NCBI GenBank assembly: GCA_947626365.1
Contig: CANQRW010000023.1
Span: 1-46,532 of the forward strand
Reading direction: 5' to 3'
Length of the DNA stretch: 46,532 bases
DNA from: an uncultured Lachnospiraceae bacterium
Lineage (GTDB): Bacteria; Bacillota; Clostridia; Lachnospirales; Lachnospiraceae
The position numbers and the translations under genes are program-made. Every line of letters begins with the position of its first letter. Position 1 is the first letter of the stretch. Under the pieces are notes generated by a model. The model was not told the origin of the DNA and searched no databases. It was given only the letters and a program-made list of their open reading frames with translations. This document shows positions 1 through 46,532 of this stretch, piece after piece.

Positions 1-379
1 TTTCTTTGGGCCTATGTGAACGTGCCCAACGCCTGTCCAAGATCAAGGCGAAAATCGCCTTTAACCTGACCAACCGGCAGCTCATCAGTTTTGGCGACGG
101 CGGGCTGGTGGGGAATCCCGCTATACCGCTCACCAGAGGAGCCATGGGCAACACCGCCGCTCTGTTCCTGATGCTGGCCGTTATGCTCCGGCGTTCCTGC
201 TTGCGATGTATGAGCGGGACGAGCTGCCTCTGGAGAAGGTGGCGCGGAACATCATCCGTGCCAAGCTCCTGCGCCCCGGACACCGGCCCTACAAGACGAA
301 AAACATCTACGCCTCATTTGTGAAGAAGGAGGTTCCTGTTGCAACAGCAAAGAAAACCGGCAAAACGAAACGGAAATAA
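1..379 (+). pseudogene. PrgI-family conjugation membrane protein, decayed
   Basis: Remnant of the small two-TM PrgI protein that precedes virB4 in Tn1549/CTn-type conjugative elements. The characteristic text is spread over three frames. A start-proximal AYVNVP lies at about 10-27. LSKIKAKIAFNLTNRQLISF and the following hydrophobic segment occupy the frame at 33-187. PAFLLAMYERDELPLEKVAR and RPGHRPYKTKNIY occupy the frame at 188-379, ending at TAA 377-379. Frameshifts therefore lie near 28-33 and 185-190, and there is no good start codon before the AYVNVP block. The gene is dead. It runs into the virB4 remnant with an overlap, as in intact elements. The family match is from memory of conserved motifs; order and spacing support it strongly. 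Confidence 0.8.
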
Positions 380-1089
380 GCGCCGGGCGGTCCTGTCCGC
401 CCAGTAGACCATCCCCTATGTGTGGATGCTCCCAAACGGGATGTGTCAGATCCCCGGCAAGATGTTCACCCGGACGATGGCCTGTGAGGACATCAACTAC
501 TCCGTAGCGTCCACCGAGGATCAGTCCGCCATCTTCAACAGCTGGAGCGCGTTTCTGAACTACTTTGATGCCTCCATCCCGTTCCAAACTCACCTTTATC
601 AACCGCCGCAATCACTTCGGCGGGCGGTACAAGATCAACATCCCCCGGTCCACGACAACTTTGACAGCATCCGGGCGAGTCCACTGGAACGCTGAAAGGC
701 TAGGTCGCTAAGAGCAACAACGGCATCAACCGGGCCAAGTACATCACCTTTGGCGTCCCCGCCGACGATCTAACCGCCGCCCGCCCCAGCTGGGATCCTG
801 GAGCTGGACACGGAGCTGACTGTCACCATGAACATTTAGATCGTGGATCAGACCCGCGCCATCAAGACCATCAAAGGCAAGGTGAGCGACATTGTCCACA
901 TGAGGTGAAGGAACAAAAAAGGCGATGTGGACAGGGTATGACCCGGACATCCAGCCGCCCGACCTGATCTCCTTCTCCAAGGACGATGCCACCCTGCTGG
1001 CCGACCTCCAGTCCCGAAATGAACGAATGCTGCTGACGTTCACGGTGATCAATCTGACCTCCTCACGGGAACGGCTGGAAAACGACGTA
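339..1089 (+). pseudogene. VirB4/TraE-type conjugation ATPase, N-terminal fragment, decayed
   Basis: Remnant of the N-terminal third of the conjugative T4SS ATPase VirB4 of Tn1549-like elements. A TTG at 339, preceded by an AAGGAGG site at 325-332, opens the frame. An in-frame TAG at 405-407 interrupts it. The frame then reads TIPYVWMLPNGMCQI and EDINYSVASTEDQSAIF. After further frame changes come SNNGINRAKYITFGVPAD (about 709-768), VDQTRAIKTIKGKVSDI (about 843-893), GYDPDIQPPDLISF and LLADLQSRNERMLLTFTVIN (about 931-1055). The Walker motifs would lie further downstream and are absent: homology stops at about 1089, where the sequence switches to a minus-strand membrane-protein fragment. At least two internal stops and several frameshifts make it non-functional. 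Confidence 0.85.
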
Positions 1090-1424
1090 TTAAGGTATTC
1101 AGCGGAGAGCTTATTCGCTTTCCTCACACGTCTCAGTATTCCGATCGGCGGCGCCTCTTCCGATTCTTTTGTCTTAAGGAACCGGTTCAGATCCCATATG
1201 CTTGCAATGACTACAATCGTGACCACCACGACGGTTCCTACCATGAGTCCGTTGATACACATAAAACGGCCGGCCGCCCTACGGAAATCGAAAGAAGGAG
1301 CCCTCAGACATCCCCATCTGCATATGATATATCCGGATATGTCATATAGATCGGAAATAACGATCGCTACCCACAGGGGAAGAAACGATGTGATGAACAT
1401 ATTCCATCTGAACCTTATATCCAT
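1089..1424 (-). pseudogene. Small polytopic membrane protein, copy A, 3'-truncated
   Basis: The first roughly 111 residues (MDIRFRWNMFITSFLPLW onward) are close to the copy at 4207-4823, with TM segments near residues 8-28 and 55-78 followed by a basic loop (RRVRKANKLSAEYL). After that motif the reading frame runs antisense into the virB4 remnant, giving a chimeric open frame down to 744 whose last 115 residues are meaningless. The junction is near 1089-1091. The family is not recognised. It is truncated relative to copy B, missing at least two TM segments and the soluble tail. Confidence 0.7.
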
Positions 1425-1457
1425 AGCTTTCCTTTCCCCAGTTGCAAACGCCCCTAA
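1091..1457. repeat. Dispersed direct repeat, copy A (pairs with 4490-4853)
   Basis: About 365 bp, highly similar to 4490-4853 in the same orientation. Both start at the shared TAAGGTATTCAGCGG. The repeat covers the 5' part of the small membrane gene and about 30 bp upstream of its ATG, and similarity fades at about 1457. Differences are scattered substitutions and small indels, so the duplication is not recent. Confidence 0.8.
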
Positions 1458-1466
1458 ACGAGATCC

Positions 1467-1892
1467 CTATTCTCCCTCACAGGCATTGAACGCAGCACAT
1501 TCTTCCTGCCACAATTCCATTTCATCGTGGATTTCCCAGCACAGACGGTCATAATCTTCCTTTTTTATCTTTCCATGCTCAAGCATGCATTGATAAAACT
1601 TTTTGATACTGGCTGCGGCAGTTCTGATCGTGCCGGGAGTTGACGAAAGATCCTTTCGGATAAAAAAGTCGCCCAGATATCCGTTAAGCATATGTACACC
1701 GTCCTCCATCGGATGAATGTCGTAGTGGAGCAGGAAATCATTGATATAGATATCCGCATTGGACATGTGTCTGCGGATAGTTCTCTCTGATAGCCCTTGG
1801 GCAGCCAGATCCGTTTCAAAAAGTTCAAGGAGACCGGCATTGATCTCCCTGATTCCACTGCATTCATTTTCATATGCTTGATCTTCCATCAT
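1467..1892 (-). CDS. Stand-alone tyrosine-recombinase N-terminal (SAM-like core-binding) domain protein
   Basis: A 141-aa protein resembling the N-terminal helical core-binding domain of phage-type integrases. ELFETDLAAQGLSERTIRRH (about residues 23-42) is the usual helix 1 and turn, followed by INDFLLHYD and SIKKFYQCMLEHGKI. The catalytic domain carrying R..HxxR..Y is absent, and nothing downstream restores it. Proteins of this length and pattern are often labelled 'recombinase' in Firmicutes, so it may be a family in its own right and not a truncation. The start ATG at 1892 has an AGGAG site about 8 nt upstream. It may be a DNA-binding accessory or regulatory protein. No catalytic function can be claimed. 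Confidence 0.65.
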   Translation of the reverse strand: MMEDQAYENECSGIREINAGLLELFETDLAAQGLSERTIRRHMSNADIYINDFLLHYDIHPMEDGVHMLNGYLGDFFIRKDLSSTPGTIRTAAASIKKFYQCMLEHGKIKKEDYDRLCWEIHDEMELWQEECAAFNACEGE

Positions 1893-2013
1893 GATGATTC
1901 TCCTGACTTCTGTTTACTTATAATATCTCCAATTTGTGGTTCGCGTACTGAATAAAGCTTCTTTATCGTGAACTTCTAAAAAGTATCTGGATCTTTGAAT
2001 TCTGCCCAAAACA

Positions 2014-2580
2014 CTACTTATAAATCTTAACTATGATTGTATCACACTTGCTGTCAATATTCATCGCATGTTTCTTCAAAGCTTCTTCTATGCTCGACAA
2101 ATACTTCAAATCACATTTCATACCAGATACCAGTATTTTGTAAGTCTTGTATTCCTCTCGTATGTACGCCGCATCTTCTTTCATGCCATAGAATTTTGCG
2201 TAATTATCAAGAACTTCGATACAGTTGCTCAGCTTCCTGCACATCATGATTATCTGAAGCGATACTTTTTGCGTATCACCATGTTCATCAAAAGAGTAAA
2301 ATGCCGGATCTGAAACCATCGTTTGGATTTTTTCAACGATCTTTTCTATCTGTTCTTTTCTTTTGCGTTCATCACCCTTGTACTGCACAGCGTTAAACGC
2401 AATACCGATAGCTACCAATAATGTAAGCGCCTGCGCCAGGGAAAAGTTTAAGAAATTCTCCCTGTTCGCCACAAATGAATATATGCTGGCGGCAATGATC
2501 ATAGCCACCAGCACAGCCTCTATTATAACAAACGCAATCCTCTTACATATTATAACAAACGTAATCCACTTCCACTTCAT
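2014..2580 (-). CDS. Two-TM membrane protein, third gene of GHKL/STAS-like cassette
   Basis: 188 aa. Two hydrophobic segments lie near residues 13-37 and 46-66, followed by a basic, probably coiled-coil stretch (GDERKRKEQIEKIVEKIQ) and a helical cytoplasmic domain of about 120 residues. I do not recognise the family. It starts 12 nt after the stop of the DUF4325 gene, with a GAGG ribosome site inside that gap, so the three genes probably form one transcript. A membrane-anchored end member next to an ATPase and a small STAS-like protein could be an effector or a membrane platform; this is inference from context. The C-terminus shows no signal, nuclease or enzyme motif that I can identify. Confidence 0.7.
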   Translation of the reverse strand: MKWKWITFVIICKRIAFVIIEAVLVAMIIAASIYSFVANRENFLNFSLAQALTLLVAIGIAFNAVQYKGDERKRKEQIEKIVEKIQTMVSDPAFYSFDEHGDTQKVSLQIIMMCRKLSNCIEVLDNYAKFYGMKEDAAYIREEYKTYKILVSGMKCDLKYLSSIEEALKKHAMNIDSKCDTIIVKIYK

Positions 2581-2592
2581 CCTGACAGCCTC

Positions 2593-2928
2593 TTATCCAT
2601 TTTTCTTGTCTTTCGCCCTCAAAATATACCCGCGAATTTCAGCCTCCAGGGACGGCTCATCATTTGAAATAAACTCCAAGGTCTCATTCACTTCTTTGGG
2701 ATCATAATCATATTCCCTGACAAGTCCCCCAAATGCTTCCTCCAGAAAAGACGTTGGATATCCATACCCTCCGTCCAGTTCGATAATCAGTTTTTCCCTT
2801 TTCCTATGCGCCTCATTATATTTCGGAGCAAGCTGCGTCTCCCGAAACTCCTCGCCGGAAAAGTCCCCTTCATATCGATATCTTGCGCCGGGTGTTTCAC
2901 TAAAATCGTTGCAAATATTAATTTTCAT
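2593..2928 (-). CDS. DUF4325 STAS-like protein
   Basis: About 111 aa. The pattern fits the STAS-like DUF4325 family: a strand with RYRYEGDFSGEEFR, then KLIIELDGGYGYPTSFLEEA (about residues 45-64), where the usual ITSSF-type turn appears as YPTSFLEEAFGGL. STAS domains typically bind partner proteins, as anti-sigma antagonists do, and DUF4325 genes are commonly coupled to GHKL ATPases. I chose ATG 2928 over 2937 because AAAGGA lies 8-9 nt upstream of it and it follows the previous stop by 2 nt. With the 2937 start the genes would overlap by 7 nt. Either way it is translationally coupled to the ATPase gene. Confidence 0.75.
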   Translation of the reverse strand: MKINICNDFSETPGARYRYEGDFSGEEFRETQLAPKYNEAHRKREKLIIELDGGYGYPTSFLEEAFGGLVREYDYDPKEVNETLEFISNDEPSLEAEIRGYILRAKDKKNG

Positions 2929-2930
2929 AA

Positions 2931-3992
2931 TCAACATCCTTTCAATGTATCCAGATCAATGCTCCAATAGTACAGTGTTCCCTGCATGGCTTCTTTTAAG
3001 TCTCCTCCGCGGTAATTCTCCATGCCGACCTCAACATCCGCCCTATTACTAACTATATGAAGATCTTTAATACTTTCATTCGCACGATATTCACGAATTT
3101 TCGGTAACCCTTTCCCCCGGTAGTCCTGCTTTGTAGCGGTGCGGAATTCTCCATCTAACGCGGAAATCACATACTTGTTTTCTTCTTTTAGTCCCAGAAA
3201 ATCTACCCTTTCAGCAAAATTCTTCCTTACCGTTGAGGGTATCCCGCTCCCGGTATCCATGAAAATAAAGGAGACCTTTCCCTTTCCGTCATGCTCCACA
3301 AAGCAATACCATATAGGCATTAATACACCGCCTTCCTTATACGCATGCTTGTGGGTATTGGACATCAGCTCGATCATGGTATTGTACAGGAAACTGCACT
3401 TTCTGGTCGGAACATCCGCAATCCTGCAGACAAAATCCGACACCCTTTTTGCAGTTTTCGTATCGCACTTTCCTCCGGAAACGATCTGAATCTTATCCGT
3501 GTGTTTGTTAAGCCGCGCGTTTCCTCTGGGCTGTACATAATTATAAAATCCGGATTCCTTAAACTTCTTCCTTACTTCCCTGTCCGTTGGTTCATTGCCG
3601 GAAAAGCGAACGGATTTATCATACTTCCGGTCGTGATTATTCATTATGGCAAGAAGATACATCAGAGCGTCCGTCCGCAGCGTCGTCACATCCTCTATAT
3701 TAATAAACAACTCCTTTGAGGCTGTATTTTTCTTTGTCATCAGCGAAATAATCCGGTTAAAAAAATGTATTGTCTCAATCGGATTCTCTACGATACTGAA
3801 TACAGGTGGGGCTTTGAATTCGAATACATGTGTTTCCGCATTATATTCAGGTCTCGTTTTCAATTCCCTCTCGAATATAACCCGCTGCGCATGCATCGAC
3901 TTCCGCTTCTTTTTTCTTCTTGTCCGACGCCGGAGATTTTTTTCATTCTGGCGTTTTTTCCATTCACGATATTCGGGGGTATTTTTTTTCAT
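2931..3992 (-). CDS. GHKL (HATPase_c) ATPase with N-terminal basic region and STAS-like domain
   Basis: 353 aa. Residues 1-33 are extremely basic (RRRTRRKKKRK). Residues about 55-165 look STAS-like (LFINIEDVTTLRTDALMYLL, then an NHD and ESGFYNY pattern). Residues 200-345 are a Bergerat-fold ATPase: N-box ELMSNTHKHA (208-217), G1 DTGSGIP (246-252), G2 YRGKGLP (291-297) and a terminal GT (338-339). No dimerisation/phosphoacceptor (HisKA) domain, sensor or TM segment is present, so it is not an ordinary two-component kinase. It resembles anti-sigma-type or Hsp90/MORC-like ATPases. It heads a three-gene cassette. The ribosome site is weak (AAAGGATG about 14 nt upstream). Confidence 0.8.
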   Translation of the reverse strand: MKKNTPEYREWKKRQNEKNLRRRTRRKKKRKSMHAQRVIFERELKTRPEYNAETHVFEFKAPPVFSIVENPIETIHFFNRIISLMTKKNTASKELFINIEDVTTLRTDALMYLLAIMNNHDRKYDKSVRFSGNEPTDREVRKKFKESGFYNYVQPRGNARLNKHTDKIQIVSGGKCDTKTAKRVSDFVCRIADVPTRKCSFLYNTMIELMSNTHKHAYKEGGVLMPIWYCFVEHDGKGKVSFIFMDTGSGIPSTVRKNFAERVDFLGLKEENKYVISALDGEFRTATKQDYRGKGLPKIREYRANESIKDLHIVSNRADVEVGMENYRGGDLKEAMQGTLYYWSIDLDTLKGC

Positions 3993-4206
3993 AGGTAACT
4001 GTCAATCATCCTTTATCCCACCTCGTATAATATGTTTATAGTTAATAGTTATCCAGTACCTTGACAACTGAATCGGTACCAAAAATCAATCGGCTTACTA
4101 ACATCCATGATATAATTGGCCTTAGTGCCAATCAGGTATAAACTCCTTTTCCCCCTGTTGGCCCGCAAGGGTACTTCATAATAAGTCTGTCTCCCTGACA
4201 TGGAAG

Positions 4207-4823
4207 TTAAGGTTCAAAATCCCAATAACAGATCTCACCGTTGACCCTAGCAGTCAGATCCCTTCGGCTGATAACCAGGCTGTTTTCATAGGTATGCTTT
4301 TGCTGCCTATCGTACATTCCACGTCACATTCGTACATGCGGTATTTCTTCACCAATTCCAGATAGATATTGGTATAGATGTTGCTGTTTCTTATACCTCA
4401 AAAAGCCAACACGCCAAAGTAGAGCAAAAAAAGGATAACTCCCCTGAGTTCTGCAATATCAAATGCCACCATTGGAAGAATATAGGCTATAAGGTATTCA
4501 GCGGAGAGCTTATTCGCTTTCCGCACACGTCTCAGTATTCCGATCGGCGGAGCCACTTCCAACTCCTTTGTCTTAAGAAACCGGTTCAGATCCCATACGC
4601 TTGCAATGACTACAATCATAACCATCACGACCGTTCCTATCAGCAGCCCGTTAATGCACATAAAACGGCCGATCGCCGCACGGAAATCGAAAGAAGGATC
4701 TCTCAGACGTCCCCATCTGCATATGATATATCCGAATATGTCATATAGATCAGAAAAAACAATCGCTACCCACAGAGGAAGAAACGATGTGATGAACATA
4801 TTCCATCTGAACCTTATATCCAT
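4207..4823 (-). pseudogene. Small polytopic membrane protein, copy B, nonsense and frameshift mutated
   Basis: The open frame from ATG 4823 encodes 141 aa with four likely TM segments and stops at TGA 4398-4400 (…LLYFGVLAF). Coding potential continues in the same frame past this stop (NIYTNIYLELVKKYRMYECD), then shifts frame near 4285-4290 and reads YENSLVISRRDLTARVNGE, ending at TAA 4207-4209. The ancestral product was thus about 205 aa: four TM segments plus a short cytoplasmic tail. The family is not recognised. The 5' part is duplicated at 1091-1457. An alternative is that the 141-aa form is still made. Confidence 0.65.
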
Positions 4824-4853
4824 AGCTTTCCCCGTCTACAGACGCCCCCTAAA
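4490..4853. repeat. Dispersed direct repeat, copy B (pairs with 1091-1457)
   Basis: Partner of the repeat at 1091-1457, in the same orientation, covering codons 1 to about 111 of the membrane gene and a short upstream stretch. Unlike copy A, this copy continues past the repeat edge into the rest of the gene, so it is the more ancestral arrangement. Confidence 0.8.
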
Positions 4854-5018
4854 GATTCTTCGGACCTTGGAAAAGCTATCTAGCCATCCTCTAGGAACAT
4901 CTCCAACCCTTTTCTTTGGTTCCTTGTATAAGCTAGTGCTTCTCTTTTTGCTAAAGGTACAGTAAACGAGACAGTAGATTTCACTACACCATTTCGAAGC
5001 TTCTGCAAACCGCAGCCG

Positions 5019-7202
5019 CTATAGCTCTCGTTTATTAAACTCCCTCGTCACCTGATCTGCAAAATACTCCAGTCGATCTCGAATTTTTTGTGCAGTTATG
5101 GAAAAAATAAATCCTTTGTTCCGATCGGAAGACTTATGGATTAACGAGCATAGATTTTTCGCGCTTAGTATCTGCTGATCATCCATTGCTTCGACGTCCC
5201 TGGCAATATGATGGCGCATAGTCTTATTAAGATACTCATACATTTGGCCACAAATTCCGGATACCACATCCGATAGCTGCACCAATATATCAGTCTGTGA
5301 ATTGACAAAACTGTAATTGTCTACAAGTCTCTCTTTTTCATCGATAAAGATATATTGTTCAAACCACCGTATCATTTCTTTCTGTTCGTCAAAGATATGC
5401 TTCGATTTTCGGAAAAGTGCAACAAAATGCAGATAAAACTGCGCCAGATCATCAACCATTATATTCTTATCATTTCCGCGCAAGAAAAGAAGATCCCCGT
5501 TTTTCCCAGCACCCTTTATCATTCCAGAAACATACTTTAGCTCAGTACTCAATTCCCACCGGTTACCAAATAGGCCAACGATATCATTGCAAAAGTTCTG
5601 AATATCGGCCTCCTCTATGTCAGGATATCCATATTGCTTAAATACCTCCAATGTTTCCGAACTCTTCTCATGCAGAACATCATAAATCAGCTGTTTTAGG
5701 TGAAGGTTCGCAAACCTGATATCGCCCTTAAAGTCGCTTTCTGCATATTCATGCAGGGCAGAAAAATCAATTGCTGAATCAATAATATCCACTATCGCAT
5801 AATAGAACATATTGACCTGCGCAACATGAATGTACAGCCCCCTTTCTTCTATCAGCTCAAAGACTTTGTTCAGCCTCTTACGGTGCAGAGTACGAATAAA
5901 GTCATCTTCCGAAAATTGGGTTTTAAACTTAATCTCCTTTACCGTTTTCTGTAATCCCAGATTCTTTAAGAGCTCTGTCCTGTCAATATTGATATCCTCA
6001 TCCTTTGTCACGATACCTGCAAGGACGAAATCCCGGTCGATATCTGAATTGAAATTGTACCGACCGTTTTTCTCCTGAAGATAGAATTTCCCGGAAAAAT
6101 TGGACTCATCATAATAGAATCTCAGCTTTTCAGATCGGTCAAATGCGTCCAAAGGAGAAGCCGCTACGTGTGAAATACTTAACAACTTCTTCGATACCAT
6201 ATATTCATCAAAGGATCCTGTAAATCCACAATTACGGATGATCTGCATATAACTATCATTTCTGCTACCATGATCTCTGGCACTCAGATGCCACGTCACG
6301 TTCGAATTCACGCGCAGCAACTGCGCGATCCTTTCAATATACGGCAGATCCACGTTGCTAAAAGAAAAGCCGAAAGTGTATACTTCCGAAATACCGCTGT
6401 CTTTTATCTGCTTCCACAGTTTGGCGTTGTTATATAGAACGGCATACGTATCCTTTCGAAGATTCCTGATCGCTTTTTCAAGACTGTCTGCCGCCATGGT
6501 ATGTAACGTGTTGAATGACCGCTCCGAGTCGTCACCATGCCCAACAATGAGTTCTTCCCCCCTTTTTCTGAGTCCATGGAGATGAAACACCTGATTTCCA
6601 GGGATGCCATACACTTCTTCCAGTGTTTCCGTGTAATTAAAATTTATAAAAATGTCATCCGAACTCGCTCCTCTTCCCTGATTGCAGATCACATCCCAAC
6701 CAAAGGCAATTTTTTCCCTGCCGATCTCCACCGTATTGATCCAGTTGCTGAAGAGTTCCTTTATCATATACAAAGCATCCCTAAGTGCATCTGCATACAT
6801 CAGATAATCCTGCTCTGCATAAAAAAGTTGCTTATCCCTGCGACTGGAGGATATTTCATAATCATCATTGTCAGAGCCGTCATCTATAAGCATTGTCGCT
6901 TCATCAAACACCGCCTGCAAATCCAGATCATGCAGGGCGGTTTCGAACTCATTCCACTCTTCGTCAATCGGACTGCCATACTGCAAAAGCCACATCAGCA
7001 GCTTTAACAGTTCTTTCCTGTCATACACTTCCCCATGGTTTCCCATGGCCGAAAACGGAATCTCCGGAACTTTCTCAAGATTCTCTTTCGAGATTCCCAT
7101 ATCGTCCAACTGCCCGATCATCCAATCATGGAAATTGCTGTACTTAGTTGCATAACCGTGTGCAAGGTCAAAGCCATTGCCAATAATAAACAATCTTGCC
7201 AT
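5019..7202 (-). CDS. AbiH-family protein fused to a C-terminal DUF3800-like domain
   Basis: 727 aa from the chosen start. In the numbering of the longest frame (start 7226), residues 10-345 match AbiH, the abortive-infection family first known from Lactococcus: LFIIGNGFDLAHG (12-24), FINFNYTETLE (193-203), HLHG (215-218), GHGD (229-232) and FGFSFSNVD (285-293). From about 368 a second domain begins with RFYYDES (369-375), FVLAGIV (400-406) and KEIKFKTQF (430-438), and ends with LVQLSDVVSG (648-657). This is the DUF3800 layout: an N-terminal D-E-S strand and a C-terminal QLxD helix, an RNase H-like fold with putative metal-binding acidic residues (D373, E374, D653). Typical AbiH proteins have no such tail. 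I chose ATG 7202 because AbiH proteins start directly before the LFIIGNGFD strand. The gene lies 113 nt after the tubulin/vWA operon and could be co-transcribed or have its own AT-rich promoter in that gap. Confidence 0.8.
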   Translation of the reverse strand: MARLFIIGNGFDLAHGYATKYSNFHDWMIGQLDDMGISKENLEKVPEIPFSAMGNHGEVYDRKELLKLLMWLLQYGSPIDEEWNEFETALHDLDLQAVFDEATMLIDDGSDNDDYEISSSRRDKQLFYAEQDYLMYADALRDALYMIKELFSNWINTVEIGREKIAFGWDVICNQGRGASSDDIFINFNYTETLEEVYGIPGNQVFHLHGLRKRGEELIVGHGDDSERSFNTLHTMAADSLEKAIRNLRKDTYAVLYNNAKLWKQIKDSGISEVYTFGFSFSNVDLPYIERIAQLLRVNSNVTWHLSARDHGSRNDSYMQIIRNCGFTGSFDEYMVSKKLLSISHVAASPLDAFDRSEKLRFYYDESNFSGKFYLQEKNGRYNFNSDIDRDFVLAGIVTKDEDINIDRTELLKNLGLQKTVKEIKFKTQFSEDDFIRTLHRKRLNKVFELIEERGLYIHVAQVNMFYYAIVDIIDSAIDFSALHEYAESDFKGDIRFANLHLKQLIYDVLHEKSSETLEVFKQYGYPDIEEADIQNFCNDIVGLFGNRWELSTELKYVSGMIKGAGKNGDLLFLRGNDKNIMVDDLAQFYLHFVALFRKSKHIFDEQKEMIRWFEQYIFIDEKERLVDNYSFVNSQTDILVQLSDVVSGICGQMYEYLNKTMRHHIARDVEAMDDQQILSAKNLCSLIHKSSDRNKGFIFSITAQKIRDRLEYFADQVTREFNKREL

Positions 7203-7315
7203 GAAAACATCGCTTTCTACAAACAAATTATTTTATAAATATATCTCATTTGGAGCATAAATGGCCTTTGCTATCCAAAAGAAAAACAATGTGGCGAATA
7301 ATTTTATATGCCCCC

Positions 7316-8002
7316 TCAACGATAAATTATTTCAAACGACTTAAGGCACCAGAAGTCTGCGGCATTAGCCCCAACCACAGTAGATAATCCAGTTTCAGCC
7401 GAAAATCCAAAATACAGGTTTCCATCCTGAAAAGCCTCCGCGAATTCTTCTTCATCTATTTCTTTTAGAAAAGTCATAACCGCATTCTGTATCCAACTGG
7501 AATCCCGATCCGGCTCTTGTATTGTGAAAGGATTTAAAAGTGCAGTGTTTTCTTCTCTCTGCAAAAAATCGCTAATCAAACCAATACGTTCCATACCCGT
7601 TAAAATCCAAACACTTCTTTTTTCTTTTCCAATCAGATGAGCTAGGAAATTTCGATAAACCAATGGTAAAATCCAAAACTCTGCATTTTCCCACTGCTCG
7701 TCTACATTATATCTTAATTTGCCAAAATATTTAATAGGAAATAGGTTGATTATAATATCCGCTTCCCGAATCACATCCGCATGATCCTGCATTTGCACTA
7801 CTGCCTTGACCGGGTTCAGGTCAATACAACGACATTCGGCTGTAAAAGTCGCTTGTATAAAGTCGTCAATAACCATTTTATAACTCTCAATGGATATTGC
7901 TACTTCATGCAGCAATTTACATTGTTTGTTCTGACGTTCCATACAATTTTTAACCTGCTCCAGATATTTTACTGTTCCGCTTCCTAAAACCACAATTTTC
8001 AT
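7316..8002 (-). CDS. Unrecognised protein, fifth gene of tubulin/vWA operon
   Basis: 228 aa from ATG 8002. An upstream ATG at 8032 would extend into the previous gene; starting at MKIVVLGSG places it 2 nt after that gene's stop. The N-terminus (MKIVVLGSGTVKYLEQVKNC) looks like the first beta-alpha unit of a Rossmann-like fold, and ADIIINLFPIKYF (about residues 80-92) resembles a strand ending at a ligand loop. No catalytic motif is recognised. The C-terminal third contains an acidic stretch (LKEIDEEEFAEAF). Position and coupling argue that it works with the tubulin-like GTPase and vWA protein. Confidence 0.6.
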   Translation of the reverse strand: MKIVVLGSGTVKYLEQVKNCMERQNKQCKLLHEVAISIESYKMVIDDFIQATFTAECRCIDLNPVKAVVQMQDHADVIREADIIINLFPIKYFGKLRYNVDEQWENAEFWILPLVYRNFLAHLIGKEKRSVWILTGMERIGLISDFLQREENTALLNPFTIQEPDRDSSWIQNAVMTFLKEIDEEEFAEAFQDGNLYFGFSAETGLSTVVGANAADFWCLKSFEIIYR

Positions 8003-8004
8003 AG

Positions 8005-8598
8005 TCAATTCACTTTCAATTCCTTCATGCATTTTTCATCTGCATAAAAAACAATTTTCGTGCCCTCTTTTATATTGATTGTCAGTCCATGCTCATCAAT
8101 CCTGCCGGAGTATACGTGATTATCATTGCCCCCTTGGAATATATAATAGATTTTGGCCGTATTTTCGTTGCCTTCCGGAAGTTCAATATTATAATCTATT
8201 TCTTCGAATTGACGCGACCACCAAAACTTCCATCTTTTTCTTTTTTCTCTTTTTATATGGATCGCAACCTCTTTAACTTTTCGTTTCAAACAGATAGGCT
8301 GCCTCTGATTTGAAATATAGAGAACCCCATCTTCTATCAGTGCCGGATATAACGCATATCCTACTGTCGTCTCAGAGGCCAATATCCTATGCGATAAACA
8401 AAGATTCTTATGGTATAAAATGGGTCTCTTCCTCTCCTGCCGGTAGTCCTCAAGGGTTTCATCATCCATCTGCGGAAACAGCGCACACAAACAATATCGA
8501 CTTCCAAGTGCAAAATCCCACCGTATAATTTTGCCGGCTTCTAACTTTAAGCAAATAATCCCAGGGTCAACATATGGTGTCTGCTCAATTTCCCACAT
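8005..8598 (-). CDS. Unrecognised 197-aa protein, fourth gene of tubulin/vWA operon
   Basis: No family recognised. It is mostly beta-rich in appearance, with a basic tryptophan-rich patch in the middle (KREKRKRWKFWW, about residues 115-126) that could touch a membrane or nucleic acid. No signal peptide or TM segment. The ribosome site GGAGG lies 6 nt before ATG 8598, and the gene begins 13 nt after the stop of the 635-aa gene. A similar basic W-rich patch (RRWWKRKP) occurs in that neighbour, which may hint at a shared binding surface; this is inference. Confidence 0.6.
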   Translation of the reverse strand: MWEIEQTPYVDPGIICLKLEAGKIIRWDFALGSRYCLCALFPQMDDETLEDYRQERKRPILYHKNLCLSHRILASETTVGYALYPALIEDGVLYISNQRQPICLKRKVKEVAIHIKREKRKRWKFWWSRQFEEIDYNIELPEGNENTAKIYYIFQGGNDNHVYSGRIDEHGLTINIKEGTKIVFYADEKCMKELKVN

Positions 8599-8611
8599 TT
8601 ATTGCCTCCGT

Positions 8612-10519
8612 CTATTCATGAACAGTGTTAAAAAAATTGTATATCGGCAGCTGTTCCAAGCTCTTAATATGCTGACAATACAGAATTGCAGAATTCCTGT
8701 TATTCTGTCGGCTCAGAAAAGCAGATACTAAGTCCTCATTGTAAATTTCTCCCCGCATTTGTAAAACTCTCATATCTTCAATCTGCAAATGCTGTTCATT
8801 TTCCGCATTATCGTCTTGACATTTCTGCTCCACCAAACCAATTATATTATATTGCTTGTTAATCTCAGAAAGCAGTTGTTCGACCATGAAACAAAAATCT
8901 GCTTTCTCAGTATTCCCCTGCAAAAAATAATTGTAAATCCTTTCTCGTACAGTATCTATTGCCTCTTTTTTCTCACTCAGCAGATGAATCATATCTCTCA
9001 ACAGCCTGTCCAGTTTCCAGCGCCGTCCTTCATCTGCGCTAAGCAAAAGCTGTTCCCAGTCCCAAAATGCTGTTTGAAAAAAAGTGTTCACCATCTGATA
9101 CATAAATGATATATGCCTAATCCAGTTGTCAACGTATCTTTCAATTTCCGAAAGGCTTTCCCTCATTATATCATAATAATAGCATTCTGCCTGATAACTG
9201 CCCCATTCCATTAAAATATCCAGCTGATAGTCATATGGCTTCCTTTTCCACCATCTTCTCTTTTGAAGTCTCTTTTCACTCAACCACTGCTCCAGCCGTT
9301 CCCTTGCCGCTCGGGTCTCTTCGTTGTTCTTTTGCTGGTATGGGGTAAGCTCGGATTTCAAAAAAGCCGATAATTGTTCTATATATTTTTTATCCAGCAG
9401 CTTCGACATGTTTCCGAGCATTTTCTCATTAAGCCACGCTGAAACATATGTCTGGCAATACATCGTCGTATGCTTTGCTGCACATTTTCGCGTTTCATTG
9501 TAATTGATTCTCATATAGTCCAGATAATTATCCCCATAGTATTGACTTAGGAAATCGCCCGGAATACAATTTCTGGCATTTTCAATTGTACTTTCTGCAT
9601 AATATCCGATAAATGGAAGGCCATTCTGCAGAGCAATCAGTTCTTCTCTCAGTTTTATATTCAAAGACTCCAATTCCAGCCTGCGGCCCCTAAAGTATTT
9701 CCCTTTCGGTTCCTTTATTTGAAGCAGCTTTTCAGCAAATGCACACTTCAATGCCGTTATTTTGTCATTATCCTCAAGAAAAAGTTCTTTCTTCCCAAGT
9801 GTAAATAACTTGCTTCCGTCTGCCAGCGCCAGTTCTTGAAGTTCCTGAAATAAATCTCTCCTTTCATTTTCCGATAGATTACATACACCGTTTCCGAGTG
9901 CAATTGTATCTATCGCCAATTCATAAATCTGTTCTGTTTCCGCCGCTACGACCTCCTCGCTGGAGATCTCAGAAAGAAGAAATACGAAGCGGACTGCCTT
10001 CTCTAACTGTACTGCATTAAGTTGTTGCCAAAAATCCGGAATACTCCTCCGTTGATTTTGAAGGAGGAAATAATCTTCTTTCACTATGTAATACAAGTCA
10101 AAATTAATACAATTTAAATAGGCCAGATGAAATGCTTCATATAGCGCTCGGATTATTGCCGGGAAATCAAGCTTTCCTTGATATCTACCAACCAGTATGC
10201 AAACGTTAATATCTCCTTTGCGCTGATATTTTATAAGCTTCGATTTTCGAACTGCCAAATCGAGATTTCTTTTACTTTCGTCATCCCATTCGACTGAGCC
10301 GGCAACGTTTAACGCCAAATCAACTGCGAAATGAAGGCCCTCAATATTAGCCGAGTCTTTTCCCAATTTAAGTAAAATCACACTATTAGAAGTCCATTGA
10401 TGCAAACCTGGCACTTTCCCAATTTCTGGCGGTATCTCGCCGACAAACACCATACAAACTGGATTTTGCAGTATTTTCCTTTCATCAGGCATTAAATCCA
10501 TTTTCTGATCCCGCATCAT
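8612..10519 (-). CDS. Unrecognised 635-aa largely helical protein, third gene of tubulin/vWA operon
   Basis: No signal peptide or TM segment. The first 200 residues look alpha/beta (VCMVFVGEIPPEIGK, NSVILLKLGKD, NVCILVGRYQGK), a Rossmann- or vWA-like pattern without a clear MIDAS. Residues about 200-635 are predominantly helical, with charged coiled-coil-like runs and a basic RRWWKRKP patch. AAGGAG 9 nt before ATG 10519 supports the start, 35 nt after the tubulin-like gene. Large helical partners accompany FtsZ-like/vWA pairs in other genomes. I infer an adaptor or regulator of the tubulin-like filament, with no direct evidence of function. Confidence 0.6.
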   Translation of the reverse strand: MMRDQKMDLMPDERKILQNPVCMVFVGEIPPEIGKVPGLHQWTSNSVILLKLGKDSANIEGLHFAVDLALNVAGSVEWDDESKRNLDLAVRKSKLIKYQRKGDINVCILVGRYQGKLDFPAIIRALYEAFHLAYLNCINFDLYYIVKEDYFLLQNQRRSIPDFWQQLNAVQLEKAVRFVFLLSEISSEEVVAAETEQIYELAIDTIALGNGVCNLSENERRDLFQELQELALADGSKLFTLGKKELFLEDNDKITALKCAFAEKLLQIKEPKGKYFRGRRLELESLNIKLREELIALQNGLPFIGYYAESTIENARNCIPGDFLSQYYGDNYLDYMRINYNETRKCAAKHTTMYCQTYVSAWLNEKMLGNMSKLLDKKYIEQLSAFLKSELTPYQQKNNEETRAARERLEQWLSEKRLQKRRWWKRKPYDYQLDILMEWGSYQAECYYYDIMRESLSEIERYVDNWIRHISFMYQMVNTFFQTAFWDWEQLLLSADEGRRWKLDRLLRDMIHLLSEKKEAIDTVRERIYNYFLQGNTEKADFCFMVEQLLSEINKQYNIIGLVEQKCQDDNAENEQHLQIEDMRVLQMRGEIYNEDLVSAFLSRQNNRNSAILYCQHIKSLEQLPIYNFFNTVHE

Positions 10520-10554
10520 GTTGATCAGCTCCTTATGATTCTTTCACTGAATCC

Positions 10555-13023
10555 TTAGTCACTTTTAGAAAGCTCTTTATCTATTATATTGCGTTGTATA
10601 TACATGCGGATAAACATATTTTTTGCCAATTCGTCGTATTCATCATCACTATAGCTTTCCTTTTTTTCAATATCTCCTATCGGGATTCCCTCTTCATCTC
10701 CCATTTTGTCTATACAATACCGATGGGATTTATCATTAAATGTTATTATTTTATTCTCTTTCGCCTTACCAAACACCTCGCCATAATGTCGATTCCTTTC
10801 CTTTTCCTCTGGTCTGATAAACCCAGCATCAGCAGTCCACTTTGACTCACAATAAGGCGATGGCAGCTCCCTCCAGTCTTTACCGTCTACAGCATACAAG
10901 TGGAGGCCATCCTTATTCTGAGCCTTAATATAGCAGTCCTCAAACTCCTTAATTCCTTCATAATTATATAACGCATATCCTGGAGAATAAATCACTTTTG
11001 CCATGCGCCCGGTGATACCCTGTTTATCGATATCTGGTTTCTGATCCGATTGCTCCTGCCACTTTTCAGCCAGTTTACCCAATCCTTCCTCTCCCGGAAC
11101 TGATAAAATTTCGTAAACAGTATATTCCTCCGAATTCGTCGGCGCCATGGGCCATAATGTACTCTCTTCGTTAAGCTGACTAAATATTTCTTTCACTCGT
11201 TCAACTTTCTTTTGATCTCCATCCATATAATCCAGATTTTTCATAATCGAAAGGCTACCACTTTCTCTAAAATAATCAGACAACAGTTCTGCCACATAAT
11301 CCGACAGCCAGACGATATCTGCATCTACATTGGCAACGCCCAGCCATTTATCCTTATTCTCCTGAATATTCTTCAGCAGTTCGGCCGAAGCTTTTACCGT
11401 GCTCTCCTTGTATTGAATTGTTGAACGTATTTTCTCAAATTCCTCTCTACCGGCCAGCCATGTTTCATCCATATCAAGCAGATTATACTGTGTGCAGCGG
11501 TTATAAAGAATGTCCATGCATTTCTGGATTGTCACATAGTCCGATCGGAGAGCTTCTAAATCAGCTATAAATTCAAATAACCATTCCTTGTATTCGCCAA
11601 AGATTTTTTTGTATCGTCCTTTTCTGTAACGTTTAAAGATCTGTATGCGGCTGCTCCTATACTCTTCCCTAAATAGTGCGTCCAAGCCATAATTCATACT
11701 TTTCTTACGATCATCTTTTTCCTGTAAGAAGAGTCTTAGATCATTATAAGTTTCAAAATGCAGCTTTCGCCCGGCGCTCTCCGCATCCCATTTATCTTTG
11801 ATCTGCCGTTTTATAGATCTTACGAGCCGCAGAGCTGTGTAAACACTATTTATTTTTGTCTGAAATCCTTCAAACTCTGCTTTCATCCACGGGCTGTCCC
11901 TCAAAGGCGGCTCAGGTTTATCTATCCCCATCATTTCTGTAAATACATCCCTCAGCCATAGACTGTAATAATAGTCTCTGGGAAGATATTTCGCCTTTGC
12001 TCCTATTGATATATAATGAGCAAATGTAAAGTCTTTTGAATCTTTGTTATGAACAATATTGCTCTTAGCTGCTTGAATTCCAAAACACCCGTCTCTCTTC
12101 TCCTGCATTTCTGTAAGGATATACTCCGAAATTTTCTGATATATGGAATCTTCTGACCCAGCGATATTACGCCCTGACCGCATCGCTCCGACCAGAACGC
12201 AATAATCAAAAATATTGGCCTTTGAATGAATGGATCCAATATGGCCCGGATACGTCTGATCAAACGACTGGTGGTACCGCTCCAGCATCATCAGATACTC
12301 AAGTTCTTTCAATGCTGCAAATCCGTTCCGTTTAATATTCTCGATCGTTATATTCTTTAATCCTGGTTTTATACATGTTACATCTGGCATCACTATGATT
12401 CCATTCAGTTCTACCGTTTCGCAGATATTTCTTATCATGTAACTAACATCCACGAACATCCCGGATCCCGTTCCCCCGCCAATTCCGGTAATCAGGAATA
12501 CTTGAATCCGTTTCTTACTCTGGTCACAGCCAATGCTTAGCCGGCCAATCCGTGTCTTAATAGCATCATAAATACGCTGAGCGTTTAAAAACAATATCAG
12601 CCGCCCTGCCTGACGAACTCCTGCTGCTCCATTCATAATACGAAAAGGGGACATATTTTTATCCAGCCACTCTGTAACCCCGGGAGGAAATATCTTAGGA
12701 TTCTTTTCACCTTCTCTAAGCAGCATCGCGGTATCTGCGCTTTGAATTACAATCCTGTCCTCCTTTCTGAAGAGATCACTATATGCAATGTTATCTGCGT
12801 CAATAAGCATATATTCTAAATGGGAAGTGTTTTTATGTGTATAGATAGAATCTATACGATTTTTTAATATTGCCAACGCCCTAATGCCACTCCCGCCAAT
12901 GCCGACAAACATAGTCGGAACTTCCTGCAGCCGTAAGCTTCCATCCTGCGGTGCCCGCAAAAAAATACTGTCTCCATGCTTGTCTCTCCACTCATTATTT
13001 ATGTAACTCTGCACATTCACCAT
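10555..13023 (-). CDS. Tubulin/FtsZ-superfamily GTPase (Tubulin_2 / FtsZ-like type)
   Basis: 822 aa, cytoplasmic. Tubulin-superfamily loops are readable in order: T1 MFVGIGGSGIRAL (38-50), MLIDADN (72-78), T3-like NGAAGVRQAGR (131-141) and the T4 G-box ITGIGGGTGSGMFVD (178-192). This is the GGGTGS/T tubulin signature that binds the GTP phosphates. The protein is far longer than FtsZ (about 350-400 aa): the N-terminal 350 or so residues hold the GTPase and the rest is a helical, charged extension. The length and the GAAGxRQAGR loop fit the Tubulin_2 family, not cell-division FtsZ. ATG 13023 has AGGAGG 5 nt upstream, and the gene starts 9 nt after the vWA gene, so the two are tightly coupled. 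It probably polymerises or switches in response to the membrane partner; the function is inferred from architecture. Confidence 0.85.
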   Translation of the reverse strand: MVNVQSYINNEWRDKHGDSIFLRAPQDGSLRLQEVPTMFVGIGGSGIRALAILKNRIDSIYTHKNTSHLEYMLIDADNIAYSDLFRKEDRIVIQSADTAMLLREGEKNPKIFPPGVTEWLDKNMSPFRIMNGAAGVRQAGRLILFLNAQRIYDAIKTRIGRLSIGCDQSKKRIQVFLITGIGGGTGSGMFVDVSYMIRNICETVELNGIIVMPDVTCIKPGLKNITIENIKRNGFAALKELEYLMMLERYHQSFDQTYPGHIGSIHSKANIFDYCVLVGAMRSGRNIAGSEDSIYQKISEYILTEMQEKRDGCFGIQAAKSNIVHNKDSKDFTFAHYISIGAKAKYLPRDYYYSLWLRDVFTEMMGIDKPEPPLRDSPWMKAEFEGFQTKINSVYTALRLVRSIKRQIKDKWDAESAGRKLHFETYNDLRLFLQEKDDRKKSMNYGLDALFREEYRSSRIQIFKRYRKGRYKKIFGEYKEWLFEFIADLEALRSDYVTIQKCMDILYNRCTQYNLLDMDETWLAGREEFEKIRSTIQYKESTVKASAELLKNIQENKDKWLGVANVDADIVWLSDYVAELLSDYFRESGSLSIMKNLDYMDGDQKKVERVKEIFSQLNEESTLWPMAPTNSEEYTVYEILSVPGEEGLGKLAEKWQEQSDQKPDIDKQGITGRMAKVIYSPGYALYNYEGIKEFEDCYIKAQNKDGLHLYAVDGKDWRELPSPYCESKWTADAGFIRPEEKERNRHYGEVFGKAKENKIITFNDKSHRYCIDKMGDEEGIPIGDIEKKESYSDDEYDELAKNMFIRMYIQRNIIDKELSKSD

Positions 13024-13032
13024 GTAAACCTC

Positions 13033-16000
13033 CTACCTTTGTATATCGATGCAGCCATTGATTACTTTCTGTTGTGACTTTCTTTCTTCTGTATAATAAA
13101 AGTCTCCATCGTTATAAGTAACAGTTATAGGGTTCCCCTTTACCGTGCAGTCTTTACGAACTCCGGTTTTGGCCTTGGGCCATATGGTTTTTTCCTTCTT
13201 CCCATTATATCGTATAATAATCTTAACGGCTGTGCTTCGATGATATAATCCAACAATTAATGGAAAAGTCGCTATAGACAATATAATGACAATCATAATG
13301 ACAACCAACTTATCCGGTTCTTCTTTGACGACAAGTTTCAGTTCCGGCGACTCTTCTCCATATTTGTCTATCACTGTGATTGGCAGCTCAGTTGTTTTCC
13401 ACATATGAACTGGTAATAACGATTTTCTTCTAATTTTGATCGTTATCTTGTCTTTCATCTGCACGTTTTCAATATTTTTGGGAACCACTTCAAAATATTC
13501 ATTATCTCCGAATTTGACATCAAAATCATGATCATCCGGGTCAACAAACCAGCCCTTTATGTTTTCCTCCGCAAAACACTCTCCCCATGGCAGACATGCA
13601 ATGCGCACTACATGATCCTGAAACAAATCTGTCGCCTTCGGGGCATTATTCAACACAGAAAGTGTCTTCTTCAAACTCTCATGCCCTGGAACTTCAATAT
13701 TTAGCTCATAGTCACCTTTAGCCTTTGTTGTAAACTCATATTCCGCTTTTCCCGAAGAAAAATCCAGCTGTGTTTCCTCACATATTTCACCGTTAGGATT
13801 CGTGACCGTAATTTTCCCTTCATCCACATTAATTCCATTCTTTAATCTAATATCTACATGAACGGGCTTCCCCAGGATCACTTCTTTAGGTGCTGTAACG
13901 CTAAATGTTGAATTATTCACCTGCAAAGATTTGGAGATATCAGTATCAGTTCCGTTCCTTTTTAAGGTTATAATATATTTCTTTTCTTCGGAGAAACTGG
14001 TTTCAATCTCATAGTATTCTCCTTCTGGCGATAATTCAAGCTCACCTTTAGAATCTCCATCAACAAATAGTTCCCATTGATCCTCCATATACTCTTCGCA
14101 GATTTCTGCCTTAACCGTTTTCTTTTCAGAGCCAACCATAGAATATGGCGCCAGATGGAATGTAACAGTTTCCCCACATTTGACATCCTCGGGACTGACT
14201 ATTAGTTCATAAGATACATCTGACGCAGACACTTCCAGCGCTGAAGTTTCCACCGTAAAGCTTGTCACCCCAACTATATTATCCTCAGAAACGCTGTCAT
14301 CATATGTGGCGCCGATTGTAATATATTTGCTTCCTGCACTTCTCAGAATGTACTCGCCCGCAAAGCTCCCATCTGGTTCGACTTCAATCTCTTCATAACT
14401 GTCATCAGCAAGATCCCGGATCCAGAGCTTCAAATATTCCTCGAAATCCATATCCGAGTTCTCCTGATTGTCATTTATTTTCCCTGTAATCCGTACTGTC
14501 TCACCCAGGCATCCGATCCAAGATCCACGGTCAAGCAGGATATCCACATCTGCATAGGAATAAAATGCAATATCAAACTGCATTTCAGCTTCATCGAAGC
14601 ATTGGATTATATAGATCCCAGGCTCCAAATCAAACAGTTTAACCGTCGCGGAGATGCCAGAGTTAATTACTAAGCAGTCGATCTGCGTTCCATCTTTTTT
14701 CTGCACACGAATTTTCTTATTCTGAATTATAGATTCAACCAATTCACGTTTTTCTTCAATATTGTCCAGATGCGGCGTAACATTTATAATCGTTTCGCTG
14801 GTTCCAGGTATCTTAAACTCCAGTTCTGATAATATATTATCGTATATAACTGAATCCACACGAAATACGGCCTTAAAGTAATCATCGTACTTTTTTCGGA
14901 TCTGCTTCATAACATCCGCATCTTTCCAATTGAGTTCACACAAATCAGCCTTAAATAGCTGCTCTTTTGGATGCCGCTCTCTCAAACGATTTTGGAAATT
15001 TTTCATTCCGTCCGCTACTTCCGTTATCTCTTTTCTTTTATCATCCGGCACCGCAATCCCTAAATACTTTCTAATTACTTCTTTATCTGCCGCATTATCA
15101 TATTCATACTGCAACCGGTTTCCAAGAGATTCTTTACTCGGTATAAGTCCTAAGAAATAGCAGTCTTCGGGAATCCTTTCCGCAGCCGTCATTAAGTCTT
15201 TATAGGATTCTATATCTTCTTCAAACCCCTTTTTGGTATTCACATCAATTAAACCATCTGTAATGAACAGAACGATCTTACGGCTTTTCTTCTCTGTACC
15301 CCTTTGCATGTCTTCCAGAATATCGGCACAATATTCCATCGCTCTTCCAATATCAGTATTACTTCCATCGTATTCCGTATTATTTACATTGTTTTTGATG
15401 TTATCCAGCAGACTTTGATTCTTATAATCTTTAAGATATTGCCAACTTCTTCCGTTATTTTCAGTTATTGCATACGGTTGATCCGCAAACGAAACAACCG
15501 CGATTTTAAGTGGATATTGTGCTTTGGGTATCCGGTCAATAAACTCGTCAATCATATAGACTACCTGTTCATATCCAGCGACCTGTTTCATAGATCCACT
15601 TACATCATGTACTATAACAATATGATATTCTTCATCGTCTTGCGTACCGACAGGCTGATTAGCTGGAGATTCTTCATCGTCCTCCGTACTGGCAAGCTGA
15701 TTGGCTGGAGATTCTTTGAGCTCTACCTTGTCACTGTTTTTATCAGCACGTGCCTGTGTTTGCTCAGTTGAACTATCTTTCCCCTTATTCAGTATCTTTG
15801 GCTCCTGTTCTTCATCCTGAACTTCTCTTACCCACACCACTAATTCTGTTTCCCACAGTTTTCCTTCAAAGAGTTGCCGTACAAAGACCGGTATACTTAT
15901 CCAAGGCGATAATTTTTCAGGTTTCTGAGTATATACATGTTTAACCTTATATGTTGCCTCTGCCTTTATAGATATGATTCCTCCGTTCTCGCCTAGGATT

Positions 16001-16377
16001 GTTGCACTACTATCTATTAATTCTTCCCCCTTCTTTGTGGTTCCTACTTGTTGCAAACTTTCCCAGTTTTTATCCTCCATGCCATACAGAACTCCCCACA
16101 AAAAGCCAAAATACATTATCAAAATGCAGAAAAAAATACGAATTCCTTTACGATCCTGCGACTTTTCTCTTTTCCTCAAAAAAGATAAGACTACTTCTAA
16201 CACTCCAATTCCCAAAAGACTCATTAACGTTTTTACTTGTTTCAAAAGCACCACGGGGCTTGTTATAACCTGAATAATATAGACTTTTGAATAAATGTCA
16301 TATTCATAAACTACTACGCCCAAAATGATAAAGAACAAAAAGCCAATAATATATCTCCATTTTTTCTCTTTATCCAT
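13033..16377 (-). CDS. Membrane-anchored vWA protein with Ig-like repeats, first gene of tubulin/vWA operon
   Basis: 1114 aa. TM segments lie at about 8-27, 47-66 and 79-99, and a fourth at about 1023-1046. The positive-inside rule (KEKKWR, LRKREKSQDRKGIR and YHRS as inner loops) puts residues 100-1022 outside and the last 68 or so residues in the cytoplasm. The extracellular part carries a low-complexity linker with two 14-aa repeats (222-249), a vWA domain with MIDAS DVSGSM (258-263), SNTD and ITDGLID, and then several beta-rich Ig-like modules (about 550-1010). The cytoplasmic tail is a small beta-rich domain that could contact the tubulin-like protein. GGGGGAA lies about 7 nt before ATG 16377. 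The gene heads a five-gene operon after a 433-nt non-coding stretch. Role inferred: surface sensing or adhesion linked to a cytoplasmic filament. Confidence 0.85.
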   Translation of the reverse strand: MDKEKKWRYIIGFLFFIILGVVVYEYDIYSKVYIIQVITSPVVLLKQVKTLMSLLGIGVLEVVLSFLRKREKSQDRKGIRIFFCILIMYFGFLWGVLYGMEDKNWESLQQVGTTKKGEELIDSSATILGENGGIISIKAEATYKVKHVYTQKPEKLSPWISIPVFVRQLFEGKLWETELVVWVREVQDEEQEPKILNKGKDSSTEQTQARADKNSDKVELKESPANQLASTEDDEESPANQPVGTQDDEEYHIVIVHDVSGSMKQVAGYEQVVYMIDEFIDRIPKAQYPLKIAVVSFADQPYAITENNGRSWQYLKDYKNQSLLDNIKNNVNNTEYDGSNTDIGRAMEYCADILEDMQRGTEKKSRKIVLFITDGLIDVNTKKGFEEDIESYKDLMTAAERIPEDCYFLGLIPSKESLGNRLQYEYDNAADKEVIRKYLGIAVPDDKRKEITEVADGMKNFQNRLRERHPKEQLFKADLCELNWKDADVMKQIRKKYDDYFKAVFRVDSVIYDNILSELEFKIPGTSETIINVTPHLDNIEEKRELVESIIQNKKIRVQKKDGTQIDCLVINSGISATVKLFDLEPGIYIIQCFDEAEMQFDIAFYSYADVDILLDRGSWIGCLGETVRITGKINDNQENSDMDFEEYLKLWIRDLADDSYEEIEVEPDGSFAGEYILRSAGSKYITIGATYDDSVSEDNIVGVTSFTVETSALEVSASDVSYELIVSPEDVKCGETVTFHLAPYSMVGSEKKTVKAEICEEYMEDQWELFVDGDSKGELELSPEGEYYEIETSFSEEKKYIITLKRNGTDTDISKSLQVNNSTFSVTAPKEVILGKPVHVDIRLKNGINVDEGKITVTNPNGEICEETQLDFSSGKAEYEFTTKAKGDYELNIEVPGHESLKKTLSVLNNAPKATDLFQDHVVRIACLPWGECFAEENIKGWFVDPDDHDFDVKFGDNEYFEVVPKNIENVQMKDKITIKIRRKSLLPVHMWKTTELPITVIDKYGEESPELKLVVKEEPDKLVVIMIVIILSIATFPLIVGLYHRSTAVKIIIRYNGKKEKTIWPKAKTGVRKDCTVKGNPITVTYNDGDFYYTEERKSQQKVINGCIDIQR
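15631..15714 (-). repeat. Two tandem 42-bp repeats in the vWA gene linker
   Basis: Encodes ESPANQLASTEDDE followed by ESPANQPVGTQDDE. It is in-frame and lies just before the vWA domain, so copy-number change by slippage would lengthen or shorten the linker without breaking the frame. Confidence 0.75.
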
Positions 16378-16810
16378 ACAGTTCCCCCATTACTTTGCTA
16401 ATAAGGTTATTTTACAAAGTGAGCTTTTTACATTTCTTGTCATTTCACCACGTTTTGTAGGGTTTCTTCTACTACTCTTGTTGCTATACAAAACTTCTCT
16501 TTTCTTTAATGATTTTGTCGATTTCCACGTTTTGAAGAGTTTCTATGCTTTTGGTATTTTGTATTGGTTAGTCATCTTTTCCCTAGGATGTCTCCATCAA
16601 ACGCCTCGTGGCGCATTCCCATTCCATGAAGTTCTCCATCTTCTTACGACATAGATTGCTACACTGTCTGTGAATCCCGTGACTGTGTCATCAAAGACTC
16701 CCGCCGCTCATTACTGTACGGTAATCCCCGTCGCCTGCAAGGACTCTTTGACTCTTTCTCTCCCTTCTATATACTAAGATTTCTCTGAAGCAATGCATAG
16801 CTTCTTTTTA
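16378..16810. other. 433-nt non-coding stretch between capsule locus and tubulin/vWA operon, with inverted repeats
   Basis: No supported gene. It should hold the promoter and leader of the vWA operon (minus strand), but I cannot place a convincing -35/-10 pair. It contains an 11-bp stem with one mismatch (16691-16701 with 16741-16751) enclosing a small palindrome ATTAC…GTAAT (about 16710-16724), an imperfect inverted repeat at 16661-16688, and an 8-bp inverted repeat GTTTTGTA/TACAAAAC (16452-16459, 16487-16494). A direct repeat of CCACGTTTTG plus GTTTCT recurs near 16448 and 16528. Confidence 0.5.
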
Positions 16811-17599
16811 TCATATACTACTATCCGCCCCTTCCTTCGTTTCACACAAAATATTATCCCTAATCTCCGCAAATTCCGGTTTCGTCCGATACAGATAATC
16901 AGCTATCACCTGCATCAGTTCAAAGTCATTTTCATGGTCAAGGTCAAGGACGGCCGTATCATACATCTCAATAATCTCATAATACCCACCATTAAATCCG
17001 CCGCCTGACTTCAAATGTTCCGGCTTATACGCATAAAGGGATGCATTCATATCATAAATAACCGGGGCCTGTTGACGAGAGGTAAATTGTGATGTGATTA
17101 CCTTTCTGGCGCCTTCTTTTTCCGTATATGTAACCTGATTAAAATACGGATTTCTTCTTGCGGTTGTAACTGAATAGGTAATATCAGCCCCTGTTTTCAA
17201 GTGTCTGTCCACCAGATGCGTCAGATCCTCCACAGTTCTGAGCGGTGACGTGATATCCAGATCCACTGCCACATCATACTGATACCCTTTCTTTTCTTCC
17301 ATCCGAAGAATGCAGTCCAGAATAACGTCTTTCTTCCCAACCGCATCGCCGCTGAGTTCCGGACTCCTCTTAATCAAGTTGACTTCCATAAAAGGATTCC
17401 TGTCCATAAGCTGCAGCAGTTCATCACTGTCCGAGTTGATAACAACGTCCCAATCCGTCCCCTGACCATATTTTTTCACATACAGATCAATAGCTGACAG
17501 CGAGTAATATGCCAACGGTTTTCCACAGAACAATCTAAGGTTTTTATTCTTAATCCCTTTCGAACCAGCCCGGCCGCATATGGTAAATAGTAACCTCAT
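16811..17599 (-). CDS. legF: CMP-nonulosonic acid cytidylyltransferase (NeuA/LegF type)
   Basis: Activates a free nonulosonic acid with CTP to the CMP-sugar used by a transferase. 262 aa. The N-terminal signature RAGSKGIKNKNLR (10-22) is the CTP-binding loop of CMP-sialate/legionaminate synthetases, and DLDITSPLR (113-121) is the conserved substrate/metal segment. RSPELSGD (78-85) is also typical. The start overlaps the preceding oxidoreductase stop by 4 nt (ATGA), so it is translationally coupled. It is the last gene of the polysaccharide run. The exact sugar (sialic, legionaminic or a derivative) is inferred from legB/legC upstream; NeuA would be the alternative label. Confidence 0.85.
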   Translation of the reverse strand: MRLLFTICGRAGSKGIKNKNLRLFCGKPLAYYSLSAIDLYVKKYGQGTDWDVVINSDSDELLQLMDRNPFMEVNLIKRSPELSGDAVGKKDVILDCILRMEEKKGYQYDVAVDLDITSPLRTVEDLTHLVDRHLKTGADITYSVTTARRNPYFNQVTYTEKEGARKVITSQFTSRQQAPVIYDMNASLYAYKPEHLKSGGGFNGGYYEIIEMYDTAVLDLDHENDFELMQVIADYLYRTKPEFAEIRDNILCETKEGADSSI

Positions 17600-18525
17600 T
17601 CCAAATACCCCCTTGTTATCTTAAGCGTCTGACATGCCTGCGGGATTGGATTATTGTTCTTTTCCTTTCCCTCAATAATACGGAAAAAGTTCTGCAGCTC
17701 TTTCTTCTGCATGGAATCTCGCTCCTCATGTAGATCGACGATATTCCCAGACCTCCGGTAAGTGATTGTCTGACCGATCAGATCCGCCTCGATTGTATCC
17801 TCTTTCCCGAACAGCTCTATCTTCCGCTCCGCATACCGTCCGAAATAGTCCAGATGCAGTTCCACAACCTTATCTTTGTATTCGGCTATGTAAACCGCCA
17901 GATCATCACTATCAATTTCCAGATCGGATTTTTTTGTTATGAAACACTTCACCTGTTCCGGCACTCCTACAAGTTCACAGATATAATCCCACTCATGGAT
18001 CAAGTCAATAGACACCCCGCCGCCCAGTTCCTTTTTGGCGCTGTATGTCTCCCGGTAATCCGTCCCCGGTCTCCATTCCGGAAGATAGCTGGATGAGATG
18101 CAACGGATACTATAAATCTGCGTGAAATCCACCGAGCGCTTCAAGTACTGGATCACATTGGAATAACGCAGCGGACATGCCACATAATAAACGCTGTCCT
18201 CTCTCAGATGAAGTTCCTCCCAGTCTTCCTGCCCTGTTTCAAATACTGGTTTCTCAATAAAGAAATGTCGCCCGTTACCATGTACCCTCTGCAGGGTCTG
18301 ATAATGCAGACGTGTCGGGTTCGTGATAAAGATAACATCGTAATCTTTCGGCAGACTTTCGAAATCGTGATATGTATTCCGTATGATCTTTTCCAATTCC
18401 GATCCCATGCTTCCGCCTTTCCCCGAACGCAGCACATCGATCTCTATTTCGTCACCATACAGTTCTTTTAGGTTTCTGGTATGTCGCTTGGCAATCGAAC
18501 CCACGCCGATAAAACACACTTTCAT
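17596..18525 (-). CDS. Gfo/Idh/MocA-family NAD(P)-dependent oxidoreductase
   Basis: 309 aa. The N-terminal Rossmann motif GVGSIAKRH (7-15) binds the nucleotide. EKP (91-93) is the conserved lysine motif after the Rossmann sheet, and GGGVSIDLIHEWD carries the D-x-x-H active-site pair of the family. Such enzymes oxidise or reduce sugar hydroxyls or ketones; adjacent to LegF, related enzymes occur in flagellin-glycan loci. The substrate is unknown. It overlaps both neighbours by 4 nt and is probably made together with the sister enzyme at 18522-19526. Confidence 0.8.
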   Translation of the reverse strand: MKVCFIGVGSIAKRHTRNLKELYGDEIEIDVLRSGKGGSMGSELEKIIRNTYHDFESLPKDYDVIFITNPTRLHYQTLQRVHGNGRHFFIEKPVFETGQEDWEELHLREDSVYYVACPLRYSNVIQYLKRSVDFTQIYSIRCISSSYLPEWRPGTDYRETYSAKKELGGGVSIDLIHEWDYICELVGVPEQVKCFITKKSDLEIDSDDLAVYIAEYKDKVVELHLDYFGRYAERKIELFGKEDTIEADLIGQTITYRRSGNIVDLHEERDSMQKKELQNFFRIIEGKEKNNNPIPQACQTLKITRGYLE

Positions 18526-19526
18526 CTCACGGTTCCCCCCGCCTCAATACTGTCGATCAGCCGAAGCACCTTTTCATCATCCTCATAACCATACGGTTCT
18601 TCGTCCTGATGTCCGGACAGGATATCGAGGAATGTCTCGATTTCCTTTCTGTACGCGTTCTCGATGACGAAAGACTGGTAATGATCCATATGCTCTGCCT
18701 GCTCATACAGGTGTATAGGAACCATTTTCTTCTGCTCTCCATCATAATTGAACAGACCGGATGGTGTCCCGTCCCAGCGAATATGCAGCCCATCCCCATA
18801 AATCTCCAGATACCTTATCGCGGCAGGGCTTACAACATCCACTGCCATGACTCCTCTGGCCCCACTTTCATGCTCCATCTTCAGCAGATAGTTGTCGTTA
18901 TAATCAATCGCCAGCCCGCTCATCCTGTCCGACAGAACATCAAACGATTTTACCGCTCCAAATGTCTGAGTCATCCACGGCAGCTCAATGGCAAATATCT
19001 CCCGGCAACCATTAGACCGGCGCTCATTCACAAAGAAATCCTTATAGTTCTCCCACGGATGCCAATCCGGCAGGTACTGCCCAACATGATAAATGTAGTC
19101 CAGACGGCCCGAATACGCTGAAACCTTCTCACGAATGTAGGCAACTTCTTCGCGGTACAGCGGGGTAGATGATAAAAACAGAGTCAATCCCCGTTCCTTC
19201 GCCAGGCGGATATTTTCCGCATAACCATCAGAAACAAGATTGATCTCTGTAAACACATGCCATCCGTTCAGAAGACACTGCTGTACGATCCCGCAGTGGG
19301 AAAGGGGAGACGTGCAGACGAACGCCGCAAAGATACCCGGAGCCTCTTCCACTGCCTGCTTTATCGAGTCCACCGTCTGAATTCCAAACAGGTTCACCGC
19401 TTCCAGACGCCGTTCTTCTCTGGCGTCCATCCCGACGATTTCCAGTCCATCTATTAAAGAAAGCTGTTTCAACAGACGGATTCTCCTTTTTCCCATTGAA
19501 CCAAGCCCGATTACAAGTGCTTTCAT
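18522..19526 (-). CDS. Gfo/Idh/MocA-like oxidoreductase with altered active-site motifs
   Basis: 334 aa. The Rossmann loop LGSMGKRRIR (8-17) is intact. However, the position of the usual EKP reads EIN (94-96), and the segment corresponding to D-x-x-H reads REIFAIELPW, so both canonical catalytic residues look replaced. It may use different chemistry or be a structural partner of the canonical paralogue that follows it with a 4-nt overlap. It starts 51 nt after the NeuC-like gene. The fold assignment is firm; activity is uncertain. Confidence 0.75.
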   Translation of the reverse strand: MKALVIGLGSMGKRRIRLLKQLSLIDGLEIVGMDAREERRLEAVNLFGIQTVDSIKQAVEEAPGIFAAFVCTSPLSHCGIVQQCLLNGWHVFTEINLVSDGYAENIRLAKERGLTLFLSSTPLYREEVAYIREKVSAYSGRLDYIYHVGQYLPDWHPWENYKDFFVNERRSNGCREIFAIELPWMTQTFGAVKSFDVLSDRMSGLAIDYNDNYLLKMEHESGARGVMAVDVVSPAAIRYLEIYGDGLHIRWDGTPSGLFNYDGEQKKMVPIHLYEQAEHMDHYQSFVIENAYRKEIETFLDILSGHQDEEPYGYEDDEKVLRLIDSIEAGGTVR

Positions 19527-19577
19527 TTATATCATCTCCCTGAATTTTCTATATGAACATCAGATTCTTATCTATAT

Positions 19578-20738
19578 CTATTGATTCTCTGGCTTAAACC
19601 CGATATCATAAAATCCCTTTTTTAGATTGATCTTATCATGCAGTAAAAAGTCCTTGATGATTTCCACTATCTTCCCTGATGTAGTTCCATCACCATATTC
19701 ATACGAAGCAATATGATCCATCTGCACAGCCTGATCGATTGCTTTCACAATGTCGTCTTTCACCGGCTGACAGTTCACTATTGTTTTAGCCATCATTCTC
19801 CCGCTTTGACGGTCCCCGATATTAACAGTAGGCGTACCTAAAACCGGGGCCTCAATAATCCCGCTGGAAGAATTACCAAGCACAAATCTGGCATACTTTA
19901 CTGCGCTTAGATACCGTACCATACCTAAATTGGCAACAAAAAATGTGTTCTTATGTCCGGCGACAAAATTGCGCAAGGTTTCATTTACTATATCTCCCCC
20001 CGCGTCTGCATTGGCCTCCGTAATAACATAATAAAACTCACCACACTTCTCCATGGCCGCACACAGTTCACCCACCTGTTCCGCCACGGACTGTTCCAGT
20101 GTAACCGGATGGAACGTGACTACCGCATAGGGTGCCCCGGAAGGAATCCCGATTTCGCGTCTGATATCTTCCTCAGACAGCAACGGCGCATGTAATATAT
20201 TCTCTGTCCCTAAGCTTCCCACACAGAAGACTCTTTCCGGCGATTCTCCCAGCTGTATTACACGTTTCCTGTATAGCTCTGTCGAAGTAAAATGCAGATA
20301 GCCCATTTTAGACAGCGCATGACGGACACAGTCATCCACTGCGCCCGCCGTTACTTCCCCGCCATGGATATGGCCGATCGGTATGCGCTCATTCATTGCG
20401 GCGCAGGCAATGGCCAGCGTTTCTGTCCGGTCTCCTGACATAACCAGCATATCCGGTCTGCAACTTCTAAAGCAGTCCGCAAACCCTTTCAAAGCGTTCG
20501 CCATTGTCAAAGATATCCCATACTCCGTGTTGTCCTCCGACAATATAGGAATGCTCTGTGCTATGGGGAAGCCGTCCGCTTCGATATCCCGGATTGTATA
20601 ATCGTGTTTATGAGATAAATGTGTCCCCGTAACAAGCAGTTCAAGCTGCAGATCCACATCCTCATAAATCGCACGTATTAATGGAATCAGCATACTATAT
20701 TCCGCCCGCGTTGCCGTAACCACCGCCACTGTTTTCAT
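19578..20738 (-). CDS. legG: UDP/GDP-sugar 2-epimerase, hydrolysing (NeuC/LegG type)
   Basis: 386 aa. The hydrolysing 2-epimerase releases the NDP and gives the manno-configured amino sugar used by NeuB/LegI. Motifs: VVTATRAEYSML (6-17), SGDRTETLAIA (about 100-110), IGHIHGGEVTAGAVDD (about 121-136) and GNSSSGIIEAP (about 313-323). The HIHGGE motif and direct coupling to neuB (4-nt overlap) separate it from the non-hydrolysing WecB encoded at 35650-36747. In a legionaminate route the substrate is the 2,4-di-N-substituted bacillosamine-type NDP-sugar; in a sialate route it is UDP-GlcNAc. The presence of legB and legC favours the former. Confidence 0.85.
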   Translation of the reverse strand: MKTVAVVTATRAEYSMLIPLIRAIYEDVDLQLELLVTGTHLSHKHDYTIRDIEADGFPIAQSIPILSEDNTEYGISLTMANALKGFADCFRSCRPDMLVMSGDRTETLAIACAAMNERIPIGHIHGGEVTAGAVDDCVRHALSKMGYLHFTSTELYRKRVIQLGESPERVFCVGSLGTENILHAPLLSEEDIRREIGIPSGAPYAVVTFHPVTLEQSVAEQVGELCAAMEKCGEFYYVITEANADAGGDIVNETLRNFVAGHKNTFFVANLGMVRYLSAVKYARFVLGNSSSGIIEAPVLGTPTVNIGDRQSGRMMAKTIVNCQPVKDDIVKAIDQAVQMDHIASYEYGDGTTSGKIVEIIKDFLLHDKINLKKGFYDIGFKPENQ

Positions 20739-21733
20739 AGCTCGATCAACTCATCCTCTGCAAAATCTCGTACTGCCCGTGTTCCTAAAACTTCCAGCCA
20801 TCTCATGGGATTGATTCCGCTCCCGGGCCGCTTTGTCGTGATATTGTCCTCTGTTAACAGTTCCCCTGCTTTTATGTTCTTCCGTGCTACAATGCTCTTT
20901 CTTGCTATAGCAATGTTTTTCCATTCGGATTCCGTAACAATTTTTTCAGATGTTCCGATTGCCTTCTCAATATGCCGTATGGCATCCACCATCTGCTTCA
21001 ACTCGTCCGGCTCCAGGCTGGCCTTATGATCCGGCCCTTCCATGTTTCGGTCAAGTGTAAAATGCTTCTCAATTACTGTTGCCCCCATAGCCACAGCTGC
21101 AATCGGAACTTCAATTCCTTTCGTATGATCAGAATATCCTACTTCCACTCCCAAACGCTCCCGCAGTGTTTTCATTGCCTGTAAGTTAACGTCCTCGAAC
21201 GGCGTAGGATATTCTGTATTGCAATGGAGCAATCGTAAGCTATTCGTTCCATTCTCAGTAAGAACTTTCACTGCCTGTTCGATCTCCTCCAGTGTACTCA
21301 TTCCCGTGGACATCAAAACCGGTTTCTGGGTTTTCGCAATCGCCAGAAGATACGGATAATTCGTAATCTCCCCTGACGGTATCTTCCAAAAAGGCATATT
21401 CAGATTGTTTAAATATTTTATGCTTTCAAGATCAAACGGGGTTGAGAGAAATTGTATCCCCAACTTGTTGCATTTTCTTTCCAGCCTGTCAAAGGCAGAA
21501 AATGGCAACGCTAGTTTCTGTACCATTTCCAGCTGGCTCCCTGCCTGTCCGGTCGTCTCCTTTTGATAATCTGCCTTTTGGGCGTATTGGGAAATGCACA
21601 GTTCAGGCACAATTGTCTGAAACTTTATGATATCTGCCCCCGCCTCATATGCACGATCAATCATTTCTTCTGCAAGGTCATACGAACCATTATGATTTAC
21701 TCCAGCTTCCGCAATAATCAATGTTCTTTTCAT
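20735..21733 (-). CDS. legI: Nonulosonic acid synthase (NeuB/LegI type)
   Basis: 332 aa. Condenses phosphoenolpyruvate with a manno-type hexosamine to a nine-carbon acid. The TIM-barrel domain starts IIAEAGVNHNGSYDLAEEMI (6-25) and continues through IKFQT, PFWKIPSGEI and HCNTEYPTP. GYSDHTKG and TVIEKHFTLDR are the metal/PEP segments. The C-terminal roughly 60 residues form an antifreeze-like SAF domain (RKSIVARKNIKAGE, then KRPGSGI and RAVRDFAEDELI). Full length. It starts 23 nt downstream of the small formyltransferase gene and overlaps neuC/legG by 4 nt. Confidence 0.9.
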   Translation of the reverse strand: MKRTLIIAEAGVNHNGSYDLAEEMIDRAYEAGADIIKFQTIVPELCISQYAQKADYQKETTGQAGSQLEMVQKLALPFSAFDRLERKCNKLGIQFLSTPFDLESIKYLNNLNMPFWKIPSGEITNYPYLLAIAKTQKPVLMSTGMSTLEEIEQAVKVLTENGTNSLRLLHCNTEYPTPFEDVNLQAMKTLRERLGVEVGYSDHTKGIEVPIAAVAMGATVIEKHFTLDRNMEGPDHKASLEPDELKQMVDAIRHIEKAIGTSEKIVTESEWKNIAIARKSIVARKNIKAGELLTEDNITTKRPGSGINPMRWLEVLGTRAVRDFAEDELIEL

Positions 21734-21756
21734 CAGTCTGCATCCTTCTCAATTTG

Positions 21757-22503
21757 TTATTTCCATATAAACGGTTCACAGGACATATGGATCTGACCGT
21801 CTATCAGGTCAGCCCTTGATACACGGTATTTCTTATCCTCTGACACGAGTACAGCGCCTCCGAAATCAATCATCGCGTTAATTTTTCGTTTGATTACGGA
21901 ATAGCTATCCTTATCCGGATTGATCCGGTAGTCCGCTTCTTCTACTTTCCTTCTGTATGCTCCACCCTTTGATAACCGTCCTATTGGCAGTTTCCCCATA
22001 TATACATCTACAAAACGATCCAGCAAGCACGGCAGAAACCCCTCCATCTTTTCCTTTAAAGACAGATAATCATCATCCGCATCCACTGTACAGGCCCGCT
22101 CGCCAATGATATAACCTTCATCTATTCCATCAATCCTGTACATGGTCATTTTTGTCTCCGTCTCACCAAGCAGAATTGTCCAGCGAACCGGATGGGCTCC
22201 CCGGTTTGTATCAATATCACCAGGATGAATATTATAAATATTGGATTCCTCCGTGATTTCCTTCGGCAAGATTAGGCCAAACTCGTACATGATAACGGCA
22301 TCATATAAAAACTCTTGCCTCAGTTGTAACAAATCTTTTTTCTCGGTAACTTCAAAGTAAGGGATTCCTCTTTCTTTAATAGCATCCTTTGTTCCCGCAC
22401 TTAATTTGTCTTTACCAGTTATTACACTCATGATTTGGAACCGGCTATCCGCCAGCAATAAACCAATCATAACATCTGAATAGCCTACATAAGTAATCTT
22501 CAT
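21757..22503 (-). CDS. Sugar N-formyltransferase, short form
   Basis: 248 aa, formyltransferase (Fmt/PurN-like) fold using 10-formyl-tetrahydrofolate. Catalytic N-x-H plus G is readable as NIHPG (91-95), and the aspartate as RIDGIDEG (123-130; D128 by pattern). GAHPVRWTILLGE follows, as in sugar formyltransferases acting on 4-amino-4,6-dideoxy sugars. It lacks a long C-terminal domain. It sits between the GNAT-like gene (16 nt) and neuB/legI (23 nt), which points to formylation of an amino group on the nonulosonic acid or its precursor. The precise substrate is inferred. Confidence 0.8.
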   Translation of the reverse strand: MKITYVGYSDVMIGLLLADSRFQIMSVITGKDKLSAGTKDAIKERGIPYFEVTEKKDLLQLRQEFLYDAVIMYEFGLILPKEITEESNIYNIHPGDIDTNRGAHPVRWTILLGETETKMTMYRIDGIDEGYIIGERACTVDADDDYLSLKEKMEGFLPCLLDRFVDVYMGKLPIGRLSKGGAYRRKVEEADYRINPDKDSYSVIKRKINAMIDFGGAVLVSEDKKYRVSRADLIDGQIHMSCEPFIWK

Positions 22504-22519
22504 GAAATCTCCTCCCGTT

Positions 22520-23602
22520 TCACTTCCTGTACTGGATCATTCTGTCATTTTCCATATCAAATGATGAATCAAGTGATTTCCTGATTTGAATCAGCTTATC
22601 ATAGCTATCGCGGTCAAATATAGTTCTTCCTATAACAAATGGCAATCTTCCGCTTTTATTGAATTTCATTTTAAACTTAAACAGGTTGTCTTCTGGGGAC
22701 ATACCTCCGCCAAGATGGAATTTCGTCATTCCATGTTCAGCTCCCCAACAGGCCGCCTCATAAAAGAGCAGATTGTTGGGTGAATATTGCCTATATTCTG
22801 TATGCGTTCCCCCTAGATGATAGTGCAGGAATCTCTCGTTATAATACATAATTGCCCCACTGATTGGCTTTCCATCAAGCATCGCATAAAAAATACATGC
22901 ATTGTCTCTTAATGAGGCCAGTGACTTGAAGTAATCTTCCTTAAACAGATAGTAATCAGCCGCCTCATCCTTCTCCATTGTTTCCTTATACATCAAATAA
23001 AAATCCGCATACTCACTAATCGGCACACAAGCAACTGTAATCCCATTGCTGATTGCTTTCCGAACCCTGTTGCGGCTTTCTCTGGACATATTGGCCCAAA
23101 TCACATCCGGAACTGATGTATCCATATAAATTGTGTCATGCATATATCGTGTCTCGATCACAGAAGGCATACTCATGTGATTTCCTAACAGTGGATGAAA
23201 CCGGATGAACTGAGATACTATCTTCTTATCTAAACAGTATTCAGAAAAAGTACTTAAAAATCTCTTTTGTGAAACATCAGGTATTTCATCATCACTCATC
23301 GGGCCTCCATATCCATATGGTGTTTCTAAATCAAAATACCTGTTCTTTTCCAACTTTCCACAAAACCCAGCGCAATCAGATATGTCTTTTTTCATGACTA
23401 CATAGCAAAAATGCGTTTCTTTATCTTTGTACTCAATCAGGATAGGTTCTCCATCACCATGCACCATAAAAGAATATGCGTACTCACTCAGATAGTATAT
23501 ATCCCAGTTTGCAAATGATTTTACGATTGCATTCCATTCTTCCTTTTCCTCTAGAGAATATAATCTTATATAACCGTCCGCCCATTTTTTAATAATCATC
23601 AT
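22520..23602 (-). CDS. FemAB/GNAT-superfamily acyl or aminoacyl transferase
   Basis: About 360 aa. It resembles the FemAB-like/BioF2-like (Acetyltransf_6) double-GNAT family: NMSRESRNRVRKAISNGITV in the linker, ISGAIMYYNERFLHYHLGGT and SPNNLLFYEAACWGAEHG in the second half, and FHLGGGMSPEDNLFKFKMKF near the end. These enzymes transfer amino acids from tRNA to peptidoglycan precursors or acylate amino sugars. Here, flanked by two formyltransferases and nonulosonate genes, it probably decorates an amino group of the sugar. I chose the start at 23602 (MMIIKKW), which has AGGAGG 9 nt upstream; the longer frame from 23626 begins without a site. Confidence 0.7.
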   Translation of the reverse strand: MMIIKKWADGYIRLYSLEEKEEWNAIVKSFANWDIYYLSEYAYSFMVHGDGEPILIEYKDKETHFCYVVMKKDISDCAGFCGKLEKNRYFDLETPYGYGGPMSDDEIPDVSQKRFLSTFSEYCLDKKIVSQFIRFHPLLGNHMSMPSVIETRYMHDTIYMDTSVPDVIWANMSRESRNRVRKAISNGITVACVPISEYADFYLMYKETMEKDEAADYYLFKEDYFKSLASLRDNACIFYAMLDGKPISGAIMYYNERFLHYHLGGTHTEYRQYSPNNLLFYEAACWGAEHGMTKFHLGGGMSPEDNLFKFKMKFNKSGRLPFVIGRTIFDRDSYDKLIQIRKSLDSSFDMENDRMIQYRK

Positions 23603-23632
23603 CTTCTGTGACCTCCTCGATTTCAATATTGC

Positions 23633-24607
23633 TTACACAGCAATCTGTCCACCTGGAGCCACAGGATTGTTTTTAAAATATAAAGTTATGAGTTTTCCAT
23701 TACCCCCCCATTTTTCACTACATACCAGACGATCCCCCGCTCTTACCCGTCCTTCGTATTCCGTGATTTTTATATAACTATCCTTCGTTTTAACCAGAAA
23801 AGAATCCGAGTATTTGACCAGAACCTGTCCAGGTATTCCTTTATATACTGGTGCGTCAGGAATCATCTCGGCCGCAATAAAACGTATCTTTTCACCGTTA
23901 ACGTATGAACAAGCACACGGCCCTGGAATAGTCAACGCCCTGATGAAATTAAATATCTCCCTGCTGGTTTGGTTCCAGTCAACAATCTCATCCCCCGCCT
24001 TTCGAATCCCACAGTACAGTCCTTCCTTTCGTATATCTTCCTGCTTTGTCACATGCACTTTCCCACATTGAATCTGTTTAATCGCCTGATATAGAATATT
24101 GGGACATTCGATATACGCTTTTTCCAGTAAAGTTTTATAAGTGTCCTCATCAGTAATAGGGAATGTTTTCTGCAAAATAATATCGCCAGTATCTATCCCT
24201 TCATCCACATAATGGGTTGTAATCCCAAATTCTTTCTCATCATTGATTAAAGCCCAATTTAGGATATTTCTGCCTCGATAAAACGGAAGCTTACCCGCAT
24301 GACAGTTTATGATCCCCATACTGGGAACTTTCAAAATATCTTTCCTGAATATCTGGTTAAATGACATTGAAACAAATAACTCCGCAGAGTATTCTTTTAG
24401 TAGCGTCAAAAAACTTTCAGAATTAATATTCGGTGTACATAAAACAGGGATACCCTCCCTATTCGCCATAGCTTTCAGCACTTCGTCTTGATTATCATAC
24501 CGAACGCACACAAAACTGATAGCCAAGGATTTATCCCCTATTATCTTTTCAAATGCGTTATGCCCCCACGGACCATCAGCAAAATATCCAATTCGCATTT
24601 TATTCAT
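23633..24607 (-). CDS. Sugar N-formyltransferase with C-terminal domain
   Basis: 324 aa. N-terminal formyl-transfer domain: NCHAGKLPFYRGRN (101-114) has the N-x-H core, and HYVDEGIDTGDII (132-144) the catalytic aspartate. A linker and C-terminal beta domain (DEIVDWNQTSREIFNFIRAL, then the PGQVLVK and GDRLVC segments) match the two-domain ArnA_N/Fmt-type layout. GGAGGAG lies about 8 nt before ATG 24607. It is the second formyltransferase in the locus; the two are not close paralogues, so they likely act on different sites or substrates. With no LegH acetyltransferase in sight it is a candidate for modifying the C4 amine made by LegC. Confidence 0.85.
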   Translation of the reverse strand: MNKMRIGYFADGPWGHNAFEKIIGDKSLAISFVCVRYDNQDEVLKAMANREGIPVLCTPNINSESFLTLLKEYSAELFVSMSFNQIFRKDILKVPSMGIINCHAGKLPFYRGRNILNWALINDEKEFGITTHYVDEGIDTGDIILQKTFPITDEDTYKTLLEKAYIECPNILYQAIKQIQCGKVHVTKQEDIRKEGLYCGIRKAGDEIVDWNQTSREIFNFIRALTIPGPCACSYVNGEKIRFIAAEMIPDAPVYKGIPGQVLVKYSDSFLVKTKDSYIKITEYEGRVRAGDRLVCSEKWGGNGKLITLYFKNNPVAPGGQIAV

Positions 24608-24663
24608 TGATAGCGCTCCTCCTGTGTATCAATTATTATTTGATCATCTTTATTCATAATTTT

Positions 24664-25722
24664 TCAAGCTTTCTCCAACCTTTTTTTCATTCTCTCCAGT
24701 TCATCCAACTGCCCCATATCAAGCCAGTTCTCTTCCGGGATCTGGTACACCCCGACCGATTTTCCTGCATCGATACAGCCCTGGAGAACATCCGTGATAT
24801 GGATAAACGTATGATCCGGTATCCTTTTCAGGAATTCCGGTTCCAGGACATACAATCCCGTATTTGTGATGAACGTCATCTCTGGCTTCTCATTCAATCT
24901 CATGGCCTGCCCAGAATCCGACGTATCCACTGTTCCATACGGAATGGTCACATGCTTCCTGGCACACACCATGGTGGCAATGTTCCCCTGTTCCTTATGC
25001 TGCCTCAGGATATCGCTGTAATCCCCATCAATCAGGATATCACAGTTGCTCATAAAAAAAGTGGAGGAATACCTTCCTTCCAACAATTTTAACCCTCCAC
25101 CAGTCCCCATGAACTCCGTTTCGTCTACAAATGATAGATCAACATGTTTTTCCTGATCCATGAAATAGGATTTGATGAAGTTTCTTTTATAATTCACGAT
25201 CATGGTAAACTGGTTACACCCATACTCCCCAAACCTGTCCATGATGTGTTCAGTGATCGTCTTTTCCCCTATGGGAATTAAAGGCTTTGGCAATATCTGA
25301 GTATACGGATATAAGCGCGTGCCTTTTCCTCCCGCCATGATAACCACCGGAACATTGATCTGCTCCTTGGGTCCGGCAAGTTCTTCCTGCAGAAACACGA
25401 TCTGTATAATCCTTCCTCCGTTGTCCAAAATAGGAACCGAGCGGATCTGATATCTGCGCATCAGTTCACACGCCTGCTCCTTATATTCTTCCTGAAGGTA
25501 TTTCGGAGACTGGTTTGCAATGGTGATCACAGGTTCCTGTAAGTTCCCGCCTTTCAGTATATGCCGTCTTACATCGCCGTCTGTAAGAACCCCCTTTAAC
25601 ATACGCCCTTCACAGACATACACGATCCCTTTGCCATTCCGGTCTATCGCCTCCATAGCCCTTAATACAGACAGATCCGGTGGGACTATGTAACCGTCCA
25701 GTTTCTTATGCTTCCCGTCCAT
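24664..25722 (-). CDS. ptmE: Sugar-1-phosphate nucleotidyltransferase with N-terminal CBS pair (PtmE-like)
   Basis: 352 aa. Residues about 8-118 are two CBS domains (GKGIVYVCEGRMLKGVLTDG; YQIRSVPILDNGGRIIQIVF). Residues 124-352 are a nucleotidyltransferase with VVIMAGGKGTRLYPYTQILP (126-145) as the NTP loop, PKPLIPI, and an N-C-D metal-binding segment (MSNCDILIDG). Campylobacter PtmE, which makes GDP-glucosamine for the GDP route to legionaminic acid, has this CBS-transferase arrangement. Here the gene sits 5 nt after legC. GDP versus UDP specificity cannot be read from the sequence; the CBS domains suggest allosteric control by a nucleotide. Confidence 0.8.
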   Translation of the reverse strand: MDGKHKKLDGYIVPPDLSVLRAMEAIDRNGKGIVYVCEGRMLKGVLTDGDVRRHILKGGNLQEPVITIANQSPKYLQEEYKEQACELMRRYQIRSVPILDNGGRIIQIVFLQEELAGPKEQINVPVVIMAGGKGTRLYPYTQILPKPLIPIGEKTITEHIMDRFGEYGCNQFTMIVNYKRNFIKSYFMDQEKHVDLSFVDETEFMGTGGGLKLLEGRYSSTFFMSNCDILIDGDYSDILRQHKEQGNIATMVCARKHVTIPYGTVDTSDSGQAMRLNEKPEMTFITNTGLYVLEPEFLKRIPDHTFIHITDVLQGCIDAGKSVGVYQIPEENWLDMGQLDELERMKKRLEKA

Positions 25723-25727
25723 TTATT

Positions 25728-26906
25728 TCATCCTACTCGGTTTTCATATTCTCTGACACAGGCCGCCACTCTGGCTATATCTTCTTTCGTCAGATTGCTG
25801 CTACACGGAATGTTCACGATCCTGTCATAGTACCATAATGCTTTCTCAATCTTATAAGTCTGTGCTTCCTGATAAGGCTTCAGTGTATGAAGCAGCTGCC
25901 ATACCGGCCGGCTCTGGATATGACAGCTGTCCAGGTACTTTATCAGACCGTCCCGGTCTTTGGACAGGAAACTGTAGAACCAGTGGTTACTCCGAATCCC
26001 CTTCCTGAATGGCAGAATGTTCAATCCACACCGCTGATATTCTTCATAATTCTCTGTCTTTATCCGGACAAAATCCTCCAGCTGTTCCATCTGGGCCAGC
26101 CCCAGGGCTGCCTGAAGATTCGTCATACGGTAGTTGTAGCCGATCTCCTCATGAACAAAATATACAACATCTTTTTTAGCCTGTGTGGACAGGAAACGGC
26201 AACGTTCCACCAGATCACTATCCTGGGAAACGACCATTCCGCCACCGCCAGTAGTAATGATCTTATTGCCGTTAAAGGAATATACCCCGATATCTCCGAT
26301 CGTTCCTGCATACCTGCCTGCATACTTGCCAGACAGATAATAGGTCCCCAGGGCCTCTGTGGCATCCTCCACCACTTTCAGATGGTACCGCTCCGCCACC
26401 TGCATAATCCGTTCCATATCGGCCATGTTTCCAAAAACATGGACAACGACAACCGCACGAATCCGACGTCCGCTAGACTTATGAATAAGAGTGCCATCTA
26501 TGCAATCACACTCCTCCCTGCAGAAAGACTCCAGCTTGTCCGGATCCATAGTCAGGGAGTCATCACAGTCCATGAAAACCGGTTCTGCTCCGACATACCG
26601 TACTGGATTGACGGCCGCGATGAATGTAAGGGTCGGAACAATAACTTCTTCCCCGGCACCAATCCCTAACGCCAACAGGGCCAGATGAAGTCCGGCGGTA
26701 CCACTTTGGCAGGCAACCGCAGCTGGAACATGGACATAATCCGCTATTGCATTTTCGAAGTCCTTAATATATGGGCCTCCCGTGGACACCCACTCTGTTT
26801 TCACAGCCTCTGTTACATAGTCTAGCTCCTTACCTTTCAGGTTCGGAACAGACAAAGCAATGTATCCTTCAGCTTTCATATCAGAAACCTGCCTTTCTGT
26901 TTTCAC
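25728..26906 (-). CDS. legC: PLP-dependent NDP-sugar 4-aminotransferase (LegC type)
   Basis: 392 aa, DegT/DnrJ/EryC1 family. It aminates the 4-keto-6-deoxy sugar produced by LegB. Motifs: VACQSGTAGLHLAL (64-77, PLP phosphate), VVEDATEALGTYY (178-190, ring-binding Asp), and VYSFNGNKIITTGGGGM (208-224) with K215 as the predicted Schiff-base lysine. The inserted stretch at about 130-150 (EECDCIDGTLIHKSSGRRIR) and the LSVPNLKGKE start are characteristic of the LegC subgroup. The longest frame overlaps the upstream SDR stop by 4 nt; an internal ATG at 26879 is a possible alternative start. Confidence 0.85.
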   Translation of the reverse strand: MKTERQVSDMKAEGYIALSVPNLKGKELDYVTEAVKTEWVSTGGPYIKDFENAIADYVHVPAAVACQSGTAGLHLALLALGIGAGEEVIVPTLTFIAAVNPVRYVGAEPVFMDCDDSLTMDPDKLESFCREECDCIDGTLIHKSSGRRIRAVVVVHVFGNMADMERIMQVAERYHLKVVEDATEALGTYYLSGKYAGRYAGTIGDIGVYSFNGNKIITTGGGGMVVSQDSDLVERCRFLSTQAKKDVVYFVHEEIGYNYRMTNLQAALGLAQMEQLEDFVRIKTENYEEYQRCGLNILPFRKGIRSNHWFYSFLSKDRDGLIKYLDSCHIQSRPVWQLLHTLKPYQEAQTYKIEKALWYYDRIVNIPCSSNLTKEDIARVAACVREYENRVG

Positions 26907-27832
26907 AATATTAATCTATAGTTTTCTTTCCAATATCTTATAGTTTTTTCAATACCTTTTTCAAAACTGATACTTGGAACAAATCCTGTATCTTTAATCA
27001 AATCATAAATATTTACACAGGAGCTAAACGTCTGTTTAGACATATCAGGATATTCACCTATCCCCAATTCCAGCTTAGGATCTATCTGGTCACGTATCCC
27101 GATGATATATTCTCTTAATGGTTTATATATTCCTGATCCAATTCCATAAGTTTTTCCTGAAATCCCTTTCTCCCCGATATATCTAAGCGCCCGTGCCACT
27201 TCGGATACATAAAGAAAATCCCACATTTGCTCCAGATTTCCATAAAGAGGCTTTTTACCTTTAAGAAGCGTCTGGATAGTATAAGTAATAATGTTGTTAT
27301 CTGTCCTTCGCTCCCCGAATGTACTTGGAAGCACTGTCCATATAAATGGGATTCCCAGTTGCTTTGCCCTTACTTCTAACAAATAGTGAGTCGCCACTTT
27401 CACCGCTCCATACATATCATTCGGTGTCTGCCTTGAGTTCACATCCAAAATATCTTCACAGAATACATATTCCGCCACTGTACCAGAAGCAATGAACTTT
27501 CTACACTTGAGTTTCTTCGCTAACTCCAACGCAACCAGTGACATATCGATATTTCCCAATTGTAACCCCACGTCATTCTTATGCTCAGGCGAAACACCCC
27601 CCCAACTGAGATGATAAAAAACATCATATCCATCTCCAGAAGCCAGCTGTTCTGATAATATATCAGAAAGTTCACCTTCCACAATTCTACAATGAGGATC
27701 AGCTTCTATACTTTTTAATACCCGGCTTCTGTTTCTGACAAGCGTCACAACCTCCACATCATTACAAAGCAGCTCCTCTATCAGCCAGCTTCCAATGAAC
27801 CCTGTACCGCCAGTTACTACTGCAGTCTTCAT
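26903..27832 (-). CDS. NAD-dependent epimerase/dehydratase (extended SDR)
   Basis: 309 aa. GGTGFIGSW (8-16) binds NAD(P). The active site appears as SGTV plus DMYGAVKVATHYL: the Y-x-x-x-K pair is present as Y-G-A-V-K. SWGGVSPEHKNDVG is a substrate loop seen in sugar-nucleotide SDRs. The substrate is unknown; it could be a 4-epimerase or 4-ketoreductase. It overlaps the downstream legC and upstream GT2 genes by 4 nt each, so it likely supplies a sugar nucleotide to the same polymer. Confidence 0.75.
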   Translation of the reverse strand: MKTAVVTGGTGFIGSWLIEELLCNDVEVVTLVRNRSRVLKSIEADPHCRIVEGELSDILSEQLASGDGYDVFYHLSWGGVSPEHKNDVGLQLGNIDMSLVALELAKKLKCRKFIASGTVAEYVFCEDILDVNSRQTPNDMYGAVKVATHYLLEVRAKQLGIPFIWTVLPSTFGERRTDNNIITYTIQTLLKGKKPLYGNLEQMWDFLYVSEVARALRYIGEKGISGKTYGIGSGIYKPLREYIIGIRDQIDPKLELGIGEYPDMSKQTFSSCVNIYDLIKDTGFVPSISFEKGIEKTIRYWKENYRLIL

Positions 27833-28776
27833 TCCCTTTCCACCTCAAAATTTAGTCGTCGCTCTTCTATCACCAACGGTCTATTCATAACTCTCGTATT
27901 AATACCTAAAATGTACTCTCCCAGGAAACCGACGAAAAACAGCAGCACTGAACCCAAAAAAAAGATTCCTACAGAAACCGCTGCCATTCCTACCTGAAAA
28001 CTATCCCAATGAATCAGCTTCACCACCAATGTGTAACAGCCAATTATGAAACTAATTCCAGACATGATGAACCCCGCTATCGTTGCCAGGCGCATCACGA
28101 CCTTCGAATACGACGTAATCCCCAACATGGCGACATCATACAAACGGAAAAAATTGAAAGATGTCTTTCCATACTTTCTTTTATTCTGTCTATAGTAGAT
28201 ATCTTTCCTCTGATATCCCAGCTCCGCCACGATTCCACGCAAATACGGCATCGGATCATGTAACTGCTTCAGCACCTTGATAAAACTCTTATCATACAAG
28301 CCAAATCCATCAAACTGTTCAATATGATCAATCTCAGAAATCCATTTAACCAGCTTATAGTATAGTTTCCTTCCCAAATATACGACCGGATTTTCTAGGC
28401 TTTTATTCTTAACTCCAATAACTATCTTATATCCCAATTCCCACTGCCGTACAAATTCCGGAATTATTTCTGGCGGATCCTGCATGTCTGCAAAAACCAG
28501 TACCGTACAGTCTCCCGTTCCTTGCAGGAGCCCGTAAAACACAGAACGATTGAACCCAAAATTCTTTACATTAAATATTGCCTTTACATTCCTGTCCTTT
28601 TCACACAGCTCAGTAATGATCCGTCGCGAACCATCCTGAGAGTAATTGTCGATGAACAACATCTCATACTGATATTCTGTTAATTGCTCCTTAAATATCT
28701 GCGTTATATTTTCATAAATTCTAGGGATATTATCCTCCTCGTTGTAAGTTGGAATCACTACTGTTATGATCTTCAT
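27829..28776 (-). CDS. Polyprenyl-phosphate family-2 glycosyltransferase (DPM1/GtrB-like)
   Basis: About 315 aa. GT2 catalytic domain: ITVVIPTYNEEDNI at the start, LFIDNYSQDGS, and the metal-binding VFADMQDPPE. Two C-terminal TM helices (ATIAGFIMSGISFIIGCYTL and the VSVGIFFLGSVLLFFVGFLG region) are the GtrB/dolichol-phosphate-mannose-synthase layout. It charges undecaprenyl phosphate with a sugar on the inner membrane face for use outside. The start at 28776 follows AGGAGA at 6 nt; an upstream ATG at 28815 would lie inside the preceding gene. The partner is probably the polytopic protein encoded just before it. Confidence 0.8.
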   Translation of the reverse strand: MKIITVVIPTYNEEDNIPRIYENITQIFKEQLTEYQYEMLFIDNYSQDGSRRIITELCEKDRNVKAIFNVKNFGFNRSVFYGLLQGTGDCTVLVFADMQDPPEIIPEFVRQWELGYKIVIGVKNKSLENPVVYLGRKLYYKLVKWISEIDHIEQFDGFGLYDKSFIKVLKQLHDPMPYLRGIVAELGYQRKDIYYRQNKRKYGKTSFNFFRLYDVAMLGITSYSKVVMRLATIAGFIMSGISFIIGCYTLVVKLIHWDSFQVGMAAVSVGIFFLGSVLLFFVGFLGEYILGINTRVMNRPLVIEERRLNFEVERE

Positions 28777-28795
28777 TACCATTCTCCTAACGCCC

Positions 28796-30433
28796 TCAAT
28801 AGACATAGCCTTCAAGTAGTTCCATTGCCTCAGGGCTATCTGCTAAATAATAATAAAGCTTTCCTACTTGGTTTATGTTTTCCCAGTACTCAGTAGGATT
28901 ACTTATCTCGAGCAGCTTAAGTCGGATACACTCTTTATATCCAATCTTACAATTAAATACAGCTATCCCATCCAACTGGTCATTAGATGGGTCATAATCA
29001 TTCATGCCATAACCACCAGAATCAACCCAGATTGATTTATTCTTCTTATCTTTCAAATAACGATTTAAATCTATATAGCCATTCATAAAAAAACGCGATT
29101 CGTCCCCATAAGCTACGGATGCGTTTCCATTAAGAGAATAAAAAGTAATCGCAGCGCTTCCAGAATTATAAGCTGGTCTTGTTAAGAACAATATGTTTTC
29201 AGCCTCCCGAATTCCTTCATTTGTTCCCAGCTCGTGTATCAAAGCTTCCTGCCAATATTCATCCATTTGATAAGCCATATAGTGAAGATTGCAGGTGATT
29301 ACACAAAACAAACAAAATATGCAAAATAGTCCTCTGCTGATAAATTTATCCTCCAAAACTAGTTTTACTATTGAATAGAGTATTAACACAATACCTGGAG
29401 CCAACAGAATCGTATCTCGACTGGGTGTCCCTACCGTTCCAACTATTCCTCCTCTTATCACAATATAAGGAAATAGACCCAGCATAAAAAGCAGACCCCC
29501 AAGACCCAACTTTTGAATATAAAAATATCTGTTTTCATACCTCCAAAAGATTCCGATTGATCCAATCTTTATTAAACGCCAATATAATAACACTACACCC
29601 CCTAAACATAAGCATAGTGTACATGAATTCACGAAACCGTGCGGTAATACGGATTCAAAAATGGTTTTCCACTCGGCTATCAACTGGTAAAAAGTAAGTG
29701 GGAGAATATTTTTTAACGTGGTTAATACAGAACTCAAACTTACCACATTGTATTCTGTGTACCTTCCATATGTGGGAAACAGAATCTGTTTCCCCATAAA
29801 AAAAACAATCGGTAATAGTATAAAGTCTAAGTATTTATACAATGACCTAATTGCTGAAAATATTCTTCCCCTTCGCGTATATTCTACATACAGCAATGCC
29901 ATCAAAATAATGCCATAATAAACTAAGATGGAATTTAAAATAAAACTATATCCGAAAAAGAAAAGGATAATAATTCTTAAAAACCAACTTTCCCTTTGAT
30001 GTTTTATCCAATACAGCAATAAAGAACAGCCAATCAAAAAAGAAATATACCCCACAGTATAAACGACAGTACAAAGAAGCACACGGCAATCATTCACCGG
30101 AAGGATTGCAAACATAATTCCCAAATATAGCGCCTCTTTTTGTTCAAACCAACTGATATTTCTTAAAATAATAAAAAAGAGAACTGACGCAAAAAAGAAC
30201 AAAAAGAATATCAGCTTGCGATACCCAAAATTTGGCAGTTTCCACACTAGCTCAATCCAAATAGCTGCTGACGGTCTCCCCGCTTCCATAAACTGTTTCC
30301 AAAGGACAGTTTTATCATGATAATAATATAACCAATCGTCCCAAAATGTACCTGTCAATATCAATAACCAACCATGCGCTAAAAGATTGGCAAAAAAGAT
30401 TTTTATAATATCTGATTTCAAATTGCCTTTCAA
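28796..30433 (-). CDS. Polytopic membrane protein, probable GT-C glycosyltransferase
   Basis: 545 aa from a TTG start (SD AGGAG about 8 nt upstream), with roughly ten TM segments. FWDDWLYYYHD (about residues 30-40), in the first extracytoplasmic loop, is the acidic motif expected of GT-C enzymes that use lipid-phosphate sugars. The soluble C-terminal region (about 400-545) is extracytoplasmic. Together with the DPM1-like GT2 19 nt downstream it would form a side-branching system: the sugar is loaded on a lipid carrier, then moved to the polymer or a surface acceptor. The family name is uncertain. Confidence 0.65.
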   Translation of the reverse strand: MKGNLKSDIIKIFFANLLAHGWLLILTGTFWDDWLYYYHDKTVLWKQFMEAGRPSAAIWIELVWKLPNFGYRKLIFFLFFFASVLFFIILRNISWFEQKEALYLGIMFAILPVNDCRVLLCTVVYTVGYISFLIGCSLLLYWIKHQRESWFLRIIILFFFGYSFILNSILVYYGIILMALLYVEYTRRGRIFSAIRSLYKYLDFILLPIVFFMGKQILFPTYGRYTEYNVVSLSSVLTTLKNILPLTFYQLIAEWKTIFESVLPHGFVNSCTLCLCLGGVVLLYWRLIKIGSIGIFWRYENRYFYIQKLGLGGLLFMLGLFPYIVIRGGIVGTVGTPSRDTILLAPGIVLILYSIVKLVLEDKFISRGLFCIFCLFCVITCNLHYMAYQMDEYWQEALIHELGTNEGIREAENILFLTRPAYNSGSAAITFYSLNGNASVAYGDESRFFMNGYIDLNRYLKDKKNKSIWVDSGGYGMNDYDPSNDQLDGIAVFNCKIGYKECIRLKLLEISNPTEYWENINQVGKLYYYLADSPEAMELLEGYVY

Positions 30434-30501
30434 CTGTATTTCTCCTGAGAAGAAATTTATTCACTGCATTTAGGAATATTGATTCAATAGACAACAAATG
30501 C

Positions 30502-31482
30502 TTACAGATTATAAATATCCACCTTATATCTGTCCAGATTATCCTTTAGAAACTGTATCGTCTCAGTAAGCCCCTGGCTTAAAGTATATTTCGGTTCCCA
30601 GTCCGTTAGTCTGCGAATCTTTTCGTTTGATCCCAGCAGACGGTTCACCTCGCTCTTTTCCGGGCGCAAACGCTGTTCATCACAGATGATCCTGGCATTG
30701 GGATTGATCTGGCAAATCAGTTCCCCTGCCAGTTCTCCAATCGAGATTTCTTTCTGGGTAGCGATATTGATTTCTTCGCCAACAGTCTTATCGCTCTTGT
30801 AGATTTCAATAAAACCATTGGCCGTATCTTTTACATAATTGAAATCCCTTGTCGGTGTCAGCGCTCCAAGTTTAATTTCCGTCTTGCCAGACAATAGCTG
30901 TGTAATGATCGTCGGTATAACTGCCCTGGCAGACTGCCTGGGACCATATGTATTAAACGGCCGCACAATCGTAACAGGCAAATTAAAAGAGCGGTAGAAA
31001 GACTCAGCCAGTCTGTCCGCTCCGATCTTGGTCGCCGAATACGGGGACTGCCCCTGGAAAGGATGCTTTTCGTCGATTGGAACATATTTTGCAGTTCCAT
31101 AAACCTCTGAAGTAGAAGTAACCAAGATCCGTTCAAGTTCCAATTCCCGGGCAGCCTGCAGAATATTTAGGGTGCCTTTAACATTTGTATCCACATAAGC
31201 ATCCGGTGAATGATAGCTGAAGGGGATTGCGATCAGTGCTGCAAGGTGGAATACTGCAGCGCATCCTTTCATTGCAGTCTTCACACCATGCGGATCCCGG
31301 ATATCGCCCTGAAATACCTCAACATGGTCCATAATGGAGGAAGGCAGCGTATCTAGCCAGCCCCAGGTATTAAAGGAATTGTAGTAGACAAAAGCTTTTA
31401 CTTCACAACCCCGTTTTACCAATTCTTCAGTTAAATGGCTTCCAATGAAACCATCAGCTCCAGTAAGCAATATTTTTTTCAT
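30502..31482 (-). CDS. legB: NDP-GlcNAc 4,6-dehydratase (LegB type)
   Basis: 326 aa extended SDR. GADGFIGSHL (8-17) binds NAD. AFVYYNSFNTWGWLD (34-48) is the hallmark LegB segment. TSTSEVYGTA and SPYSATKIGADRL give the T/S and Y-x-x-x-K active site. RPFNTYGPRQSARAVIPTII fits sugar-nucleotide dehydratases. It converts UDP- or GDP-GlcNAc to the 4-keto-6-deoxy sugar, the first committed step of legionaminic acid synthesis. ATG overlaps the stop of the upstream transferase by 4 nt and has AGGAG 7 nt upstream. It is separated from legC by four glycan genes yet is clearly the matching enzyme. Confidence 0.9.
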   Translation of the reverse strand: MKKILLTGADGFIGSHLTEELVKRGCEVKAFVYYNSFNTWGWLDTLPSSIMDHVEVFQGDIRDPHGVKTAMKGCAAVFHLAALIAIPFSYHSPDAYVDTNVKGTLNILQAARELELERILVTSTSEVYGTAKYVPIDEKHPFQGQSPYSATKIGADRLAESFYRSFNLPVTIVRPFNTYGPRQSARAVIPTIITQLLSGKTEIKLGALTPTRDFNYVKDTANGFIEIYKSDKTVGEEINIATQKEISIGELAGELICQINPNARIICDEQRLRPEKSEVNRLLGSNEKIRRLTDWEPKYTLSQGLTETIQFLKDNLDRYKVDIYNL

Positions 31483-32813
31483 CTATTTACTCCTGATTCA
31501 TGTAATTTTAACACATTTTTATATAATTGAACTTTGTTATCTATTTCTTGTTTTGATACATAATCCTGCTTTAGTTTTTCTTCAGCATAATATAAGTTTT
31601 TGAATTTCTTCTCTAACCATTTAGACCTTTTTATTAAATGATTATCCAAATCCGGATGCAAGATTAACAACATACTTTTAATGAATCTTCGAAGTGGATC
31701 TTTTATATTGAAGCCTCCCAATCGTTCTTTGATATCATATTGATCTGTATTTCGTACATCTTCCAGCAATTTAAGATAGTTTTTATAAGCTGGAATATCT
31801 GTCATCTCTCCATAACAATCGGTAATATTCTCTATCGGCACTGGGAATTTTCTATCCGTACTCTTGATTGTACATACTAAGTTCTCATAAGAGGTTATAA
31901 AGCATGCATTCTCGAATAATAATGCGTCCTCCCCCTTATCCATTGGATATGGGCGTAAAACTATACAATTTTTTTTCGCATAATATACTTCTGCAATCGA
32001 AGTGGAATAATACGTAATAATCTCATCCGCCACAACAATCCATTGCTTAATCGAGTCATCTGAAGTCACAAAGAAACGGTTATTCTCTTCACATTGTCTT
32101 AATTCAGCATCTACATTTTCTCCAGGATGGGGTCTGTATATAACAAAATACTCTGGATTTTCATCAATAAATTGAAGCAACCATTCCAGAGTTTTCTTCC
32201 TGTTCTTCTTATTATATTCTACTCTATTTGCCACCGAATACCCAACATAGTTTTCAAATATCACCTGTTCGTCTTCTGTCATTGAAGCATACACAAATGT
32301 AGAAATATAGAGAATCATTTTCCCTTTCGGTAAATGGTACTTTTTATCTATTTCATCTCGGGAATAATAGATTTCCTTAAACTCATTCCGCAAAAAATCC
32401 ATTTGAATAGCGCCCGTGACAACTGCATTTTTTATATTATTGCTTTTTAACAAATCATACCCCACATTTCCCCAGCAAATATGCACTGCTTTAGCCGCAT
32501 TTCCTGATGGAATTGGGTAACCCGTATCGATATTATTTTGCGACAGCGACTGTTCCCAATGCATATTTACTACTTTTCGCACATCGCCAACAATATCCGT
32601 AACCATACGTTTAAATGTCATATCATTATATTGTGCAAAAGTAATCATTACCTTCGGTTTTTTCAACATTCTAAATCTATATGGAAACATATTTAGTTCA
32701 TACAACTGTATAACATCGACACTATACCCTTTTTCTTCTAAGGCCGCTTTTAACAGGCATATGCTTTCCATCTCCCTTGCCTTATGCTCGTATAAAAACA
32801 AATAGTCTATCAT
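31479..32813 (-). CDS. GT-B-like surface carbohydrate glycosyltransferase
   Basis: 444 aa. Resembles capsule or 'surface carbohydrate biosynthesis' proteins with a GT-B fold: YRPHPGE (226-232) followed by ADEIITYYSTSIAEVYYAKK, the donor-phosphate region shared with CDP-glycerol- and sialyltransferase-like enzymes. No TM segment. Its coupling to wzx (4-nt overlap upstream) and legB (4-nt overlap downstream) makes it the leading candidate for adding the CMP-nonulosonic acid, though that is inference. The C-terminal roughly 60 residues are a charged, probably helical tail. Confidence 0.65.
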   Translation of the reverse strand: MIDYLFLYEHKAREMESICLLKAALEEKGYSVDVIQLYELNMFPYRFRMLKKPKVMITFAQYNDMTFKRMVTDIVGDVRKVVNMHWEQSLSQNNIDTGYPIPSGNAAKAVHICWGNVGYDLLKSNNIKNAVVTGAIQMDFLRNEFKEIYYSRDEIDKKYHLPKGKMILYISTFVYASMTEDEQVIFENYVGYSVANRVEYNKKNRKKTLEWLLQFIDENPEYFVIYRPHPGENVDAELRQCEENNRFFVTSDDSIKQWIVVADEIITYYSTSIAEVYYAKKNCIVLRPYPMDKGEDALLFENACFITSYENLVCTIKSTDRKFPVPIENITDCYGEMTDIPAYKNYLKLLEDVRNTDQYDIKERLGGFNIKDPLRRFIKSMLLILHPDLDNHLIKRSKWLEKKFKNLYYAEEKLKQDYVSKQEIDNKVQLYKNVLKLHESGVNR

Positions 32814-34240
32814 GCGTTTGTTCTCTCCTTACTCCAGCTTATTAGAACAGATACTATATTTCTAATAACGTCTCGATATAATATAAGAGCCAATACCAAT
32901 GCTGTTAGAATTCCGATAATTCGAATTCTCATATTGCTGTACATAATAAGATTCCCAATGCATAGCCCCCATATCATGATAACTGCTGCCGCAGTGCGTA
33001 AACCAGAGCTTATACTTATATAATAATGCTGAGAAATCAAAGTCCTTGCCGCGAAGTTCAAAGATGCAGATAATAAAATTCCTATAACCGCTCCATATAC
33101 CCCCATAACTGGGATACAAAACATACACGTTAAATATACAATAGCCAAACAACTTGCTGATATTCCAAGCATAAAGACAGTTTTTTTAGCTATGGCAATG
33201 CCATAGCCTGTGGTTTCGATCAGCAGTGTCGAAACTGGAGTTAACATAATTATCATAAAATATGGCTGTGAACTTCTATAATCACCTCCAAGAAAACTAT
33301 AAAGGATATCCTGTGTTACCAGTATTATCATTATAAGAATAATACTCATAAGCATTATTACATCATGTACCTTTTTTATACGTTCCTGCTCTGTATGATA
33401 ATATTTGTACATAAAAGCGCTCCAATAAACTGCAAACGCACTCGGAATAATAGAAAAAACGTTAGCAGCGCTTGTAGCTATAGCCAGAATCCCCACTTCC
33501 CTCCTATAACCAAATCCTCCTAATATAATTTTGGCAAGGGAATTATTCAACAGAACCATAACCGCGGCCGGCATCGCAGGAATAGCATATCTTAACATTT
33601 GATATTTAGCTGCATTTGTAATCAAAGCTGTTTCCATTAACTCTATTTTCTGTCTTCTAAAGCCGTAAATATCGATAAGAAAAACTGAAACCGTCATAAT
33701 TAGGACAGAGTATAAATAATACTTTGAAAACAATGCCGCAAGCACAAAAAGGAAACGGTTGCCCAAAATAAAACCTATCTGCATACTGTTATAATCTCCT
33801 GCCCTATTCAATAATCGGCAATTAATATTTAACAATTTGTATGCTGATAGAAAAATTACATAAAAAGCCAGTAATAATACCCCGGTGAACTGCTTTTCAT
33901 TAAACAAATATTGTGATGCTTTCTCTTTCATAAATAAAAAAAGCATTCCAACAATAATAAGGCTAACCGCAGTCCCTGTAAACAAAGAGAAGCGGAACAT
34001 TCCACTTCGGTTTGTAGTCTTCGGCGGCTCATTAAAAAAACGGATATACGCCTGATCCAAGCCTAATAATACTACTCCCATCATCATGTTCCCAACAGAA
34101 TAGAAATTACTGATATATCCATATTCTTCCTCTGGATAAACCCTAGATACCAATGGAAGAACAAGAATTCCGATTGCGGCTGAAACAACTGTTGGTAAAC
34201 TGAATTTTGCTATATTCGATAAAAACTCCCGTGTTTTCAC
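32810..34240 (-). CDS. wzx: Wzx-type polysaccharide flippase
   Basis: 476 aa from a GTG start, with about 12-14 TM segments and the MATE/Wzx pattern (SLPTVVSAAIGILVLPLVSR at the N-terminus, RVYPEEEYGYISNFYS after it). It moves the undecaprenyl-linked repeat unit across the membrane. It sits 27 nt after wzy and overlaps the next transferase by 4 nt. It is markedly AT-rich, as is usual for wzx/wzy. Confidence 0.85.
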   Translation of the reverse strand: MKTREFLSNIAKFSLPTVVSAAIGILVLPLVSRVYPEEEYGYISNFYSVGNMMMGVVLLGLDQAYIRFFNEPPKTTNRSGMFRFSLFTGTAVSLIIVGMLFLFMKEKASQYLFNEKQFTGVLLLAFYVIFLSAYKLLNINCRLLNRAGDYNSMQIGFILGNRFLFVLAALFSKYYLYSVLIMTVSVFLIDIYGFRRQKIELMETALITNAAKYQMLRYAIPAMPAAVMVLLNNSLAKIILGGFGYRREVGILAIATSAANVFSIIPSAFAVYWSAFMYKYYHTEQERIKKVHDVIMLMSIILIMIILVTQDILYSFLGGDYRSSQPYFMIIMLTPVSTLLIETTGYGIAIAKKTVFMLGISASCLAIVYLTCMFCIPVMGVYGAVIGILLSASLNFAARTLISQHYYISISSGLRTAAAVIMIWGLCIGNLIMYSNMRIRIIGILTALVLALILYRDVIRNIVSVLISWSKERTNA

Positions 34241-34267
34241 AACTTAAAAACCTCACATACCTATTCA

Positions 34268-35620
34268 TTAGCGATACGTAGTAATAATACTAGAATTATT
34301 ACTTGTGTCAACAAAGGCATAGTAAATAATGCCTATTATCATTGTAAAAAATAAATTCGGCATAATATAATAATTTCCAAAAAAAGTTAATGCAGTCATC
34401 ATTAACAGAAATAGTCTCCCGCCTTTAAATCCGACTAAACAACACAACCAGTCTAATAGAATAACTATTAATGCCGTCAAAATAACGTCTATAAAATAGA
34501 ATAGCCCTAATTCTCTTATATAATACGACAAAAACGTAGACGCATTAAAATCATTTAAGCCCCGTGTATTTATTGTTTTATTATATTCCTCTATTGCCTT
34601 ATTTCCTCCCAAAATACGTATTACGGGCAAAAACAGTGCCTTGAATTCCTCCGTCTTCTCTTTCTCAATAAACTCCTGTTTTAATACGTCAAAGTTTATC
34701 CCTGTGTACCCATATGCCCAGTTAATTACCATATTATCCGTTCTGCTCTCTAATAAATTGCTAATCGCTGTGGCCGGATCCTTCCATCCTCGCTTCATTT
34801 GTCTGTAATTTCCCCATATACTAAAAAGAACGATTCCGGCAACAGCTAATATACTCAACTTTATTATATTTTTCTTTGTTAAAAAGTTCTTCCCATAGTG
34901 AGAAATCCATAGAAGTACCAAAAACATACCTATTCGTATTAAATCGCCTCTTACAGCAGACAGGACGGAACACATAACTGTCACAATAATTGCAGTTATC
35001 TTTATCCATCTTTTTTTCACTGCTGGTACCATCATCAATGTTAACCACATTAACATATTGGCAATTCCCGATTCTCCCGGTATGACAAATTGAGTTTCTG
35101 ATTCAGACCTCCACAAATTTGATATAAATCTAATTCCTGTGACTTTATATATACGCATTTTCACCAAAACACATAATATAATTATTAACAGTCCGGCAAC
35201 ATCTGAATTTATACTAAAGATTTTTTTAGTACCTGTAAAATGAATTTTTCTTTTTTCATATACGACTAACAGAGCAAGAAAAATCAATGGGGCAAATGTA
35301 TAATAATATATATCAATAATATTTTTAGGGGCTTGCAGTCTGGATATATTTAAATTATTCAATAGTAAAACGCCGAAATAGCATCCTGCAAATACATTGC
35401 TTAAACTAATACCTCGTTTCTTTATATCGCATATAGCAGAACCTATTATAGCCACAGATAAAGCCACCAAAACAAGGTTTCCTATATTGAATTGTGCCCC
35501 CAGTATTAATTCAATACATACATATATTGGAAGACAGACGATAACTGCCATAATTATTGTTAAGCTTTTATTAACTGATATCGCAAATTGTTTCTTGGGA
35601 ATAGTATTATTAATCTCCAT
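34268..35620 (-). CDS. wzy: Wzy-type polysaccharide polymerase
   Basis: 450 aa with about 11-12 TM segments and a large extracytoplasmic loop (about residues 265-365: NYRQMKRGWKDPATAISN, then INTRGLNDFNASTF), as in oligosaccharide repeat-unit polymerases. Sequence conservation in this family is poor, so the call rests on topology, AT-richness and position between wecB and wzx. ATG 35620 has AGGTGG about 10 nt upstream. Confidence 0.75.
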   Translation of the reverse strand: MEINNTIPKKQFAISVNKSLTIIMAVIVCLPIYVCIELILGAQFNIGNLVLVALSVAIIGSAICDIKKRGISLSNVFAGCYFGVLLLNNLNISRLQAPKNIIDIYYYTFAPLIFLALLVVYEKRKIHFTGTKKIFSINSDVAGLLIIILCVLVKMRIYKVTGIRFISNLWRSESETQFVIPGESGIANMLMWLTLMMVPAVKKRWIKITAIIVTVMCSVLSAVRGDLIRIGMFLVLLWISHYGKNFLTKKNIIKLSILAVAGIVLFSIWGNYRQMKRGWKDPATAISNLLESRTDNMVINWAYGYTGINFDVLKQEFIEKEKTEEFKALFLPVIRILGGNKAIEEYNKTINTRGLNDFNASTFLSYYIRELGLFYFIDVILTALIVILLDWLCCLVGFKGGRLFLLMMTALTFFGNYYIMPNLFFTMIIGIIYYAFVDTSNNSSIITTYR

Positions 35621-35649
35621 AGTTAACTTTCCACCTACCTCTTGCTAAT

Positions 35650-36747
35650 CTATATGTTCTTTTCTAATATATCCGCAATCCGCTTGCTTGCCATCCCATC
35701 TCCGTATGGATTGCTGGCCTCACTCATCCGTGCATACTCTTCCGAATCCTCCAGAAGCTGTTTAAACGCCTTGTATATCGTCTCCTCATCCGTCCCCACT
35801 AGCTTCAGTGTACCAGCCGCAATCCCCTCTGGACGCTCCGTCGTATCCCGCATCACCAGAACTGGCTTGCCAAGCGACGGTGCCTCCTCTTGGATCCCAC
35901 CGGAATCCGTCAGGATCATATACGAATGCGCAAGGAAATTATGGAAATCCAACACATCCAGCGGCTCAATAATCTGAATCCGCTCATCCCCACCAAGAAT
36001 CGCATTTGCAGTCTCTCTCACCACTGGGTTCATATGGATTGGATAAATGGCTTTCACATCCGGATGCTCATCGCACACCCGCCGGATCGCCCGGAACATA
36101 TGCTTCATCGGCTCTCCAAGGTTTTCCCTACGGTGAGCTGTGATCATGATCAGGCGGCTACCCGCGGCCCAATCCAACTGCTCATGACGATAGTCGGTGC
36201 GAACCGTAATCTTCAGCGCATCAATGGCCGTATTCCCCGTCACATAAATAGAAGAGGGATTCTTCCCCTCTTTGATCAGGTTCTGTCGGGACAATTCTGT
36301 CGGGGCAAAATTATATGTGGAAATAATGCTGACCGCCTGACGGTTAAATTCTTCCGGATAGGGCGAATAGATGTTGTAAGTACGAAGTCCAGCTTCCACA
36401 TGGCCGACCGGGATCTGAAGATAAAAGCAGGCCAATGCTGTTACAAAAGTGGTAGATGTATCGCCATGGACCAAGACTACATCCGGTCTTTCCTGCTCTA
36501 AAACTTCTCGGATCCGGTTTAGGATATTCGTTGTCACATCAAAAAGGGTTTGACGATCTTTCATGATAGAAAGGTCATAATCCGGCACGACGTTAAATGT
36601 CACCAAAACCTGATCCAGCATCTGACGATGTTGACCGGTAACACAGACAACCGTTTTGATTGTACTTCTGCTCTTTAGTTCATTGACCAAAGGGCACATT
36701 TTTATGGCCTCCGGACGAGTACCGAAAACCAGCATGACCTTTCTCAT
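35650..36747 (-). CDS. wecB: UDP-GlcNAc 2-epimerase, non-hydrolysing (WecB/MnaA type)
   Basis: About 365 aa. FGTRPEAIKMCPLV near the N-terminus, VLVHGDTSTTF, GHVEAGLRTYNIYSPYPEE, MITAHRRENLG and LTDSGGIQEEAPSLG are all diagnostic. It interconverts UDP-GlcNAc and UDP-ManNAc, so ManNAc or a derivative is expected in the polymer. The start at 36747 has GGGAGG 6 nt upstream and matches the family's N-terminus; a 17-codon upstream extension has no support. It is distinct from the hydrolysing NeuC-type enzyme at 19578-20738. Confidence 0.9.
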   Translation of the reverse strand: MRKVMLVFGTRPEAIKMCPLVNELKSRSTIKTVVCVTGQHRQMLDQVLVTFNVVPDYDLSIMKDRQTLFDVTTNILNRIREVLEQERPDVVLVHGDTSTTFVTALACFYLQIPVGHVEAGLRTYNIYSPYPEEFNRQAVSIISTYNFAPTELSRQNLIKEGKNPSSIYVTGNTAIDALKITVRTDYRHEQLDWAAGSRLIMITAHRRENLGEPMKHMFRAIRRVCDEHPDVKAIYPIHMNPVVRETANAILGGDERIQIIEPLDVLDFHNFLAHSYMILTDSGGIQEEAPSLGKPVLVMRDTTERPEGIAAGTLKLVGTDEETIYKAFKQLLEDSEEYARMSEASNPYGDGMASKRIADILEKNI

Positions 36748-36939
36748 TAAATCCTCCCGACATACGATCAACAGAGCGCTCAACGTTAGCAAATCCAAAA
36801 TCGTATTTTTTCTTCTGGTAATAAAAAACTAATGATCTCTATTTATCACCTAGTATTGGGTGTAATATATATGTTATTACAATTAAAAAAATGCGTAAAT
36901 GCTACTGTCCAAATACCCAATAGACTATTTTCTTCATTA

Positions 36940-37731
36940 TCATAAACCTTTCCAAGTATATTTTTTATAATATATACTTTCCATCCGCTCAATTACAGAT
37001 TGTGGAGCAATCCTTCTAAGCCAATGCTTAAATTTAGATAATACTGTATTCTGTTTTTCTCCCCATGACCCCATAGAATAATGAATGCAGTATGTGTTTT
37101 CCTTACTCAAATTAAAAAATCGGTCCGGATTCTTCAAATTCTCTTCATTTAATTCAAATGCTTGTCTTTTATAAGGATGAAAAAACACCCTTGGATATAG
37201 TTTTACACCTCCATAACTAATGAAAGAATCCCCCACTTTAAAACCAAATTTCTGTCTTGACAATTCTGTAATAATTGCATTATTCGGTTTCATATCATAT
37301 GAACCATCTGACAATACAAAATGTCGGTCATTATAATACTCTAACAGTGCCTTAATCCATGAATTCTCCTTTTCCGCTGCCATAAATCCAGCTGGTATCC
37401 AACAATTTGCCGAATACCCTGTAACTACATGTTCATCTTCTAACAAATTTTCAAAACTTTTCAAAACTTCCACATCTGAATCTATATACACGCCTCCATA
37501 ATAATATAAAGCGTATAACCGTACATAATCACTAACAAATGCCCATTTTTTTTCACCATAGGCCTCATTAACAAACGTATTGCTTTTAACGTCAAATGTC
37601 TCCTCGTTCCACAGTTTAATTTCATATCCTTGACAGAACTTTTCCCAAGAGGTTATACATTTCTGAACAATAGGCGGATATGGATTTTTTCCAAACCAGA
37701 TTAAATGAATAATTTTAGGTATATATCTCAT
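36940..37731 (-). CDS. GT32-like (DXD) glycosyltransferase
   Basis: 263 aa. IPKIIHLIWFGKNPYPPIV (4-22) and WAFVSDYVRLYALYYYGGVY (63-82), followed by DSD (84-86), form the Gly_transf_sug/OCH1-like signature that binds the nucleotide sugar through a metal. Soluble and cytoplasmic. It adds one sugar of the repeat unit; donor unknown. The ribosome site GGGAG lies 7 nt before ATG 37731. A 192-nt AT-rich gap separates it from wecB. Confidence 0.85.
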   Translation of the reverse strand: MRYIPKIIHLIWFGKNPYPPIVQKCITSWEKFCQGYEIKLWNEETFDVKSNTFVNEAYGEKKWAFVSDYVRLYALYYYGGVYIDSDVEVLKSFENLLEDEHVVTGYSANCWIPAGFMAAEKENSWIKALLEYYNDRHFVLSDGSYDMKPNNAIITELSRQKFGFKVGDSFISYGGVKLYPRVFFHPYKRQAFELNEENLKNPDRFFNLSKENTYCIHYSMGSWGEKQNTVLSKFKHWLRRIAPQSVIERMESIYYKKYTWKGL

Positions 37732-37900
37732 TCTCTTTCTCCCATTTTAAAAATATATCTTTACTATTCTTGCAAATAGCTCCAAATAAAGCAGTCGTAA
37801 CGAAACATATTCCAATCAAATATACATTTCCAAGAGTAGAAATGTTGTTTTCAAAACTTATAAACGCATAAATCCTGATAATCTCCGCACTCAATAGAAA
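37715..37900 (-). pseudogene. 3' remnant of a polytopic membrane gene (acyltransferase- or polymerase-like)
   Basis: An open stretch of 61 codons precedes and overlaps the GT32 start: FLLSAEIIRIYAF, then a hydrophobic VYLIGICFVTTALFGAI segment and a basic tail ending KENEIYT, TAA at 37715-37717. The stop lies 15-17 nt inside the GT32 gene, the kind of overlap seen between coupled genes. Two in-frame stops (about 37901-37906) precede it, and upstream the frame degrades within 80 nt. A hydrophobic final helix plus cytoplasmic tail suggests the end of a lost membrane protein such as an O-acyltransferase. The identification is tentative. Confidence 0.5.
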
Positions 37901-37980
37901 TTATCAAATGATATATTTTTTCCAAATACACAAACTAAAACTGACTTTGATTTGCTCTATGGGTATCCTTTTGCATAGAT

Positions 37981-39762
37981 TTAAAACCTCCCCAGCAAAA
38001 TGGCTGCATAAAATGCGACCGTTTCTATCTTTTTCTGCCTGTATAATTTACTATGCAAAATATAACTGCCTTTTTCCTTCAGAGATTTTGCCTCAAGAAA
38101 ATGATTTAATTCGTTGTAGTAGCCCTGTCTTTGCAGTTCTTTTTCATTGTATTCCACGAAATATTCGATCTGTTTTCTATATTTATATCCATCACCCATA
38201 AGAGCTCTTTTTGCACTTTTTAATAGTTGACCAAATCCTCCGGCGGAAGAGCCCATTAGATTTTTATTATGTTGTCTATAACAAGTAAACGGCGTGTTAT
38301 TAAATATTACTTTTCCATATAATACAGCCATATTTGTTATCCAAGAATCATAGGCATACACACGTGAAGTGTCTATCTTACCTTGAATTATTTTTAAAAG
38401 CACATTATTCATCACATGTGAATGTCCTGGACATATATTTTGTACAAGCGTATTATATAAAGTAAACCTTCGCACCTGCTCTCTTGTTATTCCATATGGT
38501 TTCAATTTGTCATCCACAAGATAAGAAGTAGAAGCGTAAAGCAACGGCAAGGCATTATCCTCTCTATTCAAAGACTCGCAGGCAACCTGCAATTTATCCT
38601 GCAACCATACATCATCCTGATCACTAATCGCATAATAATCATAATCTGACGCACAATTTAATAATTCAAAAAAACTGGCATTACATCCAATGTTTTTTCC
38701 TCTAACTAATTCTATTTTTCCTGGGTAACACTCCTGAAGTTTGTTTACGACATCACATGTTTTATCCGTTGAACCATCATCACGTATTCTAATGTGAATT
38801 TCTAAAGTTGTATTTTGTTTCAATATAGAAAGTATTTGTTCGTGTATATACTTTTCACCATTATAAGTTGACATCAACACAAGAAGCCTTCTACCTATAA
38901 ATGAAATATTATCTGCCTCTTTCCCAGTTCTTTCTGTTCCAATGATAGTCTCTCCATAAGAATACGTTGAGCATCTATCCCGTATCTGATCATATACAAG
39001 CGTCCCCAATACCTTTTTTGCTGTGTTTCCCCCAACTATACGAACTAGAACATCTATCCCTTTTACTATAAGTATATTATGCTGTGTTATAGCTGCAATC
39101 CTTTTCACCATATCCGAAACATTAACATACTCTTCATTCTGTGGTAAAAAGAGCCCCTGTTTTTCTTCTTCTATGATCAAGCGAACAAATTCGCAAAGAT
39201 TTCCTATATAAATCATAGAACGATCATTGGTTGTATAAGGAAATATCGGACTGCTTTTTGCTAACCATGCCAATCTTGTATAATTTCCTTTACACCCTTT
39301 GCCATATACCATCGGCGGACGAAGAACTGATACCTTAAATTCAACTGAATGCAACTGTTGGAGTTTCTTTTCGGCCTGCAACTTTGATCTTCCATAATGT
39401 GATTTCGGCATAGGTGCTGTATCCTTGTCTATAACCCCTTCTTCCATACCATACACACTCATAGAACTCAGGAAGATAAATTGTCTTACTCCTTCTCTTT
39501 TTGCTTTCTGTGCTGTCTCTATTGCTAAATCCCGGTTAACCTTATAATATAAACGTGCATTCTTTTTTGTTTCTTTCCGATGGACGATCTCCGCCACATG
39601 GAACACCGTATCATACCCGGAGAAGTCTTTCTCTTTCCAGCCGTCCCCGATCATATCTACCGTGTCCACCTGGTACATCCCTGCATACTCCGGACGGTTC
39701 AGGTATGTCTCCACCGATGTTCCGATATAACTTCCCGCCCCTGCGATCAGTACTTTTTTCAT
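37981..39762 (-). CDS. Fusion: NAD-dependent sugar epimerase/reductase plus family-2 glycosyltransferase
   Basis: 593 aa from ATG 39762 (AGAGGAA 3-8 nt upstream). The longer frame from 39828 would overlap the preceding gene and adds 22 unsupported residues. Residues 1 to about 280 are an extended SDR: VLIAGAGSYIG, FLSSMSVYG, HYGRSKLQAEKKL with Y-x-x-x-K, and VLRPPMVYGKG. Residues about 293-593 are a GT2: LVLMSTYNGEKYI, IRDDGSTDKT, AISDQDDVWL and a C-terminal helical region. The SDR half resembles the 4-ketoreductase partner of CapD/WbpM-type dehydratases in making UDP-QuiNAc/FucNAc. The GT2 half is rhamnosyltransferase-like. The two halves are one continuous frame. Confidence 0.8.
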   Translation of the reverse strand: MKKVLIAGAGSYIGTSVETYLNRPEYAGMYQVDTVDMIGDGWKEKDFSGYDTVFHVAEIVHRKETKKNARLYYKVNRDLAIETAQKAKREGVRQFIFLSSMSVYGMEEGVIDKDTAPMPKSHYGRSKLQAEKKLQQLHSVEFKVSVLRPPMVYGKGCKGNYTRLAWLAKSSPIFPYTTNDRSMIYIGNLCEFVRLIIEEEKQGLFLPQNEEYVNVSDMVKRIAAITQHNILIVKGIDVLVRIVGGNTAKKVLGTLVYDQIRDRCSTYSYGETIIGTERTGKEADNISFIGRRLLVLMSTYNGEKYIHEQILSILKQNTTLEIHIRIRDDGSTDKTCDVVNKLQECYPGKIELVRGKNIGCNASFFELLNCASDYDYYAISDQDDVWLQDKLQVACESLNREDNALPLLYASTSYLVDDKLKPYGITREQVRRFTLYNTLVQNICPGHSHVMNNVLLKIIQGKIDTSRVYAYDSWITNMAVLYGKVIFNNTPFTCYRQHNKNLMGSSAGGFGQLLKSAKRALMGDGYKYRKQIEYFVEYNEKELQRQGYYNELNHFLEAKSLKEKGSYILHSKLYRQKKIETVAFYAAILLGRF

Positions 39763-39805
39763 TTCCTCTGCTGTCCCCAACCTTTTCTTTTTATCTGCAA
39801 AAGGC

Positions 39806-40435
39806 TTACCTTTTTGCGCTGGACACACTGGATCCTTTCCGCTTCATCTCCCCTGTGCCGCCTTCCACTACACCATCGTGCTTTACCACTGCCAGAATCG
39901 TCCTCAAAAAGCACACACAGTCCATCCGAAACCCCATATGCCTCACATACTGCCCATCCAGTCTGGCCTTCACCGGGATCTCCAGTTCATCCCTTCCGTT
40001 CACCTGCGCCCAGCCGGTCAGTCCCGGCATCACATCATTAGCTCCATACTTGTCCCGCTCTGCGACCAGATCGTCTTGGTTCCAGAGAGCAGGCCGCGGA
40101 CCTATGATACTCATATCCCCTTTCAGGATGTTGATGATCTGTGGCAGTTCGTCCAAGGAAGTTTTCCGCAGGAAATGTCCCACCCGGGTTATGTACTGGT
40201 CCGGATTTGCCAGCATATGGGTCGGCATATCCTTCGGCGTATCTGTCCGCATGGTCCGGAACTTCAGGATATTGAAATAAGTCTTATGGAGTCCGACCCT
40301 CTTCTGCTTAAACAGGACAGGGCCAGGGGAATCCAGCTTTATTGCCATGCTGATTCCCAAAAGAAACGGACTTAACAGGACCAGTCCCGTTCCAGATAAG
40401 ATAATGTCCAATAAACGTTTGATCTTTTGGTACAT
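39806..40435 (-). CDS. Initiating undecaprenyl-phosphate sugar-phosphate transferase
   Basis: About 209 aa, WcaJ/PglC-type monotopic phosphoglycosyltransferase. It transfers a sugar-1-phosphate from a UDP-sugar to undecaprenyl phosphate, starting the repeat unit. One N-terminal reentrant/TM helix (IILSGTGLVLLSPFLLG) is followed by KQKRVGLHKTYF, ILKFRTM, TSLDELPQIINIL (catalytic D-E), GPRPA and GLTGWAQVNGRDEL. It is short, like PglC, without the N-terminal multi-TM/CoA-binding region of WcaJ. I prefer ATG 40435 over 40450 because a GGAG lies upstream of it. Confidence 0.88.
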   Translation of the reverse strand: MYQKIKRLLDIILSGTGLVLLSPFLLGISMAIKLDSPGPVLFKQKRVGLHKTYFNILKFRTMRTDTPKDMPTHMLANPDQYITRVGHFLRKTSLDELPQIINILKGDMSIIGPRPALWNQDDLVAERDKYGANDVMPGLTGWAQVNGRDELEIPVKARLDGQYVRHMGFRMDCVCFLRTILAVVKHDGVVEGGTGEMKRKGSSVSSAKR

Positions 40436-40569
40436 CTGCTTCCGCTCCAATACAGTTTACTTGATGAAATAAGCAATATAAAGGGAAACTGTCTTTCCAT
40501 AAAACTGTTTCTCCTCTAAGAGTTTCCATTCAAAGGCTATTCGCCTCTACATCTTGTAACCATGGCACA

Positions 40570-42441
40570 TCACGTCTGCGGCCGGTACGTTGGCACCAAT
40601 TCTTTCACCATGTCCCTGATCTTCCCATTTTCATCATGGTTTGCGACTTCATAAAGCTCGTTCAAGCGCTCCCGTAGCCATTCCATGTCGAACTCGATCG
40701 GCTTACCGATATGGATCAGTTTATTCGGCGTGTCCTGCAGCCCTTCCTCTCCCATCAGCAGCTCCTCATACAACTTTTCACCCGGCCGTAGTCCCGTAAA
40801 CTCAATGGGGATGTCCACATACGGTTCATACCCCGAAAGCCTTATCAGGTTCTCCGCCAAATCCAATATTTTCACCGGTTTCCCCATATCCAGCACGAAA
40901 ATTTCTCCGCCTTTCGCATAGGCCCCAGCCTGCAACACTAAAGAAACTGCCTCTGGGATCGTCATAAAATACCGTATAATATCCGGATGTGTCACTGTCA
41001 CCGGTCCTCCCACCTCGATCTGCTTCTTAAACAGCGGGATCACTGATCCATTACTCCCCAAGACGTTACCGAACCGCACTGCTACGAAGTCGGTCTCCGA
41101 CCTGGCATCCATCATCTGGATCACCATCTCACAAAGCCTCTTGCTGGCCCCCATGATGTTGGTTGGGTTTACTGCCTTGTCAGTCGATATCAGCACGAAC
41201 CTCTTCGCCCCGTACTTATCTGCTGCCTTTGCCGTCTTGTATGTCCCAAAAACATTGTTCTTAATCGCCTCACACGGGCTGTCCTCCATCAGTGGCACAT
41301 GTTTGTGCGCCGCTGCGTGATATACGATATCCGGCCGGTAGGTAGAAAACACACTCTCCATCCGGTGCGTATTCCTCACCGACCCGATCAGCACCACCAA
41401 ATCCAGCTCCGGATGACTCTTCTTAAGTTCCTGCTGTATATCATAGGCGTTATTCTCATATACATCGAAAATGATAAGCCGCTTCGGGCTATGTCCTGCG
41501 ATCTGCCTGCACAACTCACTTCCGATGGAACCACCACCCCCGGTCACCAGGATCGTCTTCCCTCTGACATAGCCGATGATCTCATCCAAGTTCACACGAA
41601 TCGGCTCCCGACCGAGCAGATCCTCGATCTGCACCTCACGGAGCTTGGATACGCTCACCTCATCATTCAACAGCTGATAGATGCCGGGCAGTATCTTTAC
41701 CGCGCAGTCCGTTTTCCGGCAGATCTCGATAATCTCCTTCCGAGCCTGGGCGGGTGCTGCGGGCATGGCGATGTAGATCTCATCCACCCGGTACTTCGCT
41801 GCCAATTTGGGAATATCGTTCCGATTTCCTTTGATGGGTACGCCGTTTAAGAGCTTTCCAATCTTATTCTTATCATCATCCACAAAGCAGACGACCATAT
41901 CATTTACATAGACGCTGGTATGTATCTCCTTTAGAATCACGCTTCCGGAAGTACCGGCGCCGACGATCATGATCCGTCTCCCATTTCTTCCGCGCTTCCC
42001 CTGGCTGAATAGCGATAACCAAATCCGGTAAGACAGGCGCACCGCTAAAACCAGGCTGCACAGGACGACGAAAGAAATCAGATAATAACTCCTTGGCACC
42101 CGAAACTGCAGGATCATCATCCCGCCCGTCTGTAGAAGGGCCGCAATACCGCAGGTGGCGACGATATTCAACGCCTCCCTCACTCCTGCTGCACTCCATA
42201 CAATGTCATACATCTTCCGGAACAAAAAAACTGCCAGCGTACCTGTGATGTACGTTGGCAAATACCGTATGACAACTGACTGATATTCTAGCGGTACGGC
42301 CGCCCAACTCAGATCAAAGCGGATGATCAGACCCAGAAATGCTGACAAGCAAATGATTCCTATATCAACTGCAAGAAGCACCGCCATCTGTACCCATTTG
42401 TTCTTGGGTATATATTTCCTGAAAAAAATGTTATCCTTCAT
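40570..42441 (-). CDS. capD: Membrane nucleoside-diphosphate-sugar 4,6-dehydratase (CapD/FlaA1/PglF family)
   Basis: 623 aa, full length. Four N-terminal TM helices (about 17-40, 58-76, 90-112, 118-136), a CoA-binding-like Rossmann region with GAGTSG (161-166), then the catalytic SDR with TGGGGSIGSE (300-309), HAAAHKHVPLMED and LISTDKAVNPTNIMGASKR. It dehydrates UDP-GlcNAc to the 4-keto-6-deoxy sugar. No PglE/PglD pair lies next to it; instead the SDR half of the fusion at 37981-39762 may reduce the ketone, and the sugar-phosphate transferase would attach the product to the lipid carrier. AGGAC lies about 7 nt before ATG 42441. Confidence 0.88.
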   Translation of the reverse strand: MKDNIFFRKYIPKNKWVQMAVLLAVDIGIICLSAFLGLIIRFDLSWAAVPLEYQSVVIRYLPTYITGTLAVFLFRKMYDIVWSAAGVREALNIVATCGIAALLQTGGMMILQFRVPRSYYLISFVVLCSLVLAVRLSYRIWLSLFSQGKRGRNGRRIMIVGAGTSGSVILKEIHTSVYVNDMVVCFVDDDKNKIGKLLNGVPIKGNRNDIPKLAAKYRVDEIYIAMPAAPAQARKEIIEICRKTDCAVKILPGIYQLLNDEVSVSKLREVQIEDLLGREPIRVNLDEIIGYVRGKTILVTGGGGSIGSELCRQIAGHSPKRLIIFDVYENNAYDIQQELKKSHPELDLVVLIGSVRNTHRMESVFSTYRPDIVYHAAAHKHVPLMEDSPCEAIKNNVFGTYKTAKAADKYGAKRFVLISTDKAVNPTNIMGASKRLCEMVIQMMDARSETDFVAVRFGNVLGSNGSVIPLFKKQIEVGGPVTVTHPDIIRYFMTIPEAVSLVLQAGAYAKGGEIFVLDMGKPVKILDLAENLIRLSGYEPYVDIPIEFTGLRPGEKLYEELLMGEEGLQDTPNKLIHIGKPIEFDMEWLRERLNELYEVANHDENGKIRDMVKELVPTYRPQT

Positions 42442-42499
42442 GTATCTTGTCCTATAGTTAATTCAATATACTCTTGCCGTTTTAATTCTAAAAGTTTGA

Positions 42500-44614
42500 T
42501 TAGGCATCAAATCTCTCAAAAACACGGATCCATTTATCAATATACTCCTGTGGAATCATATCTGGTTTTGCCTTCTGAAGCTGTTGTTTCACCATTCTGG
42601 CTAAATCCACCTTCCAGCCTTTAGGCAAATCAATATCATGTGCTTCCGCAAAATGTTCAATCTGAGGAACAATTGCTTCCTTATCATTGTGGTATTCCTC
42701 GAAATACGCATCTTCCACTTCACGGAAGAAACGGTCGATCTGGTGATACAACAAATTCGGCGGAAGCAAATCCTCTACTTCTCCATTCTCAAACTCTAAA
42801 AACTGTCCTATATCAAGAATGGAGTCCTCACAGCCTTGGTACAGACCTGACAACAGTTTTTTCTTCGCTGCCTTTCCGCTTTCATCCGCATCCAAAATGA
42901 CGATTGGCAGTGCAGCATTTTTTCCACTAACAATACTTGCTATCCCTGCCACACCGCGAACCCCACCGGATGGTATAAAAATCAGTTCTGACTTGGGCGC
43001 ATATAATTTATTCCTTACCAGATAACGCTTTATGGCGTTAAAATAGTGCTGATCAGACGGTCCCTCAACAATAACCGGCTGGCAGCCCTGCAGGAGGATA
43101 TCCGATACACTCAATCCCAGTGCCGCATGGACTGCATAGATTGACTTCTCATTCAGTTTATCATCCGAAGCACGCAGGTCACCGGATACTACCGTAAGTC
43201 CATCCTTGTTAGAATAAACTACTTTCGTTCTGTCAATATTGGATGTATCTACTAAGAATGGTGAATGGGATGTGTATATCAGTTGATTCGTTTCTGCTAA
43301 GCTATCAAAAAAGTCGATCAGATCTTTCTGGGCTAACGGATGCAGGGAAAGTCCTGCCTCATCAAGCAAAAGTATCGCTCCCTTATGCGCTTCGCGGCTC
43401 TCTACAAGAAATACCAGGAAGAAACTAAGAAACCATTGCAAACCGGTACTTCTGCGTTCCAGTTCGATCTCTTCAGGACGCTTATCATCCGAAACCCATA
43501 TCTTAAAAAACTCACCATCAGCCTGAAATCGGAATTTGTAATCCCCCTGTTTCCACCATTCCCGAAACTTCCTTGTTAATTCAGTTGAGGCGGAATTCAA
43601 AAGAATCGTCCTTGCTTCCTTCTGCTTTGTTGCCTCCTCGATTTCTGCATCTGTAGGGGTTTTTGTTTTCTGCCTTCCGGCCGTATCCTCAACAATCCTG
43701 ACCGGATCCTTACCAAGATCCAGTATTTCCTGTGGATCCAGTTTGACAAAATCAAACAGCACACGCAAGGTTCTGACTTTGGCACTGTTATCTATCCCGG
43801 CGACTTTCTCATTGTTTAGCCATTTTACGGCGTGGGGAAGATATATCTGCGCATCCAGATTCCCATAGTTCGAGTAATAGACAAATGACGGCATTTCATG
43901 CACCATCAGTTTCCTTACATCAACGTTTTGGGCTGGATCGACCAAATTAAGGACCGCAAACTCTCCATTCAGTTTTTTTAATATACTCTGCAGATGCGGA
44001 TATATCTCTGAAGTAGCGGATTGATGAATATTATCAGGGTACATCCTTTTTATAGCTTTTGCATCTGGCTCAGAAAGAGTATCCTTTTCTGCTAAATACG
44101 AAAGAACATCCTGATAGAAATCGGACACTTTCTCCTTGATGCCCGCTTCTGCTTTCGTCTTTTCTTTAAGTCCCTCCAGTTTAGCATTTGCATCCGATAT
44201 AATGGACTTTATAACAGGGGCACTGACAAAGCGCTCTTCCCTGCAGCGAGGAAAGGAGACTACATACATGCCATCGTATCTTCTTTCAATATTCACTATA
44301 GAAGCTATATCGCGAGTACAATTGCATAATGCCATTACTCTGCTCGTCAAAGAGCCATCCAACTCAAAATCAGCAGATATAAAAGTAATTTCATCTGGAA
44401 TGGATCTCCATGACGAATATTCCTTTGCAGGCATATCATGCAATGGGTCAATTTCTCCGTCCCTTACCGGATTTAATTTCCAAAGAGCCAATATAACATT
44501 TGATTTCCCAGCTTCGTTGATTCCGACCAGTGTGGTCACCTTATCGCAATCGATCCAACCGCTATCCATAACAGATCGGAAATTAGTGACCCGAAATCTT
44601 TTTAACGTCATCAT
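42500..44614 (-). CDS. OLD-family ATPase with TOPRIM nuclease domain
   Basis: 704 aa. Split ABC-type ATPase: Walker A GINEAGKSN (31-39), an ABC-signature-like segment RRSTGLQWF (387-395), Walker B ILLLDE (414-419) and the switch histidine in TSHSPF (448-453). The TOPRIM domain follows: VEGPSDQ (516-522) with the metal-binding Glu, and ILDADESG (573-580) with the D-x-D. This is the overcoming-lysogenisation-defect nuclease layout used in phage defence; GajA of Gabija and Paris/retron-associated ATPases share it. No UvrD-like helicase (GajB) is next to it, so it looks like a stand-alone (class 1) OLD. It lies inside the capsule operon between the NusG-like genes and capD, in the same direction. 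Confidence 0.88.
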   Translation of the reverse strand: MMTLKRFRVTNFRSVMDSGWIDCDKVTTLVGINEAGKSNVILALWKLNPVRDGEIDPLHDMPAKEYSSWRSIPDEITFISADFELDGSLTSRVMALCNCTRDIASIVNIERRYDGMYVVSFPRCREERFVSAPVIKSIISDANAKLEGLKEKTKAEAGIKEKVSDFYQDVLSYLAEKDTLSEPDAKAIKRMYPDNIHQSATSEIYPHLQSILKKLNGEFAVLNLVDPAQNVDVRKLMVHEMPSFVYYSNYGNLDAQIYLPHAVKWLNNEKVAGIDNSAKVRTLRVLFDFVKLDPQEILDLGKDPVRIVEDTAGRQKTKTPTDAEIEEATKQKEARTILLNSASTELTRKFREWWKQGDYKFRFQADGEFFKIWVSDDKRPEEIELERRSTGLQWFLSFFLVFLVESREAHKGAILLLDEAGLSLHPLAQKDLIDFFDSLAETNQLIYTSHSPFLVDTSNIDRTKVVYSNKDGLTVVSGDLRASDDKLNEKSIYAVHAALGLSVSDILLQGCQPVIVEGPSDQHYFNAIKRYLVRNKLYAPKSELIFIPSGGVRGVAGIASIVSGKNAALPIVILDADESGKAAKKKLLSGLYQGCEDSILDIGQFLEFENGEVEDLLPPNLLYHQIDRFFREVEDAYFEEYHNDKEAIVPQIEHFAEAHDIDLPKGWKVDLARMVKQQLQKAKPDMIPQEYIDKWIRVFERFDA

Positions 44615-44656
44615 AATCTGGTTCTCATGCTCCTTCGCCTTCTTGCACTATTGCGC

Positions 44657-45391
44657 CTATACTGCCATCGTTGCCTTTTTATGTACTTCGTTCACACATA
44701 TGTCCTGGGAATGGGAATTTTCGTCCTGTTCTCCACCCGGAAAAATCGTCACAGTCTCACACGCCCGATAGGTATTCTTCCCTGTTTCGTCTTTCCTGAT
44801 CTCCAGGATTGTACAATGGTCTGCCTTCGGCGGTGCGGTCACTGTCTCAACCCCGTTATAGAAAGTCTGCGTATTCACATCCACATCTAACAGGATCCCC
44901 AGCGGGATCACCGTGTCTTCTCCCCATAGCTTTTTATGCGTCTTTGCGCACCGGCTGGAAAAGCGGATCTTCTCAATGCCGTCCAGCAGGTACTCCAGCG
45001 GCCCATAGACGCGGTAATAAACGCTTTCCGCAGACTCCCTCATGATGTAAGAGGCGCGCACCACATGGTCTTTCCCGGAAATGGTCTCCAAAAACTCCGC
45101 GTCCTGTTCCATCAGCGGAAACATGGACAGATACCCGGTCGCAATCAGCCGGTTAATAGCCGGAATCTTCTCCAGACGGCGGAACAGCGACTCCGTCCCT
45201 TCGCAGGTGATGAAGACGCAGCCGCGGAAAAGCGGCTTCTGCTCGATTAAAACCCTCTCCTGCCGTCGCACATCCCTTTCGTTATAGATTACAAATACGT
45301 CCTGATACAGATAAGGCGGGACGGTACGCCGGATCTCCTTCACCAGCGCTTCCTCCCCGCCGTACCAGGTCTTCAATTTGTACCAAAGCAC
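44657..45391 (-). CDS. NusG-like transcription regulator, second copy, with truncated KOW domain
   Basis: 244 aa from GTG 45391 (AGGAGG about 8 nt upstream). The N-terminal NGN domain (LWYKLKTWYGGEEALVKEI, then LFRGCVFITCEG and LEKIPAINRLIATGYLSMFP) aligns with the neighbour encoded at 45502-46389. The C-terminal KOW region is broken: RACETVTIFPGG matches the start of the neighbour's RPGDSVAVVSGVFEG, but the rest is replaced by an unrelated hydrophilic tail. Specialised NusG paralogues (LoaP, UpxY) keep RNA polymerase going through long polysaccharide operons. Without a complete KOW this copy may modulate or antagonise the other. Confidence 0.75.
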   Translation of the reverse strand: MLWYKLKTWYGGEEALVKEIRRTVPPYLYQDVFVIYNERDVRRQERVLIEQKPLFRGCVFITCEGTESLFRRLEKIPAINRLIATGYLSMFPLMEQDAEFLETISGKDHVVRASYIMRESAESVYYRVYGPLEYLLDGIEKIRFSSRCAKTHKKLWGEDTVIPLGILLDVDVNTQTFYNGVETVTAPPKADHCTILEIRKDETGKNTYRACETVTIFPGGEQDENSHSQDICVNEVHKKATMAV

Positions 45392-45428
45392 CTGTCTTCC
45401 CTCCTCTTCCTATTAAATCTGCCTTCCC

Positions 45429-45532
45429 TGTTAATGATCTTTTCAGCCATAACTGCTGATTTTGTTATTATCTTATTGGCCAAAAAATAAGACAAAGGAG
45501 GTTAACAGTTATGGCCGGAAAGATCACTAACA
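45429..45532 (-). promoter_or_regulatory. 27-bp imperfect inverted repeat between the two NusG-like genes
   Basis: Arms 45429-45455 and 45506-45532 match at 24 of 27 positions and are separated by 50 nt. In the minus-strand RNA two of the three mismatches become G-U pairs, leaving one unpaired position; in the plus-strand RNA only one does. The spacer contains a second hairpin (TCTTATT/AATAAGA, about 45470-45493). The promoter-proximal arm is the last codons of the upstream NusG-like gene; the second arm ends about 38 nt before the GTG of the next. It fits an RNA switch or attenuator acted on by an antiterminator. Not a classic terminator: no U-run follows the outer stem. Confidence 0.6.
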
Positions 45533-46389
45533 AACTTAAATCCTGTATCCACGGTCCCTGTTACAGGATCCGCTTCGTCTTTCAGATGAGCATGCTCCAA
45601 ATAATTACCTGCGGGATCGTCAGCCCCCGCTTCCAGCTTTCTCACGTCCTCCGCGGATACCTCCACTGGCATCTCCCGGTCAAACATGTGTACGGTGATC
45701 GAGACGGTGCGGGTTCCCGCCTTCTGGACGACAGCGATATTTCCCTCGAAAACACCGCTGACCACCGCCACGCTGTCGCCAGGCCGCAGCATAGCGGCCG
45801 GTTTTCTATTAAAGGAGGCGTATTTCTCCGGTGTGGGGATATGCGCCTCTATCTTCCCGTAGGGCATCTCCCTGCGAACGTCGTCGTTTAGAATGATCCC
45901 CATCCGCACTGTCTTCTCCTGCCCCGCGATTGTCAGCCGCACCTGCGCGTAACGATCACGGAACTTATAAGTCTCGATGCGGTCTCGGCATTTTTCAAGC
46001 GGTCCCGCCATATACGTAACGTGACCTTTCCCATCTGTCGCCGTGTAAGTCAGACGCACGATATGGTCGGCGTCCAGTATTTCTTTCAGGAATTCCGCCT
46101 CGCTGTCATACAGCGGGGTAAATTCAAACGCCCCGGCCGTTAGTATCTTCGACATGGCTGGAACCCTCTTCAGGCACTGGAAAACGGCCTCAATACTATC
46201 TGTAGAGATAAAGAGGTATCCGGGGAACAATCGCAGGATGTGAACCTGGTTCTGCTGACGCCAGCAGCGCAACCTCTCAAAATAAGGAACAAAACATTCC
46301 CCATAATATCTTTCCGGCACCACGCAGCGGATCATCTCCGCCAGTTGTTCTTCCTTCCCCGTATAACTCTGTATCGCGTACCACAGCAT
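45502..46389 (-). CDS. loaP: NusG/LoaP-type antiterminator with KOW domain
   Basis: 295 aa from ATG 46389 (AAAAGGAG about 11 nt upstream; a GTG at 46401 is the alternative). NGN domain: MLWYAIQSYTGKEEQLAEMI, LFPGYLFISTD, and VPAMSKILTAGAFEFTPL. After a middle insert of about 60 residues, the KOW domain reads MLRPGDSVAVVSGVFEGNIA, then the VSITVHMFDREMPVEV strands. LoaP-type proteins sit at the promoter-proximal end of Firmicute polysaccharide and antibiotic clusters and suppress termination over long operons. Being first in the minus-strand run fits this role for the whole 45-to-17-kb locus. It is larger than typical LoaP (about 170-180 aa), so a UpxY-like or distinct NusG subfamily is possible. 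Confidence 0.8.
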   Translation of the reverse strand: MLWYAIQSYTGKEEQLAEMIRCVVPERYYGECFVPYFERLRCWRQQNQVHILRLFPGYLFISTDSIEAVFQCLKRVPAMSKILTAGAFEFTPLYDSEAEFLKEILDADHIVRLTYTATDGKGHVTYMAGPLEKCRDRIETYKFRDRYAQVRLTIAGQEKTVRMGIILNDDVRREMPYGKIEAHIPTPEKYASFNRKPAAMLRPGDSVAVVSGVFEGNIAVVQKAGTRTVSITVHMFDREMPVEVSAEDVRKLEAGADDPAGNYLEHAHLKDEADPVTGTVDTGFKFVSDLSGHNC

Positions 46390-46532
46390 GGCCAGAGCCA
46401 CTCCTTTTCTGTATCTTTCATGTCTTTCTCAAAAACAGCCTCCGCCGTATTGCCATCTTCCTTCCAGAAGAGCAAGCTTCGCTGTCCTGCTCCTTCCTCT
46501 CAGAAGAGCAGACTCCGTCATTCCCTCTGTCC

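Follow-up and report, generated by a model that had tools for sequence, protein, structure and literature searches.

A five-gene Tubulin_2/vWA operon in a Lachnospiraceae bacterium and its likely descent from tubulin and GTPase systems of Bacillota

Layout of the operon

The window, that is, the whole 46,532-nt stretch of Lachnospiraceae DNA that was analysed, carries a five-gene operon at 7316-16377 on the minus strand (Table 1). All five ORFs are intact, uninterrupted, and tightly spaced. The intergenic gaps from gene 1 to gene 5 are 9, 35, 13, and 2 nt, the last of these applying to a 228-aa gene 5 that starts at the ATG at 8002. The first ATG of gene 5 yields 238 aa and a 28-nt overlap with gene 4. 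The initial annotation had proposed an operon with these gaps and these protein lengths, including the 228-aa gene 5, and both are confirmed here. Purine-rich GGAGG-like stretches lie 5' of the starts of genes 1-4, and no clear stretch of this type precedes either of the two candidate starts of gene 5. Five adjacent long frames, strong domain matches in two of them, and ribosome sites in four rule out chance ORFs. A promoter scan stayed at the level of shuffled sequences (35 vs 35.1), and a terminator scan gave 12 candidates vs 7.0 in shuffles. The operon adjoins sugar-metabolism genes.

Table 1. Positions and assignments of the operon genes and of the gene downstream.
Feature	Position	Strand	Assignment	Basis
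Gene 1	13033-16377	-	membrane vWA protein, 1114 aa	Pfam VWA, hydropathy, DVSGS, operon-family vWA profile
Gene 2	10555-13023	-	Tubulin_2 (FtsZl1) protein, GTP box intact, 822 aa	Pfam, relatives, tree
Gene 3	8612-10519	-	probable second tubulin without GTP box, 635 aa	position, family-level similarity, model
Gene 4	8005-8598	-	member of ~210-aa family, 197 aa	phmmer, jackhmmer
Gene 5	7316-8032	-	probable remnant of a DO-GTPase, nucleotide-binding motifs lost, 238 aa from the first ATG	position, collinear alignment, model
AbiH / PDC-S51 fusion gene	5019-7226	-	735 aa; 89 nt after gene 5	Pfam, PADLOC

An AbiH gene had also been noted directly downstream, and it is indeed there: its product is a fusion of AbiH (Pfam, 4.3e-49) and PDC-S51, a PADLOC candidate (1.3e-95). 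A counterpart of this gene was absent near the fetched relatives of the operon, with no match at E up to 1 in one set and a best match of only 0.11 in the same-genus neighborhood comparison. PADLOC gave no match below E 0.1 for genes 1-5. The adjoining AbiH/PDC-S51 gene, taken as an association, hints at a putative defense role.

The membrane vWA protein and the GTP-binding tubulin

Gene 1 matches Pfam VWA at residues 253-376 (6.7e-11), and the vWA profile of the operon family matches it at 1.9e-17. A DVSGS motif (MIDAS) is present at residue 258, and a hydropathy script found hydrophobic stretches at residues 10-28, 42-60, 79-97, and 1015-1033. The predicted layout consists of three N-terminal transmembrane (TM) helices, a vWA domain on the outside, a long ectodomain, a last TM helix, and a cytoplasmic tail. 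The Pfam match and the hydropathy profile thus bear out, as a prediction, the membrane protein with an outside vWA domain that was first suggested. The Ig-like modules suggested for the same protein are not firmly confirmed, the best Pfam match in that part being Filamin at 0.0033, below the cut-off.

Gene 2 encodes a member of the tubulin superfamily, in agreement with the initial reading of its GGGTGSG box. It matches Pfam Tubulin_2 at residues 39-359 (2.5e-48; 165.6 bits vs a cut-off of 27), and its translation contains the GTP-binding glycine box GIGGGTGSG. It is the only recognisable intact nucleotide-binding protein of the operon. No solved relative was found by sequence, and a first scan of GTDB contigs with this single tubulin found no relative. 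Tubulin_2 occurs in 18 of 299 genomes of the family (16 above the cut-off), and the window tubulin used as a query found matches in 4 of 26 genomes of the genus, the own genome being counted both times. In a tree for which 111 tubulins were thinned to 56, with L115 (a copy of L053) and L139 (a part of L150) left out, the branch of the gene 2 tubulin was long (1.69). A phage or plasmid origin was rejected: phages gave no match at E 1e-5, and plasmids gave three distant tubulins of the Thermus/Meiothermus type.

Related operons

Related operons display a common order: a vWA gene, a tubulin gene, a gene whose product has 590-860 aa, in many cases a second vWA gene, a gene for a ~210-aa protein, a DO-GTPase gene, and GAP1. 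A genome of the same genus (G681, locus L149) has this set in that order, with a vWA protein of 680 aa, a tubulin of 1139 aa, and proteins of 743 and 206 aa at positions 3 and 4. L149 resembles the window in the order of the first genes, in its tubulin (33% identical over 362 columns), and in a homolog of gene 4. Unlike the window, it encodes a DO-GTPase (PF19993, 3.1e-9) and carries both a GAP1-like gene and an additional vWA gene. The gene 2 tubulin is ~300 aa shorter than that of this relative, and the single vWA protein of the operon, gene 1, combines the TM features of both vWA types. The same reduced five-gene set was met only once. Counts over the 80 related loci are not independent because 47 of them are titled Paenibacillus in their record name. 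A count over 69 loci leaves out 11 of the 80, namely L084, which has no labelled tubulin, and others with <6 kb after the tubulin.

Another operon type in the family, V2-tubulin-q-W2 (L028-L032, L034, L036, L057, L058, and L153), also places a vWA-related gene beside a Tubulin_2 gene, but differs from the window in its other partners. It was rejected as the parent of the window operon because its tubulins branch separately in the tree (SH-aLRT 100) and a counterpart of gene 4 is absent.

The three small genes

Genes 3-5 had been called unrecognised. They have no above-cut-off match in Pfam, NCBIfam, or PADLOC, but counterparts at the same positions exist in related operons. Conservation of these genes with the vWA/GTPase pair holds by position and rough size, and firmly by sequence for gene 4 only. 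Gene 4 matches the 206-aa protein of L149 in phmmer (5.5e-6 among 1497 proteins), jackhmmer started from it gathers 58 family members, and only 3 of 150 background proteins score at or above it in simple profile scoring. By sequence, the predicted protein is a firm member of the ~210-aa family, which among the loci fetched is specific to tubulin/DO-GTPase operons. Gene 4 is a probable adaptor.

Gene 3 is probably a second tubulin that does not have a GTP box, an assignment supported, not proven, by its position, family-level similarity, and a structural model. The position-3 proteins of related operons show family-level similarity to tubulin, while one of their clusters (F18) by itself fails to match tubulin (E 0.14). 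None of the 76 position-3 proteins has a GTP box. Searched against solved structures, their alignment gave a match at 0.037 to a designed bundle and one at 0.72 to a hypothetical protein. The similarity of gene 3 itself is not significant, as 31 of 150 background proteins scored at least as high in simple profile scoring. Its model shows the expected tubulin fold with a mean pLDDT of only 59 and Foldseek E-values >0.001.

Gene 5 probably derives from a DO-GTPase through loss of the nucleotide-binding motifs, again supported rather than proven. It occupies the DO-GTPase slot of related operons and aligns collinearly, strand by strand, with DO-GTPases, but the P-loop, DxxGE, and TKxD motifs are all missing. 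The P-loop, present in 77 of 79 DO-GTPases of the loci, has the form GxxxxGK[ST], and gene 5 has GSGTVKY at this site. The idea of an active GTPase was rejected on account of the missing motifs. The protein is about half as long as its same-genus counterpart, and it was modeled as a small GTPase lacking both the P-loop and TKxD. For both gene 3 and gene 5, the proposed relatives served as the alignment, so the modeled fold may have been imposed. Profiles of DO-GTPases ranked 1-2 of 92 for gene 5 (E 0.016-0.031), but the hhalign values for genes 3 and 5 (E 0.016-0.059) are at chance level for 92 tries. In simple profile scoring, 32 of 150 background proteins scored at least as high as gene 5, and a DO-GTPase profile search of the own genome did not list it at E up to 1. 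A search of solved structures with gene 5 returned one meaningless match (E 0.47), and jackhmmer from gene 3 or gene 5 recovered only the query itself.

Are the missing partners encoded elsewhere in the genome? Pfam DO-GTPase2 and GAP1-M are weak in these systems (the GAP1 of L055 falls below the cut-off and the GAP1-like protein of L149 has no Pfam match), and dedicated profiles were therefore used. Searches with control genomes found no intact DO-GTPase in the 98%-complete draft genome. GAP1 likewise gave no match in this draft, and the same profile found GAP1 in 2 of 3 control genomes. The absence of GAP1 and of any active DO-GTPase from the genome is supported, not proven, and a gene may have been missed in an assembly of 144 contigs.

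A reduced system and its alternatives

In the preferred model, which we consider fairly probable, the operon arose by reduction from the tubulin / TM-vWA / DO-GTPase / GAP1 systems of Bacillota. The GTP switch usual in this family of predicted conflict systems has probably gone dead here. In the proposed mechanism, the vWA ectodomain would bind a surface or cell-wall ligand via its metal site, and the change would travel through the last TM helix of gene 1 to its tail. The tail may then nucleate or cap a membrane-bound polymer in which gene 2 would be the GTP-driven part and gene 3 a non-hydrolysing subunit, with genes 4 and 5 as putative adaptors. The output could be local envelope remodeling or containment of an invader. 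As the separate GTPase switch would be dead, the tubulin's own GTP cycle is proposed to be the only switch. A stronger version is doubtful: a tubulin-only signaling machine in which the TM vWA receptor directly controls a polymer of GTP-binding and GTP-box-less tubulin, the DO-GTPase has become a dead scaffold, GAP1 has been lost, and GTP hydrolysis by the filament is the decision step of a conflict system. Mixed tubulin polymers occur elsewhere and offer a parallel to such a pair.

Could genes 3 and 5 be unrelated newcomers that fill these slots by chance in a lineage-specific vWA/Tubulin_2 operon? Their sequences show no significant similarity to the counterparts and their models depend on the alignments supplied, both of which fit this idea. 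It is nonetheless unlikely, since gene 4, a firm family member, lies between them, order and rough size follow the same-genus operon except for the half-length gene 5, gene 5 aligns strand by strand, and both models show the expected fold. Decay is another explanation, in which a once complete system has lost GAP1, its tubulin has been shortened, and no present function is left. The shortened tubulin on its long branch, the lost motifs of gene 5, the missing GAP1, and the single occurrence are consistent with decay, but five open, tightly spaced frames, four with ribosome sites, and the retained GTP box and MIDAS motif make it quite improbable.

A further alternative concerns function only and is compatible with descent from the Bacillota systems: following a proposal of Makarova and Koonin, a vWA-anchored tubulin polymer would remodel the membrane in an envelope or adhesion system outside conflict. 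A membrane vWA protein together with a tubulin, the adjoining sugar-metabolism genes, and the commonness of related loci in Paenibacillus, judged by record names, speak for such a role, whereas the patchy distribution in the family and genus and the adjoining AbiH/PDC-S51 gene speak against it. It appears a reasonable possibility, short of probable.

If the operon is a reduced derivative, as preferred here, it presents the sensor/tubulin core without the GTPase switch, and this core could be tested alone. The five-gene version without GAP1 or an active DO-GTPase is the simplest DO-GTPase-linked form met in this analysis. The lack of a GTP box in the position-3 proteins suggests that Bacillota operons of this type generally pair a GTP-binding tubulin with a GTP-box-less one.

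Comparison with known systems

Tubulin_2/vWA systems have been predicted twice, in 2010 and 2020, and searches of open-access papers, one of them too broad to be informative, listed no experimental study of a Tubulin_2/vWA operon. The initial view of the locus as a candidate undescribed system therefore does not hold: the available text of the two papers already describes the vWA/tubulin pairing, in the form of FtsZl1/vWA operons (Makarova and Koonin 2010, PMC2875224), as well as larger operons for which a part in conflict is predicted, namely the tubulin theme of GAP1-N2 GTPase-centric systems (Kaur et al. 2020, PMC7159879). The reduced variant is new and the kind of system is already known. 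As far as the available text goes, FtsZl1/vWA operons resemble the window in a Tubulin_2 gene beside a membrane vWA gene with a MIDAS motif and in lineage-specific extra genes. Their frequent partners are a P-loop GTPase, protein kinases, and OmpA-like proteins (PMC2875224), whereas the window operon has no kinase, no OmpA-like gene, and no P-loop GTPase unless gene 5 is a dead remnant of one. For firmicutes systems, the portions available of Kaur et al. (PMC7159879) report two genes each for tubulin and vWA proteins. Compared with the GAP1-N2 tubulin theme as given there, the window is without an active DO-GTPase and without GAP1, its operon includes a single vWA gene where two are reported, the tubulin is shorter, and gene 3 has no GTP box. 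It shares with that theme a tubulin beside a TM-vWA protein with the vWA domain outside, and the fetched relatives share the gene order.

The operon and its relatives

Re-reading of the ORFs in the window, which is contig 23 of a 3.5-Mb draft genome (144 contigs, 98.5% complete), bore out the five ORFs of the initial annotation with their coordinates and spacings. Gene 1 (1114 aa) has four hydrophobic stretches by hydropathy and a Pfam vWA domain, along with a DVSGS motif, and Pfam assigned gene 2 (822 aa) to Tubulin_2. The annotated outline is real and was correctly read; the "candidate undescribed system" proposed with it is not a new kind of system.

Tubulin_2 was present in 18 of 299 sampled genomes of the family, including the genome under study, and 16 were above the cut-off. 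With the window tubulin as query, matches were found in 9 of 391 genomes of the class and 4 of 26 of the genus, own genome counted each time. A search with the position-3 gene (gene 3 in the window) matched 2 of 299 family genomes: the own genome and one where the match was poor and carried stops.

Five aligned tubulin domains, run against GTDB contigs, yielded at least 127 relatives, of which 80 loci were kept. Their commonest gene order was vWA, tubulin, a 590-860-aa protein, a second vWA, a ~210-aa protein, and two further genes; exactly this seven-gene string, ending there, occurred in 29 of 79 loci. The last two genes of the related locus L055 matched DO-GTPase2 (1.3e-9) and GAP1-M (2.2e-4, below cut-off) in Pfam. 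Among the 69 kept loci with at least 6 kb past the tubulin, an upstream vWA was present in 64, position 3 in 62, position 4 (counterpart of gene 4) in 54, DO-GTPase in 63, GAP1 in 61, and all four downstream genes together in 49; these counts are descriptive and no proof of independence, because 47 of the 80 loci carry the title Paenibacillus and tubulins from operons of this kind served as seeds for the scan. The closest complete counterpart is a same-genus operon (L149), which encodes on a single strand a vWA protein (680 aa), tubulin (1139), proteins of 743 and 206, a DO-GTPase (499), a GAP1-like protein (779), and a second vWA protein (432).

Gene 4 matched the 206-aa protein of L149 at 5.5e-6 (phmmer, 1497 proteins). 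A jackhmmer search from gene 4 collected 58 proteins, all labeled as the ~210-aa family, and one unlabeled row, presumably gene 4 itself. Membership of gene 4 in this family anchors the window operon to the tubulin/DO-GTPase kind of system. The vWA profile of related operons matched gene 1 at 1.9e-17.

Other tubulin loci

In one same-genus genome (L139, L152, and L150, which is contig 14 of G686), at least five tubulin genes lie within 20 kb of one contig. Another of its contigs carries a tubulin followed by position-3, 228-aa, DO-GTPase, and GAP1-like genes. L139 and L150 have two 1-kb stretches in common.

A second vWA/tubulin operon type occurs in the family and class (L028-L032, L034, L036, L057, L058, L153). 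It consists of a vWA-related gene (cluster F8), a tubulin of ~1130-1250 aa, in most cases a ~650-aa gene, and a long gene of ~1000-1550 aa; the partner genes in L028 had no Pfam match above cut-off. In a third arrangement (L025, L026, L027, L035), short Tubulin_2 proteins (800-843 aa) each lie near a related 530-604-aa protein, with no recognized vWA or DO-GTPase neighbor. L122 (10249-11577) and L124 (10304-11491) each encode a DO-GTPase-labeled protein without a P-loop, adjoining a labeled copy with one; the P-loop-less L122 protein had no GTPase match in Pfam. Distant tubulin-like genes were also met on large plasmids of Allomeiothermus, Thermus, and Meiothermus (NC_014213.1, NC_019387.1, NZ_CP021131.1).

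Reduction or primitive state

Is the window operon a reduced or a primitive form? The own genome had no Pfam DO-GTPase2 or GAP1-M match above cut-off. Custom profiles, which detected DO-GTPase in 3/3 and GAP1 in 2/3 control genomes outside profile building, gave for DO-GTPase a best E of 0.129 on a different contig of the draft, gene 5 not being among the matches, and for GAP1 no match. In a 56-row tubulin tree, the window tubulin was placed among DO-GTPase-linked and "other" tubulins and was split from those of the second operon type (SH-aLRT 100). In the tree it lies beside the tubulin of L137, a diverged DO-GTPase operon (SH-aLRT 90); its branch is long (1.69), and its exact position is unsure. 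These profile losses and the tree favor reduction, so the operon is more likely a reduced DO-GTPase/GAP1 system than a primitive state. Gene 5 is probably a dead GTPase, the most interesting and least certain point.

Surroundings and proposed function

Features flanking the operon in the window
Feature	Window coordinates	Side of operon	Remarks
Short integrase N-terminal-domain-like ORF	1467-1892	downstream	PF13495, 5e-5, below cut-off
STAS-like DUF4325 ORF	2593-2937	downstream
AbiH domain and PADLOC candidate PDC-S51	5019-7226		fused in a single gene
Cytidylyltransferase, two GFO/IDH/MocA oxidoreductases, UDP-GlcNAc 2-epimerase	16811-20738	upstream	resemble a surface-sugar cluster

The region of the integrase-like and DUF4325 ORFs is possibly a mobile or integration site. 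The adjoining AbiH/PDC-S51 gene gives only a hint of defense, and it had no counterpart in the neighborhoods of the fetched relatives.

Domain content, gene order, and motif absences are the established part of the mechanism. The outside vWA domain may sense, and the signal would cross via the last TM helix into the tail, bringing a membrane-bound polymer of mixed tubulins under control, with genes 4 and 5 as putative adaptors. In the view of Kaur et al., effectors of this sort build multimeric assemblies against invaders (PMC7159879). Makarova and Koonin argue for membrane remodeling, and a reviewer, in comments on that paper, for transport or signaling (PMC2875224). No experimental study of such an operon was among the open-access papers listed.

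Compared with its relatives, gene 1 has three N-terminal TM stretches like their second vWA type and a last TM and tail like their first, and it may be a fusion of these types. Gene 2 has 317 fewer residues than the L149 tubulin, to which it aligns at 34-350 and 556-770. The operon is a new, unusually stripped variant of a kind of system that is already known.
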